The translations under genes were made by a program, and so were the position numbers. This document shows positions 1-53,316 of a stretch of 53,316 nt of DNA, in pieces; position 1 is the first letter of the stretch, and every line of letters begins with the position of its first letter. A model generated the notes under the pieces. The model worked only from the letters and a program-made list of their open reading frames with translations, did no database searches and was not told the DNA's origin. This DNA comes from an uncultured Boseongicola sp. GTDB lineage: Bacteria; Pseudomonadota; Alphaproteobacteria; Rhodobacterales; Rhodobacteraceae. Location of the stretch: contig CAJQNG010000105.1 in the NCBI GenBank assembly GCA_905479635.1, positions 1-53,316 of the forward strand, in the 5' to 3' direction.

Positions 1-273
1 TTGAGGCTTGCTTATGTGTTTTACGTTACCCCGAAGTTCAACAGCTGAAAGTGTAATCTGCCATCCAGCACTCAGACCACCGATTCTGAGAGGATAGGAT
101 TTTCCCTGAAAGATCAGAGTTCCTTTGCCGCCTGATCCACCAATTATGAATGCGGCTTTCAGAAGTTTCATAGAAATCTTGCCGTTTCCGGCATATGCAA
201 CATTCGTGGTTGCAAACATGCTGGCTACCAAAATAAGCAAACTGGCTGCGGCGATCATCTTTTGTCGTAACAT
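1..273 (-). CDS. Small exported protein, 3' end outside window
   Basis: An open frame of 91 codons runs off the left edge without a stop. It starts at an ATG whose upstream strand carries a good GAGAGG ribosome-binding site. Residues 1-28 look like a Sec signal peptide: a basic start (MLRQK), a hydrophobic core and an Ala-rich cleavage region ending AYA. The mature part is rich in Gly, Ile and beta-type residues, including the stretch FIIGGSGGKGTLIFQGKSYP. I recall similar small periplasmic proteins of unknown function in Alphaproteobacteria, but I cannot name the family. The function is unknown; only export is inferred. The neighbouring IS6 element lies just upstream of its promoter side. 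Confidence 0.7.
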   Translation of the reverse strand, partial: MLRQKMIAAASLLILVASMFATTNVAYAGNGKISMKLLKAAFIIGGSGGKGTLIFQGKSYPLRIGGLSAGWQITLSAVELRGNVKHISKPQ

Positions 274-505
274 GTTGCATCCTCTCAATTGATCGTATGA
301 AACTCCCAAATGCAAATGGCCGGTCACCATTCGATCCGGAAACTCCTGTTCTTCCAAACATGCAGGTAATATTGCTTGCGGTGCCATGTTGCGCATCCCG
401 CGAAATCCGGTAAAAACACGGCAGAAAACAAGGGTATCGGCAGATTTAATGCGGCGCCAGAGGAACTTTCTTGGCGTCATCGTTCGCGCCACCTAGTGTG
501 AGCGG

Positions 506-1252
506 ATGACAAATTACTCTCCATTTCGGTACTTCAAGACCAGTCCAGAAATCATCCGTCTTGCGGTGATGATGTATGTCCGTTTTCCGCTTTCGCTTCG
601 AAATGTTGAGGATTTGCTGCACGAGCGTGGCATCGATATCAGCCACGAGACGGTTCGATTTTGGTGGAACAGGTTTGGTCCGATGTTCGCCGCTGAAATT
701 CGTAAAAGGCGCGTCCATCAGTTGCGGGCATATTCAAACTGGCAATGGCACCTGGACGAGGTCTTCGTGAAGATCAACGGCGAGACGCATTATCTTTGGC
801 GAGCCGTTGATCACGGAGGCGAGGTGCTGGAAAGCTATGTGACTAAGCGCCGTGATCGCAAAGCAGCTTTGAAATTCCTTAGGAAAACCATGAGAAGATA
901 TGGCCAACCGCAGGTGATTGTGACGGATAAATTGCGTTCATATGGCGCTGCGATGAAGCAGATTGGCAATGCAGACAAACGGGAAACGGGACGCTGGCTC
1001 AACAATCGGGCCGAGAATTCACACCCGCTGCCTGACAGTGGTTTGCTTGCAAACCATGAAAAGGAGCCGTTTCGACGACGAGAACGGGCGATGCTTCGGC
1101 TCCGGCGCATGCGAAGTTTGCAAAAATTCGTCTCCGTCCACGCCTTGGTCCACAACCATTTCAACCAGGAACGCCACCTTTACTCACGCGCCAATTTCAA
1201 GCTTAACCGCGCGGCCGCTCTCTCCGAATGGCGTCAACTCGGTGCGGCATAA
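506..1252 (+). CDS. IS6-family DDE transposase with internal insert
   Basis: This 248-residue protein has the IS6 layout: an N-terminal helix-turn-helix region (about 20-60, with LRNVEDLLHERGIDISHETV) and a DDE catalytic core. The catalytic Asp are visible in HLDEVFVKI (about residue 84) and VTDKLRSYG (about 141), and the Glu in NNRAENSH (about 175). Directly after NSH there are 13 extra residues (net) compared with the copy at 9241-9717, which reads straight on to PFRRRE. The extra DNA is a palindromic insert listed separately. The reading frame stays open, but an insertion beside the catalytic Glu may well inactivate the enzyme. The family assignment is firm; activity is doubtful. Confidence 0.88.
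   Translation: MTNYSPFRYFKTSPEIIRLAVMMYVRFPLSLRNVEDLLHERGIDISHETVRFWWNRFGPMFAAEIRKRRVHQLRAYSNWQWHLDEVFVKINGETHYLWRAVDHGGEVLESYVTKRRDRKAALKFLRKTMRRYGQPQVIVTDKLRSYGAAMKQIGNADKRETGRWLNNRAENSHPLPDSGLLANHEKEPFRRRERAMLRLRRMRSLQKFVSVHALVHNHFNQERHLYSRANFKLNRAAALSEWRQLGAA
1025..1066 (+). repeat. Palindromic insert A inside IS6 transposase
   Basis: Compared with the IS6 copy at 9.2-9.7 kb, this gene has a net 39 extra bases after the codons for NSH. The insert starts CGCTGCCTGACAG and contains a perfect hairpin at 1039-1056, TGGTTTGC / GCAAACCA around a TT loop. It ends AAAAGGAG. Its start matches the insert in the IS630 gene (CGCTGCCTGATAG) and its general design (GC-rich lead, palindrome with TTGC and GCAA arms, purine tail) matches both other inserts. 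Confidence 0.65.
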
Positions 1253-1305
1253 AGGGCAGCTTCATTGTCCTTGCAGAGACTGGTTCGCATTCGTCTGACA
1301 GCACC

Positions 1306-1417
1306 ATGGGCAACGCTTGAGGAAATCGCGGATGGTATCCTTTATCTCGCCTCTGACCTGTCATCCTTCATGACCGGCCATGCGCTTGTGATCGACGGTG
1401 GTGAGAGCATCTATTGA
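1306..1417 (+). pseudogene. 3' fragment of short-chain dehydrogenase (SDR)
   Basis: The frame reads roughly WATLEEIADGILYLASDL, then SFMTGHALVIDGGESIY and a stop. This is the conserved C-terminal end of classical SDR oxidoreductases, with the typical LASD..S..TG..L..DGG pattern. Only about 37 codons remain and the Rossmann and YxxxK parts are absent. The break falls at the proposed right end of the IS6 element. No matching 5' part lies on the other side of the element, so a deletion or rearrangement accompanied the insertion. Confidence 0.8.
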
Positions 1418-1655
1418 ATTTGGGCTTGCAGGTGTCATGGGGGCGCGCGACCTTGCGGATGCCCCTGTTTTCGAGAATTGAAGCCCTCGAATTCAGTCGG
1501 GCCATGCTTGTGAAATGTGGTCTTGTCTGGCTGTAGGTGCTAAAGTGAAAATTGGAAGTGGCGTGCCGGGACAGCCCTGTTGGCGGGGATGCTGTTGATG
1601 GTCGCGCGCTGTGTTCTTTTGCACAAACATATTCAATCGGATTTGGAATGTGGTG

Positions 1656-2525
1656 ATGACAATGCGATACGAAAAACCTGCGACGGCACAAGAGGCCGCA
1701 AGCATTCTGGCAAACGAGCCGGGCGTTGCCCGCGTGTTGTCTGGCGGGACTGACGTTCTGGTCCAGCTTAGGGCCGGTATGATAGAGCTGGACCTGATCG
1801 TCGACATCAAGAACCTTGATCAGATCAAAGACATTACCTCCGAGGATGGGGGTTTCAGGATCGGCGCAGCCGTTTCCGGCGCCTCGCTTGGTGAGCACGC
1901 GGGCGTTGTCGCCCTTTGGCCGGGTGTTATTGAAGCCTTCGAATTGATCGGCTCGACGCAGGTGCAGGGGCGTGCCACGATGGCCGGAAACCTGTGCAAT
2001 GGATCGCCCGCCGCAGACAGCGTTCCGGCCATGGCCGCTGCGAATGCAACGGCGCGCATCGTGGGGCCGGACGGGGAACGGGACTGTTCGGTCCAGGATA
2101 TACCGGTGTCACCTGGTCGGACCTCTCTCACAAAGGGCGAGATCGTAACCTCGATCTTTTTGCCAGCACGTCCCGAACGCGCCGCGGACGCCTACCTGCG
2201 GTTCACACCCCGCACCGAAATGGACATTGCGGTGGCGTCCGCCGCTGTCAGTTTGGAGCTTGACGCGGGCGGCACATGCACAGCGGCACGTATCGCCCTT
2301 GGGGCGATCGCGCCGACCGTCGTGTTGGTCGATGCCGCGTCCAAATGTATCATCGGAACAAAGCTAGATGCGGCCGCACTAGAGGCCATGTCGACGGCTT
2401 GTTCCGCCGCGTGCAATCCGATTGATGACAAGCGCGGAACCATTGAGTTCCGCACCCAGGTCGTTGGCGTTTTGGCCAAACGCGCCGCGTTGATTGCCTA
2501 TAAGCGTGCAGGAGGCCGCACATGA
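1656..2525 (+). CDS. Molybdenum hydroxylase FAD-binding subunit (CoxM/XdhA-like)
   Basis: This medium subunit of a xanthine dehydrogenase/CO dehydrogenase-type enzyme carries FAD and passes electrons from the 2Fe-2S subunit to an acceptor. Visible FAD-binding signatures are LSGGTDVLVQLRAG near the N-terminus and ATMAGNLCNGSPAADS in the middle. The length of 289 residues is normal. I chose the ATG at 1656; an in-frame ATG at 1662 is equally possible, and an earlier in-frame start at 1611 has poor support. The stop overlaps the next start by four bases (ATGA), so the three subunits are translationally coupled. The substrate cannot be read from this subunit. Confidence 0.9.
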   Translation: MTMRYEKPATAQEAASILANEPGVARVLSGGTDVLVQLRAGMIELDLIVDIKNLDQIKDITSEDGGFRIGAAVSGASLGEHAGVVALWPGVIEAFELIGSTQVQGRATMAGNLCNGSPAADSVPAMAAANATARIVGPDGERDCSVQDIPVSPGRTSLTKGEIVTSIFLPARPERAADAYLRFTPRTEMDIAVASAAVSLELDAGGTCTAARIALGAIAPTVVLVDAASKCIIGTKLDAAALEAMSTACSAACNPIDDKRGTIEFRTQVVGVLAKRAALIAYKRAGGRT

Positions 2526-2998
2526 GAAATCTCCACATTTCCACCTCGGTGAACGGTGACCAAACCGAATTTGTCTGTGCGCCGGACGAGACGTTGCTGG
2601 ATGTGCTGCGCAACCGCCTTGGGCTTACCGGTGCAAAAGAGGGGTGCGGGACAGGCGATTGCGGTGCCTGCAGCGTGACCCTCAATGGGCGCCTTGTCTG
2701 TTCGTGTCTGGTGCTTGGAGTTGAGGCCGAAGGCGCTGAAATCGGCACGGTTGAGGGGTTGGCAATGGGGGATCACCTGCATCCGTTGCAGCGCAACTTC
2801 ATTGACCATGCCGCCTTGCAGTGCGGCATCTGCACCCCCGGCATTCTGGTTGCGGCGAAGGCCCTGCTGGAAAAAAATCCAAACCCGACCGATGAAGAGA
2901 TCAGGTATTGGCTGGCGGGAAACCTGTGCCGCTGCACCGGCTATGACAAGATCATAAAAGCCGTGCAGATCGCAGCTGCCGAAATGAGGGGTGCATAA
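2522..2998 (+). CDS. Molybdenum hydroxylase 2Fe-2S subunit (CoxS-like)
   Basis: This is the small subunit with two 2Fe-2S clusters that carries electrons from the molybdenum site to FAD. The plant-type ferredoxin cluster ligands are seen in GCGTGDCGAC (Cys42, 47, 50, with another Cys near 60). The C-terminal four-helix domain carries the second cluster in QCGICTPG (Cys101, 104) and NLCRCTGY (Cys136, 138). All expected cysteines are present and the length of 158 residues is normal. It overlaps the FAD gene by four bases and ends just before the large-subunit start. Confidence 0.95.
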   Translation: MRNLHISTSVNGDQTEFVCAPDETLLDVLRNRLGLTGAKEGCGTGDCGACSVTLNGRLVCSCLVLGVEAEGAEIGTVEGLAMGDHLHPLQRNFIDHAALQCGICTPGILVAAKALLEKNPNPTDEEIRYWLAGNLCRCTGYDKIIKAVQIAAAEMRGA

Positions 2999-2999
2999 A

Positions 3000-5243
3000 A
3001 TGGCTTTGGATTCAAAGATGAATCGAGTTTTCAAAGTTGTTGGAACCCGCCCTCCACGCCCCGATGGCGTCGAAAAGGTCACAGGACGCGCGATGTACGG
3101 CGCCGATGCCACAGCGCCCGGTATGTTGGTCGGGCGCATCCTGCGCAGCCCGCATGCCCATGCCATTATAAAGTCCATAGATGTCTCTGCAGCCGAGGCC
3201 CTGAAAGGGGTCAAAGCCGTCGTGACCGCCGCAGATTTTGGTGTGCCGGACGATCTTTCAATTCGTGACGTGCAGGACAATTGCATGGCGCAGGGAAAGG
3301 CGCTGTATCACGGTCACGCCGTGGCTGCTGTCGCGGCTAATACTGCGGCCATTGCCAGTCAGGCCCTAAAGTTGATCAAGGTGAGATATGAGGTCTTACC
3401 CCATGTCACCGACGTTGACGAGGCGATGCGTCCGGGCGCGCCGATTGTTCAGGAAGCGCGCGCTTTGGAAAACGTCGCTGCCGGATTTTCGGAAAATGTG
3501 ACCAGCCAGTGCGAGTTCGGGCATGGCGATCTGGAGGTAGGCTTTGCCAAGGCTGATAAGGTCATTGAGCGAAGCTTTACCACGGCCGCGACACATCAAG
3601 GATATATCGAACCACATGCCTGCCTCGCGTCGATGTCGCCGGACGGGAAGGGCGATTTGTGGTGCTGCACGCAGGGCCAGTTCCAAGTCCGCACCCTGTG
3701 CGCCGAAATCATGGGAATGGATGCCAGCCAGTTGCGGGTGACGGCCTCGGAAATTGGCGGCGGATTTGGCGGCAAGACAACCGTATTCATCGAACCAGTT
3801 GCCCTTGCCCTGTCCCGCAAATCAGGGCGCCCGGTGAAGATCGTGATGACCCGCGACGAAGTGTTCAAGGCAACAGGTCCAACGGTGTCTTCCTCGATGG
3901 ATGTCAAGATCGGCATGACCAATGATGGTCGCATCACGGCCGCTCAGGCCCAACTGCGCTATCAGGGCGGGGCATTCCCGTGCGGTACGGTCGAGATGGG
4001 GGCGCAAAGCGCATTTGCCTGCTACAATCTGGATGCGGTTCATACTGTGGGTTGGAATGTGCTGACCAATCGCCCGAAAGAGGCGGCCTACCGCGCGCCC
4101 GGTGCGCCGATGGCGATCTATGCTGTCGAAAGCGTTGTGGACGAGCTGTGCCAGGAACTTGGCCTTGATCCGCTGAACGTCCGGCTGAAGAATGCCTCCA
4201 CCAAAGGCACAAAGTCATCCTACGGGCCGACCTTTGATGACATCGGTCTGCGTGCGACGTTGGAGGCGGCAAAGGCGCATCCGCACTGCTCCGCGCCCCT
4301 TGGCCCAAATCAGGGACGGGGCCTGTCCTGCGGGTTCTGGTTCAATTTTGGCGGCAACACCTGCGTGTCATTGAACATCAATACTGACGGCACCGTGGGG
4401 ATTACCGAAGGCAATCCGGATATCGGAGGCTCTCGGGCGGCGATCAGCCAGATGGCGGCGGAAGAGCTTGGCGTTCCCTACGACAAGGTCAGGACGATCA
4501 TCGCCGACACCAATTCGCTGGGCTACAATGACGTAACCGATGGGAGCCGCGTGACCTTTTCAGTCGGTCTTGCTACGATTGAGGCGGCGCGGAATGCGAT
4601 CAAGGTGATGTGCGGACGGGTTGCCAAAATTTGGGGCATAGATGAAGACGCCGTGATTTGGGAAGATGGATGCGCCAAACCATCCGGCGCGAACGCGGGC
4701 GATTTTACCCCTATGTCGATCGAGGAGATCGCGGCAATTTCCTCAAATACCGGTGGACCGATTGCTGGCCATTTTGAGGTCAACGCGGACGGGGCTGGTG
4801 TAAGTTTCGGTGTGCATCTTGCCGATGTCGAGGTCGATCCGGAAACCGGTGCGACCAAGATCCTGCGCTACACGGTATTTCAGGATGCCGGAAAGGCCGT
4901 GCATCCCGACTATGTCGAGGGCCAGATGCAAGGCGGTGCCGTTCAGGGGATCGGCTGGGCGCTGAACGAGGAATATATCTACGGAAAAGATGGATTACTG
5001 CAGAACGCGGGCTTTCTTGATTACCGTGTTCCCGTTGCCTCGGATCTGCCCAACATCGAAACCGTCATCCTGGAAATCCCGAACCCAGGCCATCCCTATG
5101 GCGTGCGCGGGGTCGGAGAGACGCCCATCGTGCCGCCTTTGGCCACATTGTCAAACGCAGTCGCACGCGCCATCGGGATCCGCTTGTTCGAACTGCCGAT
5201 GTCCCCGCCAAAGCTGCTCAAGGCAATCCGGCAAAAGGGATAG
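3000..5243 (+). CDS. Molybdenum hydroxylase large, molybdopterin-binding subunit
   Basis: This 747-residue protein holds the molybdopterin cytosine dinucleotide cofactor and the active site. Visible motifs are GGGFGGK (253-259) and GVGETPIVPPLA, with the likely catalytic Glu at about 707. The active-site loop reads AYRAPGAP, not the AYxCSFR of true aerobic CO dehydrogenase, so it belongs among the form II/aldehyde- or heterocycle-oxidising relatives and should not be called CoxL. The ATG at 3000 is chosen because a GAGGGG site lies nine bases upstream and it follows the previous stop by one base; a GTG at 2991 is the alternative. The substrate is unknown; N-heterocycles or aldehydes are possible. 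Confidence 0.92.
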   Translation: MALDSKMNRVFKVVGTRPPRPDGVEKVTGRAMYGADATAPGMLVGRILRSPHAHAIIKSIDVSAAEALKGVKAVVTAADFGVPDDLSIRDVQDNCMAQGKALYHGHAVAAVAANTAAIASQALKLIKVRYEVLPHVTDVDEAMRPGAPIVQEARALENVAAGFSENVTSQCEFGHGDLEVGFAKADKVIERSFTTAATHQGYIEPHACLASMSPDGKGDLWCCTQGQFQVRTLCAEIMGMDASQLRVTASEIGGGFGGKTTVFIEPVALALSRKSGRPVKIVMTRDEVFKATGPTVSSSMDVKIGMTNDGRITAAQAQLRYQGGAFPCGTVEMGAQSAFACYNLDAVHTVGWNVLTNRPKEAAYRAPGAPMAIYAVESVVDELCQELGLDPLNVRLKNASTKGTKSSYGPTFDDIGLRATLEAAKAHPHCSAPLGPNQGRGLSCGFWFNFGGNTCVSLNINTDGTVGITEGNPDIGGSRAAISQMAAEELGVPYDKVRTIIADTNSLGYNDVTDGSRVTFSVGLATIEAARNAIKVMCGRVAKIWGIDEDAVIWEDGCAKPSGANAGDFTPMSIEEIAAISSNTGGPIAGHFEVNADGAGVSFGVHLADVEVDPETGATKILRYTVFQDAGKAVHPDYVEGQMQGGAVQGIGWALNEEYIYGKDGLLQNAGFLDYRVPVASDLPNIETVILEIPNPGHPYGVRGVGETPIVPPLATLSNAVARAIGIRLFELPMSPPKLLKAIRQKG

Positions 5244-5245
5244 GC

Positions 5246-5491
5246 ATGGTCAAGGTGACGATCTGGGGCTCCTTGCGGTCTGCGACAGATGGACAGGTTG
5301 AAGTCGAAGTTGATGCGCGCAATTTCAAGGAATTGCTGGATCGTCTGGCGACCGAATACCCGGGCCTGAAACCGCAAATCGAGCGCGGTGTGTCGCTGGC
5401 TTTGGATGGCAAAATCTACCGCGAGGCATGGTTTACTGAAATCGGGCCAAAGAGCGAAGTCGTCCTGATGCCCTATATGACAGGCGGGTGA
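5246..5491 (+). CDS. MoaD/ThiS-like sulfur-carrier protein
   Basis: This 81-residue protein has the beta-grasp pattern of MoaD/ThiS: a short first strand (VKVTIWGSLR), a helix in the middle (FKELLDRLATEYPGL) and the C-terminal tail ending MTGG. The terminal Gly-Gly is the site that E1-like enzymes adenylate and convert to a thiocarboxylate. The gene starts three bases after the large-subunit stop, so it is the fourth gene of the operon. It may supply sulfur for the dithiolene or terminal sulfido ligand of this particular enzyme, or be a spare MoaD for molybdopterin synthesis. No MoaE or MoeB partner is in the window. Confidence 0.75.
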   Translation: MVKVTIWGSLRSATDGQVEVEVDARNFKELLDRLATEYPGLKPQIERGVSLALDGKIYREAWFTEIGPKSEVVLMPYMTGG

Positions 5492-5555
5492 CAGTCGGCG
5501 ATTTTTCTGTGAGGCACATTTGTTTCGGACTAATCGCAGCACGTCTGGTCGTTTG

Positions 5556-5599
5556 AAGACCTCAGAAAGGTCTTGTAAGAAGAAACCGGCTTGAGCCGG
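5556..5599 (+). terminator. Two small hairpins after the MoaD-like gene
   Basis: Two perfect inverted repeats lie in the gap after the operon: AAGACCT/AGGTCTT at 5556-5574 and CCGGCT/AGCCGG at 5586-5599. Neither is followed by a T-run, so an intrinsic terminator is doubtful. They may be part of a Rho-dependent or IS-derived end. Confidence 0.3.
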
Positions 5600-5695
5600 G
5601 AAGGGCGGTTGCTTAATCTCGGTGGATGAGAAAGCCCAGCCCATTTCGATACTTTCGATCCAGTCATGAGAGCTTTCGCCTAAAGCGTTTCGGTT

Positions 5696-6692
5696 TTAAC
5701 CTGAGGCATATCCGGCATCCTTGAAGTCATTCCAGCACTCTTGAGGGTCATATAGGTCGCTGACTTTTCCAACGGCTTCGAAGACGTCGGTGAAGGTTCT
5801 TGCACCAATGCGTCGCAAGTGGGCTTTCAGTTTGGAGAAGGCCTGCTCGATTGGGTTCAGGTCGGGCGAGTATGGCGGTAGGAAGAGGGACCAGCATCCA
5901 TGCGCGCGCAGGGCCTCTGACGCTTCCTTGTTTTGTGGGTGGCCAGGTTGTCCGGTATGGCCACGGTACCGGGTTCGATCTCCGGCACCAGCACTTCGCG
6001 CACGTAGGCGGCAAATGCCGGACCATCCATTGCGCCCTTTATGACCCATGGCGCGATCAAGGCGTCCTGGGTCAATCCGGCGATCAGCGTTTGTGTCGCC
6101 CAACTGCCAACGGGCGCACCCATATTCAGTCGCTGGCCGCAAACGATCGGTCTCGTAGGCGGGTTAGGTTGGTCTTCACAGCCGTTTCGTCCGCTGCCTG
6201 ATAGGCGATTGCACAGCAATCTGCCGAGAAGGAATAAACACAACACGTTCAGGCTGACGCCCAATAGCTGGCAGCCGATGGACAAACTAGTCGGCACGCT
6301 GACGCCTTACATTGGCGCGGCGGCGCTCGGACGCAACCAACGACTTTTTTTGTACGTGAATCCGAGCCGGGACAGCAGATCCGCGATAGATGAGTGGTGG
6401 ATCTGTACACCCTCTGCATCAGCCAGTGCATCGCGAAGTTCAAAGAGCGTAATGTCTGGGTCCTGCATGATCAGCTCTTCGAAGAATGCCCGGTGGGGTG
6501 CTAACTTGCCGCTCCCCGGCGGGCGTCCCTGAGATGCAGGCAAGGCATTCCCTCTCATCCTGACCGATGTGCCCAACGCGCCCCCGTCGCTGGCGAAAGC
6601 TTCAAACGCAACGCCGCCGCACGCCCGCTTAACCCTTCTTCAATGTATCGCTGAAACCGTGCCCGAAGCGCATCCGGCAAAGGTGCTGGCAT
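5696..6692 (-). pseudogene. IS630-family transposase, broken
   Basis: Pieces of one transposase can be read in order on the minus strand. First comes an N-terminal HTH part starting MPAPLPDALRARFQRYIEEG. Next is QGRPPGSGKLAPHRAF through HHSSIADLLSRLGFTYKK, and then the catalytic core with RVVFI and DETAVKTNL separated by an insert. The end reads LFLPPYSPDLNPIEQAFSKL to DAGYASG. The gene is broken by a stop after HRSG, a frameshift after FTYKK, an in-frame TAG and a 41-bp palindromic insert exactly before the Asp of DETAVK. The sequence beginning TAAAGCGTTTCGG near 5681 may be one terminal repeat. It is inactive. Confidence 0.85.
6192..6232 (+). repeat. Palindromic insert B inside IS630 transposase
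   Basis: The transposase reads RVVFI, then 41 foreign bases, then DETAVKTNL, so the insert lies immediately before the codon of the conserved Asp. On the plus strand it begins CGCTGCCTGATAGGCGATTG and ends TGCCGAGAAGG. The core is GATTGC/GCAATC around an ACA loop (6207-6221), with flanking GGC and GCC able to pair around a one-base bulge. Its last 30 bases match insert C at 28 positions. Confidence 0.75.
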
Positions 6693-6712
6693 GATCCGTC
6701 CTACCAAACAGG

Positions 6713-6900
6713 ATGAATCACAAACTGACCTACATGGGAATCCCCCGATTCAGGTTTTCCCGAAACGCTATAGCCGGCATATTCTACGTCAAATTTCTTT
6801 TTTTCTCCGGCATGTCAAAGATCTGCTGCGCGAGTATGGTAACGATATCAGACGTGAGCCCGTTCGCTTCTGGTGGAGAAGATTTGGTGGCATTGTTAGA
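6713..6900 (+). pseudogene. N-terminal remnant of IS6-family transposase
   Basis: One frame reads LRHVKDLLREYGND followed by REPVRFWWRRFGG. This aligns with LRNVEDLLHERGID and ETVRFWWNRFGP of the intact IS6 transposase at 506-1252. Upstream similarity is weak and frame-shifted, and nothing of the DDE core follows. The missing C-terminal half is matched by the fragment at 9241-9717, so both could be parts of one element that was split, with mocA/xdhC-like genes between them. Confidence 0.65.
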
Positions 6901-7062
6901 CTAAATTTGATTGCTATACTTTTTCGAGGACGCCGCATGGTTTCTATTGGTGAGATTAATGAAGGCCATCCAAGCATAGAGATCTTTCCTATAAGTTCAA
7001 AAATTGAAGTGGGATCGGTCGCCTAACAAGTCTAATCTGACGTTACCCACGATCGGACCGGA

Positions 7063-7638
7063 ATGATTATCGCAGGTATTCTCCTTGCCGGAGGGCAGTC
7101 AGAACGTTTCGGGCGAACCGACAAACTTCTCGCGCCCTTCCTAGGCAAGCCGCTTGTCACCCATGCTGCTGGCGCCTTAACGGCGTGCAAATTCGATTTA
7201 TTAATCGCTGTTACAGCAAGTCAACAGGTCGCTGAAAGGCTTTCTGGATTTCAGATTACCGCTCCGCCGACGCAGTCGCACACGCAGTCTGATAGTCTGC
7301 GGGCAGGCCTTCGCCTCGCCGAACGCCTGGGCGCTGACCGGGCGGTTGTCGTTCTTGGTGATATGCCCAATGTCACAACAGTTTTAATTCAAGAGGTAAC
7401 GGCGCGATGCCGCGCGGGAACTCCATCTGCTGCTTTTGACGGGAGACGCTCTATGCCGCCCGCGTGTTTCCCCCGGGAAAGCTTCTCAGCCATCCAAGGC
7501 CTCGCTGGCGACCAAGGTGCGCGCACTTTCTTTCGTGGTCTTTCGGTCGATGCACTTGTCCAAGCTCCGGACGGCGAGCTTATTGATGTGGACACACCAG
7601 ATGATATTACCAAGGCAGCGAAAGCCCGTGGGGGCTAG
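7063..7638 (+). CDS. MobA/MocA-like molybdenum cofactor nucleotidyltransferase
   Basis: This 191-residue protein has the nucleotidyltransferase signature LLAGGQSERFGRTDKLLAPF at its N-terminus. A GDMP motif near residue 107 is the metal/nucleotide site of the family, and a late DVDTPDDI is typical. Members of the MocA branch transfer CMP to molybdopterin, giving the cytosine dinucleotide form used by xanthine-dehydrogenase-family enzymes. The CMP preference is inferred from its company with a molybdenum hydroxylase and an XdhC-like gene. IS debris now separates it from the hydroxylase operon. The 236-base gap before the next gene holds no other feature that I can see. Confidence 0.85.
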   Translation: MIIAGILLAGGQSERFGRTDKLLAPFLGKPLVTHAAGALTACKFDLLIAVTASQQVAERLSGFQITAPPTQSHTQSDSLRAGLRLAERLGADRAVVVLGDMPNVTTVLIQEVTARCRAGTPSAAFDGRRSMPPACFPRESFSAIQGLAGDQGARTFFRGLSVDALVQAPDGELIDVDTPDDITKAAKARGG

Positions 7639-7874
7639 GTTGCGAAGGCATTGCGGAGATGTAGTGCCTGAAGCTTGGACATGTTCCTGCAACAGGTTTT
7701 CCACCGATTTCTCGGTTTCTTGAGTGCGTTTTGCATCTGTCGAGCGACGTTATCAGTCGTGTCGAACCTAACGGCGTTCCTAGACACAGCTCTGAAATCC
7801 TTTTACGATGCGGTATCACCTGTTTACTTAACAGAAATTTGCCTTTGAGCGATGGCAATCAGGCAAGATAACCC

Positions 7875-8840
7875 ATGAATTCTCTTCTCCCAGCAGCCTC
7901 CGGGCTTGATCCAATTGAGGCTATTGCGACAAACCGCGACGACGCTGTACTTGCCGTCATCACTGGCGTGGAGGGGCCGTCCTACCGGGCGGTTGGCGCA
8001 GCAATGGCCATTTGGGCGGATGGTTCACGTTTGGGTGCTTTGTCATCGGGCTGCATTGAGGCAGACCTTGCCTTGCATGCTGCTCAAGTTCTGGCAACAG
8101 GCAAGCCTAAAACCCTACGGTATGGGCGCGGCTCGCCTTTTATCGATATTCAGCTGCCATGTGGTGGGGGGCTTGATATCCTTTTGCTGCCGCGGCCGGA
8201 TCGCCGGGTCTTTCTTGAATTGACAAAGCGGCGTGCTGCCAGACAGTTGTGTACGATCGGGATAGACATCTACTCTGGTGCCCTCACGTTGTTAGATGAT
8301 GGAACAACCGGTTTGATCGGCTCGAAGTTCGTTGTGCAATTCGCTCCCAAAGTGCGGTTTCTGGTCTTTGGTAAAGGGCCAGAAGCTTGCACGTTTTCAG
8401 CTCTTGTCCAATCCATCGGATATCCAAATCTTCTTCTCTCACCTGATAAAGAGACATTAGAAATTGGGGCGGCTTCAGGCTGCGATGTCCAGCATTTGCG
8501 CCAACCTGAATTCCCGGCAGATTTGATTACCGATCAATGGACGGCCATCGTTCTTTTCTTTCATGATCACGAATGGGAACCGCCTATCCTGTTTGGGGCA
8601 CTCGGCGGACCCGCCTTTTATGTAGGAGCACAAGGAAGCGCGCGCGCCCGTGATGTACGGTTGCTTGAGCTTGAAGCGATGGGGGTTGCGCGGGATGATC
8701 TCGCACGCGTGCATGGTCCGGTTGGTTTGATCCGCTCTGCGCGCGATCCTGCCACATTGTCCGTATCGGTCCTTGCGGAAGTTTTGGACATTGCGACATC
8801 AGTGCCATCTACGGGTGCCGACAGGTCGGGGTGGGATTGA
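7875..8840 (+). CDS. XdhC/CoxI-family cofactor maturation protein
   Basis: XdhC-type proteins hold the molybdenum cofactor, promote its sulfuration and hand it to the large subunit of the hydroxylase. This 321-residue protein shows the N-terminal XdhC/CoxI domain (TGVEGPSYRAVGAAMAIWAD, LSSGCIEADLALHA, IDIQLPCGGGLDI). It also shows a C-terminal Rossmann-like domain (FLVFGKGPEA, VLFFHDHEWE, AFYVGAQGSARAR). The gene ends inside a region where IS3 debris begins only a few tens of bases later, so the final residues may be altered. With the MobA-like gene it forms the maturation pair for the hydroxylase at 1.7-5.2 kb. Confidence 0.88.
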   Translation: MNSLLPAASGLDPIEAIATNRDDAVLAVITGVEGPSYRAVGAAMAIWADGSRLGALSSGCIEADLALHAAQVLATGKPKTLRYGRGSPFIDIQLPCGGGLDILLLPRPDRRVFLELTKRRAARQLCTIGIDIYSGALTLLDDGTTGLIGSKFVVQFAPKVRFLVFGKGPEACTFSALVQSIGYPNLLLSPDKETLEIGAASGCDVQHLRQPEFPADLITDQWTAIVLFFHDHEWEPPILFGALGGPAFYVGAQGSARARDVRLLELEAMGVARDDLARVHGPVGLIRSARDPATLSVSVLAEVLDIATSVPSTGADRSGWD

Positions 8841-8865
8841 AACCGTCAATGTGATTTTTTCCAAG

Positions 8866-9155
8866 CGCCTCCTTCAGCAGCTCGTTCTGCATGCGCATCT
8901 CAGCATACATCTTCTTCAGGCGGCGGTTCTGATCCGCCATGTCCTTCATCGCTGCAATCAAAGAGGCGTCTATTACGCGGCAGGCGATTGCGCAGCAATC
9001 TGCCGAGAGGGTATGCCGCTAAATTTGGCGCGCCACTTGTAGAAACTTGCACTGCTCATCCCATGCTCCGGGCAAAGCTCTGAGACCGGTACACCGCCCT
9101 CAGCCTGTTTCAAAATGCTCATGATCTGTGCGTCGCTATATCGTGCTGTCTTCAT
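8866..9155 (-). pseudogene. IS3-family OrfA (HTH protein), broken
   Basis: The minus strand starts MKTARYSDAQIMSILKQAEG and continues through ELCPEHGMSSASFYKWRAKF, the HTH of IS3-group OrfA. After SGI the frame is interrupted by a 41-bp palindromic insert. The normal sequence then resumes in another frame as DASLIAAMKDMADQNRRLKK and MQNELLKEALGK, the leucine-zipper part. OrfB is not present here. The tail of the gene ends close to the xdhC-like stop codon. Confidence 0.85.
8971..9011 (+). repeat. Palindromic insert C inside IS3 OrfA
   Basis: The expected OrfA sequence GGMDASLI is split between the ATG and GAC codons by a net 41 bases. On the plus strand the insert contains GCAGGCGATTGCGCAGCAAT then CTGCCGAGAGGG. 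Arms GATTGC/GCAATC surround a GCA loop, with outer GGCAG/CTGCC pairing. It lies directly next to a GAC codon, as does insert B, and has the same orientation relative to its transposase. It shares 28 of 30 bases with B at the tail side. Confidence 0.75.
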
Positions 9156-9240
9156 CAAAAATATTATCAGATATCCTGCCGAGAAAATTCGACTTTTGAC
9201 CACTAATTTTAGGGAGATTACCGATCGAATGCGGTCGGGG

Positions 9241-9717
9241 ACACACTGGCAGTGGCATCTGGATGAGGTATTCGTGAAGATCAACGGCGAGACGCATTAT
9301 CCTTGGCGGGCCGTGGATCATGGAGGTGAGGTGCTGAAGAGCTTTGTCACAAAGCATCGTGATCGCAAGGCAGCATTGAAATTTCTTAGAAAACCAATGA
9401 AACGTCATGGTCGCCCACATATATTCGTCACCGACAAGTTACGTTCCTACGGCGCAGCGATGAAGGTCGCCAATGTCGACAAACAGGACACCGGCCGCTG
9501 GCTCAACAATCGAGCCGAGAATTCACATCTGCCGTTTCGACGACGAGAGAGTGCGATGCTCCGTTTCAGACGAATGCGAGGTTTGCAGAAATTCGCCGCC
9601 GTCCATGCCTCGATTCACAACCTGTTCAATTCGGAAAGAAGCCTTCACTTACGATCAAATTTCAAACTCAACCGCGCCGCCGCTCTTGCTGAATGTCGCG
9701 GCCTTTGCGCGGCATAA
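9241..9717 (+). pseudogene. C-terminal remnant of IS6-family transposase
   Basis: From HWQWHLDEVFVKINGETHYP the frame follows the IS6 transposase at 506-1252 closely through VTDKLRSYG and NNRAENSHLPFRRRE to its stop. All three DDE residues are present, but the N-terminal HTH half is missing. The upstream codons (about 9115-9240) derive from IS3 and unrelated sequence. This copy has no palindromic insert after NSH and so shows the uninterrupted state of that site. It is presumably inactive. Confidence 0.85.
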
Positions 9718-9828
9718 GGGGAAGCTTCACTGGCCTGGTAGAGACTTGGTCGAATTCTCCACAGCTTTTTTCAGTGTATCAAAGGTCGGGTTGACAGCCA
9801 CAGATCAGCTCCTCGCGTTCGTATGTGC

Positions 9829-9847
9829 GTCCCCGGGTGCCGGGGAC
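9829..9847 (+). terminator. Hairpin between IS remnant and TRAP genes
   Basis: A perfect eight-base stem, GTCCCCGG/CCGGGGAC with a GTG loop, is followed on the plus strand after six bases by ATTTTTA. It sits just downstream of the TRAP operon stop (minus strand) and of the IS6 fragment (plus strand). It could end transcription from either side. Confidence 0.5.
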
Positions 9848-9868
9848 GCTGTCATTTTTACGCCAAGC

Positions 9869-10906
9869 TTACTCGAAGTTGTACGGCGCGCCGGCCTGAT
9901 TGATAACGCTGTTGTACTCTTTGAAGACATTGACGATCTTCTGGTGCACCTCGCCTTCCTGAGCCACTTCTTCCCAGAACACCTTGGCAGCGTTCTCAAC
10001 CTCGGCCCACTCACCGGCAGGTACAGAGCGCAATTGCAGCTTGTCACCGTTGGCGCGTAGAGCCGCTTCGCCGCCCCAATACCACTGGTTGCGGTATGTG
10101 TGGCCAGCCTCAGTCGCAGCCATTACGACCGACTTCAGGTTATCGGGAAGGTCGGCCCAGCGTTCTTCGTTGACAAACCACGAGCCGATCCAAGCACCCG
10201 AGATGTTGTTGGTGAGGAAGTAGTCGGTCACATCGGCCCACCCCACGGTGTAGTCTTCAGTGATGCCGGACCACGCCATACCGTCGAGTTCGCCTGTCTG
10301 TACTGCAACTTCAGCGTCCTCGTATGGAATATTCAACGGCACCACGCCGAACTGGGCAAGGAAGCGACCAGCCGTTGGGAAAGTGTAAAGCTTCAGGCCG
10401 TCGAGATCGGCAACGCTGGTGATCTCCTTCTTGGTGTTGAAGTTGCATGGGTCCTGTCCAGCAGCCGACAGCCATTTTACGCCGACCTTGGCGTACTCCT
10501 CAGTCCAGATATCCTTTAAACCGTACTGGTTGAACAGCACAGGCACGTCGAGGATATGCTTGGTGGCAAAGGGAAAATACCCTCCGAACTGACGCAGCGG
10601 AGTAGGGGAAGCCATTGAGTCGTCGTCCGAATGCACGCCATCAATCGTCCCACGCTGAAGTGCTTGGAACAGCTCTCCGGTGGGAACGATCTGATCTGCG
10701 TAGAAAAGCTCAACCTCAAGCTCACCGTTTGCGTTGGCGTTGATATAGTCGATGACCGGTTTAGTCACATGCTCACCTAGGGCGCTACCTGCATAGGTCT
10801 GGAAACGCCATTTGATAGCAGACTGCGCCTTAACGATCGAAGGGCTGGCCAGGGTGGCGGCAGCGCCGACACCGGCAGTTGTCAGAAACTTACGTCTTGT
10901 CGTCAT
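9869..10906 (-). CDS. TRAP transporter substrate-binding protein (DctP family)
   Basis: This periplasmic ligand-binding component belongs to a tripartite ATP-independent transporter. The N-terminus, TTRRKFLTTAGVGAAATLA, carries a twin-arginine-like motif followed by a hydrophobic stretch, so export by Tat is likely. The body shows DctP-family patterns such as GELFQALQRGTIDGV and VADLDGLKLYTFPTAG. The length of 345 residues is normal. It is the last gene of a four-gene operon, 63 bases after the large permease gene, with AGAGGAAAG as ribosome-binding site. The ligand is an unknown organic anion; the linked amidohydrolase suggests an N-acylated amino acid or similar compound, which is inference. 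Confidence 0.92.
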   Translation of the reverse strand: MTTRRKFLTTAGVGAAATLASPSIVKAQSAIKWRFQTYAGSALGEHVTKPVIDYINANANGELEVELFYADQIVPTGELFQALQRGTIDGVHSDDDSMASPTPLRQFGGYFPFATKHILDVPVLFNQYGLKDIWTEEYAKVGVKWLSAAGQDPCNFNTKKEITSVADLDGLKLYTFPTAGRFLAQFGVVPLNIPYEDAEVAVQTGELDGMAWSGITEDYTVGWADVTDYFLTNNISGAWIGSWFVNEERWADLPDNLKSVVMAATEAGHTYRNQWYWGGEAALRANGDKLQLRSVPAGEWAEVENAAKVFWEEVAQEGEVHQKIVNVFKEYNSVINQAGAPYNFE

Positions 10907-10969
10907 GGGTCTTTCCTCTCTGTTGGAGCTCTTCTCAATTTGCGTCCCGTGACCGGGATCTCGTTTTCA

Positions 10970-12295
10970 TTAATTTCCATAAATATAACCCGGCAACCAA
11001 AGCGCGATTTCAGGGAAGGCCATGATTGTGGCCAGCGCAACGATCATCACCAGCACGAAGGGTAGAATGGATGAATAGATGTCTCTCAGCGTGATCTCGG
11101 GCGGTGCCATCGCGCGCATCAGAAATAGGTTATATCCAAAGGGTGGTGTCATGTAGGCGATCTGTGTGGTGATCGTGTATAGCACACCATACCAGATAAG
11201 GTCGAACCCGAGTTCGCCGACCAGTGGAACGTAAAGCGGTGCAACGATCACCAGCATTGCAGTGTCGTCGAGGAATGTGCCCATCAAAATAAAGCTGAGC
11301 TGCATCAGTATTAGGATCATCCAAGGCGACAGGCCCAGCCCTTCAGTGAAAAGACTTTCGATGGCTTTGACCGCACCAAGTCCATCAAAGACCGCGCCAA
11401 ACGCCAAAGCGGCCAGAATGATCCACATAAACATACAAGAGATGCCCAGAGTTTGACGTACCGAATTCTCAAATACCTGGCGTGTCATGCGGCCTTTCAA
11501 AACCGCCGCCAGAAACGCAGAGATCGCGCCGATGGCCGAGCTTTCGACAAGGGATGTCCACCCGTTCACGAATGGCACCATCATCGCAAAAAAGATAAAC
11601 AAGGGCAGGAGACCTGCGCCCAAAAGCCTGATCTTTTCGCCCATGGGCATTGCGCGTTCTGCTGGCGGAAGGACTGGACCAAGCGCCGGATTCAATTTGC
11701 AGCGGACCAAAATGTAGATCACGAACATAGCCGCCATCATCAGGCCCGGCAGCACGCCCGCCAGCCACAACTGCCCCACGGGTTGCCGAGCGATCATCGC
11801 GTACAGCACTAGCACCACAGACGGCGGAACAAGTATCCCCAGCGACGAACCGGCCTGTATGACTCCCGTCACCATTCGTTTGTCGTAGCCACGTTTTAAA
11901 AGCTCAGGCAGCGCAATGGTTGCCCCTATGGCCATGCCGGCGACTGACAACCCATTCATCGCCGAAATCAGGACCATTAGTCCGATGGTGCCGACAGCAA
12001 GGCCGCCCGACAGCCCACCCATCCAAACATGGAACATCTTGTATAGATCGTCGGCGATTTTGGATTCCGAAAGGACGTAGCCCATGAAAATGAACATCGG
12101 TAACGTCAACAAAGGATACCATTTCATCAACTTGATCGCGGCGGAAAAGCCCAGATCGTAACCGCCTCGGTCGCCCCAAAGAAAGAACGCCGCAACGACA
12201 GCAACAAACCCGATCGCCCCAAAGACACGTTGTCCCGTCAGAAGCATCAGCATCATAGACGAGAACATAAGGATGGCGATGGCCTCGTAGGACAT
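10970..12295 (-). CDS. TRAP transporter large permease (DctM family)
   Basis: This 441-residue membrane protein with about 12 hydrophobic segments forms the sodium-coupled translocation channel of the TRAP system. Family signatures include AMNGLSVAGMAIGATIALPE, SSLGILVPPS and the late TPPFGYNLF. The start codon overlaps the stop of the small permease gene by one base (TGATG), indicating translational coupling. It is full length with no visible defect. Confidence 0.93.
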   Translation of the reverse strand: MSYEAIAILMFSSMMLMLLTGQRVFGAIGFVAVVAAFFLWGDRGGYDLGFSAAIKLMKWYPLLTLPMFIFMGYVLSESKIADDLYKMFHVWMGGLSGGLAVGTIGLMVLISAMNGLSVAGMAIGATIALPELLKRGYDKRMVTGVIQAGSSLGILVPPSVVLVLYAMIARQPVGQLWLAGVLPGLMMAAMFVIYILVRCKLNPALGPVLPPAERAMPMGEKIRLLGAGLLPLFIFFAMMVPFVNGWTSLVESSAIGAISAFLAAVLKGRMTRQVFENSVRQTLGISCMFMWIILAALAFGAVFDGLGAVKAIESLFTEGLGLSPWMILILMQLSFILMGTFLDDTAMLVIVAPLYVPLVGELGFDLIWYGVLYTITTQIAYMTPPFGYNLFLMRAMAPPEITLRDIYSSILPFVLVMIVALATIMAFPEIALWLPGYIYGN

Positions 12296-12816
12296 CAGAC
12301 CTTTGCCCCCATGTCATGGCCCTTAATGCGCAAGATATCCTTGAAAAGCTCGGAAATTGCCTGCAGCAGCATCAGGAAGATTCCGACCAGCATGATCGCC
12401 TTTATCGGCCATAGGTAAGGCCTCCAAACTGAAGGGCTGCGCTCGCCCCCATAGCTGATCGAGTACTGGAAGCTTTCCCAACCACCCCAAAGCAAGAAAA
12501 TCAGATAGACGATCAGAAAAAACACCGACATTGCATCGATCTGCGCCTTGCGGTGATCATTCCACTCTCCGTATAGAAGATCCATTCTCACGTTTGAGCC
12601 CATTTGGATCGAATAGGGGCCGCCCAGCATATAGTAAGCTACCATAGCGAATTGGGCCACTTCTAGCGTCCAAAGCGAGGGCACGAAAAAAGTCTTGCTG
12701 ATCGAAGACCAAAGCAGGATCGCCATCATCAAGAAGATGCCGTACATCACCACCCGCCCGATGCGATAGTTCATCGTGTCAACGGCTTTTATATAGCTTT
12801 GCACCAGACTCAACAT
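12295..12816 (-). CDS. TRAP transporter small permease (DctQ family)
   Basis: This small membrane subunit has four predicted helices, pairs with the large permease and helps dock the binding protein. I chose the ATG at 12816, giving 173 residues, because it overlaps the end of the upstream amidohydrolase gene (the ATG lies six bases before that gene's last base). An ATG at 12846 would add ten residues. The hydrophobic segments VVMYGIFLMMAILLW and VFFLIVYLIFLLWGGW are clear. Confidence 0.88.
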   Translation of the reverse strand: MLSLVQSYIKAVDTMNYRIGRVVMYGIFLMMAILLWSSISKTFFVPSLWTLEVAQFAMVAYYMLGGPYSIQMGSNVRMDLLYGEWNDHRKAQIDAMSVFFLIVYLIFLLWGGWESFQYSISYGGERSPSVWRPYLWPIKAIMLVGIFLMLLQAISELFKDILRIKGHDMGAKV

Positions 12817-13574
12817 CTTTTGGCCATGGTCGTCGCCAGCGCGCATTCAAGCCACTTTGATATCATCTTAGCCATTGAGGCCTGTGCCACCTCGGTTGCG
12901 ATCAGGTCATTGCGCACTTCAAGCATGACATTCAAATGCCCGCTCGGCAGAGCATGTTCTTTAAGCGTGTGGGTCACGCCATCTGTGGGTCCATAAGGTT
13001 CATTCCGACGAACTGTGCGGGGTGTATTGGCACTCGAGGTGGAAAGAAGAGCATCCGCCAGGCGCGAGTCGCTATCGTGCAGTATCCCAATCTCGACGTC
13101 TCGAACGTTCCCATGAAAAATAGGTGTGAAACTGTGCACAGTGACAAGAATTGGGTCGGCGATACCGGCCATAGTCTCTGCTACCGTAGAGTAAAACGGT
13201 TCATAATATTTTTTCACCCGTTCAGCCTTCTGCGCAGCGCTTAGGCTTATGTTGCCCGGCACATCCACAATTTCACTTCGCGCAGGCATTGCATCAGGCG
13301 CGTGAGGAGGACGATTGCAATCGTAAACCAAGCGAGAGGTTTTAGCGGCGATCAAAATTGCGTCGAGACGCTCTGCCATTCCCTCAGCCAGCGCCATCGC
13401 GCCAGGGTCCCATGCCACGTGGCTATACAGCATCTCATCGGCTAGGCCCAAATTTTCAAACTCACCCGGAATATAAGCGCTTGCGTGTTCGCAAACGACA
13501 ACGACTGAAGACAACGCTTGTGCATTGCGTACGTCGACAATGGTTTCATTCAACGGGCGATCTAGGTGATTCAT
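12810..13574 (-). CDS. N-formylglutamate amidohydrolase family protein
   Basis: The family (HutG type) hydrolyses N-formyl-L-glutamate to formate and glutamate at the end of one histidine pathway. This 254-residue protein shows the family motifs VVVCEHASAYIP near the N-terminus and VHSFTPIFHG in the second half. ATG 13574 is chosen because GGGAG lies seven bases upstream; a TTG at 13592 has no such site. It is the first gene of the TRAP operon and overlaps the small permease gene. No other histidine-degradation gene is present, so the real substrate is probably whatever the TRAP system imports. Confidence 0.85.
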   Translation of the reverse strand: MNHLDRPLNETIVDVRNAQALSSVVVVCEHASAYIPGEFENLGLADEMLYSHVAWDPGAMALAEGMAERLDAILIAAKTSRLVYDCNRPPHAPDAMPARSEIVDVPGNISLSAAQKAERVKKYYEPFYSTVAETMAGIADPILVTVHSFTPIFHGNVRDVEIGILHDSDSRLADALLSTSSANTPRTVRRNEPYGPTDGVTHTLKEHALPSGHLNVMLEVRNDLIATEVAQASMAKMISKWLECALATTMAKRC

Positions 13575-13692
13575 TGCAGCTCCCACTTTCAAAAAGTCTT
13601 GCCAAGGCAGCTTTCTGTCAACACAATTATGAAAAATTTATCACAGAGTGCTGCGCCCTGTTAATTTTTTGCCGAAATACGAGGCATCTCCA

Positions 13693-14565
13693 ATGGTTGA
13701 TGCAAACCTGACAATATCGGATCGCATTCAGGAAAAGCTGGATGGCTTGACGCGTGCGGAACGTCAGCTTGCCTTGTCCATTCTGGAGAATTATCCAGCA
13801 TCTGGGCTTGGTCCATTGGCCACATTGGCGAAAGGTGCCAATGTTTCAGTCCCTACCGTAGCGCGAATGGTACAGAAGCTTGGATACAAGGGGTATCCTG
13901 ACTTTCAGGCTGATTTACGTGACGAGTTGGGGGCGATTGCGAAGGGTCCAATCGCGAGACACGAGACGTGGGCAGGCGCGGCCCCCACTGAACACATCCT
14001 GAACCGCTTCACCGAAGCGGTAATCGATAATATCCGCAACACGATGGCGCATATTGACCCAGTTGCTTTCGATCAAGCCTGCGCTCTCGTTGCTGATCAA
14101 AGGCGCCATCTTTACATTGTCGGTGGACGGATCACGCATACGCTTGCGGAATACCTCTTCATGCATATGCAGGTCATCCGCCCAAACCTGACCCATGTGC
14201 AGTCCACTTCAAATACTTGGCCGCACTATCTTTTGAACGCAGGTGATGGTGACGTTTTTGTTATTTTCGATGTCAGACGATACGAGAATAACACTCTGAA
14301 ACTTGCGGAAATGGCACGCGCGCGCGGCGCTAAGGTTGTGCTATTCACCGACCACTGGCGTTCTCCCGTACACCGGATTGCAGATGTTTGTTTGACCAGC
14401 CAGATCATCGTCCCGTCCGCCTGGGACTCGGCCACGACGACCATGCTTTTGATTGAAAGCATGATTTCTGCGATTCAAACTTTGAATTGGGACAGTACAA
14501 AAAACCGCATGCAAGAACTTGAAGACATTTTCGATAAAACAAAGCTGTTTAGAAAGTTCACCTAG
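13693..14565 (+). CDS. RpiR/MurR-family transcriptional regulator
   Basis: This 290-residue regulator has an N-terminal HTH_6 domain (TRAERQLALSILENYP, AKGANVSVPTVARMVQKLG) and a C-terminal SIS domain (about 130-260, HLYIVGGRITHTLAEYLF). SIS domains bind phosphosugars in the classic members, but many alphaproteobacterial relatives beside amino-acid or TRAP genes do not act on sugars. It is transcribed divergently from the amidohydrolase/TRAP operon across a gap of about 120 bases, so it probably controls that operon. The ATG at 13693 has GAGG eight bases upstream. Confidence 0.88.
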   Translation: MVDANLTISDRIQEKLDGLTRAERQLALSILENYPASGLGPLATLAKGANVSVPTVARMVQKLGYKGYPDFQADLRDELGAIAKGPIARHETWAGAAPTEHILNRFTEAVIDNIRNTMAHIDPVAFDQACALVADQRRHLYIVGGRITHTLAEYLFMHMQVIRPNLTHVQSTSNTWPHYLLNAGDGDVFVIFDVRRYENNTLKLAEMARARGAKVVLFTDHWRSPVHRIADVCLTSQIIVPSAWDSATTTMLLIESMISAIQTLNWDSTKNRMQELEDIFDKTKLFRKFT

Positions 14566-14616
14566 CACCCATTGCGAAGACAACTACACAAATACCTTTT
14601 TAGTTTGAACATCGGA

Positions 14617-15594
14617 TTAGTATAAACCTGCGGTCCTTGCTCTTAGCTGAACGAGCGCAAGAACGGTATCGATCGTCGGTGTGGGTGTGTTAGTCAGACG
14701 TCCGAGTTCTTGAACCGATGAAACGAGGGCGTCGATTTCCATCGGTCTACCCAGTTCTAGGTCCTGCCACATTGATGTTCGGTGGGCGCCAACGGCTGCG
14801 CCGCCTTCGATACGGCGGTCAACGTCGATAGGGAACTTAGCGCCGAGCTTCTCTGCAATTTCCTGCGCCTCGACCATCATGCCGCGAGCAACGGCACGTG
14901 TGCCGGGATCAGTGCACAATACGTCCAATGTTGCATGGGTCAGAGCAGAAATTGGGTTAAAGGACAGGTTTCCCCATAATTTTAACCATATCTCATCGCG
15001 AATACGAGGCCGCACCGGTGCCTTCAGACCTGCACTTGTCAACGCTTGCGATAGTGACCGCGCGCGCTCGGATTTGGATCCGTCCGGCTCTCCCAGCGAG
15101 AACCGATTGCCTTCGATGTGCTTCACAACACCGGGCTCGACAACCTCGGCGGCAGGATAAACGACGCAGCCAATAACTCGGTCCGGCCCGAAGCCATTCC
15201 ATTGGGCATTGTCGGGATCGACCGATGAAAGCCGTGTGCCCTCATATCTTCCGCCGAGCTTGTGGAAATACCACCATGGCACCCCATTTACGCCGCTCAC
15301 AAGCGTTGTGTTTTCTCCGATAAGCGGTTGCATCCTGTCGACAACCGCAGGCACCGAGTGCGCTTTGAGAGTGACGATGACGTAATCCTGAGGCCCGAGA
15401 ACTCCAGCATTGTCCGAGGCGTTGACCGAGACCGTTGACCGTTCTTGCCCGTCTTCGATCAGCGTCAATCCATTGGACTGCATTGCCTCCAGATGAGGGC
15501 CGCGCGCCACGAGACTTACGTCGATGCCAGCCTGTGCCAACTTGACGCCTAAATAGCCGCCGATGGCGCCAGCCCCAAAGATGCAGATCTTCAT
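14617..15594 (-). CDS. 2-dehydropantoate 2-reductase family protein
   Basis: This is an NADP-dependent reductase of the PanE/ApbA family. The start MKICIFGAGAIGGYLGVKLA holds the GxGxxG Rossmann motif, and KLWGNLSFNPISALT is the catalytic-domain signature with its Lys and Asn. Its length is 325 residues. The start is set at the ATG four bases after the ligase stop, since the longer upstream frame lies inside the ligase gene. Its place behind an acyl-CoA ligase and an FAH-fold hydrolase suggests a catabolic reduction of a 2-oxo acid rather than pantothenate synthesis, which is inference. Confidence 0.85.
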   Translation of the reverse strand: MKICIFGAGAIGGYLGVKLAQAGIDVSLVARGPHLEAMQSNGLTLIEDGQERSTVSVNASDNAGVLGPQDYVIVTLKAHSVPAVVDRMQPLIGENTTLVSGVNGVPWWYFHKLGGRYEGTRLSSVDPDNAQWNGFGPDRVIGCVVYPAAEVVEPGVVKHIEGNRFSLGEPDGSKSERARSLSQALTSAGLKAPVRPRIRDEIWLKLWGNLSFNPISALTHATLDVLCTDPGTRAVARGMMVEAQEIAEKLGAKFPIDVDRRIEGGAAVGAHRTSMWQDLELGRPMEIDALVSSVQELGRLTNTPTPTIDTVLALVQLRARTAGLY

Positions 15595-15598
15595 AGAC

Positions 15599-17134
15599 TT
15601 ATGCCCCCGCGAGTCCGAGCTTTTCGGCCATGCCGATGCGTTGGATTTTTCCTGTCGCTCCTTTAGGGATTTCCTCAAGGATCAATACTGATTTCGGCAC
15701 TTTGAACTTTACCAGATGCTTAGATGCAAAGGCGCGGATGTCCGTCTCGCTTAGCGTCGATCCTTCTGTCAGCACGGCGGCTGCCGCGATCTCTTCGCCA
15801 AGCTTGTCGTGTGGCACCGCAAAACAGACTATCTGCGCGATCTCGGGATGCCTCAAAAGTACTGCGTCGACTTCGAGGGGGCTGATCTTCTCGCCGCCAC
15901 GGTTGATAATTTCCTTGAGCCGTCCTGTCAGTCGAAGATAGCGGTCGCCGTCAAAAGCGCCCTGATCTCCGGTCCGGAACCACCGCTTTCCGTCCGCCTC
16001 AAAGAAGCTGTCCTCATTAGCCGTTTGGTTGTTTTCATAGCCGAGAGTGACGTTCGGACCGCTGATAACAATTTCTCCGGTACTGCTTGGGTCGAGAATC
16101 CGGTTTTCAGCTTCGTGGGCGATTCTAACCTCCGGACCTGCTTCCATACCGACAGAACCGGGTTTTTGTGCACGAGGCGGCAAGGGGTTGCAGCACATCT
16201 GATGTGTGGCTTCGGTCATGCCGTAGGCTTCGATTACCGGCGCTTTGAAAGTTGCCGCAAGGCTTTCCATCACGGGAGCGGGAAGCGACGCCGAGGATGA
16301 CCGGACGAACCGCAGGTTTGCACTCTCGATGATCTGCTGATTACGGCCTGCGCGAGCAAGAATGGCCTGATGCATCGTTGGCACTGCCGAATACCACGTC
16401 GGCCTCACTTCTTCGAGTTGCGCAAAGAAGCCCAGGGCATTGAAGCCGGATGCGCAACTGATCTGGGCGCCGGCTGCAAGCGAGGCAGACACGGCCGCAA
16501 TCAGTCCGTGAATATGGAACAGTGGCATGACGTTCAGGCAGCGGTCGTTTGATTTCAGTGCCAGAGAGGTCCGGATGTTTTGGGCCGATGCGTGGACGTT
16601 GGCCTGGGTTAGCGGCACGATTTTCGGCCGTGATGTCGTTCCAGACGTGTGCAAGATCAATGCAACGTCATCTTCGGCAGGCGCAGAAACATCGGCAGCA
16701 CCAAGTATGATGTCAGACGCTATTTTGAATGCACCTGAGGGACCACTTTCATCGAATGATAGGCGCAACACGGACACCCCACAGTCCGCAGCGGCAGGCA
16801 GTGCCGGTCCATCGTAATCTGCACCTACAAGAATTGCCTTTGCCTTCAGGTCTTTGAGATAGAAAGTGTATTCTTCCTGATTGTAGCCTGGATTTAGGGG
16901 AGCCGTGGTTGCCACTTGCGCGATAGTGATAAAGGCCGTCGCCATCTCAGGCCCGTTCGGAAGAACGATCGCCACGCGATCGCCCCGTCCGATACCGATG
17001 GTATGCAACGCTACCGCCACTTCAGCGCTGAGGTCGCGCAGTTCACTGTAGCTTAACCAAACGCGCCCGGGTGCGCCTATTGCTGGCATTTCAGGATCAT
17101 GAGAAGCGATCAGCGAAGAGATCGTCCTGGTCAT
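15599..17134 (-). CDS. Acyl-CoA synthetase (AMP-forming; oxalate-CoA ligase-like)
   Basis: This 511-residue ANL-superfamily enzyme activates a carboxylic acid with ATP and transfers it to CoA. The P-loop-like motif ILHTSGTTSRPKIVPLT, the EAYGMTEATHQM motif, WFRTGDQGAFDGD and the C-terminal catalytic Lys in KGATGKIQR are all present. The section TAPLNPGYNQEEYTFYLKDL resembles the Pcs60/AAE3 group that includes oxalyl-CoA synthetases, so a small dicarboxylate or aromatic acid is possible. GAGGAG precedes the ATG. It lies between the FAH-like and reductase genes on the same strand, forming an operon with them. Confidence 0.88.
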   Translation of the reverse strand: MTRTISSLIASHDPEMPAIGAPGRVWLSYSELRDLSAEVAVALHTIGIGRGDRVAIVLPNGPEMATAFITIAQVATTAPLNPGYNQEEYTFYLKDLKAKAILVGADYDGPALPAAADCGVSVLRLSFDESGPSGAFKIASDIILGAADVSAPAEDDVALILHTSGTTSRPKIVPLTQANVHASAQNIRTSLALKSNDRCLNVMPLFHIHGLIAAVSASLAAGAQISCASGFNALGFFAQLEEVRPTWYSAVPTMHQAILARAGRNQQIIESANLRFVRSSSASLPAPVMESLAATFKAPVIEAYGMTEATHQMCCNPLPPRAQKPGSVGMEAGPEVRIAHEAENRILDPSSTGEIVISGPNVTLGYENNQTANEDSFFEADGKRWFRTGDQGAFDGDRYLRLTGRLKEIINRGGEKISPLEVDAVLLRHPEIAQIVCFAVPHDKLGEEIAAAAVLTEGSTLSETDIRAFASKHLVKFKVPKSVLILEEIPKGATGKIQRIGMAEKLGLAGA

Positions 17135-17212
17135 TGATTGCTCCTCAACGCTGTATGCCCGACTGCGTCATAGGCGCAGTCGGATGTTCGGACTGTACTG
17201 GGAGACCAAGGC

Positions 17213-17899
17213 TCAAGCGACGTCGACCGTCAGACTTCCAAGCCCATCAATCGTCATCACCATAACATCGCCCTTTTCGACCGGACCAACACCCGAGGGA
17301 GTGCCCGATTGTATGACATCGCCAGGGGCAAGTTCGAAATATTCACTTAGATACGAAATCATCTCCGGAACCTTCCAGATCATCTGGTTCAGATCACCTT
17401 CTTGCCGTACTTCACCGTTCACCGTCAGCGAGAGGTGCCCCTTGTCAGGATGTCCGACCTCGGAGGCAGGATGGATCGGTCCACAGGGCGCGGAACGCTC
17501 GAATGCCTTGCCGATCTCCCATGGGCGCCCCATTTTTTTCATTTCGCTTTGAAGATCGCGTCTCGTCATATCAAGCGACAGACCATAGCCGTAAACATGG
17601 TCGAGAGCTTTATCGACTGAGATATTGGCGCCCCCGGACTTAAGCGCCACATACATCTCTGCTTCGTGGTGTACATCTGAGCTGTGTGGCGGGTAGGGGA
17701 ACGTCCCCGAGGAATCCAGGTTGTTCGGGTTTTTCTGGAAAAAGAACGGTGGCTCTCGGTCCGGATCGTGACCCATTTCTATCGCATGGGCGGCATAGTT
17801 GCGCCCGATGCAATAAACCCTGCGAACAGGAAAAAGCGCATCCGATCCGGCAATGGGTAGGGCCACAACTTCCGGCGTAGCGATAACAAATTCAGCCAT
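17213..17899 (-). CDS. Fumarylacetoacetate hydrolase family (fumarylpyruvate hydrolase-like)
   Basis: FAH-fold enzymes cleave C-C bonds in beta-diketo acids using a divalent metal. This 228-residue protein shows RVYCIGRNYAAHAIEMG, the metal-ligand region VHHEAEMYVAL, LDMTRRDLQSEMKKMGRPWE and SGTPSGVGPVEKGD. The pattern closely resembles NagK-type fumarylpyruvate hydrolases of the gentisate route, although related decarboxylases and isomerases share it. The ribosome-binding site GGAGGAAAG is strong. It is the first gene of the three-gene minus-strand operon and diverges from the FadR-type regulator. Confidence 0.88.
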   Translation of the reverse strand: MAEFVIATPEVVALPIAGSDALFPVRRVYCIGRNYAAHAIEMGHDPDREPPFFFQKNPNNLDSSGTFPYPPHSSDVHHEAEMYVALKSGGANISVDKALDHVYGYGLSLDMTRRDLQSEMKKMGRPWEIGKAFERSAPCGPIHPASEVGHPDKGHLSLTVNGEVRQEGDLNQMIWKVPEMISYLSEYFELAPGDVIQSGTPSGVGPVEKGDVMVMTIDGLGSLTVDVA

Positions 17900-18038
17900 T
17901 CTTTCCTCCGAAATTCTCCTGATTGGAAGTCTTTCTAACCGAGACCAATTAACAAATCAATCGGAACCAATTTAGAAAAATCGATTTTTTTTGTTGAAAG
18001 ATAGCGAAAATTGGGCGAATATGGCGAGAATGGAGAGA

Positions 18039-18052
18039 ATTGGTTGACCAAT
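18039..18052. promoter_or_regulatory. Putative FadR-type operator
   Basis: ATTGGTTGACCAAT is a perfect inverted repeat with six-base arms. It matches the TGGTnnnACCA type of site bound by FadR-subfamily GntR regulators and lies 14 bases before the start of such a regulator gene. Two further ACCAAT half sites occur at 17944-17949 and 17966-17971, 22 bases apart, on the side of the divergent hydrolase gene. Confidence 0.5.
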
Positions 18053-18066
18053 ATCCGGAGAATAAA

Positions 18067-18756
18067 ATGTACATGAAGCCCGATGTGGCGGATGCGGCGG
18101 ATGCGGTCGGCGCGCTTCGCGCGTTCATCGAGGGCGGCGAGTACAAGCCTGGTGATCGGCTTCCTGCCGAACGTGAACTGATCGTAAGGCTCGGTATGAG
18201 TCGCTCCACGCTGCGGAAGGCTTTTGACATGCTTGAACGCGAGGGTTCGATTTGGCGTCATGTTGGTAAGGGCACATTCATTGCATCTCAAGGCCTTCAG
18301 GCGGGGGCAAGTGCTCTTTCTGTGCTGAGCCAGCAGGTCACGCCTATACAGCTTATGCGCGCGCGTCTTTCGTTAGAACCTGCGATCGCCTTAGAGGCGG
18401 CAATTAACGCATCTGAGGATTCTGTGACGCGACTGAAATTGGCTCGCGACCATGCCTTGAATGCGCAGTCGTGGGATGAGTACGAAGCGCAAGATGACAT
18501 TTTTCATCGGTTAATCGCTGAGGCTTCAGGCAACGTTCTTATTTTGTCGCTATTCGGTCATCTGAATGGGGTGAGGCGCGCTGTTGCTTGGAACACTGTT
18601 GTCCGAACGTCTGATCGCGCGCCACGCAGTCATACGAGTTTTGCTGAACATGACCAGATCGTCGCTGCAATCGAGGCGCGAAATCCAGCCGCAGCGCAAG
18701 CCGCTATGCGGGCACATCTTGTATCCGTGTCGGCCAGGCTGTTCGGAGAGGTTTGA
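18067..18756 (+). CDS. FadR-subfamily GntR transcriptional regulator
   Basis: This 229-residue regulator has a winged HTH (LPAERELIVRLGMSRSTLRK, LEREGSIWRHVGKGTFIAS) followed by an all-helical FCD ligand-binding domain. The metal/ligand histidines of the FCD type are plausible in DDIFHRLIAEASGN and the late AMRAHL. I chose the ATG at 18067 with CCGGAG upstream; a TTG at 18040 lies inside the proposed operator. It sits between the hydrolase/ligase/reductase operon and the ABC importer operon and probably controls both. Confidence 0.9.
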   Translation: MYMKPDVADAADAVGALRAFIEGGEYKPGDRLPAERELIVRLGMSRSTLRKAFDMLEREGSIWRHVGKGTFIASQGLQAGASALSVLSQQVTPIQLMRARLSLEPAIALEAAINASEDSVTRLKLARDHALNAQSWDEYEAQDDIFHRLIAEASGNVLILSLFGHLNGVRRAVAWNTVVRTSDRAPRSHTSFAEHDQIVAAIEARNPAAAQAAMRAHLVSVSARLFGEV

Positions 18757-18845
18757 GTAAAGAACTAAATGCGTGGATCATAATGAGCGGAATGCCGGTG
18801 ACCACACACGTAAATATTAACTAGAAAATCTCAGGGAGGAGATAG

Positions 18846-19823
18846 ATGATACACCTTTTGAAACGGGCCGCAGTGGCCGCCATCGCGTTGCCATTGGCAA
18901 TCGGCATCACAGTAGGCGCGGCACACGCCGAGAGAATTAAGATCGCTCTGGCGGAGACGCCGTCCGACGAATTGGCGGCCTTCTTCGTGGCCCTCGACCG
19001 TGCCAAGGCTAACGGCCTTGACTATGAATGGACGGCATTCTCGGACGAAGAACTTGCCATTCAGGCTGTTTTGAGCGGCCAGATGGACATTGGATTTGGC
19101 ACACCTTACGCAGCCATGCAGCGCTCGAAGGCGCCGCTCCGCATCATCTTCCAGCTTTCAAAGCTGAAATTCTTCCCGGTCACTACCGCCAAATACGGAA
19201 CGCTTCAGGAACTGGATGGCGAACCGATCCTTCTGCACTCGCGCGGAGGCGGCACGGATTCAATTGCAAATGTGATCGAAGACCGGGTGGGTATCACCTT
19301 TGGTGATCGGTCGTATGTTCCGGGCTCATCCAACCGTGTGGCCGCTCTTCTAGGCGGTCGTGCCGATGCAACGATCATCGATTTATCAAACAAAAACAAG
19401 CTTATGCGTAGCGATGCTGCGGCAAACTTCAATGTACTTGAGATGTTTGAAGTTGAAGCGAGCGACGAGGCACTCTTTGGGAACCTGAATTGGATTCAGG
19501 AGAACGAAGATGACGTCGCGATTTTCGTAAATGCCCTTTTAAGCACATGGCAGGACATGCACGAAGATCCGACTATTATTCGCCGCGAGACCGATCCTGA
19601 CGGCCCGATTGGTCAGCTTCCCGCTGAGATCCTTGCGGAGCTTGATGGCTTTTATGCCGATGCGGTCGAGGGCGGTCTTTATGATCCCAATGGCGGCGGA
19701 CGCAAAGCGGCTCAGGCAGATATGGAATGGTATTCGTCCGCTGGCCAACTCGAGGGGTCTCCAAGCGAGTTGAAAATCGAAGACTTCTGGTATCTCGCAC
19801 CGCTTGATGCGGCAATGAAATAA
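18846..19823 (+). CDS. ABC transporter substrate-binding protein (NrtA/SsuA-like)
   Basis: This 325-residue periplasmic binding protein starts with a clear signal peptide ending AHA before ERIKIALAETPSDEL. The region LSGQMDIGFGTPYAAMQ and the loop with SRGGGTDSIANVIED resemble the NMT1/NrtA/TauA family, whose members bind nitrate, sulfonates, thiamine precursors or aromatic acids. The GGGAGGAGATAG ribosome-binding site is strong. It is the first gene of a four-gene importer operon. Neighbouring catabolic genes suggest an organic acid as the ligand. Confidence 0.88.
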   Translation: MIHLLKRAAVAAIALPLAIGITVGAAHAERIKIALAETPSDELAAFFVALDRAKANGLDYEWTAFSDEELAIQAVLSGQMDIGFGTPYAAMQRSKAPLRIIFQLSKLKFFPVTTAKYGTLQELDGEPILLHSRGGGTDSIANVIEDRVGITFGDRSYVPGSSNRVAALLGGRADATIIDLSNKNKLMRSDAAANFNVLEMFEVEASDEALFGNLNWIQENEDDVAIFVNALLSTWQDMHEDPTIIRRETDPDGPIGQLPAEILAELDGFYADAVEGGLYDPNGGGRKAAQADMEWYSSAGQLEGSPSELKIEDFWYLAPLDAAMK

Positions 19824-19838
19824 CCACTCTCAACGGCT

Positions 19839-19862
19839 GCCGCGCTTCTTCGCAGGCGCGGC
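19839..19862 (+). terminator. Hairpin between binding-protein and permease genes
   Basis: GCCGCGC and GCGCGGC form a seven-base stem around a ten-base loop in the short gap after the binding-protein gene, followed by GGCATTTT. Such hairpins usually protect the upstream mRNA or partly stop transcription, so more binding protein than permease is made. Confidence 0.55.
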
Positions 19863-19895
19863 GGCATTTTGCAGATTCCTGAGAGAAAGCTGAAC

Positions 19896-20657
19896 ATGCT
19901 CAATCGTGCCCTTCTCCTGAAACTTTTGTCAGCAGTTGTTCTTTTTGGTGCGTGGGAGATTGCCGGTCGCATCCCTGTTAGCTTCGCATTTCCGACGTTC
20001 CTGGAGTCGATGACAGCACTTTTCGAAATGACCATGAACGGAATGATGTTCCAGGCTTACTCTGAAACGCTCCGTCCTTTGGCGATTGGAATTGCGATCT
20101 CTGCCGTGCTTGGAATTGCGATTGGCCTATGGGTCGGCTTGAACAGTTTTTTCGACTGGCTTTTTTCGCCAATTTTCATCGTTATGCAGGCCGCACCGCT
20201 GGCAGCACTAATCCCGCTTTTGGTTCTTGCCTATGGGATAGGTCTGACTTCGAAGGTGATTGTAGTGTGCATTATGGCGATGCCAGTCATCGTTTTGAAT
20301 ACCAGTGGCGCTGTTCGAAACACGCCGGAATCTATTAAGGAAATGGGCCAGTCTTTCTTGGCTTCCAAGACATCAATTCTACTTAGAATTGTGATCCCGG
20401 CTGCATCGCCGGTCATTTTTGCAGGTCTTCGTTTAGGTATCTCGGCGGGCTTTATTGGCGCGATCCTGGCCGAATTGAAGATTACTCCGACCGGCGTGGG
20501 AGATATCATAACCTACAGTCGATCGATTGCCGATTATCCCAGTATGTATGCGGCCATATTCTCGATCATCCTTCTCGCTGTTCTGTTTCTGAACCTGCTC
20601 GAGAAGATTGAAAAAGTTCTCTTCAAAGGAAACCAACGTGGCTATGTCTCCGATTAA
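19896..20657 (+). CDS. ABC transporter permease 1 (SsuC/NrtB-like)
   Basis: This 253-residue inner-membrane permease has about six helices. The ABC-importer EAA-type loop is visible around KEMGQSFLASKTSILLRIVI followed by PAASPVIFAGLRLGISAGF. The start is set at the ATG at 19896; a TTG at 19869 is a poor alternative. Its end overlaps the start of the ATPase gene by about 20 bases. Confidence 0.88.
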   Translation: MLNRALLLKLLSAVVLFGAWEIAGRIPVSFAFPTFLESMTALFEMTMNGMMFQAYSETLRPLAIGIAISAVLGIAIGLWVGLNSFFDWLFSPIFIVMQAAPLAALIPLLVLAYGIGLTSKVIVVCIMAMPVIVLNTSGAVRNTPESIKEMGQSFLASKTSILLRIVIPAASPVIFAGLRLGISAGFIGAILAELKITPTGVGDIITYSRSIADYPSMYAAIFSIILLAVLFLNLLEKIEKVLFKGNQRGYVSD

Positions 20658-21444
20658 AGAAGTGACGGCGCAGACGACGCCAATGGAATTCGAGAGCGCC
20701 GTCTCGGTCCGCAATATTTCGAAGAATTACGGGGACGTTGAAGCCCTGCGTGATATGTCTCTGGAGTTTCCACGTGGCCAGCTCACGTCCCTGCTTGGGC
20801 CTTCAGGCTGTGGGAAGACGACACTCCTGAAGATTATTGCCGGCCTTCTGGAACCCACCTCGGGCCAGGTTGAAGTCAACGGAAAAACTGTTTCGGGACC
20901 GGGCAAAGACAGAGCTTTCGTCTTTCAAGACTTCGCTCTTTTGCCCTGGGCAACTGTTATCCGTAACGTAGCATTCGGGCTTGAGATGCGGGGGGTCGCA
21001 GCGTCCGAGCGTGAGGCGATTGCCGAAAAGTATATTAAGGAAGTCGGCCTTGCCGGGTTCGAACAAAGCTATCCGCATGAGCTTTCCGGCGGGATGCGGC
21101 AGCGCGTGGGGCTTGCCCGCGCGCTTGCGGTCGATTCGGACGTTCTTCTGATGGACGAGCCATTCTCGGCAGTGGATGAACAAACCCGACGCAAATTTCA
21201 GGAAGACCTCCTGAACCTTGTGCAAATCGAGAACAAGACGTTCATCTTCGTGACGCATTCAATCGAAGAGGCTGTATACGTCTCTGATCAGATCGCAATC
21301 TTGTTGCCCCGGCCGAGCCGTGTCTCTGAAATCATCCGACCATCAAGCTTTCGGGACAAGGGTGTTGATAACATTCGCCGTGACCCCGAATATCTCGACA
21401 TTGTCGACAACATCTGGGCCTCGCTTCGTGGCTATGTGGAATAG
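20638..21444 (+). CDS. ABC transporter ATP-binding protein (SsuB/NrtD-like)
   Basis: This is the ATPase of the importer. The Walker A GPSGCGKTTLL, Q-loop FQDFALLPW, signature LSGGMRQRVGLARAL, Walker B VLLMDEPFSAVD and switch His in FVTHSIEEA are all intact. The FQxFxLLPW form is typical of the nitrate/taurine/sulfonate importers. I chose the GTG at 20638 because AAGGA stands seven bases upstream; an ATG at 20644 has a spacing of 13. It overlaps permease 1 and is followed nine bases later by permease 2. Confidence 0.92.
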   Translation: MAMSPIKEVTAQTTPMEFESAVSVRNISKNYGDVEALRDMSLEFPRGQLTSLLGPSGCGKTTLLKIIAGLLEPTSGQVEVNGKTVSGPGKDRAFVFQDFALLPWATVIRNVAFGLEMRGVAASEREAIAEKYIKEVGLAGFEQSYPHELSGGMRQRVGLARALAVDSDVLLMDEPFSAVDEQTRRKFQEDLLNLVQIENKTFIFVTHSIEEAVYVSDQIAILLPRPSRVSEIIRPSSFRDKGVDNIRRDPEYLDIVDNIWASLRGYVE

Positions 21445-21453
21445 GGACAGGTC

Positions 21454-22206
21454 ATGATAGTCTATGGATATCGACTTCCAGGAATGTCGTCTTTGATAGT
21501 TTGGGGACTGCTCTGGGAAATTGTCGGTCAAGCAGAACTGACCTTCTTTATCCCCCCGCTGAGTGAAGTTCTGGCGACGCTTTTTTCGATCATCGGGACT
21601 CCGGCGTTTCAGAAAGCTCTGGCTGAGACAGCTTACGCGTTCTTTGTTGGCGTGGCGTTTGCAATCGCGATTGGAATCCCGGTTGGTATCCTTATGGGCA
21701 AAAGCAGACTTCTGGATGAACTGTTGCTGCCCTGGGTAAACGTATTCCTCAGCGCACCGCTAACGGCGCTTGTGCCGGTGCTCATGGTTCTATTCGGATT
21801 TGGAATGAAGTCGATCATCATTACGACGGCGTTGTTCGCAATCTGGATCATCATATTGAATTCCCGCGCAGGGGTTATTCAGATCAACAGATCGCTCGTT
21901 GAAATGGCGCATAGCTTTGGTGCGTCGCCGCTCAACGCTTTCTTTAAAATCTATTTCTGGGCGGCGCTTCCGGAGATTCTAGGCGGGGTTCGTATCGGGA
22001 TCATCCGAGCGGTTAAGGGTGTGATAATTGGCCAACTTCTAATTTCAATTGTCGGCTTCGGAGCGTTGTTCGAGCTCTATTCGGCTAACTTCCTGATGGG
22101 GCATTTTTGGGCAGTTCTGATCGTCCTCTTCGCGCTTGCGTTCACTATTTCCGAGTTTCTCGCCTATCTCGAAAGGCGGGTATCATACTACGCATCGAAG
22201 CGTTGA
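21454..22206 (+). CDS. ABC transporter permease 2 (SsuC/NrtB-like)
   Basis: This 250-residue permease is of the same family as permease 1 but clearly different in sequence. Its EAA loop region reads VEMAHSFGASPLNAFFKIYF and WAALPEILGGVRIGI. Two permease genes around one ATPase suggest a heterodimeric channel, whereas NrtABCD/SsuABC systems usually have one permease gene. Its stop codon lies about five bases before IS6 debris, so the operon may have been cut off at this point. Confidence 0.87.
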   Translation: MIVYGYRLPGMSSLIVWGLLWEIVGQAELTFFIPPLSEVLATLFSIIGTPAFQKALAETAYAFFVGVAFAIAIGIPVGILMGKSRLLDELLLPWVNVFLSAPLTALVPVLMVLFGFGMKSIIITTALFAIWIIILNSRAGVIQINRSLVEMAHSFGASPLNAFFKIYFWAALPEILGGVRIGIIRAVKGVIIGQLLISIVGFGALFELYSANFLMGHFWAVLIVLFALAFTISEFLAYLERRVSYYASKR

Positions 22207-22211
22207 TCTGG

Positions 22212-22338
22212 TGGTGTCACAGGAAACTGACTTGTGGGGGGCGTGGCGGTGACCTTAGCTTCGCGGGATGACAAATCGCAGCCCCTTTCGCCACTTCAAC
22301 GACCTGCCATCCAGCCCCTGAGTATCCGTCAAGCGCAA
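22212..22338 (+). pseudogene. 5' remnant of IS6-family element
   Basis: From the ATG at 22268 the frame reads MTNRSPFRHF, matching MTNYSPFRYF of the transposase at 506. The DNA remains alignable to ATCCGTCAAGCG (compare ATCCGTCTTGCG) with one base lost. After that the sequence changes to IS3. The 56 bases before the ATG, starting GGTGGTGTCACAGG, may hold the left end of the element. Only the first 20-25 codons survive. Confidence 0.6.
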
Positions 22339-22349
22339 AGGCTCTTTTC

Positions 22350-22622
22350 GACCCAGAATCCACTCGCCAAAAGTTGATGGAATGGGCTGAGAAGCACGAT
22401 ATCACCTTGGCGCACATCCAGCCCCGCCAGCTGTAGCAGAACGCTTATATCGAGCGATACAACCGACCGGTCAGGCACGAACGGCTGGATCAATAGATCT
22501 TTGAAACTATTGAGGGGGCGCAGAAACAGGCCGCGGATTGGCTCGGGCCTTACGACAACGAGCGACCCAACATGGGCATCGGCGGCATAACACCTGACAT
22601 GAAACTCAAAACAGCCGCCTGA
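22350..22622 (+). pseudogene. C-terminal remnant of IS3-family OrfB transposase
   Basis: The frame reads KLMEWAEKHDITLAHIQPRQ, a stop, then QNAYIERYNRPVRHERLDQ, another stop, and continues to YDNERPNMGIGGITPDMKLK and its end. This is the end of the IS3 integrase core, with the catalytic Glu in the NAYIERYNR motif. The two in-frame TAG codons and the missing first two thirds make it inactive. TGGACCCCATTAAAATGACG just downstream (22632 onwards) is probably the element's terminal repeat. Confidence 0.85.
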
Positions 22623-23069
22623 ATTCTACGGCTGGACCCCATTAAAATGACGGGGCCATGTATGTCCGCACATGATATCACCAGTTTTCTCGATGGTATC
22701 AGGCGACCCCGAATAACCTCTCTTGCTTGCCCCAGTCGAGGAGAAGAGGTCAGGTCAGGAAATGTCCGAGCGTGAGGTCGGGCGGCATGGTGCTGTCACT
22801 TATTGTGCGCTTGGCCTTCGGCGACAGAAATGCCCGCTGAGCGCGGATTGGGACATCATTATATTCATTGACCGCGCCAACTAAACTGTTGCGGTTTGGG
22901 TTAGAACCTTCTCCGGTCTTAGTGTCGTGCTGATTGATGATCACCAAGCAAGTATAAAAAAGTCCGAGATTCCAAGCTCCGCTCAACATCAGAGTGAGCA
23001 GGTTCATTTAATCTGACGCTGCCGCCACGGGCGGTTTCAAAATTCGTCAATGCAAAGCTATGACTTACA
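22623..23069. other. Gap with IS3 end; no convincing gene
   Basis: About 450 bases separate the IS3 remnant from rpsU. The first part holds the likely IS3 terminal sequence. A minus-strand frame of 85 codons (22750-23007) starts MNLLTLMLSGAWNLGLF; I do not recognise it, and it shows no good ribosome-binding site. I see no tRNA-like or strong hairpin structure. Confidence 0.4.
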
Positions 23070-23270
23070 TCACCCTTCGCGCTCTAATTTCTTACGCGCC
23101 AATTTACGGGCACGGCGGATTGCTTCAGCTTTATTACGCGCCTTTTTCTCGGACGGTTTCTCGAAATGTTGCTTGAGCCTCATTTCACGGAACACGCCTT
23201 CGCGCTGTAGCTTTTTCTTCAAGACCCGAAGGGCTTGATCGACATTGTTGTCGCGAACACTGACCTGCAT
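23070..23270 (-). CDS. rpsU: 30S ribosomal protein S21
   Basis: This 66-residue, very basic protein starts [20 protein letters not shown] and contains the S21 signature [20 protein letters not shown], with a lysine/arginine-rich C-terminal tail. S21 sits on the 30S platform near the anti-Shine-Dalgarno region and helps initiation. It is the only evident housekeeping gene in this part of the window. It is a single-gene unit followed by IS debris on its downstream side. Confidence 0.95.
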
Positions 23271-23440
23271 GTGGTTTCCACCACCTCTCTAGAAAAAATT
23301 TGCAATAACTTGCGGCGACCCGCCGTTTATCAAGGTGTTATTTCTTTGTCTAGTCTGCTGTGATGCGAAATGAAGGAGTCCAGTGGGCCGAACCGACTAA
23401 ACTCGTCCGCACTATTTTTTGTGAGCTTCCGGGCAACGTT

Positions 23441-24328
23441 TTATACCGACGGTTGTGTGGCTGCTGCTGTGGGCGCGCGGTGCAGTGTGATCCAAAGCGT
23501 TGCGGCGATAATCAGCGACGCTCCGAACCAGAAGCTTAGGCTCGGAACCTCTTCGAAGACCCAATAGCCGACAGTCGTGGAGAAAATCAGGCTAGCATAA
23601 GACAAGATCGCGAGGAAAGCCGCCTGACCATATCTGTGCGCGCGCAAAAAGCAAAATTGCGCGCACTGGGCGAAGGCTCCGATGGCAAGGAGCGCGGGCC
23701 ATTGGTCTGCGGGCACGGGTTGCCATGATGCGAGCGCAAAGGGGACGGCGATCACCGTCAATCCGGCGGTGTAAAACGTCATCATCACAACGGTCGGCGC
23801 GTCCACAAGGCGGCGCGTCACGATCACGACCGCGGTTGCCGAGATGACGGTGATGACCTGTGCGGCAAGGCCGGAACCGCCCGAAAGCTTGGCAGGTTCT
23901 ACCGCTATGATGACGCCAAGCAGTCCGACGAGGGCGGCGGCCCAACGACCTCGGGAAATGATTTCGCGCAAGATGAGCGCAGCGGCGATCATGGTCAGGA
24001 TCGGACGGGTGAAGCCGATCGCCGTAAACAGGGCCAGCGGTAGGCGGGTGATGGCATAAAAGCTGGCCGTTAGGGCTATGGCAGAAAAGACGACGCGCAT
24101 CAGGTGCAGCGGCAGGTCGGTTAAATTCGAGAAGGCTTGTCGGTGTTGGAGGATCCATGGAAGCATCAGAACGAGACCCACCAGTGCGCGCAGGAACACG
24201 ATTTGGAAAGCCGGGTAGCCCAGCCCCACAGCTTTGACGATGGCCAGCGCCCAGATGTTGAGTGACATGTCCGCCAACAGCCAGGCGGCACCAGTCAGAT
24301 TGCGAGGTTGGTCAACTGCGACGAGCAA
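23441..24328 (-). CDS. EamA/DMT-family membrane transporter
   Basis: This 295-residue protein has ten hydrophobic segments in two repeats, as in drug/metabolite exporters (EamA). The second repeat contains the usual Glu/Pro-rich end SYASLIFSTTVGYWVFEEVP. The start overlaps the end of the PIG-L deacetylase gene by 17 bases, so it belongs to the same minus-strand operon. It may export a product or excess intermediate of that pathway. The substrate is unknown. Confidence 0.85.
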   Translation of the reverse strand: MLVAVDQPRNLTGAAWLLADMSLNIWALAIVKAVGLGYPAFQIVFLRALVGLVLMLPWILQHRQAFSNLTDLPLHLMRVVFSAIALTASFYAITRLPLALFTAIGFTRPILTMIAAALILREIISRGRWAAALVGLLGVIIAVEPAKLSGGSGLAAQVITVISATAVVIVTRRLVDAPTVVMMTFYTAGLTVIAVPFALASWQPVPADQWPALLAIGAFAQCAQFCFLRAHRYGQAAFLAILSYASLIFSTTVGYWVFEEVPSLSFWFGASLIIAATLWITLHRAPTAAATQPSV

Positions 24329-26663
24329 GAAGATTGGCCATTATGCGGAAGGCTCCGGGTGATAGCTTTTCCATTTGGTGGTGCAAGATGAGAGACATGT
24401 GGATGTGCCGCCCGGCGCCGACGTCAGCTGCCAACCAAGCACCGTGTAAGGGGGCTTCGTCTGGGTCGTGCATTGAGATCAGGGGTTTATAGGCCACGTC
24501 CCAATCCTTCGCGAAGTAAAGGCCGCGCTCTTTATGCCAGTTTGCCCAATCATCGGCCCCAATTTCGTTTGGGGTGTGAAGAAGTGAGTGGTCTGGCTCC
24601 AGCAGGTCAACCTTTGCGGCTTCGTCAGTAACGCGCCAACGCAATGACGGCTGCCCGATTTCAAGGCGATACGGCGCTGTTGTTTCAGCGTCCCAGTTGT
24701 CCCAAGGACGATGATAGAGCGTGACCAAGGTTCCACCATTGCGTGTCCAGGCGTGGAGGCGTGGCATTGCGTCGGACAGGCCGGGGCGAAATTTCATTGC
24801 GAAGATACCGACGACGATGGTGTCGAACTTGGCGAGAGTGACGTCTGTCAAATCCGTGTCTGAGAGATCGGTGACATCCGTCCCCATGCGAGACAGCCAA
24901 TGCGCGATCCGGTCGTTGCCGCCGCCAATGTAGCCGACGCGCACGTCGGGCAGCGTGGCGTTTACAACGCGCACTTTGATCTCGGCGGCGCGCACGAGGG
25001 CGCGGGGAGTAATGTGGGCGCGCTGGATATGCTGGATGCTTGCCGCGTCTTCGCCTTCGATCTGAAGTGTTAAAACGTAAAGGCCGGTTTGAAGGTCCTT
25101 CGGGGCCTTGATGAAGAATTGATTGTCGGTTCGCTCGGCATGCCAGCCCTCGGGGACTTTAAGAGTAACGTCGGCGTCTAGTGGGCCAACGTCTTCCACT
25201 CGAACCACAATGGTGCGGTTTGGTGCCGCCGTATTTATAATTTCGGCCTTCGGGCTAATCGTGGCGGCACGGGTTGGGACGACGACGGGCGTGGTCTCAA
25301 AAGGGACGGTTGTTGTCGATGTGAGGCCGTGGACAGTGACATTCACACTAAGGCAAGGCGCTTCGGGTGCGCCCGGCAGGTAGGTGTCGGGGTATGGGTT
25401 TGAGGTGGTCGCTGTTTTGTCGAGCGATAGGGTGTCGCCGTTCTGTGACCAGCCGCTCGGAAGGAAGGTGCTCACGTCCAAGGTGGCGGCGCCTGGATCG
25501 GTTTCAAAGACAACGTCTACCCTGTCACCGGGTCGCAGGACGTCTTTGGCGAGCGTGGCGCGAAGCTCAACACCTGCCGCGATGCGTATGACCTTGGAAA
25601 GCTGTTCTTCTTTACGGGCGAGCTTGTGGCCGAAGGCGCTTTGGTTGTCGGCGCTGAGGGCGTCGCGCGCGTATCTCAGCGCGGTAAGGGCGCGGGTTGT
25701 ATAGACGAGGATTTCCGGACAGGACGGGAAAGCTGCGAGCGCAGCATCAATACCTTTCTGTGCGATTTCAAGGTGTTCGATCGCCTCTGGCGCGGGGAGA
25801 TCTGTAAGGATTGCGGGCAAACTAGACACAATGTCGGTGTCGGGGCCGGCTACGCGCGTTTGTGCAAGGTGGAGGGGGAAATCTGTTTCGTCCCCGCGCC
25901 GGACCCATCGTCCCATGGCTTGGGTGGCGTGAAGGACGCGGCTTTGCTGTCCGATGCGCGCAAAACTCCAGCCGGTGACGGGATCGCTGTCTGTGGCTGT
26001 CACGGTCAACGTCGCGGGAGGCGGCGGAAGGTCGTCGTCATAGGCCTGTCCAGCGCCGGACCACGCGGGAAGATAGAGTTTTTTGACCTGCCATGCGGGG
26101 AGATCGCTCCCTTTGAAATCCGGGTCTGCAGAGAGGCCCATGACCGTGTGGGCGGCTTCAGTCATTGCGCGGTGGTGGCCGTGTTGGCCCGGGACATCCA
26201 GAAACGTGGGACAGATGATGTCGGGGCGTTCGCGGCGTATAATCTCGACGAAACGCGCCAATGTCCGCTCGCGGCCCCATTTTCCTAGGGTCTCTTTGCC
26301 AGATTTCGAAAAGCCGAAGTCGAATATCGGGTCGTCTGGGCCTTCGGAGAGCCAATACATGCGTAGATCAAGCTGATCGCAAGCGGCTTCCATTTCCGCG
26401 GTGCGCAAGACGCCCAAGGCTTCAGTCGTTTCGGTGCCAATGTCATTTTGTCCGCCTTCACCACGGGTCGAACAGGCGTAAGAGATGTCTATACCGTCGC
26501 GAAAACGCAGGGCTGCAAGCATGGCTGATGTTTCGTCGTCGGGGTGCGCCCCGGTGTTCATGAATGACACGATACTGCGCAACGCGGTGAGGGCCCTCCA
26601 AAGGTCCAGGATGCGCGGGGCGCCCTGGTCTGTCGCAATCCGGGCTCTTTCTTTGAGAGGCAT
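24312..26663 (-). CDS. Large multidomain PIG-L family deacetylase
   Basis: The N-terminal domain (about 30-230) is a zinc-dependent PIG-L/LmbE de-N-acetylase. It has AHPDDE at 39-44, GEGGQND at 68-74 and GQHGHHRAM with likely ligands His161/His164. Simple PIG-L enzymes have about 230-300 residues; this one has 783. The middle (about 330-560) looks like beta-sandwich segments of NEW3 type. The end (from about DVRVGYIGGGNDRIAHWL) resembles a glutamine-amidotransferase-like/ThuA-type fold, ending GRHIHMSLILHHQMEKLSPG. No signal peptide is evident. It lies between the ROK regulator and the EamA exporter. It presumably removes an acetyl or other acyl group from an imported sugar. Confidence 0.85.
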   Translation of the reverse strand: MPLKERARIATDQGAPRILDLWRALTALRSIVSFMNTGAHPDDETSAMLAALRFRDGIDISYACSTRGEGGQNDIGTETTEALGVLRTAEMEAACDQLDLRMYWLSEGPDDPIFDFGFSKSGKETLGKWGRERTLARFVEIIRRERPDIICPTFLDVPGQHGHHRAMTEAAHTVMGLSADPDFKGSDLPAWQVKKLYLPAWSGAGQAYDDDLPPPPATLTVTATDSDPVTGWSFARIGQQSRVLHATQAMGRWVRRGDETDFPLHLAQTRVAGPDTDIVSSLPAILTDLPAPEAIEHLEIAQKGIDAALAAFPSCPEILVYTTRALTALRYARDALSADNQSAFGHKLARKEEQLSKVIRIAAGVELRATLAKDVLRPGDRVDVVFETDPGAATLDVSTFLPSGWSQNGDTLSLDKTATTSNPYPDTYLPGAPEAPCLSVNVTVHGLTSTTTVPFETTPVVVPTRAATISPKAEIINTAAPNRTIVVRVEDVGPLDADVTLKVPEGWHAERTDNQFFIKAPKDLQTGLYVLTLQIEGEDAASIQHIQRAHITPRALVRAAEIKVRVVNATLPDVRVGYIGGGNDRIAHWLSRMGTDVTDLSDTDLTDVTLAKFDTIVVGIFAMKFRPGLSDAMPRLHAWTRNGGTLVTLYHRPWDNWDAETTAPYRLEIGQPSLRWRVTDEAAKVDLLEPDHSLLHTPNEIGADDWANWHKERGLYFAKDWDVAYKPLISMHDPDEAPLHGAWLAADVGAGRHIHMSLILHHQMEKLSPGAFRIMANLLARRS

Positions 26664-26677
26664 TGTTGGTGGTCCGA

Positions 26678-27844
26678 TCAGTGGGCGTGGGCGATTTGTG
26701 GCGAAAGCGTTCGGTGAAGGACAAGGGCCGCGGCGCCGAGTGTCGCTGTCATTCGCCCCGATGTGCCGCGTTGAAGGCGGGGTAGTTTGGGGTTGGGGCG
26801 GTTTGAGACTGATTGGGCAGGAAGCAGCGTGTGCGCGACGAAGTGATTGAGGATCTGGTCTGGCATTGCGCCGCCAAGTATCACCGTTTCCGGATCAAAA
26901 ATATTCTCAACGATCGTAACTGCATAGGCGAGAGCCTCGGTGGCTTGATTAAGCCAGTCGTACAGGTCGTTGTCTTCGTGGGTAAAAAGCTCATCTAGTG
27001 CTTCGATATCGTCGCCCTTTTTGCCGACCCTCTGCAGATGTCTTTGAACCGACGAACGGCTGAGCGCGCTTTCGAGATTGTCGCGGCAGCCGGGCGCAGG
27101 GATGTGGCCGATTTCGCCTGCATTGCCGAACGCGCCCTGAACAAGGTGGCCGCCGCTGACAAGGCCAAGCCCGAGACCTGCTCCAAAGTAGAGGTAGGCA
27201 TAGGTGGAAAGATCTTGCGCAGCACCGCTGAGGCGTTCGGCCATGGCGGCGGCATTGGCATCATTGCTGACCTCGACGGGAAGACCGAGGGCATCGGAAA
27301 AGAGTGTGGTTGGGTCGACGTCGCACCAGTCTTCAAGTCCCGTGCCATGGCCTGTAATGCCAGTCGCACCGAAGGGACCGGGCATGACAATGCCGGCACC
27401 AAGCATGCGGCGACGGGCATTGGGCACGTCGGCTAGAGCATGGTGAAAGAGTGTTTTGACCGTATCGACGATTGTGCCTGGGTCTGTCTTTTGCAGGGCG
27501 ACGCGCTTGGTTACGACCGCTTGGCCTTCCATGTTGAGAAGAGCTGACAAGACGGCATCTGGTCGGACTTCGATCCCAAGCGCGAAACCACCCTTTGGGT
27601 TCAACGCATATTGTCTGGCGGGTTGGCCGCGGCCAACGTTGAGGTGCCCGCGTTCAATCAACAGACCGTCGCCCGAAAGATCCGCAATGATGTTGCTGAC
27701 GGCTTGGGTTGAAAGGGACAAAGCGCGGGCAATTTCCGCGCGTCCCATGGTGCCTTGACGATGGATTTGTCCCAGAACGGCTTGCCGGTTTTGGTGGCGT
27801 GAGCGCTCGGCATTGCTGCCTTGGAGGGGGGCGTTCTGAAACAT
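26678..27844 (-). CDS. ROK-family transcriptional regulator
   Basis: This 388-residue protein has an N-terminal winged HTH (MGRAEIARALSLSTQAVSNI) and a C-terminal ROK/ASKHA fold. Sugar-binding and phosphate-binding loops are seen in GIVMPGPFGATG, DANAAAMAERL, YLYFGAGLGLGLV and the zinc-type region GEIGHIPAPGCRDNLESALS. It is divergent from the sugar ABC operon and begins eight bases from a long inverted repeat that probably is its operator. No Shine-Dalgarno sequence is seen before the ATG, so translation may be leaderless. Ligand: probably the imported sugar or its derivative. Confidence 0.9.
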   Translation of the reverse strand: MFQNAPLQGSNAERSRHQNRQAVLGQIHRQGTMGRAEIARALSLSTQAVSNIIADLSGDGLLIERGHLNVGRGQPARQYALNPKGGFALGIEVRPDAVLSALLNMEGQAVVTKRVALQKTDPGTIVDTVKTLFHHALADVPNARRRMLGAGIVMPGPFGATGITGHGTGLEDWCDVDPTTLFSDALGLPVEVSNDANAAAMAERLSGAAQDLSTYAYLYFGAGLGLGLVSGGHLVQGAFGNAGEIGHIPAPGCRDNLESALSRSSVQRHLQRVGKKGDDIEALDELFTHEDNDLYDWLNQATEALAYAVTIVENIFDPETVILGGAMPDQILNHFVAHTLLPAQSVSNRPNPKLPRLQRGTSGRMTATLGAAALVLHRTLSPQIAHAH

Positions 27845-27851
27845 AGTCGCG

Positions 27852-27895
27852 GATTAACTCAAATAATTTGAATAATCAATCTGGTTGAGTTAATC
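27852..27895. promoter_or_regulatory. Long inverted repeat, likely ROK operator
   Basis: GATTAACTCAA (27852-27862) and its exact complement TTGAGTTAATC (27885-27895) form perfect 11-base arms separated by 22 bases, placing their centres 33 bases or about three helical turns apart. A smaller palindrome, CAAATAATTTG, lies at 27860-27870. The site stands between the divergent ROK and binding-protein genes, where binding could repress both. Confidence 0.75.
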
Positions 27896-27944
27896 GGGAG
27901 GAAGGAGTCACAAAATCAAAAGTTGCCATCTAGGGAGTTATGCA

Positions 27945-29201
27945 ATGAAAAAGCATTTTAAGGGCATGGTCGCAGCTGGCCTGACCTCGGCGACGGCCTT
28001 GTTCGCAAGCGCCGCCAACGCGGTCGAAATTGAGTACTGGCAGTATTTCTTCGATGCTCGCGTCACAGCGATGGAGCAGTTGATTGAGAATTTCCAGTCA
28101 GCGAACCCGGATATTACCGTGACGATGACGCATTTTCCGTATGCCGATTATCGCACCAAAGTTGCCGCGGCAATTCCAGCGGGTGAGGGGCCTGACGTCG
28201 TACAGTTGTTTTACGGATGGTTGAACGATTACGTGAAAGCTGAATTGATCCAGCCACTTCCTGCCGACACTTTCCCGCCGTCGATGGTGGATGAAGAGTT
28301 CTTCCCGATGGTTCAGGCCATGAAGGACGGCGATGCTTATTGGGCCTTGCCGACGGCAGTTCGATCGCTTGCCCTGTTTTACAACAAGCGTCTAATGGAA
28401 GAGGCCGGTGTTGAGCCGCCGACAAATTTGGAAGAGTTTTTAGCCGCAGCCGCTGCGATGACGAAATTCGATGGCGCCGGCAACATCACTCAGGTTGGTG
28501 TTACGGCGGGTATGACCGCGCAAGATCACCACTGGTGGCGCGAAGGTCTGATCCGTCAGATGGGCGGCGAGCCTTACACTAACGACTATCAAACAGTGAA
28601 TTACAATTCGGAAGCGGGCGTGAAGGCACTTGAGTTCTACACAAACCTGTTTGAAGGCGAAAACCCTGTTTCGGCAATCGGCTTTATGGATGAACCACAA
28701 GCCGCCTTCAAAGCGGGTCGTGCGGGCATGCATATTGATGGCTCGTTCCGGATTGGATCGCTTGATAAAACACGCGGTCTTGAGTGGGGCGTAACCGAGC
28801 TTCCGGCGACTGCCGATGGCACGCGATCGAACTATTCGTCCTATTGGGTGAATGCGATCACCACGAAGGCCGAGGGCGAAAAGTATGATGCTTCAGTGAA
28901 GTTCATGGAATACATCACCTCGGATGAGGCGATGCAGATCTGGCTTGATGTCGTTGGCGAACTGCCGGCGAAACCATCGGTTGGTCTGACTGAGGCAAAT
29001 GCGAACAACGATGTTTATGGACCGTTCATCCGTGGTCTGGCTTATGCCAACACAACCAAATTCGCTAACGAAAGTGCGCAGCGCCAGCTGATGGTTGAAA
29101 TGGTTGAGCGTATCCAGCTTCAGGATATGAGCGTCGAAGACAGTATCGCAATTGCCGCCGAAGCTGAGCAGAAGATCCTCGACGAATATTACAGCGACTG
29201 A
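27945..29201 (+). CDS. ABC transporter sugar-binding protein (family 1)
   Basis: This 418-residue periplasmic protein of the MalE/UgpB class has a signal peptide (MKKHFKGMVAAG, ending ASAANA). Conserved family stretches are GEGPDVVQLFYGWLNDYV, ALPTAVRSLALFYNKRLMEE and AAFKAGRAGMHIDGSFRIG. AGGGAG stands before the ATG. It is the first gene of the six-gene plus-strand operon up to the PfkB kinase. The ligand is unknown but, given the PIG-L enzyme, could be an N-acylated sugar. Confidence 0.92.
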   Translation: MKKHFKGMVAAGLTSATALFASAANAVEIEYWQYFFDARVTAMEQLIENFQSANPDITVTMTHFPYADYRTKVAAAIPAGEGPDVVQLFYGWLNDYVKAELIQPLPADTFPPSMVDEEFFPMVQAMKDGDAYWALPTAVRSLALFYNKRLMEEAGVEPPTNLEEFLAAAAAMTKFDGAGNITQVGVTAGMTAQDHHWWREGLIRQMGGEPYTNDYQTVNYNSEAGVKALEFYTNLFEGENPVSAIGFMDEPQAAFKAGRAGMHIDGSFRIGSLDKTRGLEWGVTELPATADGTRSNYSSYWVNAITTKAEGEKYDASVKFMEYITSDEAMQIWLDVVGELPAKPSVGLTEANANNDVYGPFIRGLAYANTTKFANESAQRQLMVEMVERIQLQDMSVEDSIAIAAEAEQKILDEYYSD

Positions 29202-29211
29202 TGCTGTTCTT

Positions 29212-29240
29212 GCCGCTCCGGTCTTGATGATCGGGGCGGC
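29212..29240 (+). terminator. Hairpin between sugar-binding protein and permease genes
   Basis: GCCGCTCC and GGGGCGGC can pair with one mismatch around a loop of about 13 bases. The hairpin lies in the 65-base gap between the binding protein and first permease genes, the usual place of a partial stop or mRNA-stabilising structure in ABC operons. There is no T-run. Confidence 0.5.
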
Positions 29241-29266
29241 GTTATCGACCCCTAAGGGCGACATCA

Positions 29267-30154
29267 ATGTATCGCAATCTCACCATTCGCCAGAAGCAGA
29301 TCGTATGGGCCTGGAGCTTCCTGGCTCTACCAGTGATTTTCTATGCGGTGATCAGGTTTTACCCGACGGGGAATGCCATTCTGATCAGCTTTCAGAACTG
29401 GAATCTTCTTGGAGATCGGACCTGGGCGGGGCTGGAAAACTACGAGAAGCTTTGGAATGATCCAACCTTCTGGAAAGTCTTTCAGAATACATTTGTTTAT
29501 CTGCTAATCGGTACACCATTCAGCCTCGCTCTTTCGTTTTTGATTGCGTATCACCTTGATAAGTTGAGGTTTATGCACGGATTCCTCAGGATTCTGTATT
29601 TCCTGCCATTCATGACAAGCGCGGTTGCGATGGCCTGGGTTTGGCGCTGGTTTTACCAGGATGTACCGGTTGGATTGTTCAACAACATTCTGGCGGGTTT
29701 CGGAATTCCGCAGATCAGTTTTTTGAACTCAACCACCAACGCTTTGCCGTCTGTGTTGGCGCCAGCGGTTTGGGCCGGGCTTGGGTTTCAGGTGATTATT
29801 TTCATGGCTGGAATTCGGGCCATTCCAACAAGCTATTACGAGGCTGCAAAGATTGACGGGGTCGGATGGTGGACAATCTTGACGCAGATCACACTGCCGC
29901 TTTTGCGCCCGACAATCGTGTTCATCGTGGTGTTTTCGTCCATCGGCTTTTTGCGCATATTTGACCACGTCTTCAATATGACGACGAACAATCCGGGCGG
30001 TCCTTTGAATTCGACGAAGCCGCTTGTGCTGATGATCTACGACACGGCGTTCAATGGGTTCGACATGGGGTATGCGGCCGCGCAGACCGTTGTCTTATTT
30101 ACCATTTTGCTGATTGTCTCGCTTATCCAGCTTCGCTTGTTGAGGAGCAACTAA
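29267..30154 (+). CDS. ABC sugar transporter permease 1 (MalF/UgpA-like)
   Basis: This 295-residue permease has six hydrophobic segments. The cytoplasmic EAA loop that docks the ATPase is visible as YYEAAKIDGVGWWTILTQIT followed by LPLLRP. The stop codon directly precedes the GTG start of the second permease. It is full length. Confidence 0.93.
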   Translation: MYRNLTIRQKQIVWAWSFLALPVIFYAVIRFYPTGNAILISFQNWNLLGDRTWAGLENYEKLWNDPTFWKVFQNTFVYLLIGTPFSLALSFLIAYHLDKLRFMHGFLRILYFLPFMTSAVAMAWVWRWFYQDVPVGLFNNILAGFGIPQISFLNSTTNALPSVLAPAVWAGLGFQVIIFMAGIRAIPTSYYEAAKIDGVGWWTILTQITLPLLRPTIVFIVVFSSIGFLRIFDHVFNMTTNNPGGPLNSTKPLVLMIYDTAFNGFDMGYAAAQTVVLFTILLIVSLIQLRLLRSN

Positions 30155-31036
30155 GTGGTTGCGGCTTCAGATATTCCGCGCGCCTCTTCAAATGCGCTGT
30201 TGAACGTGCAACCCGCGCGCAAGCCGCGCAATATGGGGCAGATAATTCGCTGGTTGTTGCTTTTCTTCGGCGGCATTTTGATGGTCATGCCGATTGCCTA
30301 CATGATCTCGACGTCGCTGAAATGGCCGCACGAAGTCTATAACGTCAATCTGATCCCCGAAGAGCCGACAATCGAGAACTATACCTTCGTTCTTGAGGAC
30401 GGTCGGTTTTATTGGTGGTTCTTAAATTCGATTATTATCGCCACGCTGACGACGATCTCGAACCTCCTTTTTGACTCGCTGGTTGGCTACACGCTATGTA
30501 AGTTTCGCTTTCCTGGACGACAGATTGTCTTCATCGCGATCCTGTCCACGTTGATGATCCCTACCGAAATGCTGGTGATCCCGTGGTATCTAATGAGTCA
30601 GAGTTTCGGGTGGCTTGATAGTTATTGGGGGATCATGTTCCCGGGAATGATGACGGCATTTGGCACGTTTTTGATGAAGCAATTCTTCGAGAGTGTCCCA
30701 GATGATTTCATTGAGGCGGCGCGCATCGACGGGCTCAATGAGTTACAAATCTGGTGGACCGTGGCGATGCCATTGGTGAAGCCGGCTTTGGCCGCCTTGG
30801 CGATCTTTGTGTTCCTTGGCAACTGGACGGCGTTCCTGTGGCCTCTGATCGTTACCAACTCAGTTGATATGTATACGATACCAGTGGGCCTGTCGGGCTT
30901 TGGCGACGAGGCCGATGTGGCGTGGGAGTTGATCATGACCGGGGCGGCCGTCAGCACAATTCCGACGCTGGTTGTTTTTCTGGTTTTCCAGCGGTTCATC
31001 ATCCGCGGTGTCGTTATGGCTGGATTGAAGGGATGA
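30155..31036 (+). CDS. ABC sugar transporter permease 2 (MalG/UgpE-like)
   Basis: This 293-residue second permease starts with GTG immediately after the first permease. The EAA loop reads FIEAARIDGLNELQIWWTVA followed by MPLVKPALAAL. Six hydrophobic segments are expected. Its stop overlaps the start of the lyase gene (ATGA), so transporter and enzyme are translationally coupled. Confidence 0.92.
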   Translation: MVAASDIPRASSNALLNVQPARKPRNMGQIIRWLLLFFGGILMVMPIAYMISTSLKWPHEVYNVNLIPEEPTIENYTFVLEDGRFYWWFLNSIIIATLTTISNLLFDSLVGYTLCKFRFPGRQIVFIAILSTLMIPTEMLVIPWYLMSQSFGWLDSYWGIMFPGMMTAFGTFLMKQFFESVPDDFIEAARIDGLNELQIWWTVAMPLVKPALAALAIFVFLGNWTAFLWPLIVTNSVDMYTIPVGLSGFGDEADVAWELIMTGAAVSTIPTLVVFLVFQRFIIRGVVMAGLKG

Positions 31037-32517
31037 CAGACACAAGCGTTTTCCCTGATCCGACCTACAAGGAGACGGTTCTTGCGCCTTTGTTTGAGGG
31101 CGTCAAATTGCATTATGCAGGCCACATGGCGACGATCAATCAGGCCCATTTGGTGATGTTGATTGAGACCGGCATTTTGTCGACGGACGACGGGGCAAAA
31201 ATTGCTGTAGCCCTCCGTGATGTTGAGGCTGCGACCGATATTGGCGCTTTGACTTACACTGGTGAGTTCGAGGATTATTTCTTCTACGTCGAAGCAGAAT
31301 TGCGGAGCCGTCTCGGTGACTTAGGCGGCGCACTTCACACTGCACGCTCGCGCAATGATATGGACCATACGCTGTTTAAGATGGTTCTTCGCACCAAAGC
31401 AGAGGGCTTGCTTTCAGGGATTGTCGGGCTGTCTAATGCACTGGTTGCAAAAGCAGAGGCGGAAGCGGACACTTTAATCGTGGCTTTTACGCATGGCCAG
31501 CCCGCACAGCCGACGACGTTTGGTCACTACCTCGGTGCGATCATCGAGGTCTTAAACCGCGATGCGGCGCGTCTTTCCGCTGCGATTGAAAATCTGGGGC
31601 ATTGTCCAATGGGGGCAGCAGCAATCACGACGTCCGGTTTTCCCATAGACCGCAGGCGGATGGCCAACCTTCTTGGATTTGAGGGGCCGCTGGTCAATTC
31701 CTATGGCTGTATCGCGTCTGTGGACTATGTGACCGGGCTTTATAGCGCGATGAAGCTGGTCTTCCTTCATCTCGGGCGCGTCGTTCAGGACATGGCGTTC
31801 TGGTCAAGCTTTGAGGTCGGGCAGCTTTACGTGCCTAATTCTCTTGTTCAGATAAGTTCGATCATGCCGCAGAAGCGCAATCCGGTACCGATTGAGCATA
31901 TGCGCCACCTGTCGTCCGTTACTGTTGGTCGGTGCGATATGGTTGTGAACACGATGCACAATACGCCGTTTACGGACATGAACGACAGCGAGGGCGAGGT
32001 TCAGCAGGTGGGCTATGAAGCGTTTGAAAGCGGGCGGCGGGTCATCGACCTTTTGACGGCATTTTTGCCAGCATGTTCAATCAACGAAACGAACGTGCGG
32101 CGCAATACGGATGCGGCCTGTATCACGATCACCGAACTTGCAGATACTCTGGTGCGCGAGGAGGGGCTTACTTTTCGTCAGGCCCATGAGATCGCTGCAA
32201 AGACTGCGCGTGTGGTCATTGCGCAGTCCATCCCGCTTGGAGATGGGTTCGAAGCCTTCACAGCCGCCTTTGGCACCGAGGTCGGGCAGGGCCCGGCAAT
32301 GGGCGAGCCGGATTTCCGCCGCGTGACGTCGGCTGAAAACTTCGTTGCTGTGCGCAACTGCATTGGAGGGCCGGCGCCAGAGGCTTTGGCGCAGGCCTTG
32401 TCGCACTACGGCGAAGAATTGAACGCTATCGGTGCGGCGCAGCGCGTGCGTGTCGACCGTATTCACAGTGCTGCCAGGCGTCTCGACACGGCATTCACGT
32501 CCATTCTGGAGACCTGA
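31033..32517 (+). CDS. Argininosuccinate lyase-like enzyme of a sugar ABC operon
   Basis: This 494-residue member of the aspartase/fumarase superfamily has HTARSRND (102-109, the argininosuccinate-lyase type of substrate loop), THGQPAQPTTFGH around His154, and the flexible signature loop SSIMPQKRNP (275-284). These enzymes split a C-N or C-O bond by beta-elimination and commonly release fumarate. It is embedded between the permease and ATPase genes of a sugar importer, with no arginine-synthesis gene nearby, so a catabolic role on an imported succinylated or amino-acid-linked sugar is more likely than ArgH. I chose the ATG at 31033 overlapping the permease stop. Confidence 0.85.
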   Translation: MTDTSVFPDPTYKETVLAPLFEGVKLHYAGHMATINQAHLVMLIETGILSTDDGAKIAVALRDVEAATDIGALTYTGEFEDYFFYVEAELRSRLGDLGGALHTARSRNDMDHTLFKMVLRTKAEGLLSGIVGLSNALVAKAEAEADTLIVAFTHGQPAQPTTFGHYLGAIIEVLNRDAARLSAAIENLGHCPMGAAAITTSGFPIDRRRMANLLGFEGPLVNSYGCIASVDYVTGLYSAMKLVFLHLGRVVQDMAFWSSFEVGQLYVPNSLVQISSIMPQKRNPVPIEHMRHLSSVTVGRCDMVVNTMHNTPFTDMNDSEGEVQQVGYEAFESGRRVIDLLTAFLPACSINETNVRRNTDAACITITELADTLVREEGLTFRQAHEIAAKTARVVIAQSIPLGDGFEAFTAAFGTEVGQGPAMGEPDFRRVTSAENFVAVRNCIGGPAPEALAQALSHYGEELNAIGAAQRVRVDRIHSAARRLDTAFTSILET

Positions 32518-32519
32518 CC

Positions 32520-33578
32520 TTGGCCAATCTTGCCTTACGCTCGCTTACGAAATCCTACGGGTCTACCGAGGTGCTTCACGGTATTTCGCTTGATGTGGCG
32601 GATGGGGAATTCGTGGTCTTTGTCGGTCCTTCCGGCTGCGGGAAATCGACGACCTTGCGGCTGATCGCGGGTCTTGAAGAGACCACAAGCGGGATCATCG
32701 AAATTGGCGACCGCGAGGTGAATAATCTTGAGCCCAAAGAGCGCGATATTGCGATGGTGTTTCAAAACTATGCGATCTACCCGCATATGTCGGTGAAAAA
32801 GAATATCGCGTTCGGATTGCGATCTTCAAAGATGCCAAAGCCCGACAAAGAGAAGCGTATTCAAGAGGTTGCTGGTATTCTCGATATGGTGGACCTGTTG
32901 GAGCGTAAGCCTTCGCAGCTTTCAGGTGGGCAACGGCAACGGGTCGCCATTGGGCGGGCCATGGTGCGTGATCCTGCCGTGTTCCTGTTTGACGAACCCC
33001 TTTCCAATCTTGATGCGCAACTTCGCACACAGATGCGTCTGGAGATAAAACGTCTGCATCAGCGGGTCGGAAATACGATCATCTTTGTGACCCATGATCA
33101 GATTGAAGCTATGACCATGGCAGACCGCATCGTGATCATGAAAGATGGTCATATCCAGCAAGTCGGCACGCCAGCCGAAGTTTACCACAAGCCCGCAAAT
33201 ACTTTCGTCGCCCGGTTTATTGGCGCGCCTTCGATGAACATGTTGTCGGCACGCGTGACCGATGGGGGGGTGACGCTTGAAGGCGGGCAGCGCGTGGCTA
33301 TGGAGTTTGACAGGATACCCGAGGTTTCCGATGTCCTGATCGGTGTGCGCCCTGACGATTTGCACCCAGACGACATTAACCCAATCATCAGTGGTCAGGT
33401 CACCGTTCTTGAGCCTTTGGGCCCCGAGACGCTCATCTACGTGGAAACGCCAAGCGGTGAGGTCATCGCGAAGGCAGATGGGCGTAGCCCCCCGAAGGTT
33501 GGCGATACGGTTTATCTTGGCGCGGGCGTCGAGCATTTGCATATGTTTGACGCTAAAACCGGAATTGCTTGGACATGA
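32520..33578 (+). CDS. ABC sugar transporter ATP-binding protein (UgpC/MalK-like)
   Basis: This is a 352-residue ATPase of the CUT1 type. Walker A GPSGCGKSTTLRLIAG, Q-loop FQNYAIYPH, signature LSGGQRQRVAIGRAM, Walker B VFLFDEPLSNLD and switch His in FVTHDQIEA are all present. The C-terminal TOBE domain runs from about residue 240. The start appears to be TTG, two bases after the lyase stop. It drives the permease pair encoded upstream. Confidence 0.93.
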   Translation: MANLALRSLTKSYGSTEVLHGISLDVADGEFVVFVGPSGCGKSTTLRLIAGLEETTSGIIEIGDREVNNLEPKERDIAMVFQNYAIYPHMSVKKNIAFGLRSSKMPKPDKEKRIQEVAGILDMVDLLERKPSQLSGGQRQRVAIGRAMVRDPAVFLFDEPLSNLDAQLRTQMRLEIKRLHQRVGNTIIFVTHDQIEAMTMADRIVIMKDGHIQQVGTPAEVYHKPANTFVARFIGAPSMNMLSARVTDGGVTLEGGQRVAMEFDRIPEVSDVLIGVRPDDLHPDDINPIISGQVTVLEPLGPETLIYVETPSGEVIAKADGRSPPKVGDTVYLGAGVEHLHMFDAKTGIAWT

Positions 33579-34462
33579 GCGCGGCGATCCTTTGTGCTGG
33601 GCGGCTTTATTGCGATGTCGTCTTCACAGGGACGCCACGGCTGCCGACGCTTGGGACCGAAGTTTTTGCCAAAGGTGTGTCCCTGCATGCGGGTGGAGGT
33701 GCGTTTATCACCGCTGCAACCCTTGCGGCCTTGGGAGAGCGTGCGTCGCAGTTTTCCATTATTCCAGCCGCGCCGTTCGACGCCACCGTTCTTTCGCAAC
33801 TCGCGGCGCACAAAGTCACATCGAAACTGTGCCGCCCTGCGTCCGCGGGGGCAGATCCGCAGATCACAGTGGCCATACCCTGTGGGTCAGATCGGGCTTT
33901 TTTGACACGGGCTTCCGGGCAGGCCCTTCCGCCGATTGATCCTGGTGCGATGTCAGCGTTTTCCCATCTGCATATTGGCGAGCTTGGAACACTTGAGGAA
34001 AATCCGGACTTGGTTGACCACGCTCGCAGGTGCGGGATGACCATTTCGCTTGATTGCGGCTGGCAAGATGAATTTCGCCCTGAGGTTCGGGATTTGATTG
34101 CTGCCGTAGATGTTTTTCTTCCTAATCAGCGTGAGTTGGAGGCATTGCTTGCCATTGGGGTGCCGGAGACATGTGCTGCTTTAACCGTGGTAAAGAATGG
34201 GAAAGCTGGTGCCAGGGCGCGAAAGTTGCGCCAATCAGAATGGGTGCATGAAGCGACCAAACCTTTGCGCGTTGTGGATGCCACTGGTGCCGGAGATGCG
34301 TTCAATGGCGGCTTCATTTCGCAATGGCTGAAAGGTGCTTCTCTTCAGCTGTGCCTTCAAAGAGGCAATGCCTGCGGCGCAGCGTCAGTTCAATCGGCAG
34401 GTGGTGTCGGCGGATTGGCAGGAGTGGTGGACGGGCAATTGGCTGAACCAAGCTTTCATTAA
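33575..34462 (+). CDS. PfkB-family carbohydrate kinase
   Basis: This 295-residue ribokinase-type sugar kinase has the C-terminal signature DATGAGDAFNGGF with the catalytic Asp. An N-terminal sugar-binding Gly region is seen in LHAGGGAFITAATLAALGE, and the conserved FLPNQRELEAL is present. The ATG at 33575 overlaps the ATPase stop (ATGA); an upstream TTG at 33569 is less likely. It probably phosphorylates the sugar released by the deacetylase or lyase, completing an uptake-and-activation pathway. The following 270 bases before the FHA gene show only an A+T-rich stretch. Confidence 0.9.
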   Translation: MSAAILCAGRLYCDVVFTGTPRLPTLGTEVFAKGVSLHAGGGAFITAATLAALGERASQFSIIPAAPFDATVLSQLAAHKVTSKLCRPASAGADPQITVAIPCGSDRAFLTRASGQALPPIDPGAMSAFSHLHIGELGTLEENPDLVDHARRCGMTISLDCGWQDEFRPEVRDLIAAVDVFLPNQRELEALLAIGVPETCAALTVVKNGKAGARARKLRQSEWVHEATKPLRVVDATGAGDAFNGGFISQWLKGASLQLCLQRGNACGAASVQSAGGVGGLAGVVDGQLAEPSFH

Positions 34463-34734
34463 CGGCTAACAGGCGATTGCCACGCTGATATGGCCGCAAA
34501 GTGCACTCAAATGCATCTCCGTTTTGCCCACTTTTTTGTTTAGAAAGTGAGCAATAGGGTAATAAACGCCCGGTTTTGAATGGAACCCTGAATGGCAGCA
34601 ATCGTGCAAGAAGACGATGGCTTAAGAAGCGTTCTTTGCGCGCTCCCCAAGTTCGGATTGTGCCCGGTTGAGACATTCACCGTTCAGAATTTCGCCTTGA
34701 GATGTGCGACGAGGCTCTGGGCGTGACGATCTTT

Positions 34735-35403
34735 ATGAGCCTGCAAAAGCTGTTTGCACGCGATGTTCCCGCGCCGGATGCCGAGCCTTTTCGCCTAACT
34801 GGACGGCAAGGCCGCATGCAAGTTTCATCCAATGTTGTTGAGATCACTCAATTTAATGAGATTGAAGGAAATGTGCAATCGCCCAAGTCAGAAAGCGCTA
34901 AGCACGAAAATACCAGCCCAATGGTGAGGCCGAACGGCCGTAGCGGGCGCGTCAGGACACGCCTTTTACCGGAAGGCGAACAATGTGGATCAAATAATCC
35001 GTCTGAAGGATTTGACACGATGCGCTCTGGTCGCGTGCGCCGGCCGGTTGGCTGGCTTGTTATCATTGAGGGCCCCGGAACCGGCGACTGGTTTGCTTTG
35101 GAAAGTGGGTTGACGCACATTGGGCGCGGAGCAGTTCAAGACGTTTGTCTCGACTTCGGGGATCAGACGATTTCGCTACTGAACCACGCTTATATTACAT
35201 ACGACATTGCACAGCATCGCTTTCAGATCAGCCACGGTGAAGGTATCAATTGGGTCCGATTGAACGGTGTCACCGTCGAAGTTAAAGCCGATCTGTCACA
35301 TGGTGACCGAATTACAATTGGTAAAACTACCCTGCGGATCGCCGCATTTTGCGACGATCATTTCAGCTGGGCGCCCATTCTAGACAAAGGAGGATCGAAA
35401 TGA
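34735..35403 (+). CDS. FHA-domain phosphothreonine-binding protein
   Basis: The C-terminal 110 residues form an FHA domain: THIGRGAVQDVCLDF, then the region DQTISLLNHAYITYD (Ser and Asn/His at ligand positions), NGVTVEVKADLSHGDRITIG. The first 110 residues are low-complexity and probably disordered. FHA domains bind phosphothreonine, so this protein is a likely substrate or adaptor of the kinase encoded downstream. The ATG at 34735 (MSLQKLF) is preferred over 34702; neither has a strong ribosome site. It overlaps the phosphatase gene by four bases. Confidence 0.8.
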   Translation: MSLQKLFARDVPAPDAEPFRLTGRQGRMQVSSNVVEITQFNEIEGNVQSPKSESAKHENTSPMVRPNGRSGRVRTRLLPEGEQCGSNNPSEGFDTMRSGRVRRPVGWLVIIEGPGTGDWFALESGLTHIGRGAVQDVCLDFGDQTISLLNHAYITYDIAQHRFQISHGEGINWVRLNGVTVEVKADLSHGDRITIGKTTLRIAAFCDDHFSWAPILDKGGSK

Positions 35404-36281
35404 CCTCGCAGGCTTATGCGCGTTTTGATGTTGCCACAGCACTTGGCCAGGGAATGAGAGAGATCCAGGAGGATGCGGTCGTCACTGACTTCCCAGCTGG
35501 AATGGATGTAGGGTTTGTGGTTCTTGCAGACGGAATGGGTGGCCACGCTGCCGGTGAAATCGCAAGTTCCATTCTTGTGACAGAAGTCTTTGCAGAGTTG
35601 AAATTCAAGCTTTCTGACTTGAAGAAGCATGAGGCGCATATTCCGGAAATTCTGAAAAGTGCGGCGATGACGTCAAATGCATGTATTCGCGACTACGTCT
35701 CTGAAAATCCACGCAACTACGGCATGGGCGCTACATTGGTCGCGCCGCTTCTTGTAGAAGATCGACTGTACTGGATCTCGGTAGGGGACTCGCCTTTGTA
35801 CCTGCATCGCGATGGCGCTATGTGGCAATTAAACGAAGATCATTCGATGGCACCCGAGATCGACCGAATGGTCGCGAAGGGTCTTCTTTCCCCAGAGGAA
35901 GGCTTGCATCACCCTGACCGCAATTGCCTGCGTTCGGTTTTGCTTGGCGATAGCGTGGCAAAGATTGATTGTCCGCAAGAACCGTTTCATGTTCGCGAAG
36001 GCGATATCGTTTTGGTTGCCAGCGATGGTTTGCAGTCGCTCACCAACGCCGAGATTTCGGCTGTGGTGAGCGACAACGAAGAACGCTCGAGTACTGAGAT
36101 TGCATTTGCGTTGCTAACTACTGTGAATGCATTGAAAGACCCAGATCAGGATAATATTTCGGTTTCGGTTATCAAAGTAAACCGTACGCAGGCGGCGGCG
36201 GCTTTTCCACAATACCGATCCCGCCGTGCTGTTGGTGGTATGTCTCAGACAAGGCTTTTATCATTCCAAAGAGAAGGTTAA
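35400..36281 (+). CDS. PP2C-type Ser/Thr protein phosphatase
   Basis: This 293-residue metal-dependent phosphatase has the PP2C motifs REIQEDA, LADGMGGHAAGEIAS, GMGATLVAPL, ISVGDSPLYL, VASDGLQSL and DQDNISV in the right order. These supply the aspartates for two metal ions. The ribosome-binding site AAAGGAGG is excellent, and the ATG overlaps the FHA gene stop. It should reverse phosphorylation by the convergent kinase. It is cytoplasmic, with no membrane segment. Confidence 0.92.
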   Translation: MTSQAYARFDVATALGQGMREIQEDAVVTDFPAGMDVGFVVLADGMGGHAAGEIASSILVTEVFAELKFKLSDLKKHEAHIPEILKSAAMTSNACIRDYVSENPRNYGMGATLVAPLLVEDRLYWISVGDSPLYLHRDGAMWQLNEDHSMAPEIDRMVAKGLLSPEEGLHHPDRNCLRSVLLGDSVAKIDCPQEPFHVREGDIVLVASDGLQSLTNAEISAVVSDNEERSSTEIAFALLTTVNALKDPDQDNISVSVIKVNRTQAAAAFPQYRSRRAVGGMSQTRLLSFQREG

Positions 36282-36603
36282 GTAAAATAGCTCAATTATC
36301 TTCTTACACGTTTTCCGTGCTAATATTCCCGTCGGGTGCTTGTTTGCGTTTGCGTTTGCGTTTGCGTACAGGTCCAGTCTTTTGATTTTTTGGCCCAAAG
36401 TCAGATTGTGGAAGGGACGTCTCCCTTCAAATATACCCGTGCACTTCATATGGAGCATCGACAGAGCGTGTTTTTGACCGGGCGGACTCTGAGGATCTTA
36501 CTGCTGTAGTTGCCGCACGTGCGTCCTTCTTTGGAGACCAGATACAAAGACCCCCTCGAACCCAAGCGGCGAGGCCAATGCCAGTGGTTGGTGGCTTAGT
36601 TGC
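36282..36603. other. Convergent gap, no gene seen
   Basis: This 322-base gap lies between the convergent phosphatase and kinase genes. It holds a hexamer microsatellite (listed separately) and a weak hairpin GAAGGG/CCCTTC near 36411-36428. I see no convincing coding frame or RNA gene. Confidence 0.5.
36343..36366. repeat. TTTGCG hexamer microsatellite, four copies
   Basis: Four perfect tandem copies of TTTGCG stand in the gap between the phosphatase and kinase genes. The tract lies outside any gene I accept. Confidence 0.9.
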
Positions 36604-38208
36604 TCAGCGAGTTGAGCCCGGCCAAGGTCTTGCAGGTAGTTGCGTATCGATGCTCGGCGATGGTTCCGCTGACGCGCGGAAAAGGACAGTAATTCCCTCA
36701 ACTGCGGTTGGAGTGCTATCGCGTTGCATTGTTGTAAAATTGGTATCTGCGACCGCAAACACAAAACTGAAACTTGCCTCGGATACGGTAGGGAACGAAA
36801 TTTGTGGAGGGCGCGCAGCTGTCACAAGCCTCTCTAGGCGTGGAAGCGTTGCGGACTGTTCGCCTTGCAGTAAGACTGGCGACGCCACTGCAGCCGTCCA
36901 TTCCACGTTAGCAGTGCGCGCGTCAGTGTCTGATGGGATCACGCTCTCAGTCAGGAATGTCGGAATGGTAGGTTCAATTAGAGCGGGTGTTGCGTAGAGC
37001 GCCATTGGGACCGCCTCCGCCACAACAGCAGGGGTTTCTTGATCGATTACAAGTTCTTGCGCAACGGTGCCTTGGGTCATCAAATAGCCAGCGATGCCGG
37101 CGCTTGCCAAGATAGCGACTGCGAGACCGCCGATCAAAGCCACCGGCTTGCCGCGCTTGGCATCACATTCGGCCGATAGCATTTCTCTACGAACGCTGAT
37201 TTCTCTCAAGTCTGGGAGAGTTTCGTGTTTCTCAATCTTTCCGGGTGCGGGAGCCGGTGCTGGCACGCTGGCATGGACGTCAATTTTCTTGACCTTTGTC
37301 TCGGATTTTGCGGGCCGGTTTGCCAACCGACGCATCCACTCCTCGGCGGTCTGGATGCGGTCTTTTGGGTTGATCTTTAGCGCGGTGTCAATCGCCTCTA
37401 GAAACCGTGGAGGATAGCCGTGAATGCGTTTTGCAAGCGGCACATATGGGTCGGGCTGCTTTTGTGCGAGGGCTGACATTCGCTTTTGTCCGTCTTCTGG
37501 CGCTTCGCCAGAGATCGCGTGGTACAGTGAGGCCGCCAGAGAATAGATGTCGCTCCAGGGGCCCTGATCGGCTCCGGCGATGTAAAATTCTTGCGGGGAA
37601 TAGCCGTCTTTGACGAATTTCATCTGAGAAATCGCCCGCTTCGAGCTTGGCACCGTCTTTCGTGCGGCTCCGAAATCAATCAGGATCGGTTCGCCCGTCC
37701 TATCTATCAGAATGTTGTCGGGTGAAATATCGCGATGCAACATGCCCATGTTGTGGATGTATCGGACGGCGGGCAAAATTCGCTTTGTAAGACGCAGAAT
37801 TTCTCTTGCGGTCATGCGCTCGGAATCGAAATCTATCCGCTCGAGCAGGTCCATTCCATCGATATAGTCGATCGCCATATAAGCGGTGTCATTTTCCTCG
37901 AATACCTGGTGCACGTGCACAATGTTCTTATGGGTGAGGGCCGCTAGATTGTGGGCTTCGGATACAAAGCCTTCGATCATGCCTGCGAGTTCATTTGTGT
38001 ATTCGGCTGAGCGGGCGGCCACTTTTGTGCCTTTGCGCCGACACATCACGCCGGGGAAGCATTCTTTGATAACGACCGGGCGTCCCAGGCTGTCTCGGGC
38101 GCGATATGTAATCCCGAAGCCGCCGCTGTTTAGGTATTCGTCAATCGTGTACTGGCCGCGCAAAAGCGCAGTTCCAGGCGCCAATTCATCCCCGGTATCG
38201 GCGGGCAA
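36604..38208 (-). CDS. Membrane-anchored Ser/Thr protein kinase (PknB/PpkA-like)
   Basis: This 534-residue protein has an N-terminal Hanks-type kinase domain: glycine loop LNSGGFG (26-32), catalytic Lys48 in VIKE, Glu84 in the C-helix, HRDISPDN (158-165) and DFG (178-180). After a Pro/Ala-rich linker (about 310-335) a single membrane helix spans about 355-377. The remaining 155 residues would be periplasmic and match nothing I recognise. The start is probably TTG at 38208. It converges with the FHA/PP2C pair. Such trios accompany type VI secretion in other bacteria, but no secretion gene is visible here. Confidence 0.9.
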   Translation of the reverse strand: MPADTGDELAPGTALLRGQYTIDEYLNSGGFGITYRARDSLGRPVVIKECFPGVMCRRKGTKVAARSAEYTNELAGMIEGFVSEAHNLAALTHKNIVHVHQVFEENDTAYMAIDYIDGMDLLERIDFDSERMTAREILRLTKRILPAVRYIHNMGMLHRDISPDNILIDRTGEPILIDFGAARKTVPSSKRAISQMKFVKDGYSPQEFYIAGADQGPWSDIYSLAASLYHAISGEAPEDGQKRMSALAQKQPDPYVPLAKRIHGYPPRFLEAIDTALKINPKDRIQTAEEWMRRLANRPAKSETKVKKIDVHASVPAPAPAPGKIEKHETLPDLREISVRREMLSAECDAKRGKPVALIGGLAVAILASAGIAGYLMTQGTVAQELVIDQETPAVVAEAVPMALYATPALIEPTIPTFLTESVIPSDTDARTANVEWTAAVASPVLLQGEQSATLPRLERLVTAARPPQISFPTVSEASFSFVFAVADTNFTTMQRDSTPTAVEGITVLFRASAEPSPSIDTQLPARPWPGSTR

Positions 38209-38558
38209 TCTTTCGTCACTCTCGCGAAAATTACTCAGATTTATGACTTCACTTCGTAGCAGTGACCCGGCTCCCCGTGGGAAAGAATTTTTGGCGTTCT
38301 GGTGCGCCGTTTCGTCGTGGTTAATGCTCGTTTAGGGAGAGAATGTGATTACAATTGGGCGGGCTGAGGGTGTGTTCTTGCCGCTGGCACGACCACAGTG
38401 CGTTTGTCGGATCGTGAGCTTTGCCGGAACCATTGGCATTGCATCTGTGCGCTCTTCCTCAAAAATGTGAAAACCGGCTGCGACACAGACGGTTATTCTA
38501 GAGATACAATGGGTTATGGTGGGATGTTGACCCTGCCTTTGAGGCTCGGGATGTCTTT
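38209..38558. other. Gap between kinase and TRAP operon
   Basis: About 350 bases lie upstream of the kinase start and downstream of the TRAP operon terminator hairpin. The kinase promoter should lie here. I see no clear promoter boxes and no convincing gene. Confidence 0.4.
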
Positions 38559-38583
38559 CCAGCGGCCGCTTTGGGGCCGCTGG
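38559..38583 (-). terminator. Hairpin after TRAP operon 2
   Basis: CCAGCGGCC and GGCCGCTGG form a perfect nine-base stem with a seven-base loop, 35 bases past the large-permease stop on the minus strand. A short A/T stretch but no long T-run follows. It is the likely end of the dctPQM-type operon. Confidence 0.55.
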
Positions 38584-38617
38584 AGAGTATTATTGCAATC
38601 GCGTTAAGCGTGTGCGT

Positions 38618-40054
38618 CTAGTTTCCATAGGCTACAGAGGGCAGCCACGTCACAAGCGCCGGAAATTCGAAGACGATGAGCAATCCAAGGAGTTGCAGCA
38701 GCACGAATGGGATCACGCCTTTGTAGATGTGGGCAATCGTGACGCCCGGAGGACACACACCCTTAAGGTAGAACAGCGCGAAGCCCACCGGCGGCGTCAA
38801 GAAGGACGTCTGCAACGTGACGGCCACCAAGATCGCGAACCATGTCACCACGGGTTCTGCTACCTGATTGAAGTCTGGTATATCGCTCTCGATGCCGAGG
38901 CCCTGAATAATCGGCAACATCAATGGCATGATGATGATCGTAATCTCGATCCAATCAAGAAGAAATCCGAGCAGGAAGATGATGAACAGGATGAAAAGGA
39001 TGATCATGTAAGGGTCATCAAATACCGACAATACGAGACCTTCGATGATTTCATCGCCGCCGTAACGACGTAGAATGAAGGCAAAGAAATTTGCCGCCAA
39101 GAAGATGCCGACGATGTAACCTGAAGTATTGAGCGTCGAGCGGCTGACTTCGCGCAAAACCTTGAAGTTCAGGCGGCGGTTGCCAAGAGCCAAGAGTGTT
39201 GCACCAAGGGCACCAAGGCCGGAGGCTTCGGTCGGAGTTGCGATGCCGCCAAAGATCGATCCAAGTACAAGGAGGATAAGCATCATCGGAGGGACAACTG
39301 CTTTCAAAACCTCTTTGACCACCGTCCAGCCGAGTTCCTCGGTTTTCTCTGGTGCAGGCATCGCGTCGGGTTTGATGAGGCCGTAGATCACGATGAAAGT
39401 GATATAAAGTCCGCCAAGAATGAGGCCCGGGAAAAGGGCGCCCATAAACAGATCACCGAGGCTGATGGCCAGCTGGTCTGACATGATCACCAGCATGATT
39501 GAGGGGGGAATAAGAATGCCCAATGTGCCGGCTGATGCGATAGTTCCAGTGGCGATCGGCTTGGAGTAATTCTGCGCCATCATCGCGGGCAGGGCCATTA
39601 CGCCAAGCAGCGTGACAGATGCGCCGATAACGCCGGTTGAGGCGGCAAGGATGATGCCGATCAAAAGAACTGTCAGGGACAAGCCGCCGCGCAAACCGCC
39701 GAACAGTTTTTGCATTGAATGCATCATGCGCTGTGCAACGCCTGACTGGTCCAGCATCAGGCCCATAAAGATAAACATTGGCAAAGCGACCAAAACAGGG
39801 TTTTTAACCGTGCTGCCGAAGATACGTCCCGAGAGCGCGCCAAGTTTCTGGTAATCGATGCCGGTGCGATCGAATTCGATTATGCCGCGAAAGAAGCTGC
39901 GGTTTGGATCGAGGAAGACTTCGGCGATCACAACAAAAACAAGACTGACCCCCACCAGAGCCATGGCAACCGGGATGCCGCGAAACAGCATCCAGATGAA
40001 GGTCATGAACATCGCAATGACTGCGATTTCGTTCAGGGTCAGAAACTCAAACAT
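38618..40054 (-). CDS. TRAP transporter large permease (DctM family), system 2
   Basis: This 478-residue multi-spanning permease is somewhat longer than typical DctM of about 430. Signatures are ASTGVIGASVTLLGVMALPA, SAGTLGILIPPSIMLVIMSD and the C-terminal TSFLTPPVGFALFYLKGV. The longer form together with a long small-permease gene is typical of the TakP-like branch of TRAP systems. The gene follows the small permease gene by three bases and ends the operon. Confidence 0.93.
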   Translation of the reverse strand: MFEFLTLNEIAVIAMFMTFIWMLFRGIPVAMALVGVSLVFVVIAEVFLDPNRSFFRGIIEFDRTGIDYQKLGALSGRIFGSTVKNPVLVALPMFIFMGLMLDQSGVAQRMMHSMQKLFGGLRGGLSLTVLLIGIILAASTGVIGASVTLLGVMALPAMMAQNYSKPIATGTIASAGTLGILIPPSIMLVIMSDQLAISLGDLFMGALFPGLILGGLYITFIVIYGLIKPDAMPAPEKTEELGWTVVKEVLKAVVPPMMLILLVLGSIFGGIATPTEASGLGALGATLLALGNRRLNFKVLREVSRSTLNTSGYIVGIFLAANFFAFILRRYGGDEIIEGLVLSVFDDPYMIILFILFIIFLLGFLLDWIEITIIIMPLMLPIIQGLGIESDIPDFNQVAEPVVTWFAILVAVTLQTSFLTPPVGFALFYLKGVCPPGVTIAHIYKGVIPFVLLQLLGLLIVFEFPALVTWLPSVAYGN

Positions 40055-40057
40055 GTC

Positions 40058-40861
40058 TTACGATCCCGCCTTGCGCGATGTGTCCCTGGCACGCAGAGCC
40101 AGGATAATGATTGGGGTCAGGATCAAAGCTGCCGCAACTGTGTAGGTCAGCTCGTAGTTGCCTAACTCGATCTCACCAAAGGCTGGTCCGCGGGCGATGT
40201 CTCGCGCCGAGGTTCCCTCTTCAGCGAAGGCCGACATGATAAGATAGAGGCCGTAGTAAATAGACAAGTTGACGAACATAAAGGTCGCGGGGAATGCAGC
40301 CCAAAGTTGGCGCCAGAGTTTTGGCTCATGCAGGCGTGTGAGATTGCGGACAATGGCTGACCAGCAAGCGATGCCAATAAAGACAAAGGACGCATTCATA
40401 AAGGCCTTCAGTATCCACAAGCCATGCAGGCCGTTGGGGCTGTCGGAGCCCTCGTTGGCGCGGATGGAGCTTAGCGCGTAGTCGTAGGTAACGTCCCAAG
40501 ACAGTATGATGAACGGCAAAAACAGCCAACCAAGCGCGAACAAGTTGATTCGTGTCTTTTTTTCAGGCGGGAAACTGTCATAGAGGATATCGACGCGCAC
40601 GTGGCTGTCGGTCGTCACCGCGTATCCGACGCCCATCAGAACGGCTGCTCCGTAAAGCCACCATTGCAGGTCATCAAGCCAAGCTTGGTTCATTCCATTA
40701 TTGCGCAATATAACTTGCGCGGTAATCGCCAGCATCAGGATCGGAAACAGCCAAGCCGCAATGTTTGAGACCTGGATGATAAAACGGTCGCCACGATTGT
40801 GTTCTTCTCGTCCAATCTCTCCGGGATCAGATACAGCAACGAGTTCTTCTACGGTATCCAT
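40058..40861 (-). CDS. TRAP transporter small permease (DctQ family), system 2
   Basis: This 267-residue protein is longer than usual DctQ (150-200 residues), with four main helices plus N- and C-terminal extensions. The ATG at 40861 is chosen because GGGAGGAG stands eight bases upstream; 40885 would add eight residues without a better site. The conserved core reads ILRNNGMNQAWLDDLQWWLY and DSHVRVDILYDSFPPEKK, matching the DctQ pattern of a polar loop after helix 2. Confidence 0.87.
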   Translation of the reverse strand: MDTVEELVAVSDPGEIGREEHNRGDRFIIQVSNIAAWLFPILMLAITAQVILRNNGMNQAWLDDLQWWLYGAAVLMGVGYAVTTDSHVRVDILYDSFPPEKKTRINLFALGWLFLPFIILSWDVTYDYALSSIRANEGSDSPNGLHGLWILKAFMNASFVFIGIACWSAIVRNLTRLHEPKLWRQLWAAFPATFMFVNLSIYYGLYLIMSAFAEEGTSARDIARGPAFGEIELGNYELTYTVAAALILTPIIILALRARDTSRKAGS

Positions 40862-40896
40862 GATGCGATCTCCTCCCAAAGACATATACGCGGCAC

Positions 40897-40923
40897 AAAG
40901 GGGCGGCCTTGCGCCGCCCCTTT
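40897..40923 (-). terminator. Strong hairpin between TRAP binding-protein and permease genes
   Basis: AAAGGGGCGGC and GCCGCCCCTTT make a perfect 11-base stem with a five-base loop, symmetrical in both directions, in the 86-base gap after the binding-protein gene. This is a typical attenuating or mRNA-protecting structure that lets the binding protein exceed the permeases. Confidence 0.75.
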
Positions 40924-40947
40924 GATGGTTAGTTCAAGTCGTCGCTA

Positions 40948-41997
40948 TCAGTTGCGCGGACGCTTCAGGTAGATGTTGTCATTCCAAACTTTGTAGCCTT
41001 CGCGGAATTCCTGAAGGTCGGCCCAGACTTCTGCGAAGTAAGGGTCCTCTGCTGCAAGCTCTGCTGCAACTTCACCCCATGCGCTTTCGAATGCCGCCAG
41101 CATCTCATCCGGCCACTGACGGATGGTAACGCCGTTTTCCTCAACGTTTACCTTCATGGCGCCAAAGTTCACCGCCTCGCCTTCAGCGTAGTTGGTGGTG
41201 ATGTTGGCGAGACATGCGATTTCGATCTGCTTTTGGGACTTCTCATCAAGGTCTTCCCAGCGATCTTTGTTGATCAGCAGTTCGAACATCGTCGCAGGCT
41301 GGTGCCAGCCAGGGAAGTAGTTGTTCGATGCAATATTGTAAAAGCCAAGACGTTGGTCGATCAGAGGCATCGAGAATTCGGTTGCGTCAATTGCGCCGCG
41401 CTCGAGTGCCGGGAAGATGTCGCCTGCTGCGAGAAGCGATGTCGAAACACCAAGACGCTGCATGACTTCGGCGCCAAGCCCGAAGAAGCGCATGTTCAGA
41501 CCCTCAAGGTCTGCAACCGACTTGATCTCTTCTTTAAACCAACCGGATGTCTCTGGCGCGATGATACCGCACGGCAGAACTTTTACGTTGTAGCCGTTCT
41601 CGTCATACATGCGCTGGAACAGCTCGTGGCCGTCATCGTAAAGCATCCATGCAAGAAATTCACCGGCTTCCGGACCGAAAGGGACGGCTGCAAAAAGCGA
41701 GGCGGCAGTGATCTTTCCCTGCCAGTAACCTGAAGTTGTATAGGCTGCGTCCACGGAACCGCTGGACACTGCGTCGAGCGCTTCAAGAGTTGGGACAAGC
41801 TCGCCCGGATCAAAGTGTTCGAACTCCACGTCGGAGGCGATGCTGTTAATCTTCTCGACAAAGTCCACGCCAGCGGTACCAAGAATCGGAAGGTTGCGGG
41901 AAAACGCTGATGTCATTTCAATGACTTCTTGCGCCTGTCCTGCGCCACTAGTTGCCATAACTGCAGCGAGACTTGCCGCGATTGTCTTGTTTCTCAT
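40948..41997 (-). CDS. TRAP substrate-binding protein (TakP-like), system 2
   Basis: This 349-residue periplasmic protein has a Sec signal (MRNKTIAASLAAVMATSG, ending GQA). The sequence around AAVPFGPEAGEFLAWMLYDD, LPCGIIAPETSGWF and ATEFSMPLIDQRLGFYN follows the TakP/DctP7-type group that binds 2-oxo acids, lactate or related anions. Neighbouring taurine genes make a taurine-linked anion possible, since TauKLM TRAP systems are known in Rhodobacteraceae, but no TauR-like repeat is seen upstream. The ligand therefore remains open. Confidence 0.9.
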   Translation of the reverse strand: MRNKTIAASLAAVMATSGAGQAQEVIEMTSAFSRNLPILGTAGVDFVEKINSIASDVEFEHFDPGELVPTLEALDAVSSGSVDAAYTTSGYWQGKITAASLFAAVPFGPEAGEFLAWMLYDDGHELFQRMYDENGYNVKVLPCGIIAPETSGWFKEEIKSVADLEGLNMRFFGLGAEVMQRLGVSTSLLAAGDIFPALERGAIDATEFSMPLIDQRLGFYNIASNNYFPGWHQPATMFELLINKDRWEDLDEKSQKQIEIACLANITTNYAEGEAVNFGAMKVNVEENGVTIRQWPDEMLAAFESAWGEVAAELAAEDPYFAEVWADLQEFREGYKVWNDNIYLKRPRN

Positions 41998-42535
41998 GGT
42001 ATTCCTCCCAGAATATCAGCCCTTTTCGGGCTTTATTGGTCAAAGAATTTATGCTGTGAAGCATGACCAGTGCGCCACGTTGCGAGTTAATTGTGTTCGC
42101 GGAGTTAATACATGTCGCACCGATGCACAACTTGTGAGGGAAAATTTCCCTATCTTTACTATTTGTGGCGCATCTCTCGCGGCAGTTTAGCTTAAGGCCT
42201 TCCTCCACTTCACGAATGCCTATTTATTCAGCAGTTTTTGGGCGCGGGCTCTAGCTTTGAGTGTCGACAATGTTTCCGGTGTCGAGGTGGCCCTGAACAG
42301 GAGCCCAGAATGAAAGAGTTTTGTTGTTAATGCTTGGCGCCATTCCAGCGTGTCGGCCCTTTTGGTGGAAGGCGCGGCTGAAGGAAGCGTTTTGATCGCT
42401 TCGCCTGCAGAAGTACGACGATAAAAGCGTGACGTTCAATTTGCCATTTTGTGCAGTATTTCGCTCTCCATAGGCGCTCTTCATACTTGGTTTGACACCG
42501 TGTATTAGGATGAAATTCTTCTTGTGAGGACGAAG
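41998..42535. other. Long divergent gap before DegT gene
   Basis: This 538-base region lies between divergent TRAP and DegT genes. A small hairpin, AGCCC/GGGCT around TTTTC with TTTATT behind it, occurs at about 42016-42030. TTGACA at 42492 could be a -35 box for the DegT gene, but I see no good -10. A minus-strand stretch reading SDQNASFSRAFHQKGRHAGM resembles the second helix-turn-helix of AraC regulators, too short and isolated to call a gene. Confidence 0.4.
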
Positions 42536-43744
42536 ATGGCAATTGAGAAATTCACGGGCAGTTTTACCCAGCAAGAACCACTCCCTGCCGCGGCGCTCGA
42601 GCGCGTCAATGCGGTCTTGAATTCGGGGCGCCTTCATCGCTATGGCGCTGCGGATGGAGAGGTGCCGCAAGCGCAGCAGGTTGAGGCAATCTATGCCGAA
42701 TGGCAGGGTGCGGATTATTGTCTTGCGGTGACATCGGGGGGGCAAGCGTTGCAAATCGCGCTTCGTTCAGTTGGCGTGGTGCCAGGCGATACGGTTCTGA
42801 CAAACGCCTTCACTCTTGCGCCAGTTCCCGGAGCGGTCGCAGCTGTCGGGGCGACGTCGGTTCTTGTGGAAACGGACGCGAACCTGACGATTGATATCGA
42901 AGACCTCGACCGCAAGGCCGCAATATCAGCTGCGCGCGTGCTGCTGTTGTCTCATATGCGCGGGCACATTGCTGACATGCAGCGCGTACTTGCGGTCTGC
43001 AAGGCGCGGGGGTTGATGTTGGTTGAAGACTGCGCGCACACGATGGGAGCGACTTTTGGTGGCGCGCGTTCGGGAAGCCACGGGGACGTCGCTTGTTTTT
43101 CGACGCAAACTTATAAGCACATCAATTCTGGAGAGGGTGGGTTTCTCACGACCAACGACGCTAGAATTGCGGCGCGTGCAACGATGCTGTCGGGCAGCTA
43201 TATGAATTTCATGCGCCATGGAGCTGGACCGGATGAAACGGAATATAAAACAACGCGTTACGAGATGCCTAACATGTCAGCACGGATTGATAATCTGCGT
43301 GCCGCGCTTCTAATTCCGCAGATCGAAGGCTTGGATGGCAATGTCTCGCGGTGGAATTTGCGCCATGACGTTTTGGCTGGCGCGCTTCGAAACGTTCCGG
43401 GAGCGGTTTTGCCCCAAGGTCTTGCAGATGTGCGTCGGGTTGGTTCCTCTTTCCAGTTTCGTCTCCCTTCGGCAGATAAGGACATTTGCCGTGCGGTTGT
43501 CGCGCATGCAGCGACACTTGGGGTCGAGCTGAAATGGTTTGGGGCCCCGGAGCCACTTGGTTTCACCTCAAACCATAAAAGCTGGCGCTATATGGCGGAG
43601 CAGTCCTTACCCGCGACCGATGAAATCCTGCTGACGCTGTTTGACATGCGTGTGCCTTTGAGCTTCTCGTTAGTTGATTGCGCTCAAATCGGCAGTATTC
43701 TTCAGCATGTGCTAGAGCAGGAAGTCGGCTTGATTAATGCGTGA
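42536..43744 (+). CDS. DegT/DnrJ/EryC1-family PLP aminotransferase
   Basis: This 402-residue protein is of the sugar-aminotransferase family. Signatures are VTSGGQALQIALRSVGVVPG near the N-terminus, LMLVEDCAHTMGATFGG and the Schiff-base lysine in FSTQTYKHINSGEGGFL. These proteins transfer an amino group to keto-sugars, or in some relatives act as dehydratases. ATG 42536 has GAGGA six bases upstream; a GTG at 42524 is less likely. It stands alone, divergent from the TRAP operon and convergent with pta, without other nucleotide-sugar genes, so its substrate is unclear. Confidence 0.85.
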   Translation: MAIEKFTGSFTQQEPLPAAALERVNAVLNSGRLHRYGAADGEVPQAQQVEAIYAEWQGADYCLAVTSGGQALQIALRSVGVVPGDTVLTNAFTLAPVPGAVAAVGATSVLVETDANLTIDIEDLDRKAAISAARVLLLSHMRGHIADMQRVLAVCKARGLMLVEDCAHTMGATFGGARSGSHGDVACFSTQTYKHINSGEGGFLTTNDARIAARATMLSGSYMNFMRHGAGPDETEYKTTRYEMPNMSARIDNLRAALLIPQIEGLDGNVSRWNLRHDVLAGALRNVPGAVLPQGLADVRRVGSSFQFRLPSADKDICRAVVAHAATLGVELKWFGAPEPLGFTSNHKSWRYMAEQSLPATDEILLTLFDMRVPLSFSLVDCAQIGSILQHVLEQEVGLINA

Positions 43745-43771
43745 GAATTGTGCCCCAAGCCATTGCGGTAA

Positions 43772-44779
43772 TTAGGTTGTTTTGTTTTCGGCCTGTAGGG
43801 CCGTCACAGCAATCATATTGACCACATCTTGGGCTGTGCAACCGCGCGATAAGTCATTTGCTGGTCTTGCAAGACCTTGCAAGATCGGGCCGATTGCTGC
43901 GCACCCACCGATACGCTGGGCGATTTTGTAGCCGATGTTACCTGCGTCAAGATTTGGAAAAATCATTACATTGGCTTGCCCTGCCACTTCAGAGCCCGGT
44001 GCCTTTGAGGCACCGACAGATGGGGTGAAGGCTGCGTCGAATTGTAGTTCGCCGTCGCTTGCAAGGTCAGGCCGCTGTGCCCTGAGGAGGTCAGTTGCCT
44101 TTGAAACCTTGTTAACCGTCTCATGTTTTGCGCTGCCTTTTGTGGAAAAGGACAGCATTGCGACTCTAGGTGTTTCGTTTAGCAGGGCGGCGTAAGAGTC
44201 GGCCGACTGAGCTGCGATAGTGGCCAGTTCAAGAGCGCTGGGATCGATGACGAGCCCGCAGTCGGAAAAGACCATGGCGGTCCGACCGGACGGGTGGTCG
44301 TCGGGCAGAACCATAATAAAGAGGCTGGAAACGAGGGCTGCGTCGGGCGCTTTGCCAATAACCTGAAGCGCCGCGCGCACCGTGTCTGACGTTGTGGCAA
44401 CAGCGCCGCCAACGGTGCCGTCGGCTTGACCGAGGCGAACGAGCATGGCTGCAAAGATCAGAGGATTCCGCGCTTCCTTGGCTGCTTTTTCGGGCGTGAC
44501 CCCTTTGTGTTTGCGCAGTTCGAAAAATGCGCCGGCGACGTCTTTCGTTAGCGCAGATGTTCCGGGATCTTCGATTTTCAAGGCATCGCTCGGCGTTCCG
44601 CCTTGGGCGACAAGCTCGGCTCTGATCGCCTCTGCCGGACCGACGAGAACAATAGATGCAAGGTTCGATGCAACGGCTTGAATTGCGGCGGCCACGATCC
44701 GGGGATCGTGGCCTTCGCTTAGGACAATACGTGAGGGGTGCGCCGCCGCTCGGGCGTGTAAATCATCCAGAACTGACAT
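43772..44779 (-). CDS. pta: Phosphate acetyltransferase
   Basis: This enzyme converts acetyl phosphate and CoA to acetyl-CoA and phosphate. The 335-residue protein is the short form, without the N-terminal DRTGG/P-loop part of E. coli Pta. PTA-family sequence is clear in RIVLSEGHDPRIVAAA, GTVGGAVATTSDTVRAAL and FPNLDAGNIGYKIAQRIGG. I prefer the ATG at 44779, with AGGAAG upstream. It follows xsc by 32 bases and takes the acetyl phosphate that Xsc makes from sulfoacetaldehyde. Confidence 0.92.
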   Translation of the reverse strand: MSVLDDLHARAAAHPSRIVLSEGHDPRIVAAAIQAVASNLASIVLVGPAEAIRAELVAQGGTPSDALKIEDPGTSALTKDVAGAFFELRKHKGVTPEKAAKEARNPLIFAAMLVRLGQADGTVGGAVATTSDTVRAALQVIGKAPDAALVSSLFIMVLPDDHPSGRTAMVFSDCGLVIDPSALELATIAAQSADSYAALLNETPRVAMLSFSTKGSAKHETVNKVSKATDLLRAQRPDLASDGELQFDAAFTPSVGASKAPGSEVAGQANVMIFPNLDAGNIGYKIAQRIGGCAAIGPILQGLARPANDLSRGCTAQDVVNMIAVTALQAENKTT

Positions 44780-44811
44780 GCGGCACACTTCCTGTTTGTC
44801 ATGAGGGCGCT

Positions 44812-46593
44812 TTACGCGCCGATCTGTTCGATCATATCGGATGCACTGATGCCAGCGACTGCAACGGGCTTCTTCATCGCGTCGCGGCGGAACGGATCGC
44901 CAAGTTCTTGGTTGATCATGGCTTCAATCAAGGTGGTCTTGCCATGCTCCATCTGGTCCTTGATCGCTTTGTTCAGCGCTGCTGTCAGCTCGTCCATCGT
45001 GCGCGCGACGACACCTTCCAGGCCACAAGCCCGCGCGATGCCCGCGTAGCTGACTTCCTCGTCAAGCTCAGTCCCTACAAAGTTGTCCTCGAACCAAAGG
45101 GTCGAGTTTCGCTTTTCCGCACCCCATTGGTAGTTGCGGAACACGACCTGCGTGATTGCAGGCCAATCACCGCGACCGATCGCCGTTAGCTCGTTTACTG
45201 CGATGCCGAAAGCGCCATCGCCGGCAAAGCCCACGACCGGAACACTGGGCCGGCCGATTTTTGCACCAACAATTGCCGGAAGGCCATATCCGCAAGGGCC
45301 AAACAGACCCGGAGCAAGGTATTTTCGGCCCTCGTCGAAGTCAGGATAGGCATTGCCGATCGCGCAGTTGTTGCCGATATCGGACGAGATGATCGCGTTG
45401 CGCGGAAGCGCCGATTGGATTGCGCGCCACGCCATGCGGGGGCTCATCCAATCTGGCTTGGATTTACGCGCACGCTCGTTCCAGTCGGTCCCCGGATCGT
45501 CCTGCTCGTGATCCATCGAAGACAGCTGCTGAGCCCAACGCGACTTAGTTTCCGAGATCTTTGCTTTGCGCTCGGAACGACCTGCGTCGCCTGCGCCATC
45601 TGTGAGGTTTTTAAGGATGCCTTTTGCCACGCGCGCGGCGTCGCCGACGATACCGACGGTGACTTTTTTGGTCAAGCCGATGCGATCGGGGTTGATGTCC
45701 ACCTGAATGATCTTTGCATTTACTGGCCAGTATTCAATGCCATAGCCTGGTAGGGTCGAGAACGGATTAAGGCGTGTCCCAAGCGCGAGGACTACGTCCG
45801 CCTCCTTAATCAACTCCATCCCGGCCTTTGAGCCGTTATAGCCAAGCGGCCCTGCAAACAGTGGGTGCGAACCTGGGAAAGCGTCGTTGTGCTGGTAGCC
45901 AACGCAAACGGGTGCGTCGAGCTGCTCGGCCAGAAGGCGAGAAGCATCTATCCCGCCGGCTGAAAGCACCACACCGGCGCCGTTCAGGATGACCGGGTTC
46001 TTGGCGGTCGACAAAAGAGAGGCTGCTTCGACAACCGAGTTTTCACCGCCCGAGGACGCTTCGAATTCGATCGGATCGGCAATTTCGACATCAATAACCT
46101 GAGTCCAGAAATCGCGTGGAATGTTGATTTGGGCAGGGCCGGAGAGACGCTTGGCCTGACTGATTACACGTGTCAGAACTTCGACTACGCGAGAAGCGTC
46201 GCGGACTTCTTCCTGGTAGGCAACCATGTCTTCAAACAGTTTCATCTGCTCGACTTCCTGAAAGCCACCCTGACCAATGGTTTTGTTGGCTGCCTGCGGG
46301 GTGACCAGAAGCAAGGGTGTGTGGTTCCAGTAGGCGGTCTTTACGGCGGTGACGAAGTTCGTGATGCCAGGACCGTTTTGCGCGATCATCATCGACATCT
46401 TGCCGGTGGCACGGGTGTATCCGTCCGACATCATGCCTGCGGACCCTTCGTGCGCGCAGTCCCAGAACTTTATGCCAGCTTTTGGGAAAATGTCTGAAAT
46501 GGGCATCATTGCTGAGCCGATGATCCCGAAAGCGTGGCCAATGCCGTGGCGTTGCAGGACTTTAACAAAGGCCTCTTCAGTGGTCATTTTCAT
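44812..46593 (-). CDS. xsc: Sulfoacetaldehyde acetyltransferase
   Basis: This thiamine-diphosphate enzyme cleaves sulfoacetaldehyde with phosphate to sulfite and acetyl phosphate, the desulfonation step of taurine use. The 593-residue protein matches the family's length. The ThDP motif is GDGAFGIAVNELTAIGRGDW to NYQWGAEKRN, and the start MTTEEAFVKVLQRHGI with FGIIGSAMMPISDIF is the hallmark Xsc N-terminus. GGGAG precedes the ATG. It lies between tauR and pta on the same strand with a TauR-like box in the gap upstream. Confidence 0.96.
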   Translation of the reverse strand: MKMTTEEAFVKVLQRHGIGHAFGIIGSAMMPISDIFPKAGIKFWDCAHEGSAGMMSDGYTRATGKMSMMIAQNGPGITNFVTAVKTAYWNHTPLLLVTPQAANKTIGQGGFQEVEQMKLFEDMVAYQEEVRDASRVVEVLTRVISQAKRLSGPAQINIPRDFWTQVIDVEIADPIEFEASSGGENSVVEAASLLSTAKNPVILNGAGVVLSAGGIDASRLLAEQLDAPVCVGYQHNDAFPGSHPLFAGPLGYNGSKAGMELIKEADVVLALGTRLNPFSTLPGYGIEYWPVNAKIIQVDINPDRIGLTKKVTVGIVGDAARVAKGILKNLTDGAGDAGRSERKAKISETKSRWAQQLSSMDHEQDDPGTDWNERARKSKPDWMSPRMAWRAIQSALPRNAIISSDIGNNCAIGNAYPDFDEGRKYLAPGLFGPCGYGLPAIVGAKIGRPSVPVVGFAGDGAFGIAVNELTAIGRGDWPAITQVVFRNYQWGAEKRNSTLWFEDNFVGTELDEEVSYAGIARACGLEGVVARTMDELTAALNKAIKDQMEHGKTTLIEAMINQELGDPFRRDAMKKPVAVAGISASDMIEQIGA

Positions 46594-46670
46594 GAACGGT
46601 CTCCCATATTAGTCAGGCCTCCGGAGCGGAGGCGTTCGCGATGTAATTAGCGTCCGAGCGGCACCGCACA

Positions 46671-46680
46671 GTAGGGCCAG
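46671..46680 (-). promoter_or_regulatory. TauR-like box before xsc
   Basis: The minus strand reads CTGGCCCTAC, nearly identical to the CTGGCCCTAA repeat before tpa. It stands 15 bases after the tauR stop and 78 bases before xsc, suggesting that xsc has its own TauR-dependent promoter. Confidence 0.4.
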
Positions 46681-46694
46681 AGAGGCTGTGTCTC

Positions 46695-48161
46695 TCAGTC
46701 CAGTTTTGCGATCTCTTCGGCAATAAGTTCGATACCGCGTTGAATCTTCGATGATGAAATCGACGAATAGGCCAATCGGTAGCGATTGTTTGGTCCCTTG
46801 CCCGGAGCATAAAAGCTTCGACCTGGCTCGAGGACAACGCCTTTTGCACGCAAAGCAAGTGCAAGGTCTTCGGTGTCGACGCTTTCGGGCGCTTTCATCC
46901 AGAAACACGAGCCTCCTGACACGGCCGGAACGGCATAGGTGAGCCCGCAATCATCAATCGCCGCCTCCATAATCTGCCGGCGGCGTTGGTAGGCTTTCCG
47001 CATTCTGTTGATCTGAGCATTGTAGTGCCCAAGCGACAGGAAGTTTGCGGCGTTGCGTTGGATATGCCACGGCGGATGGCGCATTATGGTCGAACGAAGC
47101 GCGCGCGCCTGTTCGATTAGCGCGGATGGAGCAACCATAAAGCCAAGTCGCAAACCGGGGAATAAGGATTTCGAGAATGATCCGATGTAGACTACGCAAC
47201 CCGCCTGATCGAGCGATTTCAACGTGGGCGATGGAGAACGTTTGAACGCAAGTTCAAACTCGTAGTCATCCTCGACAATAACAAAGCCTTTTTCCGAAGC
47301 CAGGCGAAGCAGTTCTTTTCTCCGATCCAACGGCATGCTGGCATTTGTCGGGCTGTGATGGCTTGGCGTGGTGAACACCACATCCACCTGATCTGGAAGC
47401 GCGTCGGGGGGTAGGCCATCTTCATCGACATCCACTTCAACCGTGTGGCACCGCGTTTCGCTAAGGATTTCTCGAAATCCACGGTAGCCGGGGTTTTCGA
47501 TCACGGCGATCCGGCGCTGGGTCAAAAGAAGTTGCGCCGTAAGCCACAAGGCGTTCTGTGCGCCCATCGTCACAAGAATATTCTCGGGGCGCGCGCGAAT
47601 GCCACGTCGCGTTGTTATGTTGCGTTGGATGTATTCGATCAGCTTCGGGTCGTCGCGCTCGTACTGATCCAACGTGAGCGCGGCGAAGTCCTTTTGCCCG
47701 AGGGCCTGAAGCGCGCAAAGGCGCCAGTTTTGATGGTCGAACAACGACTGGTCGGATTGTCCGTAAATAAACGGGTAGGGGTAGCTTTGCCAATCGTCGG
47801 GGCGCGTGATTGTGCGAGCCGGCGGCGGGCGGTGATTGAGAACTCGAGCCCAGTCGAAACTGCCGTCGGTTTCGTCTTTTGACAGTTCGAAATTGGGAGA
47901 GCTGGGGGCAGTTTCCGATACGAAATATCCCGAACGACCACGGGCTACGAGATAGTCATCTGCCACAAGGTCCGTGTAGGCGATGGTAACTGTTATCCGA
48001 CTGATGCTCAGATGTTTGGCCAGCATCCTGCTGGATGGCATGCGCTCGCCAGCGCGGTAACGGCCGGAAAGAATGCCCTCCACCACTGCACGTTTGATCC
48101 GGTGCTGCAGCGTGCTGTCGGGGTCGGGTTCCAGAAAGAATGTGTCGAGGTGTATGACCAT
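46695..48161 (-). CDS. tauR: MocR-type taurine regulator TauR
   Basis: This 488-residue regulator has an N-terminal GntR winged HTH (RAGERMPSSRMLAKHLSISR) and a large fold-type I aminotransferase domain with the PLP lysine in YIGSFSKSLFPGLRLG. MocR proteins of this type activate taurine genes in Rhodobacter and relatives. Its place inside the tau/xsc cluster supports that role. TauR-like repeats directly abut its start codon, and no Shine-Dalgarno sequence is visible, so the mRNA may be leaderless and the gene autoregulated. Confidence 0.92.
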   Translation of the reverse strand: MVIHLDTFFLEPDPDSTLQHRIKRAVVEGILSGRYRAGERMPSSRMLAKHLSISRITVTIAYTDLVADDYLVARGRSGYFVSETAPSSPNFELSKDETDGSFDWARVLNHRPPPARTITRPDDWQSYPYPFIYGQSDQSLFDHQNWRLCALQALGQKDFAALTLDQYERDDPKLIEYIQRNITTRRGIRARPENILVTMGAQNALWLTAQLLLTQRRIAVIENPGYRGFREILSETRCHTVEVDVDEDGLPPDALPDQVDVVFTTPSHHSPTNASMPLDRRKELLRLASEKGFVIVEDDYEFELAFKRSPSPTLKSLDQAGCVVYIGSFSKSLFPGLRLGFMVAPSALIEQARALRSTIMRHPPWHIQRNAANFLSLGHYNAQINRMRKAYQRRRQIMEAAIDDCGLTYAVPAVSGGSCFWMKAPESVDTEDLALALRAKGVVLEPGRSFYAPGKGPNNRYRLAYSSISSSKIQRGIELIAEEIAKLD

Positions 48162-48163
48162 AT

Positions 48164-48207
48164 CTGGACCGATCCTGCACGAGAATCGGTCCAGATACTA
48201 GGTCCAG
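48164..48207. promoter_or_regulatory. Three TauR-like boxes between tauC and tauR
   Basis: CTGGACCGAT (48164-48173) stands opposite ATCGGTCCAG (48185-48194), its exact complement, forming an inverted repeat. CTAGGTCCAG (48198-48207) follows 13 bases on as a direct repeat of the second. The array fills the 48 bases between the tauC stop and tauR start, so TauR binding here should control tauR itself. Confidence 0.55.
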
Positions 48208-48209
48208 AT

Positions 48210-49475
48210 TTAGGACTTACCTTTCCAAGGCACGAGATAGTCTTCGGCCTTGCGCATCAGGATGTCGATGCCGTAGCCAATGACCCCGATCAGGATGATA
48301 CCCATGATCACGATGTCGGTTAGCTGGAACTTCGAGGCGACCATGATCATCATGCCCGCGCCTTTTTCCGCAGCGACAAGTTCTGCCGCCACAACCGTGC
48401 CCCAACAGACGCCCATGGCAACTCGCGCGCCGGTGAAAATCTCCGGCAGCGAATTCGGCATGATCACGTAACGCATGATCTGCCATTTGGACGCGCCGAG
48501 AGAGTAGGCCGCGTGCACCTTTGTGATGTTCACGCCAGACACGCCCGCTCGGGCGGCGATGGTCATGATCCAAAGTGCTGCAAGGAACAAAAGGATGATC
48601 TTGCCGGTTTCACCGATGCCAGCCCAAATAATCACAAGCGGGATCAAAGCGAGAGGTGGGACGGGGCGCATAAACTCAACGATCGGATCAAACCAACCAC
48701 GGAACCAACCCGAGAGACCCATCGCATATCCAAGTGGGATACCAACGAGTGCGCCGAAGATAAAGCCAACAACAACGCGAAAAAGCGAGAACCCAAGGTG
48801 CTCAATAAGCGTCGAATTCTGGTACCCTTCGCTTGAGATGCTGACAAGCCGGCCCCAAACCGCTTCGGGAGATGGAAGCCAGATCGGCTCCATTTGCCAG
48901 CCCTTTGCAGGCTTGTAGTTGAGTGTGCCTTTGGACGTCATTGAAACGGCGCCACTAGCGACCGAGACTTCCTCGCCGGGCGCGATGGCTTTACCATCGA
49001 TCGCAACGATTGCGGCTCCTTCTTTGCGGCCAATCTCATCGTTTGCGTCGACGCGGATCAGTTTCGAGCGCCAAGCGCCGACAATGTCACTATCGTTTTT
49101 CGCGAACCCGTCGCCTGGATCAACTTCAAGGGCTTCGACCTCTTGACCAAGCCTGAAAACGCGAAAGGAAACTTCGGCGTCGTCGGTTTGTCCGTCGCTC
49201 GTTTTTACCGTGTAGCTGAAGGACGAGTCGCCAACGAACGGGCCGGGCGCATGGATTGGAGTTAGTTTCGAACCGGTAAAGGCAGCCCAGATCAAAAAGA
49301 TCGCTATAACCGAGATGAAAGACGCGGCGCGATTTGGTGTGACCGCACTTTCGTCGCCGAAGGTTACGGTTTTAAGAGACGTGAAGTCTCGTGAGGCATC
49401 CATGCGCGAGTTCACGAACTGGACTGCAAAGAAGGCAGCCACAAAGATTGCGATATAGATTAAAAGAATGATCAT
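48210..49475 (-). CDS. tauC: Taurine ABC transporter permease with extra N-terminal domain
   Basis: The C-terminal 220 residues are a normal SsuC/TauC permease with the ATPase-docking loop HAAYSLGASKWQIMRYVIMP. The protein has 421 residues, whereas TauC usually has about 250-280. The first 200 hold two hydrophobic segments (1-20 and 51-67) and a polar region of about 125 residues (70-194). That region has SSFSYTVKTSDGQTDDAEVS and GTLNYKPAKGW, reminiscent of Ig/cadherin-like repeats, and is probably periplasmic. It overlaps tauB by four bases. The permease assignment is firm; the role of the extra domain is unknown. Confidence 0.9.
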   Translation of the reverse strand: MIILLIYIAIFVAAFFAVQFVNSRMDASRDFTSLKTVTFGDESAVTPNRAASFISVIAIFLIWAAFTGSKLTPIHAPGPFVGDSSFSYTVKTSDGQTDDAEVSFRVFRLGQEVEALEVDPGDGFAKNDSDIVGAWRSKLIRVDANDEIGRKEGAAIVAIDGKAIAPGEEVSVASGAVSMTSKGTLNYKPAKGWQMEPIWLPSPEAVWGRLVSISSEGYQNSTLIEHLGFSLFRVVVGFIFGALVGIPLGYAMGLSGWFRGWFDPIVEFMRPVPPLALIPLVIIWAGIGETGKIILLFLAALWIMTIAARAGVSGVNITKVHAAYSLGASKWQIMRYVIMPNSLPEIFTGARVAMGVCWGTVVAAELVAAEKGAGMMIMVASKFQLTDIVIMGIILIGVIGYGIDILMRKAEDYLVPWKGKS

Positions 49476-50278
49476 GCCGCGTCCTCCGACCGACCCATGA
49501 TCTCATCTTCCATATCCCAGATCATGTTGAGGATTTCCTCACGGGTCTCATTGTATTCGGTGTGGTGTTTTACTTCGCGCAAGTCAGCGCCGACGCCCAT
49601 TTCTGCGAATGGCAGGCGGTATTCCTTATGAATGCGCCCAGGGCGGGGGGCCATTACAATAAGTCGCTCTCCTAACAAAAGGGCTTCTTCAACCGAGTGC
49701 GTGATGAGAATGATCGTCTTGCCTGTCTCTTTCCAAAGATCAAGGACCAGCGACTGCATCTTTTCACGTGTCAGCGCGTCAAGGGCGCCAAGGGGTTCGT
49801 CCATGAGGATGACGTCGGGGTCGTTGGCAAGGCAACGGGCTAGGGCAACACGTTGTTGCATGCCGCCGGATAGCTCATAGATCGCTTTGTCTTTGAAGTC
49901 TGCCAATCCGACGACCTCAAGAAGGTGATCTACTCTCGGGCTGTATTCGGATTTGGGAACCTTATTCATCTTCGGACCGAACGCCACGTTCTCGCGTACA
50001 TCCATCCACTCGAACAAAGCACCTTTTTGGAACACCATGCCACGTTCTTGCGCGGGGCCGGTGACGACGTGGTCGTTCAGCTGCACGGTCCCAGATGTCG
50101 GGGCCAAGAAGCCTGCCACAATATTCAGCAAAGTGGTTTTGCCACAGCCCGAGGGGCCAAGAACACTCATCAACTCGCCGCTTTGAATGTCGAGAGAGAC
50201 ATCCTGCAAGGCTTGCACATGACTGCCGTTCGGCAAGTCGAACCGCATCGAAATATTGTCGAGCACAAGACTAGACAT
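49472..50278 (-). CDS. tauB: Taurine ABC transporter ATP-binding protein
   Basis: This 268-residue ATPase has Walker A GPSGCGKTTLLNIVAG, signature LSGGMQQRVALARCL, Walker B VILMDEPLGALD and His switch ITHSVEEALL. The FQKGALFEW Q-loop and the short C-terminal region fit the TauB/SsuB group. The GGGAGG ribosome site is strong. It overlaps tauC and follows tauA after a gap holding a large hairpin. Confidence 0.94.
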   Translation of the reverse strand: MSSLVLDNISMRFDLPNGSHVQALQDVSLDIQSGELMSVLGPSGCGKTTLLNIVAGFLAPTSGTVQLNDHVVTGPAQERGMVFQKGALFEWMDVRENVAFGPKMNKVPKSEYSPRVDHLLEVVGLADFKDKAIYELSGGMQQRVALARCLANDPDVILMDEPLGALDALTREKMQSLVLDLWKETGKTIILITHSVEEALLLGERLIVMAPRPGRIHKEYRLPFAEMGVGADLREVKHHTEYNETREEILNMIWDMEDEIMGRSEDAA

Positions 50279-50370
50279 AATCGGCCTCCCTGATTATTTT
50301 TGTTCTTCATTTGGCCGGGCTGTGAGCAAAGCGAGTCCGGCGGCACATCATTTACTGTGCATAAGATAAA

Positions 50371-50401
50371 GGCCCGGCGCGAGTAAAACCTGCGCCGGGC
50401 C
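50371..50401 (-). terminator. Strong hairpin between tauA and tauB
   Basis: GGCCCGGCGC and GCGCCGGGCC form a perfect ten-base stem around an 11-base loop in the 137-base gap behind tauA. It probably stabilises tauA mRNA or partly ends transcription, giving more binding protein than ATPase and permease. Confidence 0.75.
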
Positions 50402-50415
50402 GATAGTTTTTGCGA

Positions 50416-51420
50416 TTACATTGCGTTTGCAGCAACCAACGCGCTTGTGTTGATCGTTGGTGCATAACTATCAAGCGCACCGTCAATGGAACCAGCAGCA
50501 ACGAAAACGTCTGCAACGCCTTTCATCGAGCTTTGAACCGTACCGCCGAACCATGCCGCACCCAGCTGCTCTTCAACGGATGGGAACTTGAAGGTTGCCA
50601 GCGTTTCGGCTGTTGCAGTTTCATCCATACCAGCGTCTTTTGCGATGACCGGTATCATTGCGTCGGCATCGGCGCCACCAGCGTTCCAGATTGCGTTTGC
50701 ATCTGCAGTCACTTTCAGGAACTTGGCCAGCAATTCGCCTTCTTCAGCGATGAAGTTCGCCGGTGCAGTCGTGGCGTCAAACACCAAAATGCCGATTTCT
50801 TCTTTTTCGGCTCCCGTCAGGAGAACGTTACCGCTTTCCTTCATGCGACGCAGCGCGCCACCCCAACCACAGGCCATGTCGATCGCCCCTTGAGCAAGAG
50901 CAGCAGCTCCTTCCGCAGGCGCCATGTCAACAACTTCCAGCGATGCAACATCAACGCCGAAGTGGGCCATCTGGCTCAGGAAACCGAAATGTGCGGCGGT
51001 GCCAAGTGGTACAGCAACTTTTTTGCCGGCTAGTTCGCCTGCGCTCATCTTGTCGATTTCAAGATCAGTGCGTACGACGCAGTTGTCGTTGTCCGAGTAG
51101 GACACGGCGATGTCGACGATCTGGATGTCCTGACCCGCAGAGGCTGCAACCACGAAAGGTGGTACGCCTTGGCTGACGGATATTTGCACGTCGCCGGATG
51201 CCATTGCAGCGGACATTGCTGTGCCGGTGTCAAAGCTGACCCAGTTGACCTTGATGCCCATTGCTTCATCGTAAGCGCCAGTCACTTTGGCGTACTGAAA
51301 CGGCATTGGCCATTCGAGGAAATACGCAACTGTGATCTCGTCTGCGGCTTTGGCTACGTTGACCGAGGCCATCATCGCCATGACGGCTGCGGTGCAGCCG
51401 AGAGTGATTTTCGTTTTCAT
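50416..51420 (-). CDS. tauA: Taurine-binding periplasmic protein
   Basis: This 334-residue protein starts MKTKITLGCTAAVMAMMASV and has a signal peptide cut after KAA. The mature part begins DEITVAYFLEWPMPFQYAKV and contains ASGDVQISVSQGVPPFVVAA and DMACGWGGALRRMKESG, typical of the NMT1/TauA ligand-binding fold. CAGGGAAG precedes the ATG. Taurine as ligand follows from the gene cluster. It is the first gene of tauABC and diverges from tpa. Confidence 0.93.
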   Translation of the reverse strand: MKTKITLGCTAAVMAMMASVNVAKAADEITVAYFLEWPMPFQYAKVTGAYDEAMGIKVNWVSFDTGTAMSAAMASGDVQISVSQGVPPFVVAASAGQDIQIVDIAVSYSDNDNCVVRTDLEIDKMSAGELAGKKVAVPLGTAAHFGFLSQMAHFGVDVASLEVVDMAPAEGAAALAQGAIDMACGWGGALRRMKESGNVLLTGAEKEEIGILVFDATTAPANFIAEEGELLAKFLKVTADANAIWNAGGADADAMIPVIAKDAGMDETATAETLATFKFPSVEEQLGAAWFGGTVQSSMKGVADVFVAAGSIDGALDSYAPTINTSALVAANAM

Positions 51421-51510
51421 ACTATTCTTCCCTGAGGTTCCCGGGTTTTTTGTTTTTTGACCCGATTTCATTCACCGGGGGACACTATAGACGGATAGAA
51501 ATGGAAGCCC

Positions 51511-51622
51511 ATAGGTCCAGTAATCTTGTTGCGCTTAAGGCCAGTTTTGCGTTCAGTCTGGTCTGAAGGCTCTCTTCAAAAGTCTTGTACTGGCTCTATA
51601 CCCGAACAGCGACTGGCCCTAA
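51511..51622. promoter_or_regulatory. Array of five TauR-like boxes between tauA and tpa
   Basis: Two boxes point to tauA: CTGGACCTAT (complement, 51511-51520) and CTGGCCTTAA (complement, 51535-51544), 24 bases apart. Three point to tpa: CTGGTCTGAA (51558), CTGGCTCTAT (51590) and CTGGCCCTAA (51613), 32 and 23 bases apart. Direct repeats of CTGG-type sites are what MocR regulators such as TauR use, and the two-way arrangement fits joint control of both operons. Confidence 0.6.
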
Positions 51623-51695
51623 CGTGTATTTTTGGAATGAAGCAAAACAAACCGTCAAGCCGCATTCGGATGCGATTTAAAGCGAGGGAAATGCC

Positions 51696-53081
51696 GTGAA
51701 TACGCAGATAACCAAAAATGACCTCACCCAAGTTGTGGAGGCCGACCGGGCGCATCTTTGGCATCATTTGATGCAGCATAAATCTCTTGAGTCCAATGAT
51801 CCGCGGATCATCGTCGAAGGTAAGGGGATGCGGGTCTGGGACCAAAACGGCAAGGAACACCTTGATGGTGTGTCGGGCGGCGTCTGGACTGTGAACGTGG
51901 GCTACGGCCGCGAGCGTATCGCCAATGCTGTGCGCGATCAGTTGGTGAAGATGAACTACTTTGCCAATTCGGCAGGGTCGATCCCAGGATCGATTTTTGC
52001 AGAAAAGCTGATTTCCAAGATGCCGGGTATGAGCCGCGTCTACTATGTGAACTCGGGATCTGAGGCGAATGAGAAAGTCTTCAAGTTGGTGCGTCAGATC
52101 TCGCACAAGCTTTATGATGGCAAGAAATACAAAATTCTATATCGGGACCGCGACTATCACGGCTCGACACTGGCGACGATGTCGGCGGGCGGTCAAAACG
52201 AGCGAAATGCACAATACGGACCTTTTGCGCCCGGGTTTGTGAAGGTACCGCATTGTCTTGAGTATCGCAGCCAATTCGGCGACGTGGCCGACTATGGAAT
52301 TCGGGCTGCAAACGCGATCGAAGAGGTCATTTTGCGCGAGGGGCCGGACACCGTCGGCGCGCTGTGTCTTGAGCCTGTGACGGCGGGCGGCGGCGTGATC
52401 ACGCCGCCTGAAGGGTATTGGGAGCGGGTTCAGGAGATTTGCGCGAAGTACAACATATTACTCCATATCGACGAAGTCGTTTGTGGCGTCGGGCGGACAG
52501 GCAAATGGTTCGGTTACCAGCAATATGATGTGAAGCCGGACTTTGTCACAATGGCGAAGGGTGTTGCGTCGGGGTATGCCGCCATCGCCTGCATGGTGAC
52601 GACAGAGCGCGTATTCGACCTGTTCAAATCGGCTCCTGACGATCCAATGGATTATTTTCGCGATATTTCCACCTTTGGCGGCTGTACTGCCGGGCCTGCT
52701 GCCGCGATTGAAAACATGGCGATTATCGAGGAAGAAGGATTGCTTGAAAACACGATCGCTATGGGCGAGCGGGTGCTTGAGAATTTGAACGCTCTGGCTC
52801 AAAAACATGCGGTGATTGGGGATGTGCGGGGCTTGGGGTTGTTTGCTGGCGCCGAACTGGTGGTAGATCGCACGACCAAAGAGCCCGCAGACGAAAAGCT
52901 AGTGCAGCGGGTTGTGGCGGACTGCATGCAGCAGGGCGTTGTTATTGGCGCGACCAACCGTTCGTTGACGGGGTTCAACAACACGCTGTGTCTCAGCCCG
53001 GCGCTTATTGCGACTGCGGATGACATCGATGCAATCACCCATGCCATCGACGAAGCATTGGGACGTGTGTTTGGCGGCTGA
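51696..53081 (+). CDS. tpa: Taurine-pyruvate aminotransferase
   Basis: This class III PLP aminotransferase moves the amino group of taurine to pyruvate, giving sulfoacetaldehyde and alanine. The 461-residue protein shows VYYVNSGSEANEKVFKLVRQ, the PLP Asp in HIDEVVCGVGRTGKWFGYQ and the Schiff-base Lys in TMAKGVASGYAAIAC. The N-terminal LWHHLMQHK matches known Tpa proteins. Its product is the substrate of Xsc. It is transcribed alone, away from tauABC, behind the TauR-box array. No tauXY dehydrogenase is present, so transamination is the only route seen. Confidence 0.95.
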   Translation: MNTQITKNDLTQVVEADRAHLWHHLMQHKSLESNDPRIIVEGKGMRVWDQNGKEHLDGVSGGVWTVNVGYGRERIANAVRDQLVKMNYFANSAGSIPGSIFAEKLISKMPGMSRVYYVNSGSEANEKVFKLVRQISHKLYDGKKYKILYRDRDYHGSTLATMSAGGQNERNAQYGPFAPGFVKVPHCLEYRSQFGDVADYGIRAANAIEEVILREGPDTVGALCLEPVTAGGGVITPPEGYWERVQEICAKYNILLHIDEVVCGVGRTGKWFGYQQYDVKPDFVTMAKGVASGYAAIACMVTTERVFDLFKSAPDDPMDYFRDISTFGGCTAGPAAAIENMAIIEEEGLLENTIAMGERVLENLNALAQKHAVIGDVRGLGLFAGAELVVDRTTKEPADEKLVQRVVADCMQQGVVIGATNRSLTGFNNTLCLSPALIATADDIDAITHAIDEALGRVFGG

Positions 53082-53316
53082 TGCTGACAAATTGAAGAAA
53101 ATAGAGGGCTGGACCGTGGTGTCTGGCCCTGAACCCACTAATTTTTCGCGGCGTCGCGCATGTTTGTCTCAGCGTCAGCTGGCCAATAGCCGCCAAAGCA
53201 AAGGGTTAAGTCCCGTAAACAGTGGCCGAGAATAAGAACGTCAATTCTAAGGCTCTGTCTCGCGTTCGTGCGCCACATTACCCGCTTATGTTTCAAAAAG
53301 TGGCGCCCCGTTAGAA
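53082..53316. other. Window end after tpa, no assigned gene
   Basis: The last 235 bases contain only short frames. A minus-strand frame of 46 codons (53138-53278) reads MWRTNARQSLRIDVLILGHC and on to a TAG stop; I do not recognise it. Nothing else can be supported here. Confidence 0.4.

Follow-up and report, generated by a model that had tools for sequence, protein, structure and literature searches.

Small bacterial palindromes are normally regarded as intergenic, and the question raised by this locus is what three short palindromes are doing inside three different transposase genes. The window, that is, the whole stretch of 53,316 nt of an uncultured Boseongicola sp. analysed here, had been read in the initial annotation as holding three related palindromic inserts in transposase genes, and these were confirmed in the sequence, as insertions. 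Insert A (39 bp, nt 1026–1064, plus strand) lies in sense orientation within an IS6-family transposase ORF of 248 aa (nt 506–1252, plus strand; DDE_Tnp_IS240, E = 1.1e-37). Its net length of 39 bp stood, whereas the limits, previously placed at nt 1025–1066, are better drawn as above; it has the stem TGGTTTGC-TT-GCAAACCA, is situated presumably just past the catalytic Glu motif of the transposase, and is in frame, the host ORF staying open through it. Insert B (nt 6192–6232, plus strand) and insert C (nt 8971–9011, plus strand) were found where they had been claimed, each 41 bp long, with 28 of 30 bases matching from AGGCGATTGC on; as also claimed, they share their orientation relative to the hosts, both being antisense, and each lies directly before an Asp codon. 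The host of insert B is an IS630-type transposase region (approximately nt 5696–6576, minus strand), one piece of which matched DDE_3 (E = 1.8e-4; 21.8 bits, under the curated cut-off of 28.6), and that of insert C is an IS3 OrfA (approximately nt 8862–9155, minus strand), one piece of which matched HTH_Tnp_1 (E = 2.4e-13). Upon removal of the 41 bp, the two hosts read VVFI^DETAVKTN and FSGI^DASLI, respectively, the Asp following insert B being presumably the first catalytic Asp of IS630 transposases.

Uninterrupted homologues were found for all three sites. The junction of insert B was crossed without a gap by the palindrome-free locus L051 (77% identity over 298 bp) and that of insert C by L071 (83.5% over 261 bp), while the site of insert C was also filled in another genus (L035). 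Palindrome-free IS6 relatives of the host of insert A are present in the same genome, one of them within the window as a transposase fragment (nt 9236–9717, plus strand) with an empty site in which GAGAATTCACATC is directly followed by TGCCGTTTCG. The A variant has seven copies in this genome, 7/7 within IS6 genes; six of the seven are identical across 32 bases, and their IS6 genes are mostly 70–80% alike. Filled IS6 copies did not form a clade, a filled copy (L311) being sister to an empty one (L313; UFBoot 99), a tree pattern that would speak for mobility of the palindrome, although clean losses could give the same polyphyly. The core shared by inserts B and C had five matches in this genome against none for the reversed sequence and, with up to 3 mismatches allowed, was present in 40 of 295 Rhodobacteraceae genomes against 0 control matches. 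Single motifs were just mildly enriched within the window alone, as would be expected if the three palindromes were chance resemblances or native parts of three IS families; with empty homologues on the one hand and numerous further copies, in other genes and other genomes, on the other, that reading is already refuted and has practically no chance of being right. Neither of the outcomes against which the initial annotation had cautioned, intact reference copies naturally containing these bases and a lack of further copies in related genomes, was observed.

The best explanation, to which as a whole a probability of roughly 0.6 is assigned, is that inserts A, B, and C fall within a superfamily of non-autonomous mobile palindromes from Rhodobacterales, mostly 37–45 bp long, which are mobilised in trans and live as hyperparasites of insertion sequences. 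Near-constant ends, YAYTGCCCGGCAG at the 5′-end and GAGAGGG as the 3′ tail, surround an interchangeable hairpin with stems such as GATTGC, TGGTTTGC, and GCATGC and loops mostly of 2–3 bases, 171 distinct hairpins being observed in 355 scanned copies. Of 295 Rhodobacteraceae genomes, 93 contained the pattern of the ends, against 3 matches for the reversed-pattern control; the pattern itself required no palindrome, and by inspection one was present, in some cases imperfect, in 79 of the 81 matches fetched. A superfamily scan of the collected loci gave 338 matches versus 0 reversed at a threshold chosen after the control was seen (371 versus 3 at the loosest threshold); the 355 copies come from a slightly looser scan, the reversed control belonging to the 338-match one, and a shuffle control on the 355 was unused, since it would be circular in a scan that demands a hairpin. 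Five pattern matches unlike the element, copies with too little flank, and two non-palindromic matches were left out. In the window, the scan recovered inserts A and C and missed B, the ends of which have drifted. Folding as DNA was only moderately better than that of shuffles (z −1.3 to −2.5).

Searches for relatives of other kinds were negative. The eight loci searched against Rfam 15 gave two matches far under the curated threshold, none relevant; a single B/C-type 41-mer had no match in the phage collection; and no description of this palindrome family was found in the open-access literature searched, the family, a large one of marine bacteria, being apparently not yet described. No larger autonomous relative was found through the left end A[CT]TGCCCGGCAG: 178 of its occurrences in the collected loci belonged to scanned elements and 18 did not, and by inspection 17 of the latter are elements whose stems are imperfect, while the remaining one (L083) lacks a hairpin. 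The collected loci are enriched for elements, and this is therefore a weak test.

Filled sites were compared with empty ones. A gap-free empty homologue was available among the collected loci for 81 of 210 copies, and homologous empty sites showed no target duplication. Of the 143 comparisons of length, 43 involved a subject taken as itself filled; the 100 remaining comprised 49 that fit the model, 15 that were one base shorter, 9 ambiguous, and 27 other. The short target postulated earlier is recognisable as a CRTC-type motif on the host side, 5′ of the element (C 62%, A 50% or G 33%, T 61%, and C 74%), while on the right flank only the first base, G (73%), stands out; the motif is not absolute. 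On the other strand it reads GAYG, often an Asp codon, and Asp codons following insertions are in IS630, IS5, IS66, IS256, IS3, and IS481 presumably catalytic ones. Relative to the host gene, both sense and antisense copies occur.

Transposase genes were the main hosts. In this genome, 16/16 copies followed sit in genes read as transposases; among other copies, a transposase or IS gene was read as the host at 69 of the 86 site groups and for 60 of the 79 copies in a wider set, with 15 and 19, respectively, left without host assignment. These host calls were made largely by inspection, the two sets share at least two copies, and the 86 site groups, which include this genome's copies and split at least one site, are an upper figure for distinct sites. 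When ten sites were checked singly, nine had a transposase-type or IS21-helper Pfam match and one (L021) had none; Pfam gave no match for pieces read as IS30, IS91, and IS481 (L003, L118, L083, and L076). Exceptions were five copies of one genome among ordinary genes (L238–L242), a RelE-like gene hosting a palindrome in two genomes, and a tyrosine recombinase in one. The proposal of a very small, non-autonomous mobile palindrome strongly concentrated in transposase genes is supported by these data.

The concentration could arise without any preference at insertion, if palindromes insert wherever a CRTC motif occurs but survive and spread only inside insertion sequences, which bring the host no benefit, pass between genomes, and multiply together with the palindromes they hold. 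A target motif of just about four bases, the dispensable nature of some other hosts (the RelE-like toxin and the tyrosine recombinase), and the copies among ordinary genes agree with this account, which has a little less than an even chance of being correct. However, it predicts mostly intergenic copies, whereas the assigned sites were for the most part read as IS genes, and it does not readily accommodate a near-identical A variant in IS6 genes as divergent as those above, or single IS copies with as many as five palindromes that differ in type. Five palindromes were located inside one IS3 copy, and L093 had five in a stretch of 770 bp. Different hairpin types occupy the same site in the same orientation: in one IS3 OrfB, aa 7, 85, 104, 158–160, and 226 were each hit in one orientation by at least two hairpin types. 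In that OrfB, 23 site-hairpin combinations fell on 15 sites, with 34 CRTC-like positions available. Counted conservatively, this reuse is near expectation and not significant (P = 0.32 with 30 positions assumed and 0.09 with 40), in favour of insertion without preference; with neighbouring sites merged to 12, it exceeds chance (P = 0.008 and 0.0007, respectively), which argues against it. That the palindromes are a dedicated class of hyperparasites, 40-base hairpins with no protein of their own and with an integration machinery that favours transposase genes or the DNA of nearly all IS families, which would spread via the mobilome of marine Rhodobacterales and put a standing brake on insertion sequences, seems fairly unlikely.

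Motif-defined lengths were not divisible by three in 305 of 355 copies and divisible in 50, the usual length of 41 bp being therefore frame-breaking, and in L128 two palindromes were the only lesions seen in OrfB. The effect thus agrees with the term natural silencer, used in the initial annotation, while silencing as a function is unproven. The dominance of frame-breaking lengths, the lesions of L128, and the many IS families hit, often directly before the Asp codon, would suit palindromes, or a host system deploying them, aimed at transposase genes to silence insertion sequences. Such targeting is nevertheless distinctly unlikely: the GAYG target is an Asp codon plus G, and Asp-adjacent sites are therefore explained without intent; decayed IS copies hold palindromes too (L013 and L027), which may have arrived before or after the decay; no linked gene was found; and filled IS copies still multiply. 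The last point follows from the complete genome G017, in which six near-identical IS3 copies, each with four palindromes, were present (98.8% to 99.8% identity in the pairs compared) and no palindrome-free full copy of that IS3 was found; presumably they multiply in trans.

These multiple copies, whose OrfB pieces lack stops, and the failure to find a full palindrome-free version would also be expected if the filled transposases were functional, with the ribosome skipping the hairpin or the mRNA losing it. However, the six copies differ by 12 non-synonymous versus 3 synonymous codons and one has lost the OrfA start codon, because of which no selection is visible; other filled IS3 copies contain stops, and one gene can hold palindromes in both orientations. 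Translational bypass was marked down on the substitution pattern and the orientations, and tolerated intervening sequences are considered very unlikely.

A linked REP-type or Y1 transposase, as had been anticipated, was not borne out. Y1_Tnp (PF01797) was present in 16 of the 93 genomes that carry the palindromes and in 15 of the 202 that do not, a mild enrichment (P = 0.014), and, being absent from 77/93 carriers, was rejected as a required partner; Y2 (PF04986, IS91-type), found in 16/93 versus 13/202 (P = 0.006), was rejected likewise. In 65 of the 93 carriers, neither of these HUH transposases was detected, and both enrichments could equally result from a general IS load. No mobilising enzyme and no linked gene were found for the palindromes.

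In the preferred reading of hyperparasites mobilised in trans, the palindrome would move as a folded single strand via an enzyme supplied in trans, and its spread between cells would be by riding in insertion sequences themselves moved in trans. Insertion would usually shift the reading frame of the transposase gene and so reduce an autonomous IS to a passenger, so that silencing would be a consequence of the parasitism. A large palindrome family whose main home is the transposase genes of numerous IS types would mean a further level of parasitism in bacterial genomes and would account for many broken transposases; through it one can ask what keeps insertion sequences in check in nature, and by which enzyme a 40-base hairpin is brought to a four-base target with no duplication left behind. 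Copies are carried by plasmids of D. shibae and Leisingera, and these ideas are therefore testable in cultivable strains.

Elements of the IS200/IS605 type have a hairpin and insert beside a short one-sided motif without target duplication; the present palindromes resemble them in insertion 3′ of a short target (CRTC, not absolute) and in gap-free empty sites. They differ from GTAG REP/RAYT systems in a consensus without GTAG and in the 77/93 carriers in which no Y1 transposase was found. The translational bypassing elements of yeast mitochondria are also short hairpin inserts inside genes, but here both orientations occur, with no sign of kept reading frames. Like classical MITEs, the palindromes are non-autonomous, short, and repeated; in contrast, neither of their ends, YAYTGCCCGGCAG and GAGAGGG, is an inverted copy of the other, their insertion leaves the target unduplicated, and they are not mainly intergenic, as MITEs are according to a review (PMC10969869). 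Rickettsia palindromic elements, described in the same review as elements of about 150 bp that give in-frame fusions in unrelated metabolic genes (PMC10969869), are likewise palindromic mobile inserts within coding genes, whereas those reported here are mostly 37–45 bp, mostly frame-breaking, and mostly in transposases. CGTC-tagged REPs (PMC3733652) are likewise small palindromes common in alphaproteobacteria, for which no dedicated transposase is known; their stems are variable, one end bears a C(G)TC-like motif, and some of the copies are intragenic. However, CGTC (or TGTC/CCTC) is part of their repeat, whereas CRTC here belongs to the empty host site; their stem of 8–9 bp almost always opens with complementary AT, the loop is of 4–5 and the tail mostly CCA, with HH dimers predominating, in contrast to the stems given above, loops mostly of 2–3, and the tail GAGAGGG. 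Furthermore, in that paper the intragenic copies lie in unrelated proteins and association with transposase genes is limited to a few fortuitous cases (PMC3733652), whereas transposase genes are the main residence of the palindromes described here.

In the window, insert B (41 bp, nt 6192–6232) lay in an IS630 transposase gene and insert C (41 bp, nt 8971–9011) in an IS3 OrfA gene, the two sharing 28 of the 30 bases compared to one side, which bore out the initial annotation. When empty and filled sites were compared, insert-free homologues ran gaplessly across both the B and C junctions, and upon removal of the 41 bp the hosts translated as VVFI^DETAVKTN and FSGI^DASLI, respectively (caret, junction). 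Insert A was confirmed as a related insert in an IS6 transposase gene, with its limits corrected from nt 1025–1066 to nt 1026–1064 (39 bp, in frame); palindrome-free IS6 relatives of its host in the same genome show GAGAATTCACATC directly followed by TGCCGTTTCG. Pfam matches were DDE_Tnp_IS240 for the host of A, HTH_Tnp_1 for that of C and, under the curated cut-off, DDE_3 for that of B. The remaining IS family names and every catalytic residue are presumptive assignments read from the translations, including what we take to be the catalytic Glu motif of the IS6 transposase, directly 3′ of which insert A is placed. The stem of insert A was unlike that of B and C, and its ends were related to theirs; the same stem type, TGGTTTGC, was found with canonical ends in other genomes and also in one IS3 alongside B/C-type copies. 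Judged by these sequences, insert A is a member of the same superfamily. The ends of insert B had drifted and the superfamily scan missed it; its core links it to the superfamily.

The assembly consisted of 269 contigs (71% complete) and carried a high IS6 load (57 matches, many fragmentary or with stops). The window also contained a molybdenum-hydroxylase-type cluster at nt 1611–5491 (an FAD-binding, a 2Fe-2S and a large Mo-binding subunit followed by a small MoaD-like ORF, names being read from translations), which the broken IS630 parted from a MobA-like ORF (nt 7063–7638) and an XdhC-like ORF (nt 7875–8840). A GC-rich hairpin at nt 43974–44023, CGGTGCCTTTGAGGCACCG, scored weakly as an element and is more likely a terminator.

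Further copies were found both in this genome and in related Rhodobacteraceae. A search with the core common to B and C gave five copies in the window's genome and, with up to 3 mismatches, matches in 40 of 295 family genomes (a few of these matches not being the element) versus 0 control matches; 74 plasmid records matched, and a B/C-type query gave 0 matches in phage records. At least 117 stretches in genome contigs matched the core, and nearly all of the 80 listed belonged to Rhodobacterales genera or assemblies, the exceptions among them being one from Planctomycetota, one from Rhodospirillales and some alphaproteobacterial assemblies of unplaced position. The ends-only pattern, TGCCCGGCAG N12-30 GAGAGGG, occurred in 93 of the 295 genomes (hereafter carriers) versus 3 matches of the reversed pattern, and a palindrome, in some cases imperfect, was read in the highly variable gap of 79 of 81 fetched copies. 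An element scan of the collected DNA detected 338 elements versus 0 in reversed sequences at a threshold picked after the control was inspected (371 versus 3 at the loosest setting). With slightly relaxed settings, 355 copies were recovered, having 171 distinct hairpins between them; 197 of these copies were 41 bp and 50 had lengths divisible by three, and most insertions shifted the frame. The hairpin apex was often GC-GNA-GC, GC-ANA-GC or GC-TT-GC, the first resembling a DNA mini-hairpin of very high stability.

Once the element was removed, 81 of 210 copies had a homologue in the collected DNA that spanned the junction gaplessly. Among 143 length tests, 43 subjects were taken as filled themselves; the other 100 comprised 49 of exact model length, 15 shorter by a single base, 9 that were ambiguous and 27 with other outcomes, and no target duplication was seen at the empty-site comparisons. 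In the 355-copy scan the left flank read CRTC (C 62%, A 50% or G 33%, T 61%, C 74%), and on the right only the first base was biased (G, 73%). Read on the opposite strand, CRTC becomes GAYG, in which an Asp codon precedes a G, so many sites lie directly 5′ of an Asp codon; several of these Asp residues we take to be catalytic (IS630, IS5, IS66, IS256, IS3 and IS481).

All 16 copies followed in the window's genome were in genes read as transposases, namely nine IS6 (seven with the hairpin type of insert A), one IS630, two IS3 OrfA, three IS30 and one IS256, two contig-end IS30 copies possibly being one; the IS30 host piece tested gave no Pfam match. When 132 usable B/C-type copies from this and other genomes were grouped into 86 sites, 69 were read as transposase or IS genes, 15 were not placed, and two were other genes confirmed by Pfam, a tyrosine recombinase and a RelE-like toxin. 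The latter, a rare clear non-IS host, carried the palindrome at the identical site in two genomes (L007 and L050). In a wider set of 79 palindromic copies, which overlaps the former by at least two copies, 60 were read as IS genes and 19 were not placed. Nine of 10 singly tested sites matched transposase-type or IS21-helper families, and four pieces behind IS30, IS91 and IS481 readings had no Pfam match. In Pfam scans of all host pieces, one per strand (137 and 135 pieces), transposase or integrase-core families were in the majority among the families listed (25 of 27, and 17); the clear non-transposase families were RelE (2), Phage_integrase (2) and DUF2169 (1). Around 31 copies, which made up most though not all of those not placed, scans detected both transposases and ordinary gene families. 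Around five copies of one genome (L238–L242), 8 of 10 flanking ORFs matched non-transposase families, including creatinase, amidohydrolase and ornithine cyclodeaminase, and none matched transposases; these copies resemble one another upstream (near aaataaactc), have stems rich in GC and are possibly a subfamily with different habits. Pfam searches support most of the host assignments and the non-IS placement of these five copies. On plasmids, where the annotation leaves out pseudogenes, 58 of 60 listed places (74 records) had no annotated feature, one record was unannotated and one place was a hypothetical protein; insert A matched at six places, two of them within transposases annotated as IS5 and IS256, the other four outside annotated transposases. 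Targeting may explain why the copies are concentrated in transposase genes, or this may reflect survivorship, IS-borne copies being harmless and travelling.

Several hairpin types shared site and orientation in the IS3 OrfB group, at aa 7 (sense), 85 (antisense), 104 (sense), 158–160 (antisense) and 226 (antisense), and such different hairpins at the same site are repeated insertions. With about 34 CRTC-like positions open, this reuse was near expectation when sites were counted apart (P 0.09–0.32) and exceeded it when neighbouring sites were merged (P 0.008 or less). Most aa 104 copies had one loop in common and may descend from a single event. The seven A-type copies agreed in all 32 bases compared, except one that agreed in 31; their IS6 flanks were mostly 70–80% alike (92–95% on one side in two pairs). 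In a tree including six of the seven, filled IS6 copies did not form a clade, filled L311 and empty L313 grouping together with support of 99; a more distant IS6 had a different palindrome at the same codon as insert A. Repeated insertion or clean loss is thereby implied. Five palindromes each were present in single IS copies L032 and L093. At L144, a palindrome seemed to be flanked by two different IS families, IS5 to one side and IS256 to the other, as would result from recombination between two palindromes, and L212, L191 and L224 presented a similar-looking site in one gene across three genera with a different hairpin in each.

Two palindromes were the sole breaks seen in the OrfB of L128, and filled IS3 copies L012, L013 and L027 had stops too. 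The complete genome G017 contained one IS3 in six copies, each with the same four palindromes; identity was 98.8–99.8% among the pairs listed, and no palindrome-free full copy of it was found there. Hence, the filled IS has multiplied. The six copies differ from each other by 12 non-synonymous and 3 synonymous codon changes, a pattern that looks neutral and favours transposition in trans over a still-working transposase.

We propose that a putative trans-acting enzyme would insert the folded single strand of the element beside the short left target, insertion sequences serving as vehicles. Single-stranded DNA folding was only moderately better than that of shuffles. The suggestion of a linked REP-type or Y1 transposase was not upheld, Y1 being not found in 77 of the 93 carriers, Y2 likewise not in 77, and neither being found in 65. 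IS200/IS605-type transposition involves a hairpin and a one-sided target without duplication, features of which the superfamily is reminiscent.

No description of the superfamily was met in titles and abstract openings from open-access literature searches. According to a MITE review (PMC10969869), prokaryotic MITEs are normally intergenic. The nearest described group is the CGTC REPs of alphaproteobacteria (PMC3733652), which are reported there to be linked with transposase genes in few fortuitous cases only and from which the superfamily differs in tag, stem, tail and residence.
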